The position numbers and the translations under genes were made by a program. Positions 1 to 64,000 of a stretch of 64,000 nucleotides of DNA are shown here, in pieces. Origin of the DNA: Acidobacteriaceae bacterium KBS 89 (GTDB taxonomy: Bacteria > Acidobacteriota > Terriglobia > Terriglobales > Acidobacteriaceae); assembly GCA_000381605.1 (NCBI GenBank), contig KB906754.1:951147-1015146 (forward strand), in the 5' to 3' direction. How positions within the stretch are numbered: position 1 is the first letter of the stretch; every line of letters begins with the position of its first letter. Below the pieces are notes generated by a model, which did no database searches, was not told the DNA's origin, and was given only the letters and a program-made list of their open reading frames with translations.

Positions 1-526
1 CCACGCCGCTCGCCAGCGTATTGCGCAAAAAGATATCCGTATAGCCAGCAAGCGAGACCACGCCCTCCTGAATCCTCGCTCCGCCCGAATCGTTCAATCC
101 GACGATAGGCGCGCCAACCCGCATCGCCATGTCCATGATCTTGACGATCTTCGCCGCGTTAGCCTCCGAAAGCGATCCGCCAAAGACAGTAAAGTCCTGT
201 GCAAACACAAACACCACGCGCCCGTGCACCCGCCCATACCCGGTGATGAACCCATCTCCCGGAACCCGCTGCTCCGCCATGCCAAAGTCCGTCGCGCGAT
301 GGGTAACAAACTTGTCCGTCTCCTCAAACGTGCCTTCATCCAGAAGAAACTCGACCCGCTCCCGCGCCGAAAGCTTGCCAGCCTTCCGCTCCCGTTCGCG
401 CCGCTCCGCCCCACCGCCCTCTTCGGCAATGGCATGCCGCGCCGCAAGTTCGGCAAGATTGCGCTCGTGGCTATCGGACTTCGGTGCAGCATCGGTTTGC
501 GGAACAAGACGATCGGCTATGGCCAT
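1..526 (-). CDS. Acyl-CoA carboxylase, carboxyltransferase (beta) subunit, 5' part
   Basis: The N-terminal 175 residues are present; the gene runs off the left edge. The product is the carboxyltransferase subunit of a biotin-dependent acyl-CoA carboxylase (propionyl-/methylmalonyl-CoA type), which moves CO2 from carboxybiotin to an acyl-CoA in the cytoplasm. Family stretches visible in order are [19 protein letters not shown], a [16 protein letters not shown] strand, [17 protein letters not shown] and [14 protein letters not shown], the last being the start of the oxyanion/CoA pocket. The start is the ATG reading [10 protein letters not shown]; nothing longer is credible. Whether the substrate is acetyl-, propionyl- or another acyl-CoA cannot be told from this half. 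Confidence 0.9.
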
Positions 527-636
527 AGAACGAGATTCTAGCAGCGCATCACATCACTAGTCCGCTGAACGCGGGAAACACGCCGAGCGGCGAAGGCGAT
601 ACAATCGACATCCAACATCGGTAGGAGCGTGCCGAA

Positions 637-954
637 ATGTTCAAGTCGAACAACTGTGTCGCCATCCATCTCATAGACATCACCGCCGCAGAGAACTTCT
701 ACACCAACGTGATGAAGTTCAAGCTGTTGACCAGGTCGGAAGGATCCCTCGAGTACGACACCGGGCACTTCCTTCTCTATGTAAACCGCGACCTGAACAC
801 GCAACCGCCGATTCCGAGCTTCACAGTCAAAAACATTGCAGTTGCAAAGCAGTCGCTCCTGGCTAACGGCTGCATCGTCCTGCGCGAAGATAGAAATTCG
901 CTCTACTTCCGCGACCCCTTCGGCATCACTTATGACGTAATTGAAGGCAAATAA
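637..954 (+). CDS. VOC (glyoxalase/bleomycin-resistance) family protein
   Basis: This is a 105-residue single-module protein of the vicinal oxygen chelate superfamily. The pattern is typical: an opening beta strand (VAIHLIDITAAENFYTNV), a central LEYDTGHFLLYVN strand and a closing YFRDPFGITYDVIEG, where DPFG and the terminal acidic residue are the usual family ending. The Shine-Dalgarno TAGGAG lies 9 nt before the ATG. Substrate and metal cannot be assigned. It stands 27 nt before the Y-family polymerase gene, which appears to carry its own promoter within the gene end. Confidence 0.8.
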   Translation: MFKSNNCVAIHLIDITAAENFYTNVMKFKLLTRSEGSLEYDTGHFLLYVNRDLNTQPPIPSFTVKNIAVAKQSLLANGCIVLREDRNSLYFRDPFGITYDVIEGK

Positions 955-968
955 AAAGCGAATATAAT
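941..968 (+). promoter_or_regulatory. Sigma-70-like promoter of the Y-family polymerase gene
   Basis: A perfect -10 hexamer TATAAT at 963-968 is preceded, with a 16-nt spacer, by TTGAAG at 941-946 (four of six consensus bases). The -10 ends only 13 nt before the GTG start at 982, so the transcript would have almost no leader. This agrees with the absence of a Shine-Dalgarno sequence there. It overlaps the last codons of the upstream VOC gene. Confidence 0.5.
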
Positions 969-981
969 TGCTCCACGCTCC

Positions 982-2319
982 GTGTCCACCCTCGCCCATC
1001 CCGACCGCTTTAGCTTCCTCCACATTGACCTCAACAGCTTCTTCGCGTCCGTCGAGCAGCAGCTCCACCCGGAGTACCGCGGAAAACCCCTCGCCGTTGT
1101 CCCCACCGTAGCCGACACCACCGTCTGTATCGCTGCCAGCTACGAAGCCAAAGCCTTCGGCGTAAAAACCGGCACCCAGGTCGGCGAGGCCAAAAAGCTC
1201 TGTCCCGGCATCATTCTCATCGAGGGCAGCCACACCGAATACGCGAAATACTCTCACGCCATCACTGAAGCTGTGGACCTCGCCTGCCCCGTCTCCCACA
1301 ACCCTTCCATCGACGAGATGGTCTGCCAGCTCATGGGCCGCGAACAAGAGCCGTCGCGCGCCCGCAAGATCGCCCTCGAGATCAAGCAATCCATCTACAA
1401 GAATGTCGGTGTCGCTCTGCGCTGTTCCATCGGCATGGCGCCCAATCGCTACCTCGCCAAAATCGCCAGCGACATGCAAAAACCCGACGGGCTCATCGGG
1501 CTTCTCCCCTCCCAGCTGCCCCGGGCCATCGCCCACCTGGAGCTCCGCGATCTGCCGGGCGTGGGTGCGCGAACCGAAGCGCGCCTGAACTCCAAAGGCA
1601 TCACCACCATGGAGCAACTTCTGGCACTCGACCGAAACGGCATGCGCTCGCTCTTCGACTCCGTCTGGGGCGATCGCATGTACCACTGGCTGCGCGGCGC
1701 CCAGACCGAAGACGCCACCGGTCACAACGTCTCACAGGCTGAGGTGCAGAAATCCCTCGGCCACTCCCACGTTCTTGCGCCCGAGCACCGCTCCCCCGAG
1801 GGCTCATGGGCCGTCGCTCACAAACTCCTCCACAAGGCAGCCATGCGCCTCCGCATGGAGCACTTCTACACCGGCTCCCTCGCTGTAACCATCCGGTATC
1901 AACTCACCCGCGAACAAGCCGAAACCCAGGCCACTCGCGGCAAAGTCAAACGACACTATTCCGGAATCAAGAACTCCGGCTGGGGCATGGAAGCGCGCTT
2001 TCGTGACTGCCAGGACACCCTTACGCTCCTCGAGGTACTGCGCTCTCTATGGTCGCAGCGCCCGCAGGGCCCCGAATACCAAAAGCCATTCTTCGTCGGT
2101 ATCACCATGCGCAACCTGATCCCCGAAGACGAGCACCAGGCGGAGCTCTTCGCCGACCCTAACAACCGCGCCGATCTCTCCGCCACCATGGACAAGCTCA
2201 ACCTCAAATACGGCCACACCACGCTGCACTTCGCCGGCATGCTCCCCGCCCGCGAGTCCGCCCCCACCCGCATAGCCTTCACCCAAATCCCAGTCCAATA
2301 CGGCGTCGACTACATGTAG
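982..2319 (+). CDS. Y-family DNA polymerase (DinB/Pol IV-like)
   Basis: A 445-residue translesion DNA polymerase of the UmuC/DinB superfamily. Visible signatures are the catalytic strand HIDLNSFFASVE with the first metal-binding Asp near residue 15, the second metal motif in the form PSIDEMV (near 109), the SIGMAPNRYLAKIASDMQKP finger/palm motif, and the helix-hairpin-helix LRDLPGVGARTEARL. A C-terminal little-finger region follows. It is longer than E. coli DinB (351) and the beta-clamp motif is not obvious, so the precise subclass is open. The start is a GTG without a Shine-Dalgarno; the promoter at 941-968 suggests a nearly leaderless message. Confidence 0.9.
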   Translation: MSTLAHPDRFSFLHIDLNSFFASVEQQLHPEYRGKPLAVVPTVADTTVCIAASYEAKAFGVKTGTQVGEAKKLCPGIILIEGSHTEYAKYSHAITEAVDLACPVSHNPSIDEMVCQLMGREQEPSRARKIALEIKQSIYKNVGVALRCSIGMAPNRYLAKIASDMQKPDGLIGLLPSQLPRAIAHLELRDLPGVGARTEARLNSKGITTMEQLLALDRNGMRSLFDSVWGDRMYHWLRGAQTEDATGHNVSQAEVQKSLGHSHVLAPEHRSPEGSWAVAHKLLHKAAMRLRMEHFYTGSLAVTIRYQLTREQAETQATRGKVKRHYSGIKNSGWGMEARFRDCQDTLTLLEVLRSLWSQRPQGPEYQKPFFVGITMRNLIPEDEHQAELFADPNNRADLSATMDKLNLKYGHTTLHFAGMLPARESAPTRIAFTQIPVQYGVDYM

Positions 2320-2360
2320 ATTTTTAGCAGTATCTCTTTCGCAAAGGAAATTTGGAGATC

Positions 2361-2768
2361 ATGCCCACCGTAAAGCTCTGGACTGACGCCGAAGCCTCCG
2401 CCAACCCTCGCATCCAAGCTGTCTTCGACGACATTCGCGCCACGCGAAGATCGGACTTCGTCAACAACTTCTGGCGAGCCCTCGCCAACCAGCCCGATCT
2501 CCTCGAACGCACCTGGGCCAGCATCAAGCAAGTTATGATCGCGCCCGGCGCACTCGACCCTCTAACCAAAGAACTCATCTACATCGCCGTCTCGGTCACC
2601 AACAACTGCAGCTACTGCATCCACTCCCACACCGCGGCGGCCCGCGCCAAAGGCATGACCGAGCAGCAGCACGCTGAACTCCTAGCCGTAATCGGCATGG
2701 CTTCCGAGACCAACGCCCTCGCAACCGCACTCCAAATTCCTGTCGATCCAGAATTCTCAGTCGAATAG
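2361..2768 (+). CDS. Carboxymuconolactone decarboxylase (AhpD-like) family protein
   Basis: A 135-residue AhpD/CMD-fold protein. The redox signature CSYCIHSH (CxxC followed by a His three residues later) is present around residues 83-90, typical of peroxidase-type alkylhydroperoxidase domains that work in thiol-dependent antioxidant defence. I chose the ATG reading MPTVKLW; an in-frame TTG nine bases upstream is possible but sits directly on the AAGGA ribosome site. The gene is followed after 6 nt by gluQ, so the two are probably cotranscribed. The physiological partner is unknown. Confidence 0.85.
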   Translation: MPTVKLWTDAEASANPRIQAVFDDIRATRRSDFVNNFWRALANQPDLLERTWASIKQVMIAPGALDPLTKELIYIAVSVTNNCSYCIHSHTAAARAKGMTEQQHAELLAVIGMASETNALATALQIPVDPEFSVE

Positions 2769-2774
2769 AAGAGA

Positions 2775-3626
2775 ATGACCCGACCCTACATCGGCCGTCT
2801 CGCCCCAAGCCCTACCGGCCTTCTCCATCTAGGCCATGCCGCCACCTTCTGGGCCGCTCACCAACGAGCCAAAGCCGACAACGGCACACTCCTCCTCCGC
2901 ATCGAAGACCTCGACACACAACGCTCCAAATCACACTTCGCCGAAGCCATCCTCGAAGACCTTCAATGGCTTGGCATCACGTGGCAACCACCCGCCCTCC
3001 ACCAATCCCAACGCCTCCCGCTCTACCGCGAAGCTCTCGACCAACTCCTCATCAGCGGCCACATCTACCCGTGCCATTGCAGCCGCAAAGACCTCGCCGG
3101 CATGATGCACGCACCACACGAAGACACCGACGACGAGCCTGTCTATCCCGGCATCTGTCGCCCAGCCCTCGACGTACCGCAAAATAAAATACCATTCCAG
3201 CCCAACATCAACTACCGCTTCCGCGTACCCGACAGCGAAATCATTACCTTCGAAGACAAGAACCTCGGCCTGCAGTCTTACAAAGCCGGAACAGACTTCG
3301 GAGACTTTCTCGTCTGGCGCAAAGACGGACTTCCCTCGTACCAGCTAGCCTGCGTAGTCGACGACGCGGCCACACAAATCACCGAAGTAGTTCGCGGCCG
3401 CGACCTCCTCAAATCCACCGCCCGCCAGCTCCTCCTCCAGCTAGCCCTTAACATCTCTACTCCGGACTACTTCCACACTCATCTCCTCACCGACGAACGC
3501 GGCATCCGTCTCGCCAAGCGCCACGACGCCCTGGCCATCCGCACCCTCCGGCAACAGGGCCTGATGCCCGCAGAAGTCCTCCAGATGGCAGACCTCCACA
3601 TGACAACTGTCACATCCGATTCCTGA
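2775..3626 (+). CDS. gluQ: Glutamyl-Q tRNA(Asp) synthetase
   Basis: A 283-residue paralogue of the catalytic half of glutamyl-tRNA synthetase, lacking an anticodon-binding domain. The family attaches glutamate to queuosine-34 of tRNA(Asp). Seen in order: GRLAPSPTGLLHLGH (class I HIGH motif as HLGH), RIEDLD, a zinc site CHCSR plus YPGICR, and a KMSKS equivalent degenerated to RLAKR. Length and the zinc module match GluQRS (YadB) rather than GltX. It follows the AhpD-like gene by 6 nt. The activity implies that the organism makes queuosine, whose genes are not in the window. Confidence 0.93.
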   Translation: MTRPYIGRLAPSPTGLLHLGHAATFWAAHQRAKADNGTLLLRIEDLDTQRSKSHFAEAILEDLQWLGITWQPPALHQSQRLPLYREALDQLLISGHIYPCHCSRKDLAGMMHAPHEDTDDEPVYPGICRPALDVPQNKIPFQPNINYRFRVPDSEIITFEDKNLGLQSYKAGTDFGDFLVWRKDGLPSYQLACVVDDAATQITEVVRGRDLLKSTARQLLLQLALNISTPDYFHTHLLTDERGIRLAKRHDALAIRTLRQQGLMPAEVLQMADLHMTTVTSDS

Positions 3627-3696
3627 CGCCCAACACTACTCCCGCTGGGCAGATGCGCCCATGATCTCTCATGTAAGCAAAAAAAGGAGACAGATC

Positions 3697-4641
3697 ATGC
3701 CGCTAAGCGCAATCGCCTTCGAGACGGAACAAGTTGCACCCAGGGCACCCGCTCCAGTGCCGCAGCAACCCATCGCCACACTCAGCAACATCACCAAGCG
3801 CTACGGCACCACCGTCGCCCTCGACGGCCTCGATCTTTCCCTGCGAACTGGCGAAGTCGTCGCCCTCCTCGGCCCCAACGGAGCAGGAAAATCCACCGCC
3901 ATCAAACTCCTTCTCGGCCTCATCGCCCCCACCTCCGGCACCTCACGCGTCTTTGGCAGCGACCCGCGCGAAACCACTACCCGCACCCGCGTCGGCGCCA
4001 TGCTTCAGGTCGCCCGCGTCACCGAAACCCTGCGTGTCCGCGAGCACCTTGACCTCTTTCGCAGCTACTACCCCAATCCTCTTCCGGTCTCCGAAATCCT
4101 CCACATCGCCCAGCTCCAGGGCATCGAAGACCGCCTCTTCAGCCAGCTCAGCGGTGGCCAGAAGCAGCGCGTCCTCTTCGCCCTCGCCATCTGCGGAAAC
4201 CCCGACCTCGTCTTCCTCGACGAGCCCACCGTCGGCATGGACATCGAAGCCCGCCGCGCTCTCTGGCAACAGATCCGCTCCCTGTCCGATCAGGGCAAGA
4301 CTGTCCTTCTCACCACGCACTACCTCGAAGAGGCCGACGCCCTCGCCCATCGCATCATCGTCATCAACAAGGGCCGCGTCATCAGCGAAGGCACACCCAC
4401 AGAAATTAAGCGCAACAGCGGCGGCCGCACCATCCGCTGCTACACGAACCTCTCCAGAGAGTTCCTGCTTACGCTTCCAAGCGTAACCAGCGTTGAGTTC
4501 AACGCAGGCGCAGTCGTCGTAGCGGCTACCGATGCAGAAACAGTACTCCGCGAGATGCTTCTGCGCGACGAAACGCTCAGCGGCCTCGAAGTCACCAGCC
4601 CCGCACTCGAAGACGCCTTCCTCGCGCTGACCAAAAACTAA
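3697..4641 (+). CDS. ABC transporter ATP-binding protein
   Basis: A 314-residue ATPase of the CcmA/DrrA-type exporters. It has Walker A (LLGPNGAGKST), the signature LSGGQKQR, Walker B with catalytic Glu (VFLDEPTVGMD) and the H-loop (TTHYLEEAD). A 70-residue C-terminal extension fits drug/lipid exporters. AAGGAGA ends 6 nt before the ATG at 3697, which I prefer over an ATG 36 nt upstream. The permease, a histidine kinase and a response regulator follow in the same direction, so this is likely a two-component-controlled exporter sensing envelope stress or an antimicrobial; the substrate is not known. Confidence 0.93.
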   Translation: MPLSAIAFETEQVAPRAPAPVPQQPIATLSNITKRYGTTVALDGLDLSLRTGEVVALLGPNGAGKSTAIKLLLGLIAPTSGTSRVFGSDPRETTTRTRVGAMLQVARVTETLRVREHLDLFRSYYPNPLPVSEILHIAQLQGIEDRLFSQLSGGQKQRVLFALAICGNPDLVFLDEPTVGMDIEARRALWQQIRSLSDQGKTVLLTTHYLEEADALAHRIIVINKGRVISEGTPTEIKRNSGGRTIRCYTNLSREFLLTLPSVTSVEFNAGAVVVAATDAETVLREMLLRDETLSGLEVTSPALEDAFLALTKN

Positions 4642-4690
4642 ACGCCACCATCACTCGCAATAAGCGACCTAGTCGAATCAGGAGAACACC

Positions 4691-5494
4691 ATGGCAACCT
4701 CAGCAATCGCCCAGCCCCTCCCCACTGCACCCGGCACCGTCCGCACTCTTCGCATCTTCCGCAAGGAAACCAAATACGAATTCCTAAAACTGATGCGCAC
4801 CAAATCCTTCTCACTCTCCACCATCGGCTTTCCCGTCATGTTCTACATCCTCTTCGGCATCGCTAACCGGAACGCGTACGCTGGCAACATCCACGTCGCG
4901 AAGTACATGCTCGGCGGTTACGCTTGCTTCGGCCTCATCGGCGCCGCGCTCTTCGGCATCGGTGTCGGCGTGGCCTCCGAGCTCGCCGCCGGCTGGCTCG
5001 AACTCAAGCGTGCAAGCCCGATGCCAGCCCCAGCGTACCTCTTCGCAAAGTGCGCCTCTGCAGTCGCCTTCGGCCTCATCATCGTCAGCATTCTCACCGT
5101 AATCGCCGTGTCGTTGGGCGGTGTGTCGCTAACCTCCATCGAACTGGCTAAGATGCTCGGCATGACCATAGTCGGTTCCATCAGCTTCGCCAGCATGGGC
5201 CTCCTGCTCGCTCTGCTGGTCCCCGCAAACGCCGCTCCCGCCATCGTCAATCTCATCTACCTGCCGATGTCCTTCCTCAGCGGTCTGTGGATGCCGCTGC
5301 GCTTCATGCCGCATTGGCTGCAAGGCGTCGCACCCGCACTGCCCACCTATCACCTATCTCAACTCATGCTCAGCATCTTCGGCTATCAAGACTCCATGTC
5401 GCTTGCCACCCATTGGAACGCCCTCATCGGCTTCACATCCCTGATGCTTGGCCTCAGCTGGCTGATCTTCCATCGCAAAGAGCGGAACGCCTGA
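4691..5494 (+). CDS. ABC-2 type transporter permease
   Basis: A 267-residue inner-membrane protein with about six hydrophobic segments, the expected partner of the ATPase ending 49 nt upstream. After a short cytoplasmic N terminus (IFRKETKYEFLKLMRTKSF) come membrane helices including the glycine-rich YACFGLIGAALFGIGVGVAS and the family-typical LPMSFLSGLWMPLRFMP near residues 192-208. CAGGAGAA lies at a good distance before the ATG. The pair would form an A2B2 exporter. The substrate cannot be predicted. Confidence 0.9.
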   Translation: MATSAIAQPLPTAPGTVRTLRIFRKETKYEFLKLMRTKSFSLSTIGFPVMFYILFGIANRNAYAGNIHVAKYMLGGYACFGLIGAALFGIGVGVASELAAGWLELKRASPMPAPAYLFAKCASAVAFGLIIVSILTVIAVSLGGVSLTSIELAKMLGMTIVGSISFASMGLLLALLVPANAAPAIVNLIYLPMSFLSGLWMPLRFMPHWLQGVAPALPTYHLSQLMLSIFGYQDSMSLATHWNALIGFTSLMLGLSWLIFHRKERNA

Positions 5495-5531
5495 CGCGGT
5501 ACACTCTTGGATAAATCACGAGCGGCGAATC

Positions 5532-6659
5532 ATGAGCGATAAACCCTACAGATCGATGGAGAGCCCGGACATCGGCACCCAGAGCAACACTGGTTACATC
5601 TGGCTCGCCTACTCCATCTTCTTCTTCATCGATCCCATCCTGAGCCACAGCCGTCGTCTGTGGGTCGAGTCCGGCGTCATCTACGCCATCTTTCTCCTCA
5701 CCTATGTCGGCTATATGAAGGCCCGAACGCTCAGCCAGCGACGTTGGCTTGCTGTTGCATTCTACGTTCTCGGTCTGGCGAGCCTTCCATTCAACGGCGG
5801 CGGCACCAGCTTCTTCATCTACAGCGCAGCGTTTCTTCCGTTCATCGTTTCTTCAGTCCCGATCCTTATCACCGTTTTGTTCGCACAGGCAGCCGGTCTT
5901 CTGTTGGAAGGCTTGCTGCTGCATATCAATCACCTTGCTCTTGTCCTAACGGCCTTTGTGATGGCAATCATAGGAGCGAGCAACTTCTTCATCGCCAGGC
6001 AGAAGCGAGCGGACATTAAACTCCGCATGGCCCACGAAGAGATCGAGCAACTCGCCGCAGTCGCTGAACGCGAGCGCATCGCCCGCGATCTGCATGATGT
6101 TCTCGGCCACACCTTATCGGTAATCGTGCTGAAATCAGAGCTCGCCGGGCGCCTCATAGAACGTGATCCGCAGCGAGCTGCGCAAGAGATCGCCGACGTT
6201 GAAAGGACCGCACGAACGGCCCTGAGCGACGTACGCCAGGCCATCGGAGGCTACCGCTCGCAGGGCCTTCCAGCAGAGATGGAACTCGCACGCAACACAC
6301 TGCAGGCCGCAGGTGTGTCTTTCGCTTGCGAATCGGCCTTGCCCCAACTGCGCGCAGAAGAAGAGACCGTCCTCTGCCTCGCCCTCCGTGAAGCGGTGAC
6401 GAACATCGTGCGGCACGCTCAGGCCACACACTGTCGCATGCGCTTTACCGCATCCAGCGACGACTACCACTCAATCCTCATCACGGATAACGGAGCCCAC
6501 GCGACGCTGCAGGAAGGCAACGGCCTCCGCGGGATGCGCGAGCGGATCCAGTCGCTCGGCGGCCGTCTTTCGATCACCGCCAACCCCGGCGTAACCCTCC
6601 TCATCGAGCTCCCGCAAACAAACTCCGGCCACATGAAGGGGCCGTGTGTGGCCCTATGA
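5532..6659 (+). CDS. Sensor histidine kinase, HisKA_3 (NarL/DesK) class
   Basis: A 375-residue membrane kinase. About five or six hydrophobic segments occupy residues 22-155 with no sizeable extracellular domain, so the signal is probably sensed within the membrane as in DesK or LiaS. A short coiled coil leads to the phosphoacceptor motif ERIARDLHDVLGHTLS, with His188 as the predicted site. The ATP-lid domain shows the N box LREAVTNIVRHAQ and a G box GNGLRGMRERI. It is placed between an ABC exporter and its response regulator and overlaps the latter by ATGA. Autophosphorylation and control of the exporter genes are inferred from this arrangement. Confidence 0.92.
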   Translation: MSDKPYRSMESPDIGTQSNTGYIWLAYSIFFFIDPILSHSRRLWVESGVIYAIFLLTYVGYMKARTLSQRRWLAVAFYVLGLASLPFNGGGTSFFIYSAAFLPFIVSSVPILITVLFAQAAGLLLEGLLLHINHLALVLTAFVMAIIGASNFFIARQKRADIKLRMAHEEIEQLAAVAERERIARDLHDVLGHTLSVIVLKSELAGRLIERDPQRAAQEIADVERTARTALSDVRQAIGGYRSQGLPAEMELARNTLQAAGVSFACESALPQLRAEEETVLCLALREAVTNIVRHAQATHCRMRFTASSDDYHSILITDNGAHATLQEGNGLRGMRERIQSLGGRLSITANPGVTLLIELPQTNSGHMKGPCVAL

Positions 6660-7279
6660 CCACATCAAACGCATCCATTCGTGTCGTACTCGCCGAAGAC
6701 CAGACCATGGTCCTCGGCGCGCTATCCGCTCTGCTCGGACTCGAACCCGACATCTCTGTCGTAGCCTGCGCCGCCAACGGCCGCGACGCGCTCGATGCAG
6801 TCAGCAAATTGGCTCCCAACGTCCTCGTCACCGACATCGAAATGCCCATCATGACTGGACTCGAACTGGCCGCCAACCTGCGCACCAATCACCCCGCCGT
6901 GCGGACAATCATCCTCACCACCTTCGCGCGCCCCGGCTACCTGCGTCGCGCGCTCGACGCAGGGGCACGAGGCTATCTGCTGAAAGACCGTCCTGCCGCA
7001 GAGCTCGCCGACGCAGTACGCCGCGTCCACCGCGGTCTGCGCGTCGTCGATCCCGCGCTTGCCACCGAAGCATGGAACGCCGAGCTTGATCCCCTCACCG
7101 ACCGCGAACGCCAAATCCTGCAACGTGCGGGCGACGGAAGGAGCAGCACCGAGATCGCCACCGAGCTGCACCTCTCCGAAGGCACCGTCCGCAACTATCT
7201 CTCTGAAGCGATAGCCAAACTTGGTGCTTCCAACCGCGTCGACGCCGCCCGTATCGCCCGCACCAAAGGCTGGCTCTAA
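6656..7279 (+). CDS. Response regulator, NarL/FixJ (DesR-like) family
   Basis: A 207-residue transcription factor: receiver domain with acidic pocket (LAEDQ) and phosphoacceptor Asp60 in VLVTDIEMP, then a LuxR-type helix-turn-helix (LTDRERQILQRAGDGRSSTE and EGTVRNYLSEAIAKLG). The ATG overlaps the kinase stop as ATGA, arguing for translational coupling; a GTG 12 nt upstream is the alternative. The likely regulon is the exporter operon, and perhaps the lipoprotein gene immediately downstream. Confidence 0.92.
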   Translation: MTTSNASIRVVLAEDQTMVLGALSALLGLEPDISVVACAANGRDALDAVSKLAPNVLVTDIEMPIMTGLELAANLRTNHPAVRTIILTTFARPGYLRRALDAGARGYLLKDRPAAELADAVRRVHRGLRVVDPALATEAWNAELDPLTDRERQILQRAGDGRSSTEIATELHLSEGTVRNYLSEAIAKLGASNRVDAARIARTKGWL

Positions 7280-7327
7280 AAATTTGTTCATCTCGGGCAA
7301 CCAATTTTCGGACACACGTCAAACGTA

Positions 7328-7353
7328 TCTCCTGCATCCCAACATGCAGGAGA
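7328..7353 (+). promoter_or_regulatory. Hairpin sequestering the Shine-Dalgarno of the next gene
   Basis: A perfect 10-bp inverted repeat, TCTCCTGCAT / ATGCAGGAGA with loop CCCAAC, lies 49 nt after the response-regulator stop. The 3' arm contains the whole ribosome site AGGAGA of the lipoprotein gene starting at 7359. If transcribed from upstream, the site is paired and translation should be low unless the hairpin is opened. There is no U-run, so it is not an ordinary terminator. Confidence 0.6.
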
Positions 7354-7358
7354 CTTCG

Positions 7359-8006
7359 ATGAATACCACTGCCCTTCGCAACACTTTCCGAGCCATCGCC
7401 AAATGCGGCGCACTAGTCATCCTCACCGTAGGCTGCAACAAGAAGGCCGACAACACGATCAACTTCACCAGCGCGATCAACACCTACTACGACGCACACC
7501 CAGCATGCCTCTGGTCCAATCCTGTGAAGTTTCCAGTTCAGGCCGACACATCGGACGTCAGCCAAACCTCTGGCTACGACGCCCTCGTCGACCAGGGCCT
7601 GCTCGTTCGAACAACAGCTGAAAAGAAGCGGCTCATCATCGCCAGCAAACAGGTTAATAACTACGATCTGTCAGACAAGGGGCGCTCGGCATGGACCGCC
7701 GACGTCAATCAGCCCGGCTTCGGCAACTTCTGCTACGGCCACCGCAAAGTCACCAGTATCGACAGCGCAACCCCCACCACCAGCGCCGTCGGCGCGGCCA
7801 CTCAGATCGCCTATCACTACGCATTGTCTGATGCTCCCGCATGGGCGGCCGCTCCCGAAACGCAGACCGCATACCCTCAGCTCCGCTCCGACCTAGCCAG
7901 CCCCCAGGCTGGTCAGGCAACGTTGACCAACACGAGCAGCGGCTGGCAAGTCGCGGCTGCGCGGCCATCTCATTCCCCGAGCGCTGGCGGTCAGATCGTG
8001 GAATAG
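7359..8006 (+). CDS. Putative lipoprotein of unknown function
   Basis: A 215-residue protein with a basic N terminus, a hydrophobic stretch and a lipobox ending LTVGC, so it should be lipidated at Cys26 or so and anchored in a membrane. The mature part has no family I recognise; it contains a few Cys and a polar, Ala/Ser/Thr-rich C terminus. The ATG at 7359 is chosen because AGGAGA lies 5 nt before it; this ribosome site is inside the hairpin at 7328-7353. Position right after an exporter/two-component operon suggests an envelope-response role, which is inference only. Confidence 0.75.
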   Translation: MNTTALRNTFRAIAKCGALVILTVGCNKKADNTINFTSAINTYYDAHPACLWSNPVKFPVQADTSDVSQTSGYDALVDQGLLVRTTAEKKRLIIASKQVNNYDLSDKGRSAWTADVNQPGFGNFCYGHRKVTSIDSATPTTSAVGAATQIAYHYALSDAPAWAAAPETQTAYPQLRSDLASPQAGQATLTNTSSGWQVAAARPSHSPSAGGQIVE

Positions 8007-8030
8007 CCGCGACGATCTCCACCATAAAGA

Positions 8031-8065
8031 ACGGGTGGAGTACGGAAAACTCGTACTCCACCCGT
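8031..8065. terminator. Bidirectional hairpin between convergent genes
   Basis: Perfect 14-bp stem ACGGGTGGAGTACG with a 7-nt loop, placed between the lipoprotein gene (+) and the S9 peptidase gene (-). U-runs are poor on both sides, but location and stem strength fit a shared terminator. Confidence 0.6.
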
Positions 8066-8080
8066 AATGCTTCCTCTTAG

Positions 8081-10513
8081 CTACTGGTTGGCCGACTCGT
8101 CGTCAAACTCATTATCCACGTCGTCCGGCCCACCCCTCATTGCAGCCATCACCGACGCATAGGACTTCATCTCATACTCATGCGGCGGAACATTCCCTGC
8201 GAGGTTCTTCACAAAGTAGTCCCAACGCCGCCGCGCCATGTACTGCGAAGCCTCGCCGTAACCATGAGCGACGTTCGGAATGATCAGAAGATCAAAGTCC
8301 TTGTTCGCCTTGATCAACGCCTCAACGACGAGCAGCGTATTGTTCAGCGGCACGTTGTTGTCCATCGACCCATGCGCCAGGAGCAGCTTGCCTTTTAGGT
8401 TCTTGACGAAGTTCTGATTGGCCTGGCTGTCATAGTTCGAAGTCCCATCGGCGTTCTTCACCTCAAGACCAGCCCACTTCTCCGCCCAGTCGTCCTCGTA
8501 GTCTCGTTGATCATGGTTACCGCTCTCCGCAATCCCAACCTTGAAGAAATCCGGATAGTGGAACATTGCCGCACCGGTCGCATTGCCGCCGCCGGAGTGG
8601 CCATAGATCCCCACCTTGTCGAGATCGATCCACGGATACTTCGCCGCCAAATCCTTCATCCCTGAAACTTGATCAGGAAGTGTGTTGTCCCCCAGATTGG
8701 CGTAGTACGCCTCATGAAATGCCTTCGACCGCCACGGCGTCCCCATCCCATCGATGCAGACAACAATAAAACCAAGCTCTGCCAGCGACTGCAAATCGCC
8801 GTGGGCAGCCGCAAAGCCGCGCCGGCCGCAAGACCCCGTCTGAGGCCCGGGGTACACATAGTTCACAATCGGATACTTCTTCGATGCGTCGAAGCTCGTC
8901 GGCTTGAACATAAAGCCGTACACATCCGTCTTCCCATCGCGTGCCTTCACCGTGATCGGAGTCGGAGCAACCCAACCCGCAGCCACCAGCTTCGTAATGT
9001 CCTGCTTCGCCACATCGACGACAACCTTGCCGCTGCTGTCGCGCGTCACCGCCGTCTCAGGCTGTGTCACCGTCGAATACACATCGACAAAGTAGCGTCC
9101 ATCCGGCGATGGCGTCACCGCATGGTCTGCGTTCTCCGGCGTCAGCAACTTCATGTCGTTCCCGTCGAACTTGATGCTGTAGTAGTGCTGGAAGTATGGA
9201 TCGCGGCCCTGCTCCTTCCCAACACCAACGAAATAGATTGTCCGGGTGTTCTCATCCACATGCAAAACCTGTGTGACGTTTCCATCTCCATGCGTAATCT
9301 GGTTCTTTAGCTTGCCTGTAGTCAGGTCATAGAGATACATCTGACCCCAGTTCTCTCTCTCGCTGAACCACAAAAGCTCATTCGTCTTCGACAGATACTT
9401 CCAGTTAACCTTGTCGTTGCCGCTCTCATAAAACTTCGCGGTAGTCTCGCCCATCACGTTACGCACATCGCCAGTCGAAGCATCAGCGATGCGCATCCAC
9501 TCTTGTTTGTGGTCGCGCGACGTAGAAACGAACGCTAGATGCATACCATCATCGCTCCACTGCACATCGTCCCATCCACTGCCCCCACGGCAGCTCACGT
9601 CATCGCACAACGTCGACCGGTGCTGATCCGGCGGCATCTTCAAACGAATAACCTTCGGCGAATTCACTTCGATGATCACCCGCTCAATCATCGTTACATC
9701 CTTGTCGCCAACCAGCGGATACTTCCACGCTTTCATCGCCGGGTGCCCGTTCGTCACCGGAACCAGGTACATCTCGCCAACCTTGCGTTGGTCCTGCTGA
9801 AAGGTCGCAATCTTCTTCGAATCCGGTGACCAGACCAGGATCGGGTTATCGCTCATCGTCCAACCCGCGTTATCGGTCGCATAGCCGAAATCCTTAACGC
9901 CATCCGTCGTCAGCTGCGTCTCCTTGCCGGTAGCCACGTCACGTACCCACAGGTTCCAGTCGCGAATGAACGCAGCCTTTGTCTTGTCCGGCGAAACATC
10001 CGTCGCCGTGCGGACACGTCCGCCTCCCGTCTGCTCTGCGGGCTTGGCACCCGGAGCAATCACCTCGGTGCACACGCCCGCACCGCTCAAATCGCAGCGA
10101 AATTTGCGCGATCCGTTCCCCACAACAACCGTCTGGTCCCCATCGGAAAAAGTTATCTCCGAGATCACCAGATGATGCGCGTCCGCCTTCATCCTGCCGC
10201 CGGTAGCCGTCGTCAGGGCCGCAGCCAGCTTCGCCTGATCAAACGCCGGTGCCTTCGTTCCCTTCGCCGGATCGACCACCATAAATCTCACGCCATCCGG
10301 ACCATTGTCGCGATACCAGAACCGCCCATCCTCCATCCACGTAGGACGCGCCACCCCGTGATACACCAGCGGATTGACGTTGTACGACATGAACTTCTCC
10401 GCATGCGCATAATCCTCGGTCGTCAGTTGCCTCCCCTGCGCCACACCACTTGCCGTAAGACAGCACGCCGCAACTACTCCCGCAACTACCGATAGCCCTT
10501 GACGCAAAAACAT
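8081..10513 (-). CDS. Secreted S9 family (dipeptidyl peptidase IV-like) peptidase
   Basis: An 810-residue exported serine peptidase. A signal peptide covers about residues 1-25. The N-terminal half is the beta-propeller region of DPP IV-like enzymes; the C-terminal alpha/beta hydrolase domain carries nucleophile motif GIYGHSGGGNATG, a candidate catalytic Asp in GSMDNNVPL and His in IPNVAHGYGE. The family removes Xaa-Pro or similar dipeptides from peptides in the periplasm. GGAGGGTTGGAG immediately precedes the ATG, an unusually extended purine-rich ribosome site. It is probably transcribed alone. Confidence 0.93.
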   Translation of the reverse strand: MFLRQGLSVVAGVVAACCLTASGVAQGRQLTTEDYAHAEKFMSYNVNPLVYHGVARPTWMEDGRFWYRDNGPDGVRFMVVDPAKGTKAPAFDQAKLAAALTTATGGRMKADAHHLVISEITFSDGDQTVVVGNGSRKFRCDLSGAGVCTEVIAPGAKPAEQTGGGRVRTATDVSPDKTKAAFIRDWNLWVRDVATGKETQLTTDGVKDFGYATDNAGWTMSDNPILVWSPDSKKIATFQQDQRKVGEMYLVPVTNGHPAMKAWKYPLVGDKDVTMIERVIIEVNSPKVIRLKMPPDQHRSTLCDDVSCRGGSGWDDVQWSDDGMHLAFVSTSRDHKQEWMRIADASTGDVRNVMGETTAKFYESGNDKVNWKYLSKTNELLWFSERENWGQMYLYDLTTGKLKNQITHGDGNVTQVLHVDENTRTIYFVGVGKEQGRDPYFQHYYSIKFDGNDMKLLTPENADHAVTPSPDGRYFVDVYSTVTQPETAVTRDSSGKVVVDVAKQDITKLVAAGWVAPTPITVKARDGKTDVYGFMFKPTSFDASKKYPIVNYVYPGPQTGSCGRRGFAAAHGDLQSLAELGFIVVCIDGMGTPWRSKAFHEAYYANLGDNTLPDQVSGMKDLAAKYPWIDLDKVGIYGHSGGGNATGAAMFHYPDFFKVGIAESGNHDQRDYEDDWAEKWAGLEVKNADGTSNYDSQANQNFVKNLKGKLLLAHGSMDNNVPLNNTLLVVEALIKANKDFDLLIIPNVAHGYGEASQYMARRRWDYFVKNLAGNVPPHEYEMKSYASVMAAMRGGPDDVDNEFDDESANQ

Positions 10514-10640
10514 TCTCCAACCCTCCGAAAGTCACACTCTGTTCAAAAATGTACGAATGTGGCCTAGTCTACAGTTCGCCGCGCCCTTCGCGAAAGATGC
10601 AGCCGCCGAAACAGCCACTCTGCAACACTAATCCCGGCTT

Positions 10641-11405
10641 CTAACCCTCGCCGCGCCCGCGAATCTTCCACAGAACCTGCCGCAGAATCCCCATCCACAC
10701 CGGCACATCGCCGGCCGCGACTCCCATCCTCACAACCAGCCGCCGAATCTGCCCTTCCTCGCAGTTGGCCGGATGCCGCTTCGTATAGTCAGTCGCCTCC
10801 AGCACCTCGGTCAACAACTCAGTCAAACGCTCCACCTCACCCGCCCTCGCCACCGCAGGCCGTCCACCATCTTCAGAAACAACAGGCACCCCCGCCGACC
10901 GCACCAGCTCATACAGACACACCGCCACCGCCTGGCCCAGGTTCATCGACGGGTGCCGCACCTCCTCATGCTCCTCCATCGGAATCGTCAGCAGCCATTG
11001 GCAGTGGCTCAACTCGTCGTTGCTCAACCCAGTCTTCTCGGACCCAAACAGCAGTGCGACCCGCCCACCCTCTCGAGCCAGCTCCTCACCAATCACCGCA
11101 CTGGCCTCCGACAAGATGTGCAGCGGATGCTGCAAAGCTCTCTCCCCCACCGCCGTCGTCCCCACCACCATCGTGCAATCCGCTACTGCCGCCGCCACAT
11201 CGTCGAACGACGCTGCCCTCGCCAGCACCTCCGACGCATCCACCGCCGACCGCGCCGACTCAAACGGCACAGCATACTCATTCACCACCCGCAGATGGCG
11301 AAACCCAAAATCATGCATGGCCCGTGCCACCGCTCCGATATTATTCGGATTGCGCGCCCGCACCAGCACCACGACGACTCGGTCAAACTCCAACCCACGC
11401 ATCAT
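10641..11405 (-). CDS. SpoU/TrmH-type RNA 2'-O-methyltransferase (TrmJ-like)
   Basis: About 254 residues of a SPOUT-class, SAM-dependent RNA methyltransferase. The three family motifs are clear: RARNPNNIGAVARAM near the N terminus, LLFGSEKTGLSNDEL, and SMNLGQAVAVCLYEL. The arrangement with a C-terminal helical extension resembles TrmJ, which modifies position 32 of tRNAs, but rRNA targets are possible. I start at the ATG-ATG pair at 11405/11402; a longer frame to 11450 would begin inside the terminator of the upstream gene and is unlikely. Confidence 0.88.
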   Translation of the reverse strand: MMRGLEFDRVVVVLVRARNPNNIGAVARAMHDFGFRHLRVVNEYAVPFESARSAVDASEVLARAASFDDVAAAVADCTMVVGTTAVGERALQHPLHILSEASAVIGEELAREGGRVALLFGSEKTGLSNDELSHCQWLLTIPMEEHEEVRHPSMNLGQAVAVCLYELVRSAGVPVVSEDGGRPAVARAGEVERLTELLTEVLEATDYTKRHPANCEEGQIRRLVVRMGVAAGDVPVWMGILRQVLWKIRGRGEG

Positions 11406-11424
11406 CTTTGATTCTAGGCGCGCC

Positions 11425-11462
11425 AAAGAAAAAGCGGCCGGCGAAAACATCCGCCAGCCGCT
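11425..11462 (-). terminator. Rho-independent terminator of the YXWGXW gene
   Basis: Read on the minus strand, AGCGGCTGGCG, an 8-nt loop and CGCCGGCCGCT form an 11-bp stem with one G-U pair, followed by TTTTCTTT. It starts 22 nt after the stop codon at 11484 and ends just before the methyltransferase start, so the two genes are separate units. Confidence 0.75.
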
Positions 11463-11483
11463 CCGTGTTCCTATCCAAAGCTA

Positions 11484-12452
11484 CTACTTTTCGTGACCGC
11501 CACCGCCATGCTGCGCTTCCGCATGAGGATGGGCCTGCGTATTCTCATTATGTTTATCGTTATAGATCGATCTGCTCACGTTGTTCTGCCGCTGATTGAT
11601 CTCCTGATGCTCCTGCGCCGTCAGATGACCACCGTTTGCCGCACGATCGTTCGCAGCCTGGTTGTGAATGCTCTCCTCACGGTTCTCAATGTTCCTCGTC
11701 TCGCCCGCCGTCATCTGCCCCGAACGAACACCTTGGGCAACGCGCTCTTGCTGGTTCACTGCCCGCTCCCCTGGCCGTGAGAACGCCGCGTTCTGCGGCC
11801 GTCCACCATTTACCGAAGCGAAGTTACCTCGATCCGCGTGCGCCATCTGCATATGGTTCTGTTGCTCAACAGTCGCATCAAAATGCCTCTCCCGCGCAAA
11901 CGAAGCCTCTCGCTCATTCTCACGAACCTGGATACCGCCTGATCCACCGTTGAAGCTCGTGCGGTTATACACCGTGTTGTGGACGATCACGGTCCTGTCC
12001 TCATAAACATTGTGAATGACCGTTCTGTTCACATTCACGACAGCGGTGTTATACGCGAATCGCCCGCCCTCCCACCGTCCGCCGTAAAAACCGGAGCCAC
12101 CATAACCGAAGCCGTAGTTCACACCACCATAGAAGCCGACATGTGGCCCCCAGTATCCGGCATGAAAGAGGTAGACCCCGTTATTCCAGCCCCAATAACC
12201 AGGCGTCCACAGAAGACCAACCTGCGGCGGCCGAACCCACACACCCGGGACCCAGTAATAGCCCCCATCACCATAAGCCCAGTAGCCAGGCGTCCACAGA
12301 TACCCGTCCCCGGGGCAAATCGGCTGCGTGTAAACCGGCAGCACTGGCGGCGCAATCGTTACCGAAACAAACACTCCGGCAAAAGAGGCCGCCGGCACGA
12401 GCGCAACAGTCGCGCCCACAATTAAATTACGCATCAAATTAGAAAATCGCAT
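11484..12452 (-). CDS. YXWGXW-repeat surface protein
   Basis: A 322-residue exported protein. After a signal peptide (to about Ala25) come tandem aromatic repeats of the WTPGYW / WVPGVW / WTPGYW type, then a Gly/Tyr-rich segment, a Val/Asn-rich segment (NRTVIHNVYEDRTVIVHN) and a long hydrophilic Gln/Asn/Glu/His-rich C terminus ending HGGGGHEK. Repeats of this kind are known from bacterial proteins of unknown function, often exported. The tail contains many His residues, so metal binding is conceivable but not shown. It is followed by its own terminator. Confidence 0.8.
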   Translation of the reverse strand: MRFSNLMRNLIVGATVALVPAASFAGVFVSVTIAPPVLPVYTQPICPGDGYLWTPGYWAYGDGGYYWVPGVWVRPPQVGLLWTPGYWGWNNGVYLFHAGYWGPHVGFYGGVNYGFGYGGSGFYGGRWEGGRFAYNTAVVNVNRTVIHNVYEDRTVIVHNTVYNRTSFNGGSGGIQVRENEREASFARERHFDATVEQQNHMQMAHADRGNFASVNGGRPQNAAFSRPGERAVNQQERVAQGVRSGQMTAGETRNIENREESIHNQAANDRAANGGHLTAQEHQEINQRQNNVSRSIYNDKHNENTQAHPHAEAQHGGGGHEK

Positions 12453-12505
12453 ATGCCTACCTTCAGTGTGGCGTCACGGCAACCTCGCCGCAGCCTTTAA
12501 GTTGT

Positions 12506-12530
12506 CGAACGGCCCACAACACGCCGTTCG
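12506..12530 (-). other. Inverted repeat in the leader of the YXWGXW gene
   Basis: Perfect 8-bp arms CGAACGGC / GCCGTTCG with a 9-nt loop, 54 nt upstream of the YXWGXW start and 154 nt after the GH2 stop. It could be an mRNA leader structure or an operator; the data do not decide. Confidence 0.35.
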
Positions 12531-12683
12531 CTCTTCTTCCACCCATACAGACACACACCCGGGACGGAAGTTCCGCACCTAATAAGGTAGGAGCCCCTGA
12601 AAACGACACTAATCCCCCAATAGTTGTAAGTCTCCGGCAATCAAACTTTTCAAATCGCCATCACATTATCCGATTCGCAAAAA

Positions 12684-15368
12684 TCATTTGCCCGTCAAGA
12701 TCATCGGCAACCCCGTCACCGGCCAATGGTCCACCTGCGCTCCAACATTCAACCCAAGATCGACACCCGCTCCAGACGCCGACGCTACTCCCACGTTCCA
12801 TCCATCGACAACAACGAGCGCACCCTCACCCTTCAGGTCCACCGTCGCCGCCTCAATCGTGATCGTCCTGCTCTCATTCGGCAGAAGCGACACATAATTA
12901 TCGCTGTAGTAGACCGGTACCACTCGTTCGCCGGAGCGCTTCCTCCTCAACTGCAGGTGCGTCATCAGAGCGATCGTTGTCCCCGGATTATGCAGCGTCA
13001 CATCGACAAAACTCTTCCCCTCCACATCGCGGCGCACAACCGTCGCCTCCAGCATCACAGTCGGCATCTCACCAAGCGCCTTCAGGTCATCCTGATGCTC
13101 AGGCTGTGCCCGCCAATAAAAGTTCTCCGAGACCATCTTTCCATCGGCGCTCCGCAACTCCAGCTTCACAAAATTGACCGCCGAAAGTCCCGCGGGCCAG
13201 TCAACCGAACCAAGACTCGTCGCCGCACTCGGCGCAGCTGACACATCAAAATCCTTCTGATACGCGACCGAACCGTCGAGGTTATAAATCGAAAGGTGCG
13301 CGTGGGCGCTTTCGAAAGCAGCCGGCAAATTATTGATAACCTGCACCTCGCCGTTGCCTTCGTTCAACTGAATATGGATCGGCTCAGCCGCCTTCTTCAC
13401 AGCAAACAACGCAGAGTTCGGTTCAAGATCATGGTGATACAGCTGCCACACAAAGCTGGGCTGCGCCGGATTGCTCATCCACGTAATGATCCCCGTCGAC
13501 GGATTGAACAGCTTCGCGTTGCGTCCCTCATACATCGCCCGGAACGCCTCGTAGTTCGCCAGCTGCGACTTCCTCACAAAGTCCGCGAGGTTCGCCACCT
13601 TGCCATACCGCTCCGCAATCATCGTCGGATACGAGTCGCCTCCCGACGCTCCCTTGGCGAAGTCGTGCTCCGCCCAGTCATCGTTGATCGTCTCCCAGTC
13701 CTTCTCCGGCATCATCCCGTGGATCGACTCGATCGTCGGCACTGATACGCTTCCAATCTCCGTCTTGAACGCCTCATTGAAGACATAGAACTCCCGCGGC
13801 GTCCTCCAGTGATACGGCCCATGCGAATTCACCCCGCGTCCATCAGCCGAGTTCGCCTGATACAACCGCGTCGGCTCCAGCTCCGCCATCAACACACGCA
13901 GTGCAGCATCAATCTCCTTCGGCGGATACCCCTCATTCCTCGCGCACCACAACACAATCGAAGCATGATTGCGAAACCGCAAAATCTTCTCCCGCACATT
14001 CGCCATGTACGTATCGAAGTCATCCGGATCGGGCCCATCGGAAGGGTTCGGTTGAAAAAACTCGTCCCACACCAGCAACCCGTACTTATCGCAAAGCTCG
14101 TAGAAATCCTCACTCGTACTTTGCCCAACCCAATTCCGAATCATGTTCAGGTTCGCCACCTGGTGCATTCGAATCTGCGCCTCCAGCCGCTCACGCGGAT
14201 TGCGCTTCATTGCCTCATCGAGCCCCCAGTTCCCACCACGCACAAATACCCGAACACCATTTACTGAAATCGTCAGGTTCTCCGAGTCGGCCACCGAATA
14301 GCTGAACTTCCGAATCCCAAAACTCACATCGCGGTTATCAGAGCTCGTCCCATCCACTTCAAAGCTCAGATGAAGTTGTTGCAGATTCTGCGGCCCATAC
14401 CCATTCGGCCACCAGAGCTTCGGATTCACCACATGCAGCGCCGGTGCGCTCTTAGGATCAAGCGAAACCACCTGCGAACTATGCGGCGCAACCTCCACCG
14501 CCTGCTCAAACGTCACGTCCCCAAAACTCCCCTTCAACACACCCTTCTGCACATGGTCGCTTACGTTCTCCACCTTCGCCTGCACCGTAACGTCCGCCGA
14601 GTCCACCTTCGGCAGCGGAAGATCAGTAGTCACCAGCGGGTCCTTGATCACCACCGGCCCACTTGCCGAAAGAGAAACCTTCTGCCATATCCCGGTATCT
14701 CGATCGCGAATCGCCGGAATCCAGTCCCAGCCAATCGTCGAAAGAAACGTCGGCCCATCGATCGCGGTAATGCCACCGTTCTTCCCCACCCCGTCGCGAA
14801 TCGTATGCTCATGCGGATCGCCCGGATGCGGCTGCGGAGACACAAGCACCGCCAGCACCGCCTTCTTCCCCGGCTTCACGTCCGAAGAAATATCAAAGAT
14901 CCCTCGACTGAAGGCCCCCTTCACCGCCCCGACCTGCCGTCCGTTCACCCACACCTGCGCAGAGAAATTGATACCGTCGAAGTTCAACCAAACATGTTTT
15001 CCCGAATACGCCTTCGGAACATTGAAGACCGTCCGATACCAGTACGGCGAGCGCGACAAGCTATCGGGAATCTTGTCCGGACGATTGTTCTCCCCATACA
15101 AAGGCTCCGGATACACCCCATTGTTGACGAGACTCGTCAGCACAGTTCCAGGGACCGTAGCGGCATACCAACCCTTCGCCTTGTAGCTAGCCGAGGCAAT
15201 CGCCGCACCAGCTTCCGGCACTTTAGCCGCATCCTGTAGCTGCCAGCCCGCGTCAATCGTCACAGGCAGCGGCACCGAAGAACTCGCCGCCAGAGCCACA
15301 GGACCAGCTGTCATCACGCCTCCGGCAACCGTAAGCGCAAGCACCCATACCGTCAGCCTCATTCGCAT
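12684..15368 (-). CDS. Secreted glycoside hydrolase family 2 (exo-glucosaminidase/mannosidase-like)
   Basis: An 894-residue exported glycosidase: signal peptide (about 1-28), jelly-roll sugar-binding domain (GTVLTSLVNNGVYPEPLYG, HVWLNFDGINFSAQVWVNGR), immunoglobulin-like domain, (beta/alpha)8 catalytic domain beginning after VRGGNWGLDEA, and C-terminal beta domains. In the barrel NMIRNWVGQSTSEDFYELCD, LVWDEFF and LWCARNEGYPPKEI are seen; the NE pair carries the acid/base Glu. The form resembles exo-beta-D-glucosaminidases and mannosylglycoprotein mannosidases rather than beta-galactosidases. The substrate (chitosan- or mannan-derived oligosaccharides) is an inference from family resemblance. 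Confidence 0.9.
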   Translation of the reverse strand: MRMRLTVWVLALTVAGGVMTAGPVALAASSSVPLPVTIDAGWQLQDAAKVPEAGAAIASASYKAKGWYAATVPGTVLTSLVNNGVYPEPLYGENNRPDKIPDSLSRSPYWYRTVFNVPKAYSGKHVWLNFDGINFSAQVWVNGRQVGAVKGAFSRGIFDISSDVKPGKKAVLAVLVSPQPHPGDPHEHTIRDGVGKNGGITAIDGPTFLSTIGWDWIPAIRDRDTGIWQKVSLSASGPVVIKDPLVTTDLPLPKVDSADVTVQAKVENVSDHVQKGVLKGSFGDVTFEQAVEVAPHSSQVVSLDPKSAPALHVVNPKLWWPNGYGPQNLQQLHLSFEVDGTSSDNRDVSFGIRKFSYSVADSENLTISVNGVRVFVRGGNWGLDEAMKRNPRERLEAQIRMHQVANLNMIRNWVGQSTSEDFYELCDKYGLLVWDEFFQPNPSDGPDPDDFDTYMANVREKILRFRNHASIVLWCARNEGYPPKEIDAALRVLMAELEPTRLYQANSADGRGVNSHGPYHWRTPREFYVFNEAFKTEIGSVSVPTIESIHGMMPEKDWETINDDWAEHDFAKGASGGDSYPTMIAERYGKVANLADFVRKSQLANYEAFRAMYEGRNAKLFNPSTGIITWMSNPAQPSFVWQLYHHDLEPNSALFAVKKAAEPIHIQLNEGNGEVQVINNLPAAFESAHAHLSIYNLDGSVAYQKDFDVSAAPSAATSLGSVDWPAGLSAVNFVKLELRSADGKMVSENFYWRAQPEHQDDLKALGEMPTVMLEATVVRRDVEGKSFVDVTLHNPGTTIALMTHLQLRRKRSGERVVPVYYSDNYVSLLPNESRTITIEAATVDLKGEGALVVVDGWNVGVASASGAGVDLGLNVGAQVDHWPVTGLPMILTGK

Positions 15369-15448
15369 CCGATCATCCTAACGCGAATGCGGCGACCATC
15401 CACGCAAACTATGGAGTGAGAAGAAATCCTCTGGAAAAACCGGGGAGA

Positions 15449-15835
15449 CTACCCAACCTCCATCTTCGAGGTAAAGATCCCTCGGAAGGCCGGCCAATAC
15501 GCGTAAATCAAAAAAATCTCCAACAGAGCACACACGAGACCCGGCCCAATCCCTGCAGGCGCCAGCGTAAGGTGAAACAACAGAATGTTCACGATGATCG
15601 GTCCCAGGATCACAAGCCCGACCGGAACATAGCGCCCTACGATCAGCAACACGCCGGCGATCACATACAGCAAGCCATGGAACGTTACCCAGCCATGCAT
15701 AAACATGATCGTCGATAAGGTCCCCGCGTCGCCCGGAATCGGCGGCATAGGCATGAAGGGATGAAGATTATTAAACCCGAAGACGAGAAACACGAGTCCA
15801 AGTAGTATCCGTGCGATGAGAACGGCGATCTTCAT
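15449..15835 (-). CDS. DoxX family membrane protein
   Basis: A 128-residue protein with about four hydrophobic helices and the DoxX-like opening IARILLGLVFLVFGFNN. A conserved MFMHGWVTFHGLLYVIAGVL helix follows. Members are linked to redox or membrane homeostasis without a uniform function. It is the first of three DoxX-type genes in the window and stands alone between the GH2 gene (same strand) and a divergent SDR gene. Confidence 0.8.
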   Translation of the reverse strand: MKIAVLIARILLGLVFLVFGFNNLHPFMPMPPIPGDAGTLSTIMFMHGWVTFHGLLYVIAGVLLIVGRYVPVGLVILGPIIVNILLFHLTLAPAGIGPGLVCALLEIFLIYAYWPAFRGIFTSKMEVG

Positions 15836-15921
15836 AATCAGTCCAGCTCCTCGAAAGAATTGGTAGCTCCCAATACTGACGTAACTTGCGTCCAGAAGGT
15901 TGATTCGATAGCGTCGAGTAT

Positions 15922-16725
15922 ATGCCGAACACCAATAACTCAGGCGTCGTAATCTCTCTGGCGGGCAAAGTCGCCCTCATCACCGGCGGCTCTCGCGGAA
16001 TCGGTGCAGCCACTGTTCGCCTCTTCCATCAGGCCGGCGCAAAAGTCGTCTTCAGCTACCAGTCAGCCGCCGCGCAGGCCGACGCACTCGCTCAAGAGTG
16101 TGGCGGCCCCGATCACTGCCGCGCCATCCGCCAGGAGCTCGCCACACCAGAGGACGGTCGTGCCCTCGTCGCCGCCGCCGTCGCCGCCTTTGGCCGTCTC
16201 GACTGCCTCATCGTCAACCACGGCATCTGGCCCTCGCACAACGAACCCATCGCCACCATGACCACCGAGCAGTGGCGCAGAACCCTCAGCATCAACCTCG
16301 ACAGCTCCTTCGGCCTCGTCCAGGCCGCCACCGCTCAGATGAAGTCGCAGCCCCTTGCCGGAAACGCACGCGGTCACATCGTCCTCATCAGCTCCTCCGC
16401 CGGACAACGTGGCGAAGCCTTCCACGCCGACTACGCCACCAGCAAGGGCGGCATCATCAGCCTCACCAAAAGCCTCTCCAGCGAACTCGCCGAACACGGC
16501 ATCTACTGCAACTGCGTCGCTCCCGGTTGGGTCGGCACCGAAATGACCGCCGACGTCTTCAACCACCCCGAGCGCTCCAGATCGGCCCTCGCCGGAATCC
16601 CTCTCGGACGCCCCGGACAAGTCGACGAGATCGCCGGCCCGATACTATTTCTCTGCACCCCATTCGCCGGCTTCATCTCCGGCGAAATCTTCAACGTCAA
16701 TGGCGGAGCAGTACTCGTCGGCTAA
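15922..16725 (+). CDS. SDR family NAD(P)-dependent oxidoreductase
   Basis: A 267-residue short-chain dehydrogenase/reductase. The cofactor motif is ITGGSRGIG (TGxxxGxG), the NxG strand is LIVNHGIW (NHG for the usual NAG), the catalytic Ser is in VLISSSAG and the YxxxK motif is YATSK. The ending FISGEIFNVNGGAVLVG is typical of classical FabG-like members. It probably reduces a ketone or oxidises an alcohol; the substrate is unknown. The next gene starts 11 nt downstream. Confidence 0.9.
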   Translation: MPNTNNSGVVISLAGKVALITGGSRGIGAATVRLFHQAGAKVVFSYQSAAAQADALAQECGGPDHCRAIRQELATPEDGRALVAAAVAAFGRLDCLIVNHGIWPSHNEPIATMTTEQWRRTLSINLDSSFGLVQAATAQMKSQPLAGNARGHIVLISSSAGQRGEAFHADYATSKGGIISLTKSLSSELAEHGIYCNCVAPGWVGTEMTADVFNHPERSRSALAGIPLGRPGQVDEIAGPILFLCTPFAGFISGEIFNVNGGAVLVG

Positions 16726-16736
16726 ACGGAGTCTGA

Positions 16737-17591
16737 ATGAAGCAAGTCGTTCTCTGCATCGCGATCGGCCTCCTTTCCACCGTCACCCCATCTCTCTCGG
16801 GACAGGCACGCGACATCCCCAGCGCCGCCCCCACCCACCCCGCCGGCGAAACCCAGGAGCAGCGCGGACGCAAGCTCCTCGACCAGATGCTCGAAGCCCT
16901 CGGCGGCGACGCCTGGCTCAACCGCCGCAACGTACAAGAACGCGGCCATCTCGCCCGCTTCTTCCGCGGCGCTCCCACCGGCATCGTCGTCGACTTCACC
17001 ACCATCCATCAATTCGCCAGCGGAGATCGCCCCGAAGCCCAGCGCATCGGCTTCATCACCGACAAAAGCATGATCCTCCCCGGCAAGAAGATCGACGTCG
17101 TTCAGATTTGGGCCGCAAATACCGGTCACGAAGTCACCTACAAAGGCAACATCACTCTCCCCAAGGATCAGATCGAAGACTACTACCGCCGCCAGGACCA
17201 CTCCATCGAGGCCATCTATCGCGTCTGGCTCAAATCGCCCGGCGTAGTCGTTCTCGACACAGGCAGCACCATGGTCGAACGCCGCCTCACTGAACGCGTC
17301 ACCATCCTCAGCGACAACAACGACGCCGTCACCGTCGACATCGACGTCGCCACCCACCTCCCTCGCCGCCGAACCTTCGAATGGCGCAACACCACCTTCA
17401 AAGACCTTGACGAGGACGCCGAAGAGTACGATGACTACCACACCATTCAGGGCCTTCCCACTGCCCTGACCGTAACCCGCTACCACAACGGCGACATGAC
17501 CAGTCAGATCTTCTATCTCAAGGCCGAATACGACGTAGAGCTTCCCCCGGACACCTTCAACCCCGAAGTCCTGCTCAAGAAAAAGCAATAA
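16737..17591 (+). CDS. Exported protein of unknown function (possible LolA/LolB-type fold)
   Basis: A 284-residue protein with a clear signal peptide (MKQVVLCIAIGLLSTVTPSLSGQA). The start of the mature part, RKLLDQMLEALGGDAWLN, followed by a series of antiparallel strands (GIVVDFTTIHQF, VVLDTGSTMVERR, THLPRRRTFEWRN), resembles acidobacterial proteins annotated as outer-membrane lipoprotein-sorting-like. This is a structural impression and not a family assignment. It lies 11 nt after the SDR gene and 73 nt before cysteine synthase. A role in the periplasm is likely. Confidence 0.7.
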   Translation: MKQVVLCIAIGLLSTVTPSLSGQARDIPSAAPTHPAGETQEQRGRKLLDQMLEALGGDAWLNRRNVQERGHLARFFRGAPTGIVVDFTTIHQFASGDRPEAQRIGFITDKSMILPGKKIDVVQIWAANTGHEVTYKGNITLPKDQIEDYYRRQDHSIEAIYRVWLKSPGVVVLDTGSTMVERRLTERVTILSDNNDAVTVDIDVATHLPRRRTFEWRNTTFKDLDEDAEEYDDYHTIQGLPTALTVTRYHNGDMTSQIFYLKAEYDVELPPDTFNPEVLLKKKQ

Positions 17592-17664
17592 AGAAAAACA
17601 AACAGAAAAACTATCTCAGCGCAGATTCAGCCCCCAGAAATCAGCCCCCAAGGAGCCACTCTCT

Positions 17665-18723
17665 ATGAAGCGCAAGTATGACAACATCCTGGGCACCGTC
17701 GGCGACACTCCTATTGTCCGCATCAACCACCTCGCCCCCGCCGACATCAACCTCTACGTCAAGATCGAAGCCTTCAACCCCCTGGGCTCCGTCAAGGACC
17801 GCCTCGCCCTCGGCGTCATCGAAGACGCCGAGCGCACCGGCACACTCAAGCCCGGCCAGACCGTCATCGAAGCCACCAGCGGCAACACCGGCATCGGCCT
17901 CGCCATGGTTTGTGCAGCCAAGGGCTACCCCCTCGTAGTCACCATGGCCGAAACCTTCTCCATCGAGCGCCGCAAGCTCATGCGCTTCCTCGGCGCAAAG
18001 GTTGTCATCACTCCGGGTCCCGCCCGCGGCACTGGCATGGTCAAAAAAGCCGAAGAGCTCGCCGAGAAAAATGGCTGGTTCCTCACCCGCCAGTTCACCA
18101 ACGAAGCCAACGCCGACATGCACTCCCGCACCACAGCACAGGAGATCCTCCGCGACTTCGAGGGCGACCGCCTCGACTTCTGGGTCACCGGCTTCGGCAC
18201 CGGAGGCACTCTCAAAGGAGTCTCTCGCGTCCTCGCCGACAAGCGCCCCGAAACCAAAATCATCCTGTGCGAGCCAGACGCTGCCCCCATGGTCTCAAGC
18301 GGCCTCCCGCAACCCAACAACCCCGACGGCTCCCCCTCAGCCAGCCATCCCTCCTGGACTCCGCACCCCCAGCAGGGCTGGAGTCCCGACTTCATCCCCA
18401 AGCTAGCCCAGGATGCCGTAGACACCCATCGCATCCACCAGATTCTGCGCATCACCAACCCCGAAGCCATGGCCCGCAGCCAAGAGCTCGCAAAAAAAGA
18501 AGGCATCTTCGTAGGCATCAGCTCAGGCGCCACCTTCGCTGGAGCCCTGAAGATCGCCGCCGAAGCCCCAAAGGGCTCAACCATCCTGGCCATGCTTCCC
18601 GACACCGGCGAGCGCTACCTCAGCACCCCACTCTTCGCCGACGTCCCCGTAGACATGACCCCCGAAGAACTCGAACTCTCCAAGTCCACTCCAAGCGCCC
18701 AGCTCCCACCACCACCCGCATAG
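17665..18723 (+). CDS. cysK: Cysteine synthase (PLP-dependent, OASS/CBS-like)
   Basis: A 352-residue fold-type II PLP enzyme that makes cysteine from O-acetylserine and sulfide. The PLP lysine is in NPLGSVKDR, the substrate loop is ATSGNTGIG, and the phosphate-binding loop is GFGTGGTLKG. The length exceeds typical CysK (about 310) owing to an insert after the GTGGT region with SGLPQPNNPDGSPSASH and a Pro-rich C-terminal tail. The insert may alter oligomerisation or substrate choice; cystathionine beta-synthase is the alternative, but no CBS regulatory domain is present. Confidence 0.9.
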   Translation: MKRKYDNILGTVGDTPIVRINHLAPADINLYVKIEAFNPLGSVKDRLALGVIEDAERTGTLKPGQTVIEATSGNTGIGLAMVCAAKGYPLVVTMAETFSIERRKLMRFLGAKVVITPGPARGTGMVKKAEELAEKNGWFLTRQFTNEANADMHSRTTAQEILRDFEGDRLDFWVTGFGTGGTLKGVSRVLADKRPETKIILCEPDAAPMVSSGLPQPNNPDGSPSASHPSWTPHPQQGWSPDFIPKLAQDAVDTHRIHQILRITNPEAMARSQELAKKEGIFVGISSGATFAGALKIAAEAPKGSTILAMLPDTGERYLSTPLFADVPVDMTPEELELSKSTPSAQLPPPPA

Positions 18724-18890
18724 CTCTTCGTCATCCTTCGCCAAAGGCGGAGAATCTTGCTGTTGTCGTTGCCTCTCTGGTTGTCATCCCGAAGGGGATC
18801 TGCTGTTGCTGTCCTTCTGACCTTGAAGGGAGAACCCGCACTTCGTGCGAAGCGTCACGATCCGTATCCGAACCGCGAGCATGCTGGAGA
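18724..18890. repeat. Possible dispersed intergenic repeat, CTGTTG-rich
   Basis: The 167 nt between cysK and the convergent beta-helix gene hold no ORF. They contain repeated CTGTTG/GTTGTC units, a CATCCCGAAGGGGAT near-palindrome and a GCACTTCGTGC hairpin. This looks like a multi-copy intergenic element, but only one copy is in the window, so repetition is unproven. Confidence 0.3.
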
Positions 18891-20471
18891 TCAAAAACAC
18901 GCGTAGCCAACAAGGAACTCTTTGGCCGCGATCAGAGGCACCTGCCCCGAGGACAGAACAAATCCCATAATCGTAGGCGGATTGATAAACAAAGTGTGCA
19001 ACGCAGCCGCCGTAGCCTCATTCTCAGCAGACGCAATACAGACATTCGGTTGATGCGCCAGCGGCGTTGCAAAGGTAATCGTCGCGACAACAGCAGACGC
19101 TGCAGGAGAAGAACCCGTCTTGAAGACGACCGTACCGGAGACACTCGTACTGCCGGGGGCAAGCGTCACGTTTGCTGGCAGTATGCCGGCGCCCGGCCCG
19201 GCAGAGATTAACGGGACGGCCGAGTTGCCGACGAACTGCGATCCGGAGAACACTCCGGCACTCAGCCCACCGGACGAGTCTGCAGCCACGCCATCTCCAA
19301 GGCACAGCACGGCAACGCCCGTGACGCACGGAGAAAGCCCAACATAACTCGCCGCAGTCGTAGGGCCAGTCGACCAACCCAGAACATACGAGCCGCCAAG
19401 CCGCATATTGTTAGAAAAGATCGCAACCTCCGGAACGCTGGCAAATCGCATCAGGATACTGTTATCGCCGTTCCATCCGAAGTTATACGTCGATCCGTTA
19501 AGCTGCGTTGTCCCGTTCCACGTAAGTACTGCACCGGGGGCGATGGTAGTCGTCATGCTGCTCCCCAGGCCATTCATAAATCCATTCGCAACAAATTGAG
19601 ACGACGCACCAAGTTTCAGCAGCGTGGACCCGCTGCATGGGCCCGAGATGTTGATGCACTCTCCTCGCAGGAACACGACATCATCCCCGGCATCTCCTCC
19701 CACTTTGCCCGTCCCGCTCACCGATAGTGCCGTGCCAGTCGCGTCGGAGGTCTCTACCGTTGCGTCGATAAAGCTATGGTACAAAAGGGCCGCCGCCTCT
19801 ACGGACAAGCCGATCTGATTCGTCCCGACCTTCGCGCGGAATCCCCGAATCGATTCGTATCCAAAGCTCTGCGTCAGAACATTCCCTGCAGTATTCGTGA
19901 AACGCATCGCAATGGAATTATTGTTCGCAGCCGAATCGACAAGAGCCATCCCCTCCGTGAAAGAGATCGTATTGTCGAACCAGTAGCCGGCCGAGGTCGG
20001 TGTTCCGTTGAAGTTATTTACCGCTACGTTGGTCAGGTGAATCTTGGAGATATCTCCGGCATGAATACCGCTGGTCGCGGTCGGCGACACGTTGTAGATC
20101 GAACAATTCTCCACTGACGGTCCTTGATTCGGCTGCGTCGGAGCGACTCCTACAATTTGTGCGCTGGGCAGGATACGGATCGCATCCCCTGACCCCACAA
20201 AAGTTAAAATCGTGCCAGCCTCGCATCTCAAATTCACATAGGGCGAGTTGAGGACAATCGTCGTGCTTTGTAAGTAGCTGCCGACGGGAATGATGATCGT
20301 CCCTTGTGGCCACGTCTGCGAATTCTGGGTGACCGTAGGCAGCGAAGCAATTTGATTATTAACCTCAGCCCCAATATCAAGGCGCTGTAAAGCGCCCGAC
20401 ACGCCTGTCCCCGCAACAAAAGAGAATGCGGCGCATAAAACGACCCTTCCCATCGCCTGTCTCACGTTCAT
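18891..20471 (-). CDS. Secreted beta-helix-like protein of unknown function
   Basis: A 526-residue exported protein (signal peptide to about residue 27). The opening after the signal, with IIPVGSYLQSTTIVLNSPYV and LRCEAGTILTFVGSGDAIRI, is the pattern of right-handed beta-helix proteins related to pectate lyases or phage tail-spike-like polysaccharide enzymes. Runs of short hydrophobic/Asn/Gly strands continue to about 330. The C-terminal part is Ala/Ser/Val-rich, ending in a different, Ig-like pattern. No catalytic signature could be fixed. It may bind or cut an extracellular polysaccharide. Confidence 0.7.
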   Translation of the reverse strand: MNVRQAMGRVVLCAAFSFVAGTGVSGALQRLDIGAEVNNQIASLPTVTQNSQTWPQGTIIIPVGSYLQSTTIVLNSPYVNLRCEAGTILTFVGSGDAIRILPSAQIVGVAPTQPNQGPSVENCSIYNVSPTATSGIHAGDISKIHLTNVAVNNFNGTPTSAGYWFDNTISFTEGMALVDSAANNNSIAMRFTNTAGNVLTQSFGYESIRGFRAKVGTNQIGLSVEAAALLYHSFIDATVETSDATGTALSVSGTGKVGGDAGDDVVFLRGECINISGPCSGSTLLKLGASSQFVANGFMNGLGSSMTTTIAPGAVLTWNGTTQLNGSTYNFGWNGDNSILMRFASVPEVAIFSNNMRLGGSYVLGWSTGPTTAASYVGLSPCVTGVAVLCLGDGVAADSSGGLSAGVFSGSQFVGNSAVPLISAGPGAGILPANVTLAPGSTSVSGTVVFKTGSSPAASAVVATITFATPLAHQPNVCIASAENEATAAALHTLFINPPTIMGFVLSSGQVPLIAAKEFLVGYACF

Positions 20472-20644
20472 AGCGGAAGCCTATTTTCATGCTCATGCAG
20501 CCGCAAGGGTAGGATCGACCCGGTCCCCCTCTCCCTATCCGTCCACACGCCGCATACTTTGGAGAACATCGGCACCTCGGAGCTGCGGCCAATCGCGTTG
20601 ACCTGAAGCACGCAAATAGCTCAAACCTGCGCATGTGCAGACTA

Positions 20645-21271
20645 TCAATCGCTCGCCCCTAAGACCTTCCGTATTGTGGCAGGGTCCTCAACCACCTTGA
20701 CGAAACAATCCGCCACATCGGCACGCGAAATCGAAAACCCGAAGCGAGGCAGATGCCCCTCTCGCACCCGGTAGCTCCCGTTCTGCGTCTTGTCCGTAAG
20801 TTTTGGTGGCCGCACGATCGTCCAATCAAGATCGCTCTCTACCAAAACCCTCTCCATCGCCGCCGCATCCCTCGTCACGCTCGGAAAAAACACCCGCCCA
20901 AAAAGATATGTTGGCGGAACGATGGAATCCCTGAACAAAAAAGCCGTCGATTCCACCACAACCCGCCTGACTTGTGCGCGACGCATGGCAGTCGTTAGAG
21001 CCACCGCAAATCGATGCAGCAGATCCTCATCTGCCTTCGCGATAGGCAACCGCGGCCCGAATCCCGACAACACTGCGTCGTGGCCCTTGATCGCTTCGCC
21101 AAGCTCGTCGCTATCCAGAAGATCTCCCAGCCTGACAGCGATGCGCTCGCGAAACGGCTCCAGCCGTCCGGACGAACGAACAAAAGCCGTCACGGTATGA
21201 CCTTGTTCCACGGCCCTCCGAACAATCTCCAGCCCCGTCCCACCCGTAGCACCCAGCACAACCAGTCTCAT
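20645..21271 (-). CDS. NAD(P)-binding (NmrA/SDR-a type) oxidoreductase, ECF41 target
   Basis: A 208-residue extended-SDR-like protein with N-terminal dinucleotide motif LVVLGATGGTGLEIVRRA and WTIVRPPKLTD later, as in flavin reductase/NmrA-like enzymes. It lacks a clear YxxxK, so catalysis is uncertain. It starts 2 nt after the DoxX gene and is almost certainly cotranscribed with it. Such oxidoreductase/epimerase genes are the recognised partners ('COE' genes) of ECF41 sigma factors, one of which lies just upstream. Confidence 0.85.
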   Translation of the reverse strand: MRLVVLGATGGTGLEIVRRAVEQGHTVTAFVRSSGRLEPFRERIAVRLGDLLDSDELGEAIKGHDAVLSGFGPRLPIAKADEDLLHRFAVALTTAMRRAQVRRVVVESTAFLFRDSIVPPTYLFGRVFFPSVTRDAAAMERVLVESDLDWTIVRPPKLTDKTQNGSYRVREGHLPRFGFSISRADVADCFVKVVEDPATIRKVLGASD

Positions 21272-21273
21272 CC

Positions 21274-21711
21274 CTATGCCTCCCTGCGCGCTCTACCTGC
21301 GATCCCAACCCTCTCGAAACCGCCCTCAAGTGGCGCCTTCGTAGACAGAAAAAATCTCCGGTCCGCAGCTCGAGTCATATACGAGGCCACCAACGCGGCA
21401 AACGTCACCAACGGTTCCAGCGCCAACAACCCATCACCCGACATCAGGTGTGAATAGCAGGCGCTCAGGACAGTGATCCCAAACCCCGCATACGCCCACT
21501 CCTTCAGTCTCACCAGTCCCGGCACCAGCAGAACGCACACTCCCACCAGCTTCGCTACCCCGAGGAGATCGGAAAAATAAACCGGATAACCCAGATGCGC
21601 CAGCCCCTTCATCATGGCCGGCGCATGCGTCACCGCCAGCACGCCCGAGGCAGTCATAATGCCCACAACGAACAACGTTGCAATCCAATACGTCGTCTTC
21701 TTCCATCTCAT
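21274..21711 (-). CDS. DoxX-like membrane protein, first gene of the ECF41 target operon
   Basis: A 145-residue protein with four hydrophobic helices. It belongs to the DoxX-like group (YWIATLFVVGIMTASGVLAV, LGYPVYFSDLLGVAKLVG and RLKEWAYAGFGI), which has a near relative at 51343-51762 with matching GYPMYFFAILGFWKVLG and RLKEWAYAGI. It is the first gene behind the TGTCACA/CGGTC promoter at 21776-21802 and is followed after 2 nt by the NAD(P)-binding gene. Function of the family is not settled. Confidence 0.85.
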   Translation of the reverse strand: MRWKKTTYWIATLFVVGIMTASGVLAVTHAPAMMKGLAHLGYPVYFSDLLGVAKLVGVCVLLVPGLVRLKEWAYAGFGITVLSACYSHLMSGDGLLALEPLVTFAALVASYMTRAADRRFFLSTKAPLEGGFERVGIAGRARREA

Positions 21712-21775
21712 AAGCCGCTCTTTCCCGGACCAACCAGTCGTCTACACCAGCACGACTCTGGTCCTCTACAGGAAA

Positions 21776-21802
21776 GACCGAAGTTGACTCCAATCTGTGA
21801 CA
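21776..21802 (-). promoter_or_regulatory. ECF41-type promoter of the doxX-oxidoreductase operon
   Basis: On the minus strand TGTCACA (21802-21796) is followed after 15 nt by CGGTC (21780-21776). The published ECF41 consensus is TGTCACA with a downstream CGTC. The predicted start of transcription is some 55-60 nt before the doxX ATG. Confidence 0.6.
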
Positions 21803-21809
21803 GGAATCT

Positions 21810-22754
21810 CTAATTTAGAGTCCCGGCCAACGGAGGCACATGCACCAGCTTCTCAGGGTTCGTCAAAATGTAGATCGCCTGCACCCGTCCATCAACCACA
21901 TCCAGCGTGACCACCGAGTACGGCTTCCCGTCGAGATAGCTCACCACGCCTGGCTCTCCATTGATTCTGGCCAACCGTCGCACCAGCGTCTTCGGCAAAA
22001 GCTTCCTGAATGCACCCGATATCCCGCGCACCACGTTGTCCGCGCCGTGCACCAGATTCGGCACAGCTACCGCCTTCCCGCCGCCATCGGAGTGCAGCAC
22101 CACATCCTCGGACAACAGTCCCAGCAATCCGTCCATGTCACCCGTTCCAACGGCCGCAAGGAAACGCTGCAGCAGCTCATCCTGTTTCTCTGTCGAAGCT
22201 TCAAATCGCGGCCGTACCGCGCTCACATGCTGGCGCGCTCGTCGCAGAATCTGACGACAGTTAACCTCACTCTCAGCGAGAACGGCCCCAATCTCAGAGT
22301 AGTCATACTCAAAGACCTCACGCAGAAGAAACACAGCGCGCTCAATCGGCGTCAACCGCTCAAGCAACACAAGAAACGCCATCGACAGCGACTCGTCGAG
22401 CTTGATCATCTCCAGCGGATCGCTTCCCGGATCGGTCACGATCGGCTCCGGCAGCCACTGCCCCACATACTCTTCGCGCTGCACGCGTGCCGACTGCAAA
22501 TGATTGATGCACAGTCGACTGACGATGGTGACCAGAAACGCCCGCGGGGACCGAATCTCCTCATCTCCTGACTGCTCCCAGCGGATAAAGGTCTCCTGCA
22601 ACATGTCTTCGGCGTCCGCCACGCTCCCCAGCATGCGATAAGCAATCGAAAACAGCAGGCTGCGATATTGATCGAACGTCGCCAGCCGAACAGCCTCCGT
22701 CGGATCATTCGACAACCGCCGCCCAGCCTCATCCAGGTCGTCGATCTTCTCCAT
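21810..22754 (-). CDS. ECF41-type RNA polymerase sigma factor (SigJ-like) with SnoaL-like C-terminal domain
   Basis: About 314 residues: sigma region 2 (FSIAYRMLGSVADAEDMLQE), region 4 (LTPIERAVFLLREVFEYDYS), and a C-terminal SnoaL-like extension that regulates activity in place of a separate anti-sigma factor. Three hallmarks of ECF41 are visible: WLPEP at the linker (residues 100-104), a DGGGK motif in the extension and a terminal NPEKL. I start at the ATG at 22754 because AAGGA lies 6 nt before it; an ATG at 22760 touches the ribosome site. Target and own promoter share one motif, so it probably autoregulates. Confidence 0.93.
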   Translation of the reverse strand: MEKIDDLDEAGRRLSNDPTEAVRLATFDQYRSLLFSIAYRMLGSVADAEDMLQETFIRWEQSGDEEIRSPRAFLVTIVSRLCINHLQSARVQREEYVGQWLPEPIVTDPGSDPLEMIKLDESLSMAFLVLLERLTPIERAVFLLREVFEYDYSEIGAVLAESEVNCRQILRRARQHVSAVRPRFEASTEKQDELLQRFLAAVGTGDMDGLLGLLSEDVVLHSDGGGKAVAVPNLVHGADNVVRGISGAFRKLLPKTLVRRLARINGEPGVVSYLDGKPYSVVTLDVVDGRVQAIYILTNPEKLVHVPPLAGTLN

Positions 22755-22851
22755 TGCCATTCCTTCCGATCCGCTGTCACTACAACTGATGAACCCACGT
22801 GCTTCCAGGCTTCAAAAGCAACAATCACACCACAGTGTTTCTGCTACTTAA

Positions 22852-22877
22852 GACCGGCCAGCAGCCGTTTTGTGACA
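22852..22877 (-). promoter_or_regulatory. Predicted autoregulated ECF41 promoter
   Basis: TGTCACA (22877-22871 on the minus strand) is followed after 14 nt by CGGTC (22856-22852), the same two blocks as the promoter at 21776-21802. It lies about 100 nt upstream of the sigma-factor start and in the divergent gap towards fabZ. Confidence 0.5.
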
Positions 22878-22903
22878 TCTCGCCGTTTATACTCATCCTT
22901 GCC

Positions 22904-23440
22904 ATGACCCACCCGACGCCCGAAACAACGCCCGATCCCACACCCGACGAGCAACCAGCGCCCGGCAGAACGATGGACATCCTCGAAATCATGTCCCTGC
23001 TCCCCCACCGCTACCCCTTCCTCCTCATCGATCGCGTCATCGAGATGGAGCCTCGCCAACGCATCGTCGCCATCAAAAACGTCACCATCAACGAGCAGTT
23101 CTTCCAGGGCCACTTCCCTGGCTACCCCATCATGCCCGGAGTCCTCATGGTGGAAGCCATCGCCCAGGCCGGCGGCGCCCTCCTGCTCAACGAGATCCCC
23201 GACCGCGACTCCAAGCTCATGGTCTTCACCAGCATTGAAAACGCCCGCTTCCGACGCCCCGTCACACCCGGCGACCAGCTACGCATCGAAGTCACGGTCC
23301 TCAATTGGCGCACCCGCGCAGTGAAGATGGGCGGCACCATTACAGTCGACAGCAAACTAGTCTGCGACGCCACCGTAATGTGCCAGGTCGTTCCGCGCGT
23401 CGCCCCAAAAGCCGAAACCAAGGTCGAGACCGCAGAGTGA
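22904..23440 (+). CDS. fabZ: 3-hydroxyacyl-ACP dehydratase
   Basis: A 178-residue hot-dog-fold dehydratase of fatty acid synthesis that removes water from 3-hydroxyacyl-ACP. The body starts at MDILEIMSLLPHRYPFLLID; the active-site stretches are HFPGYPIMPGVLMVEAIAQ (catalytic His and Glu helix). The N terminus carries an extra Pro/Thr-rich segment of about 23 residues before MDILEI; an internal start at 22973 is therefore possible. It overlaps lpxA by GTGA, the common fabZ-lpxA pair that links fatty acid synthesis with lipid A synthesis. Confidence 0.95.
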   Translation: MTHPTPETTPDPTPDEQPAPGRTMDILEIMSLLPHRYPFLLIDRVIEMEPRQRIVAIKNVTINEQFFQGHFPGYPIMPGVLMVEAIAQAGGALLLNEIPDRDSKLMVFTSIENARFRRPVTPGDQLRIEVTVLNWRTRAVKMGGTITVDSKLVCDATVMCQVVPRVAPKAETKVETAE

Positions 23441-24222
23441 GCATCCACCCCACAGCGATCATCGCGGCGGGCGCACAGATCCCCGCAAGCTGCACGATCG
23501 GTCCCTACTGCACCCTCGGCCCCAACGTCATCCTCGGAGAAGACTGCGAACTTATCTCCCACGTCGTCCTCGATGGCCACTTGACGATGGGTTCCGGCAA
23601 CAAGGTCTTCCCCTTCGCCTGCCTCGGTGTAACCCCGCAGGACCTCAAGTACGCCGGCGAACCCACCGGCGCCCGCATCGGCAACAACAACACCATCCGC
23701 GAGTACGTCACCATCTCGCGCGGCACCACCGGCGGCGGCGGACTCACCACCATCGGCGATCACTGCCTCATCATGTGCTCAACACACATCGGCCATGACT
23801 CGCACGTCGGCAACGGCTGCATCCTCGCCAACGCCGCCACCCTCGCCGGACACGTTATAGTCGAGGACTTCGCTGTAGTCGGCGCCCTCTGCCCAGTACA
23901 CCAGTTCTGCCGCGTCGGCCGCCACGCCTACATTGGCGGGGGCACGACGATCACGCAAGACGTACTCCCGTACTCCCTCACCTCCATCGAGCGCAACAAC
24001 CACGCCTACGGCCTTAACAAAGTAGGCCTGGAACGCCGCGGCTTCACCCCCGAGCAACTCAACCAGCTCCGCACCGCCTACCGCACGCTACTCGCCTCCA
24101 AGCTCAACACAACCGACGCCCTCGCCGCCATCCGCGAGACCATCGCCTCAGGCGCCGCAGGCGAACACGTCGCCTACCTCGCCGACTTCATCGCCAACAG
24201 CCAGCGCGGCATCATCAAATAA
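23437..24222 (+). CDS. lpxA: UDP-N-acetylglucosamine acyltransferase
   Basis: A 261-residue left-handed beta-helix acyltransferase with hexapeptide repeats; it transfers a 3-hydroxyacyl chain from ACP to UDP-GlcNAc, the first lipid A step. The catalytic His lies in HIGHDSHVGN (HIAHDCTVGN in E. coli). The ending has the usual helical C-terminal domain. The GTG start overlaps the fabZ stop (GTGA) and gives the normal family length; longer upstream extension would run inside fabZ in another frame. Confirms an LPS-type outer membrane. Confidence 0.95.
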   Translation: MSIHPTAIIAAGAQIPASCTIGPYCTLGPNVILGEDCELISHVVLDGHLTMGSGNKVFPFACLGVTPQDLKYAGEPTGARIGNNNTIREYVTISRGTTGGGGLTTIGDHCLIMCSTHIGHDSHVGNGCILANAATLAGHVIVEDFAVVGALCPVHQFCRVGRHAYIGGGTTITQDVLPYSLTSIERNNHAYGLNKVGLERRGFTPEQLNQLRTAYRTLLASKLNTTDALAAIRETIASGAAGEHVAYLADFIANSQRGIIK

Positions 24223-24253
24223 GCACAGGAGACATTTGCGTTGAGGCGTGAAG

Positions 24254-25042
24254 TTATGGGTCGCGGTATTCGCGACGCTTGAGTTCACGGAGTGCCTGTT
24301 CGTGGCCTTGGAGGGCAGCCTGACGAATCCAGTGCCGCGACTGAGTGTAGTCGTGCTCTACTCCCTGGCCGACTGAGTATAGGTGGCCAAGCTGGAACTG
24401 GGCTTCTGCATTACCGTGATCGGCGGCCTTGCGGTACCACGCGGCAGCCTGAGAGTAGCTGAGCGGGACGCCCTGGCCCGTGAAGTAAAGGTCAGCTAGC
24501 TTCTGCTGCGCTTCAGGAAAGTTCTGGGTGGCGGCCAGGCGATACCAGTGCGCAGCTTCAGCGTTGCTTTGCTCGACCCCCTCCCCTTTGCGATACATGA
24601 GCCCGAGGTTGTACTGCGCCCAGGCGAGGTTGCTGTGGGCGGCGCGCTCGCACCAGGCAAAGGCTTCGACGAAGTTATCGGCGGCGTAGAAACGGAAGCT
24701 GAGGTTGGCCTGCGCATAAGCGTGGCCCTGCTCGGCGGCCTTGCGCTCCCAGGAGGCGGCCTGGGCGTCATCTTGTGGCAACCCCTGACCCGCGTCGTAC
24801 ATGGTGCTCAGCAGGTACTGAGACTCGGCATGGCCTTGCTCGGCGGCGCGTCGGAAGCCGGTTGCTGCCTCGGTAAAATTGCGCTCGTTGTAGTCGGCGA
24901 GAGCCTGCCGGTAGTGCGGGTTAGAGGCTGCATTGGCAGCGTCGCGGCGGCCGCGGGCAATAATGCTGGTGCGCGTGGAATGGAGCGACAGCGCGCCGCC
25001 GGTAGGGATGTGCTGCAGTCCGGGTTTGGCCTTATCGTCCAT
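24254..25042 (-). CDS. Sel1-repeat (SLR) protein
   Basis: A 262-residue solenoid of Sel1-like repeats. About five repeats of roughly 36 residues follow a 50-residue polar N terminus (AEQGHAESQYLLSTMYDAGQ, WERKAAEQGHAYAQANLS, YNLGLMYRKGEGVEQ, QKLADLYFTGQGVPLSYSQA, FQLGHLYSVGQGVEHDYTQ). There is no signal peptide, so it is cytoplasmic. SLR proteins serve as adaptors between proteins. It starts 2 nt after the J-domain gene, so both should form one operon and may interact. Confidence 0.85.
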   Translation of the reverse strand: MDDKAKPGLQHIPTGGALSLHSTRTSIIARGRRDAANAASNPHYRQALADYNERNFTEAATGFRRAAEQGHAESQYLLSTMYDAGQGLPQDDAQAASWERKAAEQGHAYAQANLSFRFYAADNFVEAFAWCERAAHSNLAWAQYNLGLMYRKGEGVEQSNAEAAHWYRLAATQNFPEAQQKLADLYFTGQGVPLSYSQAAAWYRKAADHGNAEAQFQLGHLYSVGQGVEHDYTQSRHWIRQAALQGHEQALRELKRREYRDP

Positions 25043-25044
25043 CT

Positions 25045-25827
25045 TTATTTTCCATGCGCGCTGATCTGCCGATCGATAAGCTCGAAGCGGCCCCGAGCGT
25101 CGGCGATCTGCTCGCGAAGGCTCGTGGCGAGCTCGGTAAGGAGATCGCGGTGTTCGCGGGCGGCGGCTTCGGCGTCGAGGTACAGCTGGGCAATCTCTCC
25201 TGTCAGCAGCGTGCGGCGCGCGGCATCGAGCGTGCCAATATCACGCTCGGCGTGCTGGATCTGGCGCGTGATGCGAAGAAGCTCGGCAGCAGCGCCTTCG
25301 CCGGCGATGGAAGCGTTGATTTCGCGATGATCGTCAAGCAGACGCTGCAGGGTCTCGGTGTCGCCACGACTGTAGGCTTGATTGGCGCGGGCCATCAGCA
25401 GAGTGAAGTGCTTCTGTTCTGCATCGTCGCGCGCGAAATCGGGATGAATGCGTTTTGCGACGTCGCGGAAGAGGGTTTTGAGGCTCGGCGGTGGATCGAA
25501 CTCTTCAGCTTCATGGGCTTCGCCGAATGCGGCATCGTGGGTCTCCTGCGCCTGCCGACGAGTCTCCTCGGCACGACGGCGTGCGGAGTCGGAGTCGTAG
25601 AGAGCGACCTCGCGTTCGGCGATACGCGCTTCCAGATCGTCGAGTTCGGCGTAGAGAACACCGACCTGGCGGAGATAACGACCTTCGAAGGTCTTAAGCT
25701 GGGCTCGGATCTGTGCGACCTCGGATTCGCGCTCGGCGAGCGTCGTGCGAACCATGGCAAGTTGCTTGCGCTTGTCGAGGAGAGCCTCGTCGTCCGGGGT
25801 TTGTTGGAGAATAATTTCGGCTGGCAT
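25045..25827 (-). CDS. Coiled-coil protein with an internal J domain
   Basis: A 260-residue cytoplasmic protein made of two long coiled coils flanking a J-like domain. The N-terminal coil covers about residues 15-105 (many Glu/Arg/Leu heptads); the J segment (about 113-160) is SLKTLFRDVAKRIHPDFARD with the diagnostic HPD tripeptide and the helix III pattern MARANQAYSRGD; the second coil is 175-255. J domains stimulate the ATPase of DnaK. The position of the J domain in the middle, without a G/F or zinc region, is unlike DnaJ or CbpA. It is translationally close to the Sel1-repeat gene. Confidence 0.8.
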   Translation of the reverse strand: MPAEIILQQTPDDEALLDKRKQLAMVRTTLAERESEVAQIRAQLKTFEGRYLRQVGVLYAELDDLEARIAEREVALYDSDSARRRAEETRRQAQETHDAAFGEAHEAEEFDPPPSLKTLFRDVAKRIHPDFARDDAEQKHFTLLMARANQAYSRGDTETLQRLLDDHREINASIAGEGAAAELLRITRQIQHAERDIGTLDAARRTLLTGEIAQLYLDAEAAAREHRDLLTELATSLREQIADARGRFELIDRQISAHGK

Positions 25828-26038
25828 GCGGCTTCCCGTGAGGGGGAAGTTCTAGTTTAGCGGAATGGAGTCTCGCTTTCGCAGAGGAGTGCCTCCAGAA
25901 GGTGGGTAAGCTGGCGAAGATTTCCAGTGATTCTCCCCGAACCTGAACCGCTTTGCCGTAAATGATGTGTTGGTACCTGGAAACGCGCTTGTGTTTAGAT
26001 AAATCCATAATTGTCCTAACCCACAAGGTGCCCTCGAA

Positions 26039-27187
26039 ATGAATGTGTCACTGCCGTCAAAGTCCTTCACCTCCATCTGCTTCCTCGCCGCACTCCTCGC
26101 CACCGCTGGCAGCGCCCCCGCGCAAACCGCCGCACCCATCCGCGTAGCCATCGTCGGCCTCGTCCACGGTCACGTGCAGGGCTTCCTCCACAACCTCCCC
26201 TCGCACCCTGAGATCACTCTCGTCGGCATATCCGAGCCCGACGCCGCCCTCCGCCAGCACTACATCGACCGCACACATCTCCCAGCCAACCTCTTCTTCC
26301 CCACCGAAGCGGCCATGCTGCAAAGCACTCACCCGCAAGCCATCCTCGTCTACACCTCCACCGCCGGACATCGCGCCGCCATCGAGCAGGCCGCCCCTCT
26401 CCACATCGCCGCAATGGTTGAAAAACCCCTCGCCACCACCGTCGAAGACGCTCTAGCCATCCAGGCCGTCGCGCAGAAATACAACATCCCCGTCCTCACC
26501 AACTACGAAACCACCTGGTACGCCTCGAACACCGAAGCCGCCAACATCCTCGCCGCTGGCAAGATCGGCGACCTCCGCAAACTCGTGGTCCACGACGGCC
26601 ATCAGGGCCCCAAAGAGATCGGCGTCGGCACCGAATTCCTCGGCTGGCTCTCCGACCCCAAACAAAACGGCGGAGGCGCTCTCTTCGACTTCGGCTGCTA
26701 CGGCATCGACCTCGCCACCTGGATCATGCGCGGCGAGCTTCCCCTCACCGTCACCGCCGTCACCCTCCACATCAAGCCCCAGATCTACCCCAACGTCGAC
26801 GACGACAGCACCGTCGTCCTCACCTACCCGCACGCCCAGGCCATCATTCAGGGCTCATGGAACTGGCCCTTCTCCCGCAAGGACATGGAGATCTACGGGG
26901 CCACCGGCTACGTCGATACTCTCTACGAGGACCACAACCCTGGAGCAAAACTCCGCGTCCGCCTCACCGGAGAAAAGACCGAGCACGTCGAAACTGCACC
27001 CGCCCTCACCCCACCGCAAAACGAATCCCTCAACTACCTCACCGCGGTCCTCGCAGGCACATTGAAGCCGCAACACGACCTCACCTCGCTCGACACTAAC
27101 GTCGCCGTCGTCCGCATCCTCGACGCCGCCCGCCGCTCCGCCCAGACCGGACGTACCATCCACCTCGCCTCGCAAAGTGAGAAGTAA
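26039..27187 (+). CDS. Exported Gfo/Idh/MocA family oxidoreductase
   Basis: A 382-residue NAD(P)-binding protein. A signal peptide (SFTSICFLAALLATAGSAPAQ) precedes the Rossmann domain (RVAIVGLVHGHVQGF). The EKP cofactor motif is present as MVEKPLATTVEDA, and the C-terminal domain includes GGGALFDFGCYGIDLATW. Members oxidise or reduce sugars and related compounds. Export is unusual for a Rossmann enzyme unless it holds its cofactor tightly, as in periplasmic glucose-fructose oxidoreductase. The substrate is unknown. Confidence 0.88.
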   Translation: MNVSLPSKSFTSICFLAALLATAGSAPAQTAAPIRVAIVGLVHGHVQGFLHNLPSHPEITLVGISEPDAALRQHYIDRTHLPANLFFPTEAAMLQSTHPQAILVYTSTAGHRAAIEQAAPLHIAAMVEKPLATTVEDALAIQAVAQKYNIPVLTNYETTWYASNTEAANILAAGKIGDLRKLVVHDGHQGPKEIGVGTEFLGWLSDPKQNGGGALFDFGCYGIDLATWIMRGELPLTVTAVTLHIKPQIYPNVDDDSTVVLTYPHAQAIIQGSWNWPFSRKDMEIYGATGYVDTLYEDHNPGAKLRVRLTGEKTEHVETAPALTPPQNESLNYLTAVLAGTLKPQHDLTSLDTNVAVVRILDAARRSAQTGRTIHLASQSEK

Positions 27188-27335
27188 AGATCAACGTAAC
27201 TACGCTTCACGTCTCGACGAAGACACGGCAGGGGTTGCGTGGCGTCAAGAGCCATTGCTGTGGGGCGGTAATGTCGTGGGAGTGTCCACACAACTGGACC
27301 TGAACAGGTGGCATCGAACAACGTAGGTGATCCAC

Positions 27336-27572
27336 ATGAACGCCCAACCCTCGCCCCTGAAGCTCCTCAAGCAGAAACGCTCCTCAGCTCTCATAGATGC
27401 CCGGCACATCGAAGCCCAGCTTTGCCATCTCGGCAATTCAACCGCAACAGCAGGAGTAAGAGCTGACCTGCTCTGCATCGTGGGAATGTTCCGCGATTAC
27501 ATTGCTACGCTGGACGAAGACATCGGGATCTCCGCCGCAAAACTCCGGGAGTTGCCCGCCCTTCCTAACTGA
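27336..27572 (+). CDS. Small hypothetical protein
   Basis: A 78-residue soluble protein without a signal peptide or membrane segment, rich in Leu, Lys and Arg near the N terminus. AGGTGA lies 5 nt before the ATG; an in-frame GTG 9 nt upstream overlaps that site. Helix-forming segments (LLKQKRSSALIDARHIEAQL, LLCIVGMFRDYIATLDE) suggest a small helical bundle or DNA/RNA-binding piece, without any recognised motif. It sits between the exported oxidoreductase and an SDR gene, in the same direction. Confidence 0.55.
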   Translation: MNAQPSPLKLLKQKRSSALIDARHIEAQLCHLGNSTATAGVRADLLCIVGMFRDYIATLDEDIGISAAKLRELPALPN

Positions 27573-27634
27573 CCGATTCGGTACGCGACGGTGCTACACT
27601 TTCCCCTCCTCCCCAATAACGAAAGGGGAATCCC

Positions 27635-28501
27635 ATGGCATCTGTACTCATCACCGGAACCAGCAAGGGCCTCGGCTTTGCTACCGCGCTGACCCTCGGC
27701 CGGGCAGGCCACAAAGTCTACGCCACCATGCGCGACCCATCCCGATCGCCCGAACTCGCACAAACCGCCGCGCAGGAAAAACTCCCTATCAAAGTCTCCG
27801 TCATGGACGTGGACTCAGACACCTCGGTCAAATCAGGAATTGCAAGTATCGAGAAGGACGCCGGCCAGATCGACGTTCTGGTCAACAACGCCGGAGTAGA
27901 GAGCCACGGATCTATCGAGGAAATCCCCCTCTCCGAGTTCCGCTCGGTCATGGAGACCAACTACTTCGGCCTCTTGCGTTGCATCCAGGCGCTCGTCCCG
28001 TCCATGCGTCAGCGCAAGAGCGGATGCATCATCAACATGTCCTCGGTCGCCGGCCATATCTCCTGTCCCCCATTGGCCCCCTACACAGCATCCAAATTCG
28101 CCGTGGAGGCGCTCAGCGAAGCACTGGCCGGAGAGATGAAAACCTTCGGCGTCCGCGTCGCCATCGTTGAACCCGGCATTATCGATACCGACATGGCGAG
28201 ACAACTGGGCGAGCCCTTAAGCAAATCTCCCTACGCTCAGCAGATTCGCTTTGCCCATCTATTTACTGCCTCCCTCAAGAACTCGGCACAGCCGTCGCTG
28301 GTAGCAGACAAGGTCCTCGAGATCATCGAGAGCGGAACCTGGCAACTGCGACACCCGGTCGGCCCTGATGCGCTGCCATTTTTGGGCTGGCGGAAATCCA
28401 TGACCGACGAAGAGTGGGTGGACCTGAGCGCCGCAGACGACGACACCTGGTACAACCGCATAGAGCACGACTTCGGCATGAAAGTTCGTCCCACTTCCTG
28501 A
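27635..28501 (+). CDS. SDR family oxidoreductase
   Basis: A 288-residue classical short-chain dehydrogenase. Cofactor loop ITGTSKGLGFATA, NNAGVESHG strand, Ser in MSSVAG and YTASK as the YxxxK motif. The C-terminal part, without the FabG-type ending, suits the 17-beta-HSD-like/retinol dehydrogenase-like group. GAAAGGGGAA precedes the ATG. The natural substrate cannot be named. Confidence 0.9.
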   Translation: MASVLITGTSKGLGFATALTLGRAGHKVYATMRDPSRSPELAQTAAQEKLPIKVSVMDVDSDTSVKSGIASIEKDAGQIDVLVNNAGVESHGSIEEIPLSEFRSVMETNYFGLLRCIQALVPSMRQRKSGCIINMSSVAGHISCPPLAPYTASKFAVEALSEALAGEMKTFGVRVAIVEPGIIDTDMARQLGEPLSKSPYAQQIRFAHLFTASLKNSAQPSLVADKVLEIIESGTWQLRHPVGPDALPFLGWRKSMTDEEWVDLSAADDDTWYNRIEHDFGMKVRPTS

Positions 28502-28604
28502 GAAAAAACCTGCGCCCCACAGCCAGCCGATCGCCTCGGAGAAAGCATCGTTTCCTCACACTTTTTGCTGGTTTATCCCGCCTGCGCGGAGCTACCATCC
28601 GCGC

Positions 28605-29486
28605 ATGACTCCTAACCCGTCACAAGTCGCCCAACGATATTTTGACGCATGGAACCAGCATGACGCCGACGCTATCGTCGCCACATTCGCCGATGGCGGC
28701 ACCTATGCCGACCCCACAACTCCCGGCCCGCTCACTGGAGCGGCCATAGGCGCCTATGCTCAGGCCCTCTGGGCCGCATTCCCTGATCTCTCCTTTGAAA
28801 TCGTAAGCACCACACACAACGACGCAGGACTCATCTCAGCCGAGTGGTTGATGAAGGGCACCAACACAGCGTCCTTCAATGGACTCCCACCAACCAACCT
28901 CCCGGTCGCGCTACCCGGAGCTGACTTCATCCGAGTCGAAGGGGACAGAATCCTTTCCGTACAAGGCTACTTCGACGGCGGCGCTGTACCACGCCAGCTC
29001 GGACTCGATGTTATCGTTCAGCCGAAATCCATCGGACCTTTCAGCTTTGGCGTCAGCATCCGCGCCACCACTGGAAGCACGGCAATTCCGGGCGCCTTCG
29101 CCATCACCGCAATCGAAGTCCGTACCCCGGAGGAAGAGGCACAGGTCAGAGAGAGTAGTCGAAAGATCGCCGCGGAATTACTCGCCGTACCTGGCTTTAT
29201 CAGTATCGTCGCGGCAACCATAGGAGACCGCATGATGACCATCACGGCATGGGATTCGCCCGACTCCGTAGCCCAGTTGATGAAGAACACCGAACACCTC
29301 TCTTCAATCGGACGCTACTATCGCGACGAGATTGGCCGCGGCGGCGCTACCGGCGCTTGGGTACCCGCCCGCCTCAATCCTCGACGGATACGCTGTACCG
29401 CATGCGCAAAGATGGCCCTCGCCGATCCCGTACAAGCAAAATGCGAATGCGGCGCTGCACTTCCAGTCCCACTCGTCTATTGGTAG
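28605..29486 (+). CDS. Fusion protein: SnoaL-like domain, ABM-like domain and C-terminal zinc ribbon
   Basis: A 293-residue cytoplasmic protein with three parts. Residues 1-130 form a SnoaL/NTF2-like domain (VAQRYFDAWNQHDADAIVAT and a family-typical FPDLSFEI). Residues about 165-245 resemble an antibiotic-biosynthesis-monooxygenase/ferredoxin-like domain (FAITAIEVRTPEEEAQVRES, PGFISIVAATIGDRMMTITA). The last 35 residues hold two Cys pairs, CTAC and CEC, likely a zinc ribbon. The combination is not one I know. The first domain suggests an ester cyclase/isomerase; no catalytic triad can be assigned. Confidence 0.75.
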   Translation: MTPNPSQVAQRYFDAWNQHDADAIVATFADGGTYADPTTPGPLTGAAIGAYAQALWAAFPDLSFEIVSTTHNDAGLISAEWLMKGTNTASFNGLPPTNLPVALPGADFIRVEGDRILSVQGYFDGGAVPRQLGLDVIVQPKSIGPFSFGVSIRATTGSTAIPGAFAITAIEVRTPEEEAQVRESSRKIAAELLAVPGFISIVAATIGDRMMTITAWDSPDSVAQLMKNTEHLSSIGRYYRDEIGRGGATGAWVPARLNPRRIRCTACAKMALADPVQAKCECGAALPVPLVYW

Positions 29487-29555
29487 CGGAAGAACCGAGA
29501 TGCCATTACGTCGTAAGATGCGAAGATAAGAAATCACTCTTCACAGGAGGTAGAG

Positions 29556-31043
29556 ATGCCCCACCTACGGCGACTATCGTTCATCCTCCTGCTCTTGGCT
29601 CCCTTCTCGTCAGCACAAGAGATGCATAATCACGGCGCACCGGAAAAACTCGGAAAGGTCTCATTTCCAACCTCCTGCGCCCCAGCTGTCCAGCCGCAGT
29701 TCGACCGGGCCGTAGCCCTCCTTCACTCCTTCGCCTACCCCGACGCGGAAAAAGCATTTCAAGCCGTCGCAAAACAGGACCCCCACTGCGCGATGGCCCA
29801 CTGGGGAGTCGCCATCTCCTACTTCCATCAACTCTGGGAACCCCTCATACCCGCAACAATCCCAATCTCGGAAAAAGAGATCAAGCAAGCCCAGCAGCTT
29901 GAGGCCGCCTCCGAGCGCGAGCGCCAGTTTATCAACGCCCTAGCCCTGATCTATCAGGACGCCGCCACCGTCCCCTACCGCACCCGCGCCTTAAATTACG
30001 AACATGCAATGAGCGACCTCGCCTCGGCGAACAATAACGACACCGAAGCCCAGGTCTTCTACGCCCTCGCACTCCTGTCCACAGCTTCCCCAACCGACAA
30101 GACCCACGCCAACCAGAAAAGAGCCGCCGATATCCTCCAGCCCCTCTATCAAACCAACCCTGACCATCCCGGAATCCCCCACTACCTCATCCACGCCTAC
30201 GACAACGCCGAACTCGCACCCCGCGGCCTCCCCGCAGCCCGGGCCTACTCAGGGATCGCGCCCTCGGCCCCTCACGCCCTCCATATGCCCTCGCACATCT
30301 TTACGCGACTCGGCCTATGGGAAGACTCCATCACGTCCAACCTGGCCTCACAGCAAGCCGCACAACAGCACGGCGACATCGGCGAACAACTCCACGCCAT
30401 GGACTACCTCGTCTACGCCTACCTGCAGCTAGGGCGCAATCAGGACGCGGCCCACGTCCTCCAACAAGTCAGAGACATGCCCACCCTCAACGAGAGCGAC
30501 TTCAAAATCGCCTACGCCGCCACCGCCATGCCGGTTCGCTATGCCGTCGAGCGCAGCCAATGGGTTGACGCCGTCGCCATCGTCCCTCCAACAGGAGCCG
30601 CACCCCACGTCATCGCAACCGCAGTGTGGGCCAGAGCCATAGGACTCGCTCGCAGCGGACACGCCGCCGAAGCACACGCCGAAATCGATCGCCTGAAGCA
30701 GCTCGAAGACCAGCTTCGCTCCTCGGGCAACAACTATTGGGCCGTCCAGGTTGGCATCATGAAGCGAGAGATCATGGCATGGTCAGCTCAGGCCGACAAC
30801 AAACCCGAAGAAGCCATAACACTCATGCGCGCCGCCGCCGATGAAGAGGACGCAATCGAGAAGCTTCCCGTAACCCCCGGGCCAATCGTTCCCGCCCGCG
30901 AACAGCTAGGCGACCTGCTCCTCGAGCAGCATCACCCAACCCTCGCCCTGAAAGAATTTCAAATCGCCCTCGTAAACGCCCCCGGCAGGCGCGGAGCCCT
31001 ACAAGGCGCAGCACGAGCCACCAAACTCTCCCACCAGAACTAG
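29556..31043 (+). CDS. Exported TPR-repeat protein
   Basis: A 495-residue protein with a signal peptide (LSFILLLLAPFSSAQ) and a long helical repeat body. TPR-like units begin at FDRAVALLHSFAYPDAEKAF with AVAKQDPHCAMAHWGVAISY, continue through the middle, and finish with PTLALKEFQIALVNAPGRRG. HMPSHIFTRLGLWEDSI is a stretch typical of exported acidobacterial TPR proteins. AGGAGGT gives a strong ribosome site. A scaffold or binding role in the periplasm is likely; the partner is unknown. Confidence 0.85.
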   Translation: MPHLRRLSFILLLLAPFSSAQEMHNHGAPEKLGKVSFPTSCAPAVQPQFDRAVALLHSFAYPDAEKAFQAVAKQDPHCAMAHWGVAISYFHQLWEPLIPATIPISEKEIKQAQQLEAASERERQFINALALIYQDAATVPYRTRALNYEHAMSDLASANNNDTEAQVFYALALLSTASPTDKTHANQKRAADILQPLYQTNPDHPGIPHYLIHAYDNAELAPRGLPAARAYSGIAPSAPHALHMPSHIFTRLGLWEDSITSNLASQQAAQQHGDIGEQLHAMDYLVYAYLQLGRNQDAAHVLQQVRDMPTLNESDFKIAYAATAMPVRYAVERSQWVDAVAIVPPTGAAPHVIATAVWARAIGLARSGHAAEAHAEIDRLKQLEDQLRSSGNNYWAVQVGIMKREIMAWSAQADNKPEEAITLMRAAADEEDAIEKLPVTPGPIVPAREQLGDLLLEQHHPTLALKEFQIALVNAPGRRGALQGAARATKLSHQN

Positions 31044-31048
31044 ACTCA

Positions 31049-31975
31049 TCACTTCAAAGGATGCGGCCGTGGCGTGTAATCAACCAGCCCCAGCGCCCAC
31101 CGTATCCCCTCAAAGTACATCTTCTGCACATCCGAGTTGTCCCACGCCGAGTCCGGATGACCGAACGTGCTGTAAAACACATTTCCCTTCCCATACTTCT
31201 TCACCCAAGCCACCGGAAAGTCCCCATCGGTCCGATGCAGATCACGCACCTTCAGATCGACCTTTGAAGCATCCATTCGCGCAAGGACATCCACCTCCTT
31301 CCTCGAGTAAGGCGAGTCTGTAGGAACATAAATCTCATCCCGCATCACAAACTCGTGCGCGAACTGCCTCATCCCAGGAAACGACGCCTCCTCAACAATG
31401 ATCGGCGCATCGACAATACCCCACGGGTGATTGTCGAAGTAAGCCCCCACCATCTGTCCATACTCCGGCCAGCTATAAAACGCATCGATCGCGGAGTGCC
31501 CGCCAACAAACCCCTTCCCGTCGTCATGCACAAACGACAGCAGATCGCTCCTCTGCTTCGTCGAAAGATCTCCCTCTCCCAAACCAAGGAAGAAGATCGC
31601 ATCAAAGTAGTCGAGGTTCTTCGCATTCACAGGCCGCGTCCCCGTCGAAGCATACTTCCCCGTCCCGTAGATCTTGTCCTTGGTAATCAGTTGCGTATCG
31701 GTGCGGATATAGGTGATGTACTCCCCTGATCGCCGACCCATCTGCTCGATAGTCGCCAGCGCATGCGAGACCGAATCGTGCTGATAGCCCGTATGCACGT
31801 CACCGATCGCCAGCAGCTTCTTCTTCCCTGCAAATGGATCCGCGCCCGCCGCCACCCTCGGCTGCTGCGTCACCTGTCCACGTGCATCCTTCCCAGCCGT
31901 CATGCCACAAGCCGTAGCTGCGGCCAACCCGATCAGGAACGACCGTCGGTCCTGGCCTCTCTGTCGATCTTGCAT
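31049..31975 (-). CDS. Tat-exported ThuA-like protein
   Basis: A 308-residue protein of the ThuA (trehalose utilisation) family with a class I glutamine-amidotransferase-like fold. The twin-arginine signal DRRSFLIGLAAATACG is seen at residues 10-25, so the folded protein crosses the membrane. Body motifs include LLAIGDVHTGYQHDS, a VGGHSAIDAFYSWPEYG loop and FYSTFGHPDSAW. These proteins are thought to act on sugar metabolism, without a proven reaction. It is convergent with the TPR gene, only 5 nt apart. Confidence 0.88.
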   Translation of the reverse strand: MQDRQRGQDRRSFLIGLAAATACGMTAGKDARGQVTQQPRVAAGADPFAGKKKLLAIGDVHTGYQHDSVSHALATIEQMGRRSGEYITYIRTDTQLITKDKIYGTGKYASTGTRPVNAKNLDYFDAIFFLGLGEGDLSTKQRSDLLSFVHDDGKGFVGGHSAIDAFYSWPEYGQMVGAYFDNHPWGIVDAPIIVEEASFPGMRQFAHEFVMRDEIYVPTDSPYSRKEVDVLARMDASKVDLKVRDLHRTDGDFPVAWVKKYGKGNVFYSTFGHPDSAWDNSDVQKMYFEGIRWALGLVDYTPRPHPLK

Positions 31976-32132
31976 TCCTGCGTCTCCTGATGGTCAAACC
32001 CAGAATCAACTCTGATGAAAACACATGGCTTGTTTCACCAGCTTCATGACCCGCTTCAAGCCACTAAAGGTCTAAACCAACCAAGTCCGAAAACCGCTAG
32101 TTCCACCAGTCGGAGAGTGCGAAGATCGAGTC

Positions 32133-33629
32133 ATGGAGCTGCCCCCTCACGAAGTCTGTTATCGCGCTCTGCAAAGCAGGGACGCCCGCTTTGACGGCCT
32201 CATCTTCGTTGGCATCACCTCGACAGGCATCTACTGCCGTCCCATATGCCCAGCGCGCACCGCGAAGGTCGAACACTGCCGATTCTTCGGCTCAGCCGCA
32301 GCCGCGCAGGATGCCGGCTTCCGTCCATGCCTTCGCTGCCGCCCGGAGACGGCCCCCGACCTCGCTTCATGGCGCGGTACATCCAACTCAGTCTCACGAG
32401 CCCTCGCTCTCATCGCCGAAGGCGCCCTCGACGGCGAAGGCAACAGTGTAGAAAAGCTGGCCGAACGTCTGGGCCTGGGCGAGCGTCAGTTGCGGCGGCT
32501 CTTCCTCCAACACCTCGGCGCCTCACCTATCTCCGTCGCACAAACACGTCGAGTCCTCTTCGCAAAGCAACTCATCCACGAAACCCAGATGCCGATGACT
32601 GAGGTTGCGATGGCGGCTGGCTTCGGTAGCGTACGCCGCTTCAACGAAATATTCCTCGGGCTGTTCCATCGTCCTCCCAGCGCCTTGCGCAGAAAGAACT
32701 CCGCAAAGCCCGAAGAGAAGGACGTCTCACTCCGCCTTCGCTACCGTCCACCCTATGACTGGGCCAGTATGCTCAGCTTTCTGCGAGCGCGGGCGATTCC
32801 GGGTGTCGAAGTTGTCGATGGTGCACGCTACCTCCGCACCGTCGAGATAGACGGCGCAATGGGAAGCATCGAGGTCACCCACCTCCCCGACCGGCAGAGC
32901 CTCGCCGTCAGCATCCGCTTCCCCGACGTCCGGCTGTTGCCTGCTATCGTTGCTCGCGTGCGTCGTCTCTTCGACCTTGGAGCCGACATCGAGACCATCG
33001 ACAACCATCTGTCTGGCGATCCTGTGCTCGCTGCCCTCGTGGCACAACGTCCGGGGTTGCGGGCTCCCGGCGGCTGGGATGGCTTCGAGCTGGCAGTACG
33101 GGCCGTCCTGGGTCAGCAGATCACTGTCGTAGCCGCACGTCGATTGGCGGGCCAGCTCGTCGCTCTCCACGGCCGCGCTGTACCGAAGTCCTTCCTGATC
33201 CACCCGGACCTGTCCCACGCATTTCCGACAGCGAAGCGGCTCGCCTCGGCTCCCTCCATCGGACTGGGCATTCCGGCCGCGCGTTTGACGACATTGAAAG
33301 CGGTAGCCGAAGCAGCGGTAGCTGATCCGAACCTGTTCCGTCCCTTCGGCAACATCGAGGAGACAGTCGCTCGTCTCAGAGCGATCCGTGGGATCGGAGA
33401 ATGGACCGCACAGTACATCGCACTTCGCGCTATACGCGAGATGGACGCATTCCCCGCGACTGACGTAGGCCTGCTCCGCAGCATGTCTTCGATGGACGGC
33501 GAGAAAACAACAACCGCGGACCTCTTGAACCGCGCCGAATCCTGGCGGCCGTGGCGAGCCTATGCCGCGCAGCATCTTTGGGCCGCCGACGGAAGCGCAG
33601 TAACAACCAACCAGCGCGTTTCAGGCTGA
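32133..33629 (+). CDS. Ada-type sensor fused to AlkA DNA-3-methyladenine glycosylase
   Basis: A 498-residue fusion. The N-terminal Ada methylphosphotriester domain has Cys35 and Cys39 in YCRPICP and Cys66/Cys69 in CLRCRPE, the zinc-bound acceptor set. An AraC-type helix-turn-helix follows (LAERLGLGERQLRRLFLQHL, MTEVAMAAGFGSVRRFNE). Residues about 205-490 are AlkA: HhH motif AIRGIGEWTAQYIALRA and catalytic Asp in FPATDVGLL. It can sense alkylation, activate transcription and remove alkylated bases. The methyltransferase half of classical Ada is missing and is provided by the next gene. Confidence 0.93.
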   Translation: MELPPHEVCYRALQSRDARFDGLIFVGITSTGIYCRPICPARTAKVEHCRFFGSAAAAQDAGFRPCLRCRPETAPDLASWRGTSNSVSRALALIAEGALDGEGNSVEKLAERLGLGERQLRRLFLQHLGASPISVAQTRRVLFAKQLIHETQMPMTEVAMAAGFGSVRRFNEIFLGLFHRPPSALRRKNSAKPEEKDVSLRLRYRPPYDWASMLSFLRARAIPGVEVVDGARYLRTVEIDGAMGSIEVTHLPDRQSLAVSIRFPDVRLLPAIVARVRRLFDLGADIETIDNHLSGDPVLAALVAQRPGLRAPGGWDGFELAVRAVLGQQITVVAARRLAGQLVALHGRAVPKSFLIHPDLSHAFPTAKRLASAPSIGLGIPAARLTTLKAVAEAAVADPNLFRPFGNIEETVARLRAIRGIGEWTAQYIALRAIREMDAFPATDVGLLRSMSSMDGEKTTTADLLNRAESWRPWRAYAAQHLWAADGSAVTTNQRVSG

Positions 33630-33686
33630 AGATCATCGGACCCGGAAAACCTCAAGCCAACGCATCACAAACCAGAAAGGAAAACG

Positions 33687-34187
33687 ATGAGTCTCGCTTA
33701 CAAAATGATCGAATCGCCCGTCGGAAAACTGAAACTGGTCGCAAGTGACCAAGGCCTGGTGGCCATCCTCTGGGACAACGACAGGCCACATCGTGGTGTG
33801 CCCCTCAGCGACCTCGGCGCGAACGACAAGCATCCCATCCTCGTCGACACGGAGCGGCAACTGCGCGAATACTTCGCCGGCAAGCGAAAGACATTCTCCG
33901 TCTCTCTCGATATGCGAGGAACCCGCTTTCAGAAAGACGTCTGGAAGGCCTTGCTCGCCATACCGTTTGGAGAGACCAGAAGCTACGGACAACTCGCCAA
34001 AGAACTGGGAAAACCCAATGCAACACGAGCCGTCGGCGCCGCGAATGGAAAAAACCCTCTCTCCATCATCGTGCCCTGTCATCGAGTCATCGGATCGACC
34101 GGAAAGCTGACGGGCTTCGGAGGCGGACTCGAGGCCAAAGCTCACTTGTTAAATCTGGAGAACACAGACGGCAAACTCTTCACGTAG
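33687..34187 (+). CDS. ogt: O6-methylguanine-DNA methyltransferase
   Basis: A 166-residue suicide methyltransferase that takes the methyl group from O6-methylguanine onto Cys131 in IIVPCHRVIG. The helix-turn-helix core RFQKDVWKALLAIPFGET and the Asn-Arg hinge pattern (NATRAVGAANGKNP) are complete. It lies 57 nt after the Ada-AlkA fusion and completes a split adaptive response. AAAGGAAAACG provides a ribosome site. Confidence 0.95.
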   Translation: MSLAYKMIESPVGKLKLVASDQGLVAILWDNDRPHRGVPLSDLGANDKHPILVDTERQLREYFAGKRKTFSVSLDMRGTRFQKDVWKALLAIPFGETRSYGQLAKELGKPNATRAVGAANGKNPLSIIVPCHRVIGSTGKLTGFGGGLEAKAHLLNLENTDGKLFT

Positions 34188-34205
34188 CATCCACCCAATC
34201 ACCAG

Positions 34206-34247
34206 CAATTCACCACAATCTGTCCACGTTTTCACCATCAAAAAACG
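34206..34247 (+). repeat. CACCA-rich dispersed element, copy A
   Basis: Begins CAATTCACCACAATC and ends TTCACCATCAAAAAAC. The last 16 bases are identical to bases in copy B (47165-47209, opposite strand), and the first 11 bases (CAATTCACCAC) are also the same. It lies in the non-coding gap after ogt (34188-34491). That gap further holds CTCACCACAACTCACCATAAAACC at 34317-34340 and no ORF of merit. Confidence 0.5.
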
Positions 34248-34491
34248 CTTCATCCCATGCTGCAAATGCCGGAGATTCAAGAAGAAAACACGATTAAACC
34301 CAAAGAAAAACCAGAACTCACCACAACTCACCATAAAACCCGAAGTTTAATTTTTTCCACAGCTAGGTGGTCAGTCCTCCGCTATTGACTTAATTGCAGG
34401 CGGGATAGACCCCTCTGAAGCGGAGGTAATGGGTCAGTTCCGAGTTTGAGGATTCGGTGGGATGATTGGAGCGTCAAGCAGAGGACCCGAC

Positions 34492-34743
34492 GTGAAACTC
34501 CGAATTGCGATTTGGGCTGGCGTGGGCGCACTTGTTGTAGTTCTATGGAACCTTGTTGTCGTCTCAAACCTGTCAACGATTGGGTTCGCTCTCGCTTATG
34601 TGACTTGTCCCATCGCAGCGTTGACAAGGCACCATGCAATCAGCTTCTATGAGGCTCTTCTGATCAATACTGCTACGTACGCCTTGATAGGTACGGTCGT
34701 GGAAATCGTGTGGCGGCACTACAATCAGACCCGGTCGATTTGA
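34492..34743 (+). CDS. Small membrane protein of unknown function
   Basis: An 83-residue protein with two hydrophobic helices (IAIWAGVGALVVVLWNLVVV and LLINTATYALIGTVVEIVW), no family recognised. I take the GTG at 34492 because GAGGA lies 6 nt before it; an ATG at 34462 would add ten polar residues. Codon use is less G/C-biased than in neighbours, which fits a recently acquired or poorly constrained gene. It precedes lpxI by 65 nt. Confidence 0.5.
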   Translation: MKLRIAIWAGVGALVVVLWNLVVVSNLSTIGFALAYVTCPIAALTRHHAISFYEALLINTATYALIGTVVEIVWRHYNQTRSI

Positions 34744-34808
34744 AACGCCGGTACCGAAGCATCGCTTAACTTATCTGCTTTTGACCCGCTTGCGCTAAAG
34801 TAAGCAGG

Positions 34809-45947: not shown

Positions 45948-47039
45948 ATGACTTCAGAGCAGAATGTACCCGAGGTGGAGTCACACCAGGGTTCGACAAT
46001 CTCACCCGGCCAGCAGGACGGGGAGGCGCAATTCACGCCCCAAAACGTGCAGCACGGCATGGGCCAGTCCAAGAGCAGCCGCCGCCGTCGCCGCAAGCGC
46101 AAGAACAAAGGCTCAGACGGCGCCCAGGGCGTGCAGTCAGGTGGCGACCAGGGCACAGGCCAGCCTATTGCCTCCATCCAGGGGTCAGCCGCCCCACAGC
46201 CATCGCAAGGCTCCCAGTCGGGCGGTGGCCAGCAGCAGAACGCTCCCTCGGGGGGCGGCAAGCGCTGGAAGAAGAAGTTCCGCGACCGCGACCGTCAGCG
46301 ATCTCCGGAGAATCCCGGAAACGTCGCCAGCGGCAGCAACGGCGGTGGCGGATACCGCGACCGTGACACCCATCAGCCCGGCAACAATAGTGGCGGCTTC
46401 AAACGCAAAGGCGGTGCGGGCAAGCAGCAGCGTGGCCCTCGCAGCTTCGTCGGCCCGATGGACCACAGCTATCGCGCCGTCAACGGCAACTTCGCCGAGA
46501 CACCACCCTCTACCATGGACGCTGGGAATGGCAACTACGGTCGCAGTAACGGCCACGGCGGCGGACGCAGCTACCAGAGCGACTCCCAGCCTATTGACTA
46601 TTCGCAGGGCCGCTCCATTCCTATTCCGGAGAACGCTCCTACCAAAATATTCTTCTTCATCGAAGACCTGTTCTTCATTGCGAAGATTCAGGAGACCGCG
46701 CGCAAGCTCGGAGTCAAGGTGGCGTTCGTCAAGAACGAGAAGGACGCAATTGCTGCACTCACAGCGGGCGCGGAAGAAGACCTCCCTGGCCTGATCGTGT
46801 TCGACCTCAACAATGCGAACGCCAAGCCGCTGACCCTGATTCCCAAGCTGAAAGCCAAGCTCAAGCGCAACACCTCCATTGTTGGCTTTTTGTCGCATTT
46901 GCAGGGAGATTTGAAGGCTAAGGCCGTGGAAGCGGGTTGCGATACGGTGATGCCGCGCGCTGCCTTCTCGCAGAACCTGCCCAATCTCCTCCGCCGTTAC
47001 GGTATGGAAGAGGAAGAAGAGCCAAACTACAACCAGTAG
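45948..47039 (+). CDS. Arg/Gly-rich disordered protein with C-terminal receiver-like domain
   Basis: A 363-residue protein. The first 220 residues are low-complexity, rich in Gln, Gly, Ser and Arg, with basic patch SSRRRRRKRKNKG, RWKKKFRDRDRQR and GG-rich stretches like those of RNA-binding tails. From about residue 225 (APTKIFFFIEDLFFIAKIQE) a CheY-like fold follows: LIVFDLNNANAKPLTLIPKL at the phosphorylation strand, then SIVGFLSHLQGDLKAKAVEA and the end MPRAAFSQNLPNLL. The N-terminal acidic pair is ED, and the phosphoacceptor position (VFDLN) is retained; the conserved Lys is replaced in DTVMPR. AGGAAG precedes the ATG. A role in RNA binding or nucleoid/regulatory condensates is inference. 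Confidence 0.7.
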   Translation: MTSEQNVPEVESHQGSTISPGQQDGEAQFTPQNVQHGMGQSKSSRRRRRKRKNKGSDGAQGVQSGGDQGTGQPIASIQGSAAPQPSQGSQSGGGQQQNAPSGGGKRWKKKFRDRDRQRSPENPGNVASGSNGGGGYRDRDTHQPGNNSGGFKRKGGAGKQQRGPRSFVGPMDHSYRAVNGNFAETPPSTMDAGNGNYGRSNGHGGGRSYQSDSQPIDYSQGRSIPIPENAPTKIFFFIEDLFFIAKIQETARKLGVKVAFVKNEKDAIAALTAGAEEDLPGLIVFDLNNANAKPLTLIPKLKAKLKRNTSIVGFLSHLQGDLKAKAVEAGCDTVMPRAAFSQNLPNLLRRYGMEEEEEPNYNQ

Positions 47040-47074
47040 GAATCGCTTCTTCCACTGCAGCGAAATTCATAACG

Positions 47075-47111
47075 AAGGCCCGATAGATTTCTATCGGGCC
47101 TTTTATTTTTT
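47075..47111 (+). terminator. Rho-independent terminator of the Arg/Gly-rich gene
   Basis: AAGGCCCGATAG-ATTT-CTATCGGGCCTT, a perfect 12-bp stem, followed by TTATTTTTT; the best terminator in the window, 35 nt after the stop. Confidence 0.9.
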
Positions 47112-47164
47112 GCGGTGGATCTAGGCGTTTTTGCTGGGGGTTTTGGCAAAAACGGGTGGTTGAA

Positions 47165-47209
47165 CGTGGTTTTTTGATGGTGAATTTGTGGTGGATTCGT
47201 GGTGAATTG
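47165..47209 (-). repeat. CACCA-rich dispersed element, copy B
   Basis: Read on the minus strand it begins CAATTCACCACGAATCCACC and ends TTCACCATCAAAAAACCACG, matching copy A at 34206-34247 in order and spacing. The surrounding 47112-47290 is extremely G/T-rich on the plus strand, with further GTGGT units, and holds no gene. Confidence 0.5.
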
Positions 47210-47293
47210 TGGTGCGTTGATGGTCGTTTTTCGGAGTAGAAAAACACGCCACAGATTTCGGGTTTATTTTAGGAATTCCCATTTTGGGAATTG

Positions 47294-47662
47294 CTAGCCC
47301 GGAGGCCACTTCATATGCCTGCCGCCGAGCAGATGCAGATGCAGGTGGTGCACAGTTTGCCCTCCATCGTCCCCTGTGTTCACGACGATCCGGTAGCCAT
47401 CGTCCAGCGATTCTTTGCGTGCGATCTCTGCCGCTGCAGCCATCAGGTGACCCATCAGTGCAGTGTCTTCTGCCAGAGCCTTTGCCGTAGAAGCTATGTG
47501 TTGCTTGGGGATTATCAACAGGTGCGTGGGCGCCTGGGGATTGATGTCGGGGAAGCCGATGCTCAGCTCGTCTTCGTATACGCGGCTAGCCGGAATCGTT
47601 CCATCGACGATCTTGCAAAAAAGACAGTCGGGAGATGCAGCGGCGTTCGGCTTTGTCTTCAT
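47294..47662 (-). CDS. HIT family (HINT-like) nucleotide hydrolase
   Basis: A 122-residue protein with N-terminal CLFCKIVDGTIPASRVYEDE (the usual zinc Cys pair position) and the histidine triad HHLHLHLLGG. HINT proteins hydrolyse AMP-linked amides. The ATG overlaps the stop of the M48 protease gene as ATGA, so both are translated together. The functional link between the two is not established. Confidence 0.92.
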   Translation of the reverse strand: MKTKPNAAASPDCLFCKIVDGTIPASRVYEDELSIGFPDINPQAPTHLLIIPKQHIASTAKALAEDTALMGHLMAAAAEIARKESLDDGYRIVVNTGDDGGQTVHHLHLHLLGGRHMKWPPG

Positions 47663-48987
47663 GGCTGAAAGTACTTCGGATGCTGCCCTTCTGTCCAGGG
47701 GTTGTAAGCCGCGGCGAAGGCCGCACGACTGGCAATCGACGGATGGCTCGACGTCCAGAACTCGACGAATGGATGCGGTGTTGGATCGTCCAGAGAGGTC
47801 TCGCCGAGCCGCTGAAACCCACGCTGCGTCGACAGTTGCGGGTCGGCGACGATGCCATGAATCGCCTCCATTCCGTAGACATCCGCAGCATGTTCGATCG
47901 AGCGGCCGAACGCATTCTCAACCGGCTCGGTGAAGAAGCTCATACCATTCAGCACGAGTGCCAGCACCGCCAGGAAGGCCCAGTCATTCTGGGAGCGGAT
48001 TCGCCATTTCGCCCCATACCGTTTGAGCAGCCACTCGGTCACCTTCTGGCCCCAGAAGAATGCGACCAGCAGCAGCCCGGCGGTGAACAGCAGGCCGGCC
48101 ACGATGTGATGCAGTGCATAGTGTCCCAGCTCGTGCCCAAAGATGCCGGACAGCTCATCGGGAGTCGCCGCCGCGATCGTGGTGTCCCACAACACCAGCC
48201 GCTTCGATGGCCCGAACCCCGTCACATAGGCGTTCAGACTCGTCACCTTCTGGCTGGCTCGCATGAAGAACATTCTCTCGGGCGGCACGCTCACGCCGCT
48301 CCTGGCCACCACCTTCTCCAACTGCTCGACCAGAGCGGGATTGCTCTGCTGAAGAGGCTCAAACTTGTTGAACATGGGATCAACCAGAATCGGCGAGACA
48401 AAGACCCCGAAAAGCACCCCTGCCATCGTTGGAATCCAGAACCAGAACCACCAGTGCTTTGGCGACCGCTTGATCACCCAGAACAGCACCATCACCAACA
48501 GCGAGCCGACGAGCCAGGTCAGGAGGAAGCTCTTCGCCAAGTCCCAGACCCAACTTCCCCATCCCTGCACCGACAGCCCGTACGCCACCGCGATATGGTG
48601 GCCATAGATCCGCAACGGAGCATCGAGCAACGTGATCGTCAGCAGAAAGAGAAACACGAAGACGAAGCACTGGACCCACCGGTTTTTCGTCAGGTTTTCA
48701 GCAACATTTCGCATTCGTGCCGGCACGCCCGCCACGAGCAACAGGACCAACTGCAGAATTCCCCAGGCTTCACCTGCAAAATGCAGAGTCGTGCGTGCTC
48801 GAAACAGCTCCTGCGCCGGCTTCAGCTTCTCAGGCGGCAGCGTATACGCCGGTCGATTCACGGCGGCCTGCCGCAACGCCAGCGCCTCGGTCGGGGTTGT
48901 CCCCTGCGCCCTTCCGGACGTCGTCAGCGCAGAGATAGCAACCAGCAGAAGCAGAACGATACGAAACCTGATCAATGAAAGCTCCAC
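47659..48987 (-). CDS. M48 family membrane metalloprotease (Ste24/HtpX-like)
   Basis: A 442-residue integral membrane zinc protease. A signal or first membrane helix (IVLLLLVAISALTTSGRAQ) is followed by several helices; the zinc motif is IFGHELGHYALHH (HExxH) with a downstream Glu helix in HAADVYGMEAIHG. Architecture (long N-terminal multi-helix part, DPMFNKFEPL before the active site) matches Ste24/CAAX-type M48A rather than short HtpX. It would degrade or process membrane proteins. Convergent gene HIT overlaps downstream on the same strand by ATGA. Confidence 0.92.
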   Translation of the reverse strand: MELSLIRFRIVLLLLVAISALTTSGRAQGTTPTEALALRQAAVNRPAYTLPPEKLKPAQELFRARTTLHFAGEAWGILQLVLLLVAGVPARMRNVAENLTKNRWVQCFVFVFLFLLTITLLDAPLRIYGHHIAVAYGLSVQGWGSWVWDLAKSFLLTWLVGSLLVMVLFWVIKRSPKHWWFWFWIPTMAGVLFGVFVSPILVDPMFNKFEPLQQSNPALVEQLEKVVARSGVSVPPERMFFMRASQKVTSLNAYVTGFGPSKRLVLWDTTIAAATPDELSGIFGHELGHYALHHIVAGLLFTAGLLLVAFFWGQKVTEWLLKRYGAKWRIRSQNDWAFLAVLALVLNGMSFFTEPVENAFGRSIEHAADVYGMEAIHGIVADPQLSTQRGFQRLGETSLDDPTPHPFVEFWTSSHPSIASRAAFAAAYNPWTEGQHPKYFQP

Positions 48988-49174
48988 GGACGGTCATAAG
49001 ACACGGAAAGAGAACTTGAGAATTTGGACACAGACTTGGGTAGCGAGCGGTCCAGAACTGGGTAGATCCGCGATCGTATCCGTATTCTCTGAGAAGCACC
49101 TGTCAACTAAGACTATCAACGCCAACGCTCTCGTGTAGAGACGGTATTTGCTCGCTGAATTGGCCTCGTAGGAG
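48988..49174. other. Non-coding stretch with one arm of a direct repeat
   Basis: Part of the 49 kb gap. Besides the 27-nt repeat unit at 49113-49139 I see nothing convincing here; the region is lower in G+C than its surroundings. Confidence 0.35.
49113..49139 (+). repeat. 27-nt direct repeat, left copy
   Basis: CTATCAACGCCAACGCTCTC plus GTGTAGA. It matches 50478-50504 in 25 of 27 positions (AA versus GG in the middle). The two copies bracket 1.34 kb with two hypothetical genes and a response regulator. Confidence 0.6.
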
Positions 49175-49399
49175 ATGCGGCTAGTACCGAATGATGGGCA
49201 AACCCTGTTCTGGCGATTTGTCACCAACCAACTGGTAGTTCGGAGCGGAGCGTTGGGGCAGCTTACACCCTTTCTAGTTCTACCTGCCTTGGTCGTTTTG
49301 TCGCCAATCCAACAAGCAGAAGATAGCCCAGCATTTCATATCCGTATTGAAGCTAAGCCGCAGGAACGATCTGCTAGTATTCGGGGTATTAAGTCGTGA
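49175..49399 (+). CDS. Doubtful small hypothetical protein
   Basis: A 74-codon frame (MRLVPNDGQTLFWRF) ending in a GTGA overlap with the next frame. GTAGGAG is directly in front of the ATG, too close for an ordinary ribosome site. No family recognised; it may be a gene remnant. Confidence 0.25.
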   Translation: MRLVPNDGQTLFWRFVTNQLVVRSGALGQLTPFLVLPALVVLSPIQQAEDSPAFHIRIEAKPQERSASIRGIKS

Positions 49400-49698
49400 G
49401 GCGCCTCCTCCAACTCGGCACATTTCTTCTTATCTTGGCAGCGCTACTCACGCCAATTGTCGAATTCTTCGACCAGTGGGATCCTCCCGGCCCGGAAGAC
49501 GATACAGAGATGGCCGTCTTTGGCTTCATTTTTGTGATGTGCCTGGTTCTCTTGGTCTGCAAGCTAACGGCTTCAATAGCTAGCTTTCTAATGGTCGTGG
49601 TCACCGCCCTTCGACAAAATAAAGGTTCGCCGGTCCAAGCGATTCGCTACTTTGTAAGCGTTGTTCCGCCTCAAATCTCCCCTCCCCTCAGAACCTGA
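49396..49698 (+). CDS. Small putative membrane protein
   Basis: A 100-residue product starting at GTG, with two hydrophobic helices (LLQLGTFLLILAALLTPIVE and AVFGFIFVMCLVLLVCKLTA) separated by an acidic loop FDQWDPPGPEDDTE, and a basic tail. The start overlaps the previous frame by GTGA. No known family; the region is G+C-poorer than the rest. It could be a short membrane-bound regulator or a remnant. Confidence 0.4.
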   Translation: MRRLLQLGTFLLILAALLTPIVEFFDQWDPPGPEDDTEMAVFGFIFVMCLVLLVCKLTASIASFLMVVVTALRQNKGSPVQAIRYFVSVVPPQISPPLRT

Positions 49699-50001
49699 TT
49701 CCGGGAAAGTGCACGCCACATTGACGGGAAATCCCTGTCCTGTGGTTGACCTACTCGCGTGTGTTCTGCGCGAGTTGTCACGCTTTGCACCTCGGAGGAA
49801 TCACATGTTGTTTTGCAGACTGCTACAAGGTCGTTATGGGATAGATATATCTTTTCCTTCCAACGATAGGGTTCTCACGTGGTCCGCCGCTTCGCTCATT
49901 GCGAGCAAGTACCTTTCTCCCTGGACGGAACTTTGGGTCTATTCGCTTGCAACGGGACCGAGGCTGGCCACTGGATTGGGTCAGCAACAAAAGGCGGCCC
50001 G
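49699..50001. other. Non-coding stretch
   Basis: About 300 nt before the response regulator without a supported gene or clear structure; the G+C content is low. Confidence 0.35.
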
Positions 50002-50391
50002 ATGACAAAGAGCAAGCTGCCGATCATATTTGTGGTCGACGATGACAGCGTAATTGCAACAACGCTCACAATCATTTTGCAGCAAAACGGCTTTGACGCA
50101 GTTGCGTTTACCAGACCGCAAGCCGCACTAGAAAGTGCCCAAATTTCTTGTCCGGACTTTGTTCTATCTGATGTGATGATGCCCGAGATGCTAGGAACCG
50201 AACTAGCGATTGAACTCAAGAAGATTTGTTCGAAGCTGAAAATTCTTTTGTTTTCCGGTCAAGCTGCGACGACAAATCTCTGGGCTGAGGCGAACTCGGG
50301 TTCCAGCTTCGAAATCCTCTCTAAGCCTGTTCACCCAACTGATCTTATCGCTGCGATCAAACGAATTTTACGTTCAGGAGCTAGCGAATGA
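50002..50391 (+). CDS. Single-domain response regulator
   Basis: A 129-residue stand-alone receiver. FVVDDDSV gives the acidic pocket (Asp13-15), VLSDVMMPE the phosphoacceptor Asp57, LLFSGQ the Ser/Thr switch position, and ILSKPVHPTDLI the conserved Lys. No output domain is present, so it acts as a phosphorelay or protein-interaction switch like CheY/Spo0F. AAGGCGG precedes the ATG. No kinase lies nearby. Confidence 0.88.
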   Translation: MTKSKLPIIFVVDDDSVIATTLTIILQQNGFDAVAFTRPQAALESAQISCPDFVLSDVMMPEMLGTELAIELKKICSKLKILLFSGQAATTNLWAEANSGSSFEILSKPVHPTDLIAAIKRILRSGASE

Positions 50392-50477
50392 CACTTGACG
50401 TTTATCTGTATCGGAAGGCCATGTCGGTTGCCGCATATTCTCCTTCGGACTTTGCGGTGAAAAGAAGATCCAGACGC

Positions 50478-50504
50478 TATCAACGCCGGCGCTCTCGTGT
50501 AGAA
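50478..50504 (+). repeat. 27-nt direct repeat, right copy
   Basis: CTATCAACGCCGGCGCTCTC plus GTGTAGA; 25 of 27 positions agree with 49113-49139. It ends 20 nt before the ArsR promoter. Confidence 0.6.
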
Positions 50505-50523
50505 GCCGATAGCATGCCTTCTC

Positions 50524-50552
50524 TTGACAAATCATAACCAAACGGTTATGGT
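50524..50552 (+). promoter_or_regulatory. ArsR promoter with operator; probably leaderless transcript
   Basis: TTGACA (50524-50529), 17-nt spacer and TATGGT (50547-50552). The spacer contains the inverted repeat ATAACC-AAAC-GGTTAT (50534-50549), the operator type known for ArsR regulators paired with SRPBCC genes. Transcription should begin near 50559, the ATG itself, and no Shine-Dalgarno is present. Confidence 0.65.
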
Positions 50553-50558
50553 TTGCAC

Positions 50559-50885
50559 ATGAAACCGGCTAGTGCAAATCACGTGTTCCGCGCTCTTGCC
50601 GACCCGACTCGCAGGGCCATCTTCGAGGAGTTGACCCGGCAGGGCGAACAGACGGTTCACGCGTTGACTCGCTATGCGGGGGTGTCCCAGCCTGCTGTCT
50701 CCAAACACCTGACGGTGCTGAAGCGGGCAAAGCTGGTACGGCATCGCCGCGAGGGACGCGAAACTCACTATCGCGCGCAGCCCGACGCGCTGGCACCGAT
50801 GGTGGACTGGATGCGTGACTACGGCGCCTTCTGGCGTGACCGGTTCGATCAGCTTGAAGCCCTTTTGGAAAGGATGGAACCATGA
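50559..50885 (+). CDS. ArsR family transcriptional repressor
   Basis: A 108-residue winged-helix regulator: FRALADPTRRAIFEELTRQG, recognition helix VSQPAVSKHLTVLKRAKLVR, wing RREGRETHYRAQ. No metal-binding Cys cluster is present, which fits the group that controls an adjacent SRPBCC gene. It overlaps the next gene by ATGA and has its operator in the promoter, so negative autoregulation of the three-gene operon is expected. Confidence 0.92.
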   Translation: MKPASANHVFRALADPTRRAIFEELTRQGEQTVHALTRYAGVSQPAVSKHLTVLKRAKLVRHRREGRETHYRAQPDALAPMVDWMRDYGAFWRDRFDQLEALLERMEP

Positions 50886-51346
50886 GCACAATGAGCAATG
50901 CAGCAGCGAGAAGCAATGCATCAGAGAGTCCCCGTACCCTTGTGGTCGAGAGGGTTTTCCCACACCCGCCAGAGAAGCTGTGGCGAGCGCTTACCGAGAG
51001 CCCGCTGCTCGCACAATGGATGATGAACAACGACTTCGAGCCGGTGGTCGGGCGGAAGTTCCAATTTCGGGCCGATCCCGCGCCGAACTGGAATGGTGTT
51101 GTTGACTGCGAGGTGCTGATCGTCGACCCACTCCAACGCCTGTCCTATAACTGGGGTGTTGGTGGAAGCGAATCCGGGCTTCAATGGGTGGTGCTCTGGA
51201 CGTTGACTCCAGCCGAAGGCGGGACGCACGTTCGCATGGAGCAGTCCGGCTTCCGTCCCGATCAGCAGCAAGCGTATCAGGGCGCAAACTACGGCTGGCA
51301 GAAGTTCTTCGGCGGTCTGGAGAAGGTCATTGGGGGATTGGAATGA
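50882..51346 (+). CDS. SRPBCC (AHSA1-like) family protein
   Basis: A 154-residue START/Bet-v1-like protein. Opening VVERVFPHPPEKLWRALTES, GRKFQFRADPAP, and the ending GWQKFFGGLEKVIGGLE are typical of activator-of-Hsp90 homologue domain 1 proteins found next to ArsR genes. It binds hydrophobic ligands in a deep cavity; the ligand is unknown. Overlaps ArsR and DoxX genes by ATGA on both sides. Confidence 0.92.
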   Translation: MSTMSNAAARSNASESPRTLVVERVFPHPPEKLWRALTESPLLAQWMMNNDFEPVVGRKFQFRADPAPNWNGVVDCEVLIVDPLQRLSYNWGVGGSESGLQWVVLWTLTPAEGGTHVRMEQSGFRPDQQQAYQGANYGWQKFFGGLEKVIGGLE

Positions 51347-51762
51347 CTACGAGAACAAAAAACATTGCCTATTGGACTACGACCATTCTCATAGCGTTTT
51401 TTATCGGAAGCGGCGGCGGCGCTCAGATCGCACAATATCTCGCCAACCCCCATGGCGTCGTGCCCGTCCTTGGCTATCCAATGTACTTCTTTGCCATCCT
51501 GGGATTCTGGAAGGTGCTTGGAGCCATTGCCATCCTCGTGCCGCGATATCCGCGGCTCAAGGAATGGGCGTATGCCGGCATCTTCTTTGACCTGACAGGT
51601 GCGGCCGCATCCGTCGCCGCGGTCGGGAGTTACGGCGCTTACGCCTTTCACGTCATCGCGCCTCTCATTCTTACTGTTTTTACTGTGGCATCGTGGGCGT
51701 TACGACCGGAAAGCCGCACCATCGGCGTGCCCGTTCCATCGACAAACGGCGTGCCGGTATAG
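51343..51762 (+). CDS. DoxX-like membrane protein of the ArsR operon
   Basis: A 139-residue protein with four hydrophobic helices and the same core as the one at 21274-21711 (GYPMYFFAILGFWKVLG, LVPRYPRLKEWAYAGI). The ATG overlaps the SRPBCC stop (ATGA). An in-frame upstream extension to 51184 lies inside SRPBCC and is not used. It would be the membrane arm of an ArsR-controlled stress operon. Confidence 0.88.
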   Translation: MTTRTKNIAYWTTTILIAFFIGSGGGAQIAQYLANPHGVVPVLGYPMYFFAILGFWKVLGAIAILVPRYPRLKEWAYAGIFFDLTGAAASVAAVGSYGAYAFHVIAPLILTVFTVASWALRPESRTIGVPVPSTNGVPV

Positions 51763-51794
51763 GCGTGGGAGCAACGTTTCTCCGTCACAGCGAT

Positions 51795-51824
51795 CGATGG
51801 CCAAGTTGGCGGGCTTGGCCATCG
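51795..51824. terminator. Hairpin between convergent genes
   Basis: Perfect 11-bp stem CGATGGCCAAG / CTTGGCCATCG, 8-nt loop, between DoxX (+) and DUF1801 (-). No U-run, but the place fits a two-way terminator. Confidence 0.5.
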
Positions 51825-51834
51825 CATCAAAGGT

Positions 51835-51866
51835 GTTTCTCTGAACTAGCCGTTTTCAAGGCGCGC
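51835..51866. repeat. 32-nt direct repeat over the DUF1801 3' end
   Basis: GTTTCTCTGAACTAGCCGTT onward; 29 of 32 positions agree with 54651-54682. It covers the stop codon and 3' flank of the DUF1801 gene. Confidence 0.55.
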
Positions 51867-52247
51867 TTTGATGTCCGAGTACGCCTTCTCGATAAGCCTG
51901 CTGAGCGATGCGGCGTCGGTGGCCGTTCCCGGTCTCAGCTTCACATGGCGCATGAACTTGCCGGCGCCTTGCAACAAGCGGGCCGGATCCGGCAACGTTG
52001 CGCCGTGAAAGAACCCCACGTTCACGTGTGAGGTAAATACATTGACGTAGCCGAAAGGCGCATCGCCGAGACAGGCAACCGGACAGCCGTCATGCAGGGT
52101 CTCCCGGACTTCGTCCCCGCATCTTCGCATCACCTCAAACCACCGATGCGCGAGGGCTCCTAATTCACCTTCATGCTTTTTCATCCAGGCATCGATGGCA
52201 GGATCGCGTTCGACAGCGCCGTTGAATCGAAGCAATTCCGTTCTCAT
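51846..52247 (-). CDS. DUF1801 family protein
   Basis: A 133-residue cytoplasmic protein. Core DGCPVACLGDAPFGYVNVFT, SHVNVGFFHGATLPDPARLL and GAGKFMRHVKLR are the family pattern. GGAG is 5 nt before the ATG at 52247. Function is unknown; the fold is similar to frataxin-like YdhG proteins. The last codons and the following bases are repeated at 54651-54682. Confidence 0.85.
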   Translation of the reverse strand: MRTELLRFNGAVERDPAIDAWMKKHEGELGALAHRWFEVMRRCGDEVRETLHDGCPVACLGDAPFGYVNVFTSHVNVGFFHGATLPDPARLLQGAGKFMRHVKLRPGTATDAASLSRLIEKAYSDIKARLENG

Positions 52248-52397
52248 CGTCACTCCACATGCTGGGCCGCGTCTTCTCTTTGACGACGATTTGCCATTGC
52301 TCAATGGAGCAAGGTCAAGCGATCTGTCGTACGTTGCTTCCAAGGTACGACAGATCGCTTCCACTCAGCTTTGAGGAGGAGGGGAATTTCAGGGCCT

Positions 52398-53189
52398 TTA
52401 CTTCGAACCAGCCTTTGAGGCCGCGTCAAAAATCACAGCGGCGACCTTGGACGGTTGAGCCAGCATAATTACATGGCTGGAGGGGACAGTCGTCGTTGTC
52501 GCACCGATTTTCTTCGCCTGTGCTGCTTCGAGATCGGGTGAAATTGCCCGGTCATTTGCGGCGATGATGTACCACGAGGGTTTCGACTTCCAGGCTGGAG
52601 TCGTGACCTCTCCCTTCATCGCAGCAACGCTTGTCGGCACCTGCGTTGCGGTCAGAACTTCAATCTCTTTGGCGGAAAGGTCTTGCGCGAAATCCTCAGA
52701 GATCCCCTTGGGCGTCAATTTGAGGAAACCACTCTTGTCAGGACGCAGTTCTGTACCGATAGGTGTCGGAACGCTCGTAATGAGAGCAAAAGCGGATTCT
52801 CCGTTATCTGGAGCCACGGCCGACACATAGACGAGTCCGGCCACTTTAGGATCGTTTCCAGCTTCGGTGATCACAGCTCCACCGTACGAGTGACCGACGA
52901 GCAATACCGGCCCATCCGCGAGAGCAATGGCCCGCTGCGTTGCTGAAACGTCGTCCGCGAATGATGTCAGCGGGATCTGAACAGCAACAACACGCAGGCC
53001 CTTCGTCTCCAGTAATGGAATTAGCTTCGACCAGCTCGAACCGTCCGCCCATGCACCGTGAATGAGGAGTACGGTTCTTACTGCTGTTGTAGGCTGCGTC
53101 TGTGCCGTCGCCTTGGCGGCAGGAACGACGATCGCGAGTAGCGCGGCAGACGTCGCCACGACATTCCGAACAAACCTGAATACTTGCAT
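52398..53189 (-). CDS. Exported alpha/beta hydrolase
   Basis: A 263-residue protein with a signal peptide (FVRNVVATSAALLAIVVPAA). The hydrolase begins with VLLIHGAWADGSSWSKLIPL, the nucleophile Ser is in LVGHSYGGAV, and the catalytic His is in VPSSHVIMLAQP. This form resembles esterases of the salicylate/methyl-ketone esterase group. AAGGAG lies 7 nt before the ATG at 53189; a longer frame upstream would place the signal inside the protein. The AraC-type regulator located upstream on the same strand could control it. Confidence 0.9.
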   Translation of the reverse strand: MQVFRFVRNVVATSAALLAIVVPAAKATAQTQPTTAVRTVLLIHGAWADGSSWSKLIPLLETKGLRVVAVQIPLTSFADDVSATQRAIALADGPVLLVGHSYGGAVITEAGNDPKVAGLVYVSAVAPDNGESAFALITSVPTPIGTELRPDKSGFLKLTPKGISEDFAQDLSAKEIEVLTATQVPTSVAAMKGEVTTPAWKSKPSWYIIAANDRAISPDLEAAQAKKIGATTTTVPSSHVIMLAQPSKVAAVIFDAASKAGSK

Positions 53190-53459
53190 TGTCTTTCTCC
53201 TTGAGGAAACGGAAGCTCCGGCCAAGACTCTAAGTTGTTCTCTCAGAATCAGTACGGAGTCAGCGAATGCGGACAAACACACATTTCTGGTGGCCATTCT
53301 CACATTCGCTATCCTGTTCTGCCTGAGCGTAGTTTCGGATGAGGGGAAGCATCTAGTCGAAAACGATCAAAAGCGGGACATTCCTGCTGGATACGTAAAG
53401 AATGGGCAAAGGAAAGGCCCGCCATGACGGCGGGCCAGCTCGCATAACGGATTGAATTC

Positions 53460-54467
53460 TTAAGCGCCCGGTGAGAGTGCGTTCGCCGGCCCTGATCGCA
53501 GGTCCCGATAGAGACCAACGTCTCCAACGCTCGAACCGCTTCGGCCGGTGTGGCCGCGAGTCGTCCGCCGTCGCCATGTCCCTGGAGTCACCCCGTGAAT
53601 TCGTTTGAAGGAGCGGTTGAGTGCAGATTGGTCCGCAAATCCACACTTAACGGCGATGTCGGCAAGAGGCAACCGGGAGTTCGTCATAAGGTCTCTCGCC
53701 CTGTCCACACGCCGTTCCGTCAACCATTTATACGGAGGTTTGCGAAAGGTTTGTTTGAAGGCCCGGGCAAAGTGGCTGACGGATAATTCGCATACCTCTG
53801 CAACCTGTTGGAGGGTAATCTTGCCGTCCAGATGAGCCTCCAATAACTCTGTTGCTCTTCGCATCTGCAGAGAAGAGAGTCCACCCCGATATCGGGGAGC
53901 CGATATCCTCACGCCGCCATACGAGCAGACAATATGACAGTTCAAGGCATGCAGAACATGGTCCAGGAAAATCTTCGAAGTATGATGCGGATGTTCTAGC
54001 GAAGAGAGGAGAGTTTGGCCGAGGTGATAGACGACGGGATCAACCGTTCCATACGGCCAAATCAACTGATCAGCGTAAGGCGCCTGGTGGGCATAAGCGA
54101 TTTCATCCAGAGCCGCTTGCGTGACATGCATCACCAATGCGTCGAAGGGATCTGGCAGCCAGCATGCTGGTTCCTCTTGTAAGTTGATGGCGCCAACGGC
54201 CCCGATGGGGTAGAAGCCGCTCGAGACCCTCCTCTTGCCAAGGAAGAGCTCCACATGGGGTATCGCTTTGAGTTGCAGCGCTACCATGTAGCCGCCTTCA
54301 CCCACGATGGGACGCGTCATCTCCGGGAGACCTTTGGTCATCTGCAGTCTCGCAAACGAGAACGACGAAAGCTCGGACAGTTTGATCCCCGCCGTAGGCG
54401 AATCCTTGAGATACATGGCTTCGGCGAGTTGATTCCAGACGGCGGGGACTTCGGTGGCCGTATTCAT
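53460..54467 (-). CDS. AraC family transcriptional regulator
   Basis: About 335 residues: an N-terminal sensor domain (to 215) and the double helix-turn-helix (ITLQQVAEVCELSVSHFARA and LPLADIAVKCGFADQSALNR, ending FKRIHGVTPGTWRR). The tail of about 35 residues is Gly/Arg/Ser-rich. An ATG at 54467 is chosen; an in-frame GTG at 54521 would add 18 residues but sits on its would-be ribosome site. Both starts are weak. The nearest plausible target is the exported hydrolase downstream (270 nt). Confidence 0.88.
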   Translation of the reverse strand: MNTATEVPAVWNQLAEAMYLKDSPTAGIKLSELSSFSFARLQMTKGLPEMTRPIVGEGGYMVALQLKAIPHVELFLGKRRVSSGFYPIGAVGAINLQEEPACWLPDPFDALVMHVTQAALDEIAYAHQAPYADQLIWPYGTVDPVVYHLGQTLLSSLEHPHHTSKIFLDHVLHALNCHIVCSYGGVRISAPRYRGGLSSLQMRRATELLEAHLDGKITLQQVAEVCELSVSHFARAFKQTFRKPPYKWLTERRVDRARDLMTNSRLPLADIAVKCGFADQSALNRSFKRIHGVTPGTWRRRTTRGHTGRSGSSVGDVGLYRDLRSGPANALSPGA

Positions 54468-54650
54468 GTATGCGAGCCCAACACTTTCGTAAATGAATTC
54501 CAGGCGAGCAACGGTAAACACCTTCGGCGCGTCGAGTGAACGGGCAGATGTGTTGACAGAACGAAGAGTTACTCATCGACATGGGTTTGATGCGCCAGAA
54601 GTCAGAATGGCGTTATTTCCGGTTCTGCCTCCTATTACGGGTAATCGTGC

Positions 54651-54682
54651 GTTTCTCTCAACTAGCCATTTTCAACGCGCGC
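54651..54682. repeat. 32-nt direct repeat, second copy
   Basis: GTTTCTCTCAACTAGCCATT onward; partner of 51835-51866. Confidence 0.55.
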
Positions 54683-54700
54683 CGGAATATCGCTCGACAC
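54662..54700 (-). pseudogene. 3'-end remnant of a DUF1801 gene
   Basis: On the minus strand this reads RVSSDIPARVENG-stop, matching the C terminus YSDIKARLENG-stop of the intact DUF1801 protein at 51846. No further homology is seen upstream, so only a terminal scrap remains. It suggests duplication and loss in this accessory stretch. Confidence 0.5.
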
Positions 54701-54777
54701 GCGTATGGCCCCCGGCGTATACCTTGCCCACCACGAGGCCCGAAAATCGGACCCAGGTGAAAGAGGAGGTTAATTGA

Positions 54778-55092
54778 ATGCAATACATGATCACTTGGAA
54801 CGAGCGTCAGCAGGGTTCAGCCATTGAGTACGAAAATGCACAAAAGCGAATCCTAGAAGTCTTCAGCCCTTGGAAGGCGCCCGCCAATTTCAAGATCCAC
54901 TCGTTCGTCATCCGCGTCGGTGATTGGGGCGGCTATATGTTGATGGAATGTGACGACCCGCTCGAAGTGCATAAGTTCTGTTCAATGTTGCCTGCTTTCA
55001 CATTCGAAGCTCGCCCTGTCATCCCCGTCGCCGACGCTATTCGCGTGGAACTCGAAGCGATGGCCTACCGCGATGGACTGAAAAGTACGTGA
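54778..55092 (+). CDS. DUF3303 family protein
   Basis: A 104-residue protein of the DUF3303 type: a ferredoxin-like alpha/beta domain (YMITWNERQQGSAIEYENAQ, IHSFVIRVGDWGGYMLMECD). GAGGAGGT precedes the ATG closely. Function unknown. Confidence 0.8.
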   Translation: MQYMITWNERQQGSAIEYENAQKRILEVFSPWKAPANFKIHSFVIRVGDWGGYMLMECDDPLEVHKFCSMLPAFTFEARPVIPVADAIRVELEAMAYRDGLKST

Positions 55093-55311
55093 AGCCAGTC
55101 CGGTGCTGACCCTGACCTTCATCCAAACGCGCTGACCATTTGATGATCTGGCAGGATAGGCCTTTGCCGGGTGGCAGATTAGAGGTGGTATTAGCAACCT
55201 GGAATAAGCGGATCGTAATCCGGTTGTCATTACCAGTCCGGTTGGAGCATTGCGGAAGTTGCAGGTTACGCTCCAGCGCAGCTAAATTAGGTGCGAGAGT
55301 TGGAGTGATAC

Positions 55312-55773
55312 ATGAAAAAGACCGTCCCGGCGGAATCTGCCTCTGCATTCATCGACGCGAAGATCAACGAACTTGGGGACTGGCGCGGGAAGACGTTCGC
55401 GAAGGTGCGCGCAATCATCCACAAGGCAGACCCTGAGATCGTCGAAGAGGTGAAGTGGATGGGTACTCCCGTCTTCTCCCACGGCGGCATCGTCTGCACG
55501 GGAGAGACGTACAAGAGCGTCGTCAAGCTGACATTTGCCAAGGGAGCTGCGTTGAAGGACCCCGCCGGTCTCTTCAACTCCAGCCTCGACGGGAACGTCA
55601 GGCGCGCCATCGACATCCGTGAAGGCGACAGGGTTGACGAGGCGGCCCTGAAGGATCTCATCCGTGCTGCAGTAGCGCACAATCTCGAGGCGCTGAATCT
55701 CAAAACCAAGGGCAAGAGCAAACCGAAGCCCAAGCCGAAGCCCCGGCCAACGAGCAGCAAACGGGCTGGCTAG
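55312..55773 (+). CDS. DUF1801 family protein with Lys/Pro tail
   Basis: A 153-residue protein. The DUF1801 core is clear (ADPEIVEEVKWMGTPVFSHG, YKSVVKLTFAKGAALKDPAG). The C-terminal 25 residues are KGKSKPKPKPKPRPTSSKRA, a basic tail of the sort that binds nucleic acid or polyphosphate. It is the second family member in 4 kb. Function unknown. Confidence 0.88.
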   Translation: MKKTVPAESASAFIDAKINELGDWRGKTFAKVRAIIHKADPEIVEEVKWMGTPVFSHGGIVCTGETYKSVVKLTFAKGAALKDPAGLFNSSLDGNVRRAIDIREGDRVDEAALKDLIRAAVAHNLEALNLKTKGKSKPKPKPKPRPTSSKRAG

Positions 55774-55811
55774 CTTCATCGCAAATCTGATCCTTCAGCA
55801 AAGAACGAAGA

Positions 55812-56273
55812 CTATCGATTCAGCGAACTTCCCGGCTCCGCCCCAACCTCCAACCCGAAGCGCGATAGCTCGCGCTTCTGGAGGTTGTAGTCGATAAAGA
55901 AGCCAATCCCGATGGCCAGCGGAATGATGCCGACGGCCGCTCCAGCCAATACATCGCGTTCGCGCAGAATGTAGCTTAGCGTAACAAAGAAGAGCGTTAG
56001 CCCAATTCCAACTGAGACCAGGACAATCGCCGTACGACGCGCGTTGCCCAGGCTGCGCAGCGGGTCTTTGACGGCCGGTTTGTCCTCGCTCCCCGAACCG
56101 AGCAACTTCTCAATCTCGGCCAGCGGCACCCCGCGAGAGATCATCGCGATACGTTCCTCAGACTTGATCCGGCGCTTGTGGCCGTCCAGCCAGATACCCG
56201 AAACGATAGCCACAATGCCGACCATGCAACCGGCAACCGGCACAATAAACGGACTAAATACGAAATTTCCCAT
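55812..56273 (-). CDS. Membrane protein of DUF6249 type, divergent partner of an ECF sigma gene
   Basis: A 153-residue protein with three hydrophobic helices (VPVAGCMVGIVAIVSGIWLD, TAIVLVSVGIGLTLFFVTLS, LAGAAVGIIPLAIGIGFFID). The cytoplasmic linker contains ERIAMISRGVPLAEIEKLLG, a family feature. The ribosome site is GAGGAGGT, 6 nt from the ATG. It is read from a TGAAAC-N17-GTCTAA promoter that mirrors the one of the sigma gene, so both should be switched on together. Confidence 0.8.
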   Translation of the reverse strand: MGNFVFSPFIVPVAGCMVGIVAIVSGIWLDGHKRRIKSEERIAMISRGVPLAEIEKLLGSGSEDKPAVKDPLRSLGNARRTAIVLVSVGIGLTLFFVTLSYILRERDVLAGAAVGIIPLAIGIGFFIDYNLQKRELSRFGLEVGAEPGSSLNR

Positions 56274-56299
56274 TTCACTACCTCCTCTTTCTGCCCGCG

Positions 56300-56328
56300 T
56301 TAGACCGGCCCACCCCCCTAAAGTTTCA
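56300..56328 (-). promoter_or_regulatory. ECF-type promoter, minus direction
   Basis: TGAAAC (56328-56323), 17-nt spacer, GTCTAA (56305-56300) on the minus strand, leading to the DUF6249 gene with a leader of about 20 nt. It is the mirror image of the promoter at 56339-56367. Confidence 0.65.
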
Positions 56329-56338
56329 CTCGCATCAA

Positions 56339-56367
56339 TGAAACTTTCGGCGCACTCTATGGTCTAA
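56339..56367 (+). promoter_or_regulatory. ECF-type promoter, plus direction; leaderless
   Basis: TGAAAC (56339-56344), 17-nt spacer, GTCTAA (56362-56367). Transcription would start near 56374, the TTG initiation codon of the sigma gene. The two -35 blocks are the arms of a 9-bp inverted repeat AAAGTTTCA/TGAAACTTT with a 10-nt gap (56320-56347). Confidence 0.65.
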
Positions 56368-56373
56368 CCCTGC

Positions 56374-56934
56374 TTGTACGCCGATCTCACCTTCGAACAA
56401 GTGGTACGCGACCATCAGGAGATGGTCTTCCGCACCCTTCTGCGTCTGACGGGTAGCCGCGAACATCTTGACGATCTAGCCCAGGACGTCTTTCTCCGCC
56501 TCTACCGCGCCCTGCCCAGCTTTCGCGGCGACGCACTCATTACTACCTATCTCTACCGGATTGCGGTGAACGTCGCGCAGGACGAGTGGAAGCGCCGCCG
56601 CAAGGACCGCGACACGCACACCTCGCTCTCCGACGAAACCTCTGGGTGGGAAGACCGTCTTCCCCACCCCGACCGCAACGCCGAGCAACAGTTAGAGGAG
56701 CGCGAGTTCCAGGAGGCCGTCGAGGGGCAGTTACAGCGCCTCAGCCACATCGAGCGCAGCATCATCGTCCTTTACCACCAGGAAGAACGCACCTACGAGC
56801 AGATCGCCTATGCCCTGGGTATGCCCATAGGCACCGTTCGAACCCACCTGCATCGTGGCCGCAAAAAGCTACGGGAAGCCCTTCAGCCACGTCAAACACA
56901 TGAGAGGAACGCGACATGCACGATGAACCGCTAA
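56374..56934 (+). CDS. ECF RNA polymerase sigma factor
   Basis: A 186-residue sigma factor: region 2 (HQEMVFRTLLRLTGSREHLD, LAQDVFLRLYRALPSFRGDA, TYLYRIAVNVAQDEWKRRRK), linker and region 4 (HIERSIIVLYHQEERTYEQI, MPIGTVRTHLHRGRKKLREA). Only TTG is available as start: a TAA lies three codons upstream and the first Met is inside region 2. The leaderless promoter fits this. It overlaps the next gene by 19 nt and is divergent from a membrane protein that shares the promoter type, indicating autoregulation. Confidence 0.9.
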   Translation: MYADLTFEQVVRDHQEMVFRTLLRLTGSREHLDDLAQDVFLRLYRALPSFRGDALITTYLYRIAVNVAQDEWKRRRKDRDTHTSLSDETSGWEDRLPHPDRNAEQQLEEREFQEAVEGQLQRLSHIERSIIVLYHQEERTYEQIAYALGMPIGTVRTHLHRGRKKLREALQPRQTHERNATCTMNR

Positions 56935-57269
56935 ATCCGAACAACCTGTCGCCAGCCGCAATCGAGCAGGAGCAACTGGATGCGCGCATCGTTCGTGCTC
57001 TCGAAACCACGCCTAAGCCGATGGTTCCGCCGGACTTTGCAGCTCGCCTCGGCAGCCGCCTTCCTGCCCAGCGCCCGGAGTCCCTGACCCCAACCCACTA
57101 TGGTCGCAATGCAACTTTGCTGGGCATCGTGGCAGCTTTTGTGGCGCTGCTGGCCGTTGCCCTGCACACCACGGCCGGGGTCGCGGTCGGCTTTGTGGAG
57201 TCGCTTCTGCTGGCGGAGTTCATCGCATTGACCGTATGGCTCACCGTGCGCCGTCAGAGCCTGCGCTAA
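56916..57269 (+). CDS. Small membrane protein, probable anti-sigma factor
   Basis: A 117-residue protein overlapping the sigma gene by 19 nt. Residues 1-65 are polar (AAIEQEQLDARIVRALETTP), followed by two hydrophobic helices (LLGIVAAFVALLAVALHTTA, ESLLLAEFIALTVWLTVRRQ). There is no zinc HxxxCxxC motif, so if it is an anti-sigma it is not of the ZAS kind. Position and layout (cytoplasmic part first, then membrane helices) are the reasons for the guess. Confidence 0.65.
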   Translation: MHDEPLNPNNLSPAAIEQEQLDARIVRALETTPKPMVPPDFAARLGSRLPAQRPESLTPTHYGRNATLLGIVAAFVALLAVALHTTAGVAVGFVESLLLAEFIALTVWLTVRRQSLR

Positions 57270-57414
57270 CTCGCTGTCAACTTAATAGAATCCCGCCCGT
57301 CCAATAGTCCAGGCACCTGCAACGAAAAGCGTATCGCGTCGCGCGGACCAGCGGCACTTCCGATACACTCGGCTGCAGGCTTATTTTTTTAGAGGCGAAA
57401 CGAGTTCCTTTTCC

Positions 57415-59175
57415 ATGAAGAGACAAAGAGTTGCAGTTACCGGCGTCGGTCTAGCCGGTCTGGCAGTCGTGGCAATGACCTCCATCGGCCACATCGCAAC
57501 AGCAGCGCCCCCCACCCCCGGACCAACCCCCACTTCGCTCCTGATCGACACGATGGAGTCCGAACTCCACCGCGCGATGGGGTCTCTGGGCAATACGGCC
57601 ACCGACGCCACCCAGCAGCCCAAGCCCTACTTTCTGAGCTACGCCGTCGCTGACTCCAACAGCATCAGCATGTCCGCCCAGTTCGGCGCTATTGTGGGCT
57701 CCAATGAGAGCCGCCGCCGCATCGCTGACGTTCAGGTTCGTCTCGGCACCGCTGCTGAGGACAATACCCACGGCGATCACCGCAACAGCGCCCTCACCAC
57801 CGTTCCCCTTCCGCTCACCGACGACGGTGCGGCGCTTGCTCGAAGCCTGTGGTTCGCCACGAACCGCGGGTATGGGAAGGCACTCGACGGCTACCTCAAA
57901 GTGAAGACTGAACAACAGGTCCGCGCCAAGGAAGAGGACGGCTCCGCTGATTTTTCCAGCGAAAAGGCCGCAACAGAGCTGCTTCCCTCGCCTCCCGCTT
58001 TGGTAGTCGACCGCGCCGCATGGCAGGATCGAATCCGCGAGCTCTCCGCGCTCTTCAAGCAATATCCCGATGTCTTCTTCAACAACGTCGCTCTTGAGGC
58101 ATCCACCGAGACGGACTACTTCGTCTCCTCTGAGGGTGCAAAGGTGGCCACGCCGAACCATGTGGCCCGCCTGATCATTGTCGGTCGCACCCGCGCAGCC
58201 GATGGCATGGATCTGTTTCGCGCTGAGACCTTCGAAGCCGATGAAGTCGCCCACCTTCCCGACCAGAAGATCCTGACGGACAAGACTATCGCCATGGCCA
58301 AGAATTTGGAGGCCCTCCGTATGGCTCCCGTCACCGAGCCGTTCAACGGGCCAGCGATCCTGAGCGGCAGGGCCTCGGCCGTCTTCTTTCACGAGGTCCT
58401 CGGCCACCGCCTCGAAGGCCAGCGACAGCGCGGCGACGACGAAGGCCAGACCTTCACCAAGCTGCTCGGCAAACAAATTCTGCCCCCCTTTCTCAGCGTC
58501 TCGGACGATCCCACGCTCGCCACGATCGACGGGGTCTCGCTCAGCGGCCACTATAGCTTTGACGACGAAGGACAGCCGGCGCGACGCGTCGATCTGATTA
58601 AGAATGGTGTGCTCGACACCTTCCTCATGTCGCGGCTGCCGATTGCCAGCTTCTCCACGTCAAACGGCCATGGCCGCTCCGAGATCGGCCACATGCCAAC
58701 CGGTCGCCAGGGCAACCTCATCGTCACCTCATCCAAGACCGTCAGCGATGCCGAACTCCGCGAAATGCTGAAAGCCGAGGCGAAGAAGCAAGGCAAACCC
58801 TACGGCCTTTACTTCGAAGACATCTCCTCGGGCTTCGCTGTCACAACGCGACGCTCGCCACAGGCCTTCCAGGTCATCCCGCTGGTGGTGTATCGCGTCT
58901 ACGTCGATGGCCGCCCCGATGAACTCGTCCGAGGCGTCAGCATCGTAGGCACGCCGCAGGCCGCGCTCAATCGCATCCTCGCCACCAACGACAAGCAGGA
59001 CGTCTTCAACGGTATCTGCGGCGCCGAATCCGGCAGCATTCCCGTCAGCGCGGTTGCTCCTGCCATGCTCGTCAGCGAGATCGAAACCCAGCGTCAGGCG
59101 CAGGGTACAGCCCGACCGCCAATTCTCCCACCGCCCGGCGCACCGGCTTCGACCGGGGGAAAGGGAGGCCAATAA
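57415..59175 (+). CDS. Exported TldD-like metallopeptidase subunit
   Basis: A 586-residue protein of the TldD/PmbA family with an unusual N-terminal signal (VGLAGLAVVAMTSIGHIATA). The zinc-binding HEVLGH (HExxxH, residues 326-331) and the downstream Cys near 535 (GICGAES) are those of active TldD. TldD/TldE cleave modified peptides (microcin B17, CcdA). The signal suggests work in the periplasm. It overlaps by one base the inactive-looking partner gene. The fold and pair are plain; the substrate is unknown. Confidence 0.88.
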   Translation: MKRQRVAVTGVGLAGLAVVAMTSIGHIATAAPPTPGPTPTSLLIDTMESELHRAMGSLGNTATDATQQPKPYFLSYAVADSNSISMSAQFGAIVGSNESRRRIADVQVRLGTAAEDNTHGDHRNSALTTVPLPLTDDGAALARSLWFATNRGYGKALDGYLKVKTEQQVRAKEEDGSADFSSEKAATELLPSPPALVVDRAAWQDRIRELSALFKQYPDVFFNNVALEASTETDYFVSSEGAKVATPNHVARLIIVGRTRAADGMDLFRAETFEADEVAHLPDQKILTDKTIAMAKNLEALRMAPVTEPFNGPAILSGRASAVFFHEVLGHRLEGQRQRGDDEGQTFTKLLGKQILPPFLSVSDDPTLATIDGVSLSGHYSFDDEGQPARRVDLIKNGVLDTFLMSRLPIASFSTSNGHGRSEIGHMPTGRQGNLIVTSSKTVSDAELREMLKAEAKKQGKPYGLYFEDISSGFAVTTRRSPQAFQVIPLVVYRVYVDGRPDELVRGVSIVGTPQAALNRILATNDKQDVFNGICGAESGSIPVSAVAPAMLVSEIETQRQAQGTARPPILPPPGAPASTGGKGGQ

Positions 59176-60869
59176 TGAATTTAGTCCAAAAAAAGTTACA
59201 AATTGACCGCATTCTTACCGCGGTTTTTTGCTCCATCACTCTTTTTAGCACGGTGACAGTTACAAATCCGGTCTACGCTGAAGCATCGGCCTCGCCGGTA
59301 ACCGACCCACTTCTCCGCGCCATGCAGCAAGAGCTGGATCGCGAGAAGGCGCTTCTGCTCCCCGGCATGCAGCGGCCTTACTTCATTGAGTACCGCCTTG
59401 ATGACATCACCAGCTACGAAGCGGTCGCCAACTACGGCGCGCTCACCCGCGAAGAGGCAAACCATCAGCGCGTCATTCGCGTCACTGTCCGCATTGGCGA
59501 CTACGCTGTGGACAGCAGCAGCAGCCGTGGCGACGGTACCGTCGAGCTCGCCCCAACCGACGACAACCCTCTCGCACTGCAGTACTCCCTCTGGACGGCG
59601 ACCGACACGGCATACAAGAACGCGCTGCGCGCCTACTCCGCGAAACAGGCCGCGCTGAAGCAGTACCAATCCACCCAGGCCCAGCCGGACTTCGCCCAGG
59701 TCAAGCCCGTCGTGCAGGTATTCCCGCTCGTCACTCTCGACCTTGATCGCAAGGAATGGAAACAACGAATCGTCGAAGCCAGCGGCCTATATGCTTCGGA
59801 TCCCGAGGTTCGTTCCTTCGCGCAGTACGTTCAGTACGCCACTGCGAGCGTTCGCGCTATTGCCCTCAATCGCTACCTCGTCAACACTGAGGGGACCATG
59901 GTCAGGCAGGGCTACACCGGCTACAACGGGGGCATCAGCGTCGGTGGACAAGCCGCGGACGGCATGCGTCTCAGCCGCGATAACGGCACGGTCGCGACCA
60001 CCGCCAAAGAACTCGAAAGCGCCTCAGCATTTCGCAAACGCGTCATCGACGACCTTAAGAGCTTCGACGAGCTGCGCAACGCCCCAGTGGTCTCGGCCGA
60101 CGACTACCACGGCCCCGTCCTCTTCAGCGGAGACGCCGTCGCCGACGTCTTCAACCGTCTCTTCGTCCCTAACGTCGAAGCCGATCGCCCCGAGATGGGT
60201 ACCACCGCCCGCACCACCGGCACCTACTCCTCAAGCTATAAATCCCGCGTCCTTCCCGATACGATGAGCGTCACAGACGATCCCCTGCAGACAAAGTTCA
60301 ACGGCAAGGGCCTTCTTGGCGCCTATGTCATCGACGACGAGGGGGTTCCGGCGCAATCGGTCGACATCGTCGTCAATGGCAAGCTCGAAAACTTCCTCAT
60401 CGGCCGCGTGCCTGTCAAAGACTTCGCCAGCTCCAACGGCCACGGGCGCGCCGCCCCTGCACAGGCTCCGCACTCCCGCTCTGGCGTTGTCCTCATCAAG
60501 ACGAGTCAGCCTCAATCGAAGGATGAGCTCAACAAACGCCTGCTCGCGATGGCGAAGGAAGAGGGCAAGGACGTCTACGCCGTCGAAACTCTCGGTGGCG
60601 AACTGCTCCCCCGCCTTCTCTATCGGGTCCACCCGGATGGCACCCGTCAGCTCGTTCGCGGCGCGGTCTTCGACGAACTCGACAACCGCAGCCTCCGCTC
60701 CGGCATTGTCGCCGTCGGCAACGACCCTTACGTCTCGAACTCGCTCGGCGCCTTCCCCCAGACCACCATCGCCCCCAGCATGCTCTTCGACGAGATCGGC
60801 GTAAAGCGCGCTACCGTCGAGCAGCAGAAACTGCCCTACTATCCGCCCCCGGCTCTTCCGGGCAAGTGA
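59175..60869 (+). CDS. Exported TldE-like (PmbA) partner without the zinc motif
   Basis: A 564-residue relative of the preceding product, with a signal (ILTAVFCSITLFSTVTVTN). The common blocks are kept (RPYFIEYRLDDITSYEAVAN, DDEGVPAQSVDIVVNGKLEN, DFASSNGHGRAAPAQAPHSR) but the place of HEVLGH reads ADVFNR, without ligands. As in TldE, it should be the structural partner of a heterodimer. Start ATG overlaps the TAA of the upstream gene (TAATG). Confidence 0.88.
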   Translation: MNLVQKKLQIDRILTAVFCSITLFSTVTVTNPVYAEASASPVTDPLLRAMQQELDREKALLLPGMQRPYFIEYRLDDITSYEAVANYGALTREEANHQRVIRVTVRIGDYAVDSSSSRGDGTVELAPTDDNPLALQYSLWTATDTAYKNALRAYSAKQAALKQYQSTQAQPDFAQVKPVVQVFPLVTLDLDRKEWKQRIVEASGLYASDPEVRSFAQYVQYATASVRAIALNRYLVNTEGTMVRQGYTGYNGGISVGGQAADGMRLSRDNGTVATTAKELESASAFRKRVIDDLKSFDELRNAPVVSADDYHGPVLFSGDAVADVFNRLFVPNVEADRPEMGTTARTTGTYSSSYKSRVLPDTMSVTDDPLQTKFNGKGLLGAYVIDDEGVPAQSVDIVVNGKLENFLIGRVPVKDFASSNGHGRAAPAQAPHSRSGVVLIKTSQPQSKDELNKRLLAMAKEEGKDVYAVETLGGELLPRLLYRVHPDGTRQLVRGAVFDELDNRSLRSGIVAVGNDPYVSNSLGAFPQTTIAPSMLFDEIGVKRATVEQQKLPYYPPPALPGK

Positions 60870-60893
60870 TTTGAAAGATAAGGGAAAGTAAGA

Positions 60894-61394
60894 ATGCACC
60901 TCGATCCGCGCCTGCTCCGCGTGCTCGTAATCGGCCTGGCCATTGTGCTCCTCTATGGCAGCCGCCTGACCAAAGGCTCCGTTGTCCAGACACCCGATGG
61001 CCTCGCCTTCCGCATTAAGCCTCTCTTCGCCTGGGCCCGCGCCATTGCCCTGCCTGCGTACATCATCTTTTTCGTCTACTTGATGAGCACGCAAAAGCGG
61101 CCAATCCCATGGTGGATGGCGCTCTTGTTCGTGGCGGCCATCGGAATCGGACTCATGCAAATGCCGGGTACGATCACACTCACACAGACGGCGATTACTC
61201 AGAAGTTCTGGTTCCAGCCCTCGAAGGCCATCCAGTACAACGAAGTCATGGCCATTCAAGCCATGCAGGGAGGCCGGATGACCCGCGTCCTCGGCGACAA
61301 TCGCGTCAAGATTACCCACACCTCAAACCACTGCGCCGCAGCGGAATTCCGGCAGGAGCTCGAACGCCGCACGGGCAAACGAGTGATTGCCTGA
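60894..61394 (+). CDS. Small membrane protein with PH-like domain, function unknown
   Basis: A 166-residue protein with three hydrophobic helices (VLVIGLAIVLLYGS, AIALPAYIIFFVYLM, WWMALLFVAAIGIGLM), then a soluble stretch TLTQTAITQKFWFQPSKAIQ and YNEVMAIQAMQGGRMTRVLG that resembles bacterial PH-like (YcxB/YdbT type) domains. It follows the TldE-like gene by 24 nt, with AGGGAAAG before the ATG, so it may be part of the same operon. Confidence 0.7.
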   Translation: MHLDPRLLRVLVIGLAIVLLYGSRLTKGSVVQTPDGLAFRIKPLFAWARAIALPAYIIFFVYLMSTQKRPIPWWMALLFVAAIGIGLMQMPGTITLTQTAITQKFWFQPSKAIQYNEVMAIQAMQGGRMTRVLGDNRVKITHTSNHCAAAEFRQELERRTGKRVIA

Positions 61395-61410
61395 CGAAAC
61401 CAGTTCCCGA

Positions 61411-62190
61411 CTAATCTGTTCGAATCAAATAAGGCTCTGCCGCCGGGTCCTTCGGATGAATGCCATCCGCCACCTCAGTCGCATTCTTCTTATCAGGAAC
61501 CTTCGGATTCACCCGCACCCAATACCCGGTCGGACCGGGAAACTCAATCACCTTTGCCGTCGTGTAGCGACGCAGCAGATCCTGCTTCAGCTTCACAGCA
61601 TCGGACTCGTGCGCGAACGCCCCAATCTGCACACACCATCGCCCGCCGGGATCCGCATTCACACGGACCGGCGCGGCAAACGCCTCCACCTTCACCTTCG
61701 CCACGCCAGCGCGATAGACCCCGGTTGCCTTAGCTGCGGCCAACGAGAGGTCGATGATCCGCCCTCGAACAAACGGTCCCCGGTCCGTGATCTTCACGAC
61801 AACCGACTGGTTGTTCGTCAGATTCGTCACCCGCACAATCGTCCCCATCGGCAAGGTGAGGTGCGCGGCGGTCATCGCGTTCTGGTCATACACCGTTCCA
61901 TCGGCGCCCTTGCGTCCGGCATACGGCGGCCCATACCAGCTGGCCAGTCCAACCTCAGACGAAACAGGCTTGCCAAAACTATTCGGCACCGGCGCAGGAG
62001 GTGGAGCTACTGCCGTGGGAGCCGTACCTGGGTCGGTGGGCCGCGCAGGCTTTCCGCCATGGTTCGCAGCTGTACTCGTCGCTGGCGGTGGTGGAGGCTG
62101 ATACGCTCTCGTCGTCTCTCGATGACAGCCACTTGCCATCAGCGCGATCGCAGAGAGCGTCGTGGCACAGCCAAACCGGGCGCGCATCAC
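61411..62190 (-). CDS. rlpA: RlpA-like septal lytic transglycosylase (lipoprotein with SPOR)
   Basis: A 259-residue lipoprotein (lipobox ending MASGC) with a Pro/Ala-rich linker, a double-psi barrel (GLASWYGPPYAGRKGADGTV, the conserved His-Asp pair in TAAHLTLPMG and KITDRGPF) and a C-terminal SPOR domain (WCVQIGAFAHESDAVKLKQD). It cuts naked glycan strands at division sites; SPOR directs it to the septum. The start overlaps the upstream small gene by ATGA. Confidence 0.92.
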   Translation of the reverse strand: MMRARFGCATTLSAIALMASGCHRETTRAYQPPPPPATSTAANHGGKPARPTDPGTAPTAVAPPPAPVPNSFGKPVSSEVGLASWYGPPYAGRKGADGTVYDQNAMTAAHLTLPMGTIVRVTNLTNNQSVVVKITDRGPFVRGRIIDLSLAAAKATGVYRAGVAKVKVEAFAAPVRVNADPGGRWCVQIGAFAHESDAVKLKQDLLRRYTTAKVIEFPGPTGYWVRVNPKVPDKKNATEVADGIHPKDPAAEPYLIRTD

Positions 62191-62423
62191 GGCTTCGGTG
62201 GTGGCGGCGTCGTCGCCGTTCTCCGCGCATGATCATCCAGCCGTTGCGCCAGCTTGTGCAGCTCAGTGGCGGCGGCACGCAAGGCATCAGAGCCATTCTG
62301 CCGAACGTCCGGCACTACCTGATCGTTGATGTACTTCACAACGTTCTTCAAGTCCGTCTCCAGATGCGCCGCAGCGTCCTTCAACTGCTGTTCCCAAGGT
62401 CGTTTTGAATCTCCTGTAGCCAT
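62187..62423 (-). CDS. Small helical hypothetical protein upstream of rlpA
   Basis: A 78-residue soluble protein with amphipathic helices (WEQQLKDAAAHLETDLKNVV, ALRAAATELHKLAQRLDDHA) and a Pro-rich end. Overlaps rlpA by ATGA. I start at ATG 62423, 7 nt after GAGAGG; a GTG at 62429 is alternative. It may be a partner of RlpA or a coupling peptide; there is no family I recognise. Confidence 0.7.
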   Translation of the reverse strand: MATGDSKRPWEQQLKDAAAHLETDLKNVVKYINDQVVPDVRQNGSDALRAAATELHKLAQRLDDHARRTATTPPPPKP

Positions 62424-62658
62424 ACGCACACCTCTCCACAGTCAATTAGATGACGCGAAAAACCAAGGGTCAACGTCCATCGCACACGATTCCGCCCATG
62501 TTCCCGCCTGGTAACGACGCACCCCCTCACTACAGAACTAAGAACAGGTCTGGATAAAGATATGCCAGCGGACACGACATAATCCTGCTACGCAAAACTT
62601 CGGCATACCTGCAACATCCACACTTCAATGCACTTGCACCATTACCACTTAAGTTCAC

Positions 62659-63615
62659 TTGCGATACATCAACGGTTCAGTGAACCTTACTGCCTGCGGC
62701 GTGCATCGATACCTTAGCGTCGCAGGTTTCACCTCTGCCAGTGTCCGGCAGATACGCAGCTGGAATTTTGCGAGGTACCCATTGGGCCCGATACGCAAGC
62801 GGAACACCCCTCACACGCAATCAACCAGACCTATCCTCCACGCCGCATTTGTTCTGCTCATCGCAGTCTCACCCTTCGCGGCGGCTCAGACGCCTCCAGC
62901 GAGCAAGCCCGCAGCGGACATCATCGCCGCGAACTCGCGTCTGGAACTCCCCGATTCACCTGGTGTCCTCTTCAGCAGTTCGAGCGGCTCCGCAGGTCCC
63001 GATAGCACCTCAATCGACCCCGCGCCGAAGCCGATTTTCAAGCATTCACCCCATCTCAAGATGATCGTTTTGCCGGGAGAAGTCGCCGATCCGATGACGG
63101 TGCACGATAAGGTTTCGACCGGCCTCAAAAATTCGGTGTCCCCCTTCTCCGCGACGGGATGGATCGCAGCCGCCAAATGGGGTCAGCTGAACGATAGCAG
63201 CCCCAACTATGGAAGCGATTCCGGCGCCTTTGGTCAACGGCTAGGAGCAGCCGCTCTACGCAGCACCTCAAACAATGTCCTCAGCCATTCCGTGTTCGCT
63301 TCGATATTTCATGAAGATCCCAGATACTACGTCATGGGTTCGGGCCACCCCTTCTTGCAGCGGCTCGTTTATGCGGGCACCCGTTCCATCATCACCCGCA
63401 CCGACAGCGGCCATTCCACGCCAAACTTTGCTCTCCTTGCCGGAAGCGCCGCCAGCTCTGCCCTCACCGCAACCTACTATCCGGCAAAGAACACTACTTT
63501 CAGCGGAGTGGCTCAGACTTTCGGAGGCTCCGTTGGCGGTTCCGCGCTGAGTTTCCTTGTCGACGAGTTTCTCGTCGATGCATTGGTCGACCTCAAATTA
63601 AAGAAGAAGCAGTAG
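62659..63615 (+). CDS. Putative outer-membrane protein with LPDSPG motif
   Basis: A protein of up to 318 residues; the only in-frame starts are TTG 62659 or GTG 62700, none with a good ribosome site. A signal peptide (PILHAAFVLLIAVSPFAAAQ) lies 58 residues in, so the true start is probably further downstream than 62659. After the signal come LELPDSPGVLFSSSS, PHLKMIVLPGE, and a hydrophobic, Ala/Gly-rich body (FGQRLGAAALRSTSNNVLSH, FALLAGSAASSALTATYYPA). The motif is shared with the product at 39358. Function unknown. Confidence 0.75.
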   Translation: MRYINGSVNLTACGVHRYLSVAGFTSASVRQIRSWNFARYPLGPIRKRNTPHTQSTRPILHAAFVLLIAVSPFAAAQTPPASKPAADIIAANSRLELPDSPGVLFSSSSGSAGPDSTSIDPAPKPIFKHSPHLKMIVLPGEVADPMTVHDKVSTGLKNSVSPFSATGWIAAAKWGQLNDSSPNYGSDSGAFGQRLGAAALRSTSNNVLSHSVFASIFHEDPRYYVMGSGHPFLQRLVYAGTRSIITRTDSGHSTPNFALLAGSAASSALTATYYPAKNTTFSGVAQTFGGSVGGSALSFLVDEFLVDALVDLKLKKKQ

Positions 63616-63908
63616 TCGCCTGGTCCCCTTCGCGTACTATGGAATCTAAGGTGAGAGTGGCGCGGGCGTTTTGGATCTCCCGTCGCGAGTTGACGTGACA
63701 AACTCACGGTCAACGCTCATCGGCATCCCAGTGTCCATACCGGTAACGCGTGTGAAGGTAACGCGCCGGATATCGCAAACTAGTAAAAATACCCGCGCGA
63801 ACGCTACTACAAATAGAGCCAACTCGACTCTGTATTGGTGTTATTCTCGGTTACTGGCAACTTGCTCAATTCATTCCACATCGAAATCTTAAAACGTCGA
63901 GGTGGTTT
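63616..63908. other. Non-coding stretch near the right edge
   Basis: About 290 nt without a supported gene; a 73-codon frame (TTG start at 63671) has unusual composition and no ribosome site, so I do not call it. Confidence 0.35.
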
Positions 63909-64000
63909 ATGCTCGTCTTTCCGCCAGATGAAAAGACAACCAACTCAGAGGCTACTTTCTATGATCACCCGACGTATCTTTACAGAATCCATCACCGGAC
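63909..64000 (+). CDS. Possible start of a gene cut by the window edge
   Basis: ATG at 63909 opens a frame (MLVFPPDEKTTNSEATFYDH) reaching the edge; GAGGTGG lies 3-4 nt before it. A second ATG at 63961 in another frame (MITRRIFTES) is also possible. Too short to identify. Confidence 0.35.
   Translation, partial: MLVFPPDEKTTNSEATFYDHPTYLYRIHHR

Follow-up and report, generated by a model that had tools for sequence, protein, structure and literature searches.

A conserved mirror-image promoter pair beside an acidobacterial ECF sigma gene suggests an autoregulated divergent circuit with a near-leaderless TTG start

Two complete promoter-like sites lie as mirror images of each other between the genes of a DUF6249 membrane protein and a stress-type ECF sigma factor, and their letters and distances recur in a set of 65 non-redundant orthologous loci. 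The locus quite probably holds an ECF sigma circuit on a symmetric divergent promoter, which would be autoregulated and would have its sigma factor translated leaderless, or nearly so, from TTG, a rare start codon.

The promoter pair and its genes

The pattern TGAAAC-N17-GTCTAA had been described in the earlier note as occurring in both directions with equal spacing, the -35 blocks forming an inverted repeat, and this description is accurate: the minus promoter spans 56300-56328, the plus promoter spans 56339-56367, and the -35 blocks read AAGTTTCA-N10-TGAAACTT. The features of the locus, numbered within the 64 kb window (the whole stretch of DNA that was analysed), are as follows.

55812 to 56273, minus strand: DUF6249 protein P0003, 153 aa (PF19762 match)
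56281 to 56286, minus strand: Shine-Dalgarno AGGAGG, 7 nt before the DUF6249 ATG at 56271-56273 (from the sequence)
56300 to 56305, minus strand: -10 box GTCTAA of the minus promoter, towards DUF6249 (mean 1.80 bits, 57 aligned loci)
56321 to 56328, minus strand: -35 box TGAAACTT of the minus promoter (mean 1.93 bits)
56329 to 56338, no strand: gap of 10 nt between the -35 boxes (length fixed in 59/64 loci, letters 0.31 bits)
56339 to 56346, plus strand: -35 box TGAAACTT of the plus promoter, towards sigma (mean 1.97 bits)
56362 to 56367, plus strand: -10 box GTCTAA of the plus promoter, whose TAA at 56365-56367 is an in-frame stop for sigma (mean 1.64 bits)
56374 to 56376, plus strand: TTG start codon of sigma, 6 nt past the -10 box, without GGAG, AGGA or GAGG in between (from the sequence)
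56374 to 56934, plus strand: ECF sigma factor P0001, 186 aa, with Sigma70_r2 and Sigma70_r4_2 (ORF and domain matches)
56916 to 57269, plus strand: probable anti-sigma factor P0002, 117 aa, whose start overlaps the sigma end (position, helices, weak NCBIfam match)

The pair consists of two promoters, each complete and clear of the other, with 10 bp in between. Searching the window for the loose form TGAAAC-N14..20-GTCTAA gave exactly two matches, both with N17, against a mean of 0.02 expected, a count of two being reached in 0 of 100 shuffles. The whole 6.0 Mb genome has three matches to TGAAAC-N16-18-GTCTAA, two of which are the divergent pair, and at 0 mismatches TGAAACTT-N15-GTCTAA matched the divergent pair only, with no third copy.

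P0001 classifies as an ECF sigma factor (group IV sigma-70) by the presence of both the region 2 and the region 4 domain, scoring 62.2 bits with PF04542 (cut-off 24), 50.8 bits with PF08281 (25.7) and 110.2 bits with TIGR02937 (42.9), and its sequence matches in the PDB are SigW, RpoE and SigH chains. Among the best 80 of its 127 relatives, the closest named match was an Edaphobacter metagenome assembly at 88%, which suggests that the genus is Edaphobacter or a near one, and the locus is also present in named strains, e.g. Edaphobacter lichenicola. In Terriglobus roseus DSM 18391 the locus occurs twice (L064 and L065), the copies lying ~460 kb apart and being identical across the compared start region. 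P0003 is a DUF6249 member, passing the PF19762 gathering score with 39.8 bits (cut-off 33); it is the sole DUF6249 match at E<=0.001 in its genome and is predicted to be all-helical (mean pLDDT 80.0, pTM 0.55). A literature search for DUF6249, with most subscription journals outside its coverage, returned only unrelated work.

By position and form, P0002 is a probable membrane-anchored anti-sigma factor. AlphaFold placed two shorter helices ahead of two long hydrophobic ones (mean pLDDT 79.7, pTM 0.31), NCBIfam returned a weak anti-sigma match under its cut-off (E 0.011), and Pfam returned no match. A hydrophobic ORF adjoining sigma was picked in 61/65 loci and begins ahead of the sigma stop in 60; the pick from L042 looks spurious, and none came from L024, L083, L090 and L091, of which L090 and L091 are incomplete. 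Zinc-binding anti-sigma factors (ZAS) typically carry H-x3-C-x2-C in their N-terminal domain; P0002 lacks this motif and does not classify as a ZAS protein. The motif is carried by the anti-sigma candidates of six orthologs (L070-L074 and L089), which branch near the poorly resolved root of a quick tree, and Pfam gave no zinc-finger match for the 4 of these 6 tested.

Conservation within the genus and across families

The set of 65 loci was obtained by reducing 82 loci to 64, with L063 representing the same gene of L046, and adding L188. It draws on 43 relatives at >=51% identity (L049-L091) from the best 80 of 127, and on a sigma search with 79 matches in 78 genomes, 30 of which have loci (15 new and 15 already in the set). 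Promoters were scanned with <=2 mismatches in 14 positions and with spacers of 16-18 only.

Comparing the regions upstream of orthologous sigma genes, a check suggested in the earlier note, revealed that both promoters are kept: the plus promoter occurs in 65/65 loci (32 perfect, 25 with one mismatch, 8 with two) and the minus promoter in 64/65 (41 perfect, 22 with one mismatch, 1 with two). The spacing after TGAAAC was 17 in all 65 plus promoters and in 62/64 minus promoters, and 18 in two minus promoters. The gap between the -35 boxes was 10 nt in 59/64 loci, 9 in two, 11 in two and 22 in one (L069), the last being near one extra helical turn. Column conservation was taken over the 57/65 loci with standard geometry, where the four boxes hold 1.64-1.97 bits per column compared with 0.31-0.47 for the two spacers and the gap; as the orthologs are related and uncorrected for it, these counts and bits are not independent. 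The letters between the boxes thus drift across loci while the distances stay. Beyond the boxes, the 14 bases past the minus -10 box hold 0.92 bits, and the 10 bases past the plus -10 box 0.43 bits. Within 200 nt, the minus promoter appeared to be absent from L083 and L090, a candidate loss that was rejected when a wider scan showed it in both.

A divergent DUF6249 match was found in 61/64 loci (L188 left out); L063 and L066 (each with only 102 bases upstream) and L087 are the loci without one. L087 misses the minus promoter and keeps the plus promoter, with no DUF6249 match found in 2.5 kb upstream, and this joint absence of minus promoter and DUF6249 is a single event.

The exact promoter was found in 38/62 genomes of the genus. 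Away from the locus, only four isolated matches (G384, G361, G024 and G031) occurred in these 62 genomes, with ~2 chance matches estimated and one match to a reversed control pattern. A wide regulon was rejected because the exact matches off the locus are about what chance would give; in the window's own genome, <=3 mismatches gave 195 matches compared with 412 for the reversed pattern, hence no excess. Allowing one mismatch, the mirror -35 pattern was present in 39/62 genomes of the genus: 37 of the 39 sigma-bearing genomes (the exceptions being G009 and G397) and 2 of the 23 others, among which G432 and G433 were left out of the sigma-gene test. Repeats resembling AAGTTTCA-N10-TGAAACTT were seen in G001 (L185) and G023 (L186), and a sigma ortholog was not found in either genome. 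Both repeats lie between unrelated genes, look like hairpins by eye and were set aside as promoter pairs.

A search for DUF6249 across 297 genomes of the phylum gave a match at E<=0.001 in 91 of them and one above the family cut-off in 47. The 61 places examined comprise 21 of 30 loci (19 from other families) and 40 further ones. An ECF gene (tblastn E<=1e-4) was found in the fetched flanks of 35/61 places, divergent from DUF6249 in 15 and on its strand in 20, whereas the flanks of the other 26 gave none. The 15 divergent pairs are spread over ten families other than that of the window, and in 6/15 (L315, L318, L324, L327, L331 and L338) the DUF6249 match is under the Pfam cut-off.

A mirror -35 in the form NNNAAC reached p<0.05 against dinucleotide shuffles in 8/15 divergent pairs (L273, L282, L284, L296, L300, L309, L318 and L331; Fisher 3e-8) and fell short of it in 7/15, compared with 0/20 in the same-strand controls (Fisher 0.998). 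In 9/11 loci with a usable mirror -35, letters of the -10 area were common to both sides at the same offset at p<0.05 (Fisher 8e-12), with one arm shuffled letter by letter only; L273 and L300 had no matching -10 in this test, which omits L272, L304, L315 and L327, where no mirror -35 was clear. Box letters vary between loci and tend to agree inside a locus: L282 and L284 have TGAAAC with GTCCAA on both sides, L296 has TGAAAC with GTCTAA at N19 on both sides, L318 has TGTAAC with GTCTGT on both sides, and L331 combines TGCAAC with two different -10 boxes, GTCCAA and GTCTCA, one per side. These loci are not all independent, since L282 and L284 are close relatives. Together, the mirror -35 boxes and the covariation within loci suggest that the adjacent sigma factor reads both promoters. 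The fixed 10-nt gap was rejected as a general rule, the gaps in other families ranging from 9 to 59 nt. In the 20/61 places with DUF6249 on the ECF strand (L271, L275, L276 and 17 more), 19 of the DUF6249 genes sit 51-264 nt upstream of the ECF match, so the DUF6249/ECF partnership is not bound to the divergent layout.

The start codon of the sigma gene

The earlier note had the sigma gene begin at TTG 56374, with an in-frame stop just upstream that leaves no other start, and this stop is present: TAA at 56365-56367 closes the plus -10 box, so that the sigma gene has no start farther upstream. The next in-frame ATG, GTG or TTG is GTG 56401, 33 nt past the -10 box. In 50/65 loci, the first in-frame start lies 6-9 nt past the -10 box (39 TTG, 10 GTG and 1 ATG), where ~6% would be expected per unrelated sequence by my own arithmetic, with codons <4 nt from the -10 box uncounted; the TTG start thus withstands the refuting condition set in the earlier note, a conserved N terminus that begins elsewhere. 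From the start to a conserved F there are 6 codons in 45 loci and 7-24 in five, and in these five the start therefore stayed near the -10 box and not near the protein domain. An F-E pair is present in 60/64 sigma N termini compared, among which L046 was taken in a wrong frame.

The remaining 15/65 loci are not compatible with a leaderless start: they comprise an 11-locus clade that starts 28-156 nt past the -10 box, mostly with ATG, together with L005, L023, L039 and L066. Placing the compatibility label on the quick tree needed 4 changes, with two tree rows incomplete. In L005 (and also L049) the -10/start segment, GGTCTAACCCTGC, is duplicated in tandem, so that the start lies 23 nt from the properly spaced -10 box.

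No GGAG, AGGA or GAGG occurs between the -10 box and the sigma start in any of the 50 segments. On the DUF6249 side, 61/65 loci were scored, with the start 21-74 nt past the -10 box being the first in-frame ATG; ATG in 61/61 is thus partly by construction, as that codon was taken where present. A Shine-Dalgarno-like match of >=4 bases was found there in 60/61 loci compared with ~1/8 expected (own arithmetic).

The claim that transcription starts on the TTG itself is supported in part: 50/65 loci have the spacing expected of a leaderless start, the leader may be ~2 nt long, and 15/65 loci do not fit. A purine precedes the start at position -2 in 28/50 loci, so a leader of 2 nt is plausible for the TTG starts, and in the loci that start with GTG the G itself may be +1.

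Leaderless genes are present in 3/3 Acidobacteria, at 13.3% on average, according to the available part of PMC3160421. In the window's own genome, a sample of 1.6 Mb with 1355 mechanical ORFs was searched for TANNNT 6-7 nt before candidate starts, with expected counts taken from other distances. Before ATG, 93 cases were found compared with 34.5 expected, and before GTG 39 compared with 26.7; TTG gave no clear leaderless excess in this sample (26 compared with 23.3, and 20 compared with 12.1 with a stricter box). The non-start controls CTG, ATC and GCC gave 42, 40 and 45 compared with 37.2, 33.0 and 39.9 expected. Leaderless starts are thus likely used in this genome, mainly with ATG, which makes the TTG preference of the sigma gene unusual. 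For mycobacteria, the available text of PMC4633059 describes TTG and CTG as ineffective leaderless starts, with ATG or GTG needed.

Alternative readings, the proposed circuit and known systems

The poor performance of TTG as a leaderless start in mycobacteria (PMC4633059, available part) is also what gives some weight to a reading in which the promoters are real and the sigma protein starts at GTG 56401 or at a later in-frame ATG; the clade of 11 loci that begin farther from the -10 box, mostly with ATG, points the same way. This reading is unlikely nevertheless: the stop in the -10 box bars any start farther upstream, no Shine-Dalgarno sequence was seen ahead of GTG 56401, a start there would lose the F-E pair found in nearly all N termini, and the codon at this position is GTG in some relatives and CTG, TTG or ATT in others. 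Quite improbable, too, is that the two sites, though ECF promoters, serve a different ECF sigma factor of the cell, without autoregulation. The promoter specificities of ECF factors can overlap, and the sigma protein finds 22 matches in the window's genome at E<=0.001, P0001 itself counted; yet the exact promoter is almost confined to the locus, and the promoter pair tracks the presence of the sigma gene and differs between families along with it.

It is also very unlikely that a dimeric transcription factor uses AAGTTTCA-N10-TGAAACTT as its operator, with the -10-like boxes arising as by-products. The strict inverted repeat and its nearly constant 10-nt gap are indeed what operators show, but the -10 boxes are almost as conserved as the -35 boxes and at fixed spacing, L087 retains the sigma-side half without the other half, and in other families the gap varies widely while the letters of the -10 area still agree within most loci with a mirror -35. 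This covariation fits two promoters of one sigma factor, and an operator for an unrelated factor explains it less easily.

A pair of promoters read by the adjacent sigma factor is thus the preferred reading, and the bidirectional autoregulation predicted in the earlier note gains support from the conservation of both promoters, their covariation in other families and, as one case, the joint absence in L087. In the proposed circuit, the sigma factor encoded at 56374-56934 would recognise TGAAACTT-N15-GTCTAA in both mirror-image copies and would drive its own operon, consisting of sigma and a membrane-anchored anti-sigma factor, as well as the divergent DUF6249 gene. When the anti-sigma factor lets the sigma factor go, both mirror promoters would rise together. 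The DUF6249 message would carry a Shine-Dalgarno leader and an ATG and hence a good ribosome-binding site, and the sigma message would begin on the TTG or within about 3 nt of it and be translated (near-)leaderless from a weak codon. Owing to this weak start, sigma may be kept low relative to DUF6249. The predicted start points are ~80 bp apart, the centres of the -35 hexamers are separated by 16 bp, or about one and a half turns, and from this spacing two polymerases could be placed on opposite faces of the DNA.

A bolder version, in which symmetric ECF divergons with DUF6249 run through the phylum, their translation is gated by the promoter and UUG serves as a leaderless start in Acidobacteria, is tentative and rather doubtful. 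Under it, only transcripts from the sigma promoter would yield sigma and read-through RNA would not, because the gene has no ribosome-binding site and starts at UUG or GUG. If such promoter-gated reading were true, acidobacterial ribosomes would use leaderless UUG, against the mycobacterial ATG/GTG rule.

Each element of the arrangement has precedents, in autoregulated ECF operons, divergent promoters and leaderless genes. Autoregulated ECF sigma/anti-sigma operons include RpoE-RseA of E. coli, SigW of B. subtilis and others. Like these, the window locus has an operon of ECF sigma factor and membrane protein whose promoter should be read by the sigma factor itself, and the box geometry of TGAAACTT-N15-GTCTAA resembles that of the RpoE promoter. 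Unlike these, it has a second, mirror-image promoter at a fixed distance for a divergent membrane-protein gene, its sigma start lies within 9 nt of the -10 box, and strict copies of its promoter show no excess off the locus.

The ecfG-phyR locus of Rhizobium etli, as the accessible part of PMC3892343 presents it, similarly sets an ECF sigma gene under its own control beside a divergent gene of the same circuit; unlike in the window locus, the divergent gene at the alphaproteobacterial ecfG-phyR is that of the response regulator PhyR, and that part of the source makes no mention of mirror symmetry or of a leaderless start. The bidirectional promoters of E. coli share with the window locus symmetric DNA, divergent transcription and possible competition between polymerases, and each is a single pseudo-symmetric sequence with which polymerase engages in either orientation, as far as the accessible text of PMC12825309 goes. 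By that definition, the window pair is not a bidirectional promoter of this type, being two complete promoters back to back, 10 bp apart. With leaderless genes, the sigma gene shares a -10 box a few bases ahead of the start and the absence of a Shine-Dalgarno sequence (PMC3160421 and PMC4633059, both in part); unlike the mycobacterial ones, which begin with ATG or GTG in the available text of PMC4633059, it starts with TTG in 39 of the 50 compatible loci.

What appears to be new is the combination of a symmetric, covarying promoter pair tied to DUF6249 with a conserved, apparently near-leaderless TTG start. No such arrangement was found in the literature searched on divergent ECF autoregulation or leaderless ECF genes, which was available in part and had most subscription journals outside its coverage. 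DUF6249 gains a regulatory context from the sigma locus. As a natural test case, the locus also bears on whether bacteria can begin a leaderless message at UUG and on the effect of a fixed distance between back-to-back ECF promoters. The family-specific pairs of promoter and sigma factor are material for learning how ECF factors select their boxes.

PmbA/TldD genes were considered as a core of the module and rejected, with a match beside sigma in 7/43 loci, 4 of which 43 had under 2 kb downstream. PmbA/TldD is a protease family that is usually cytoplasmic. In the window, 57415-60869 encodes two tandem PmbA/TldD-like proteins (PF19289) whose N termini look like signal peptides by eye, which suggests exported forms.
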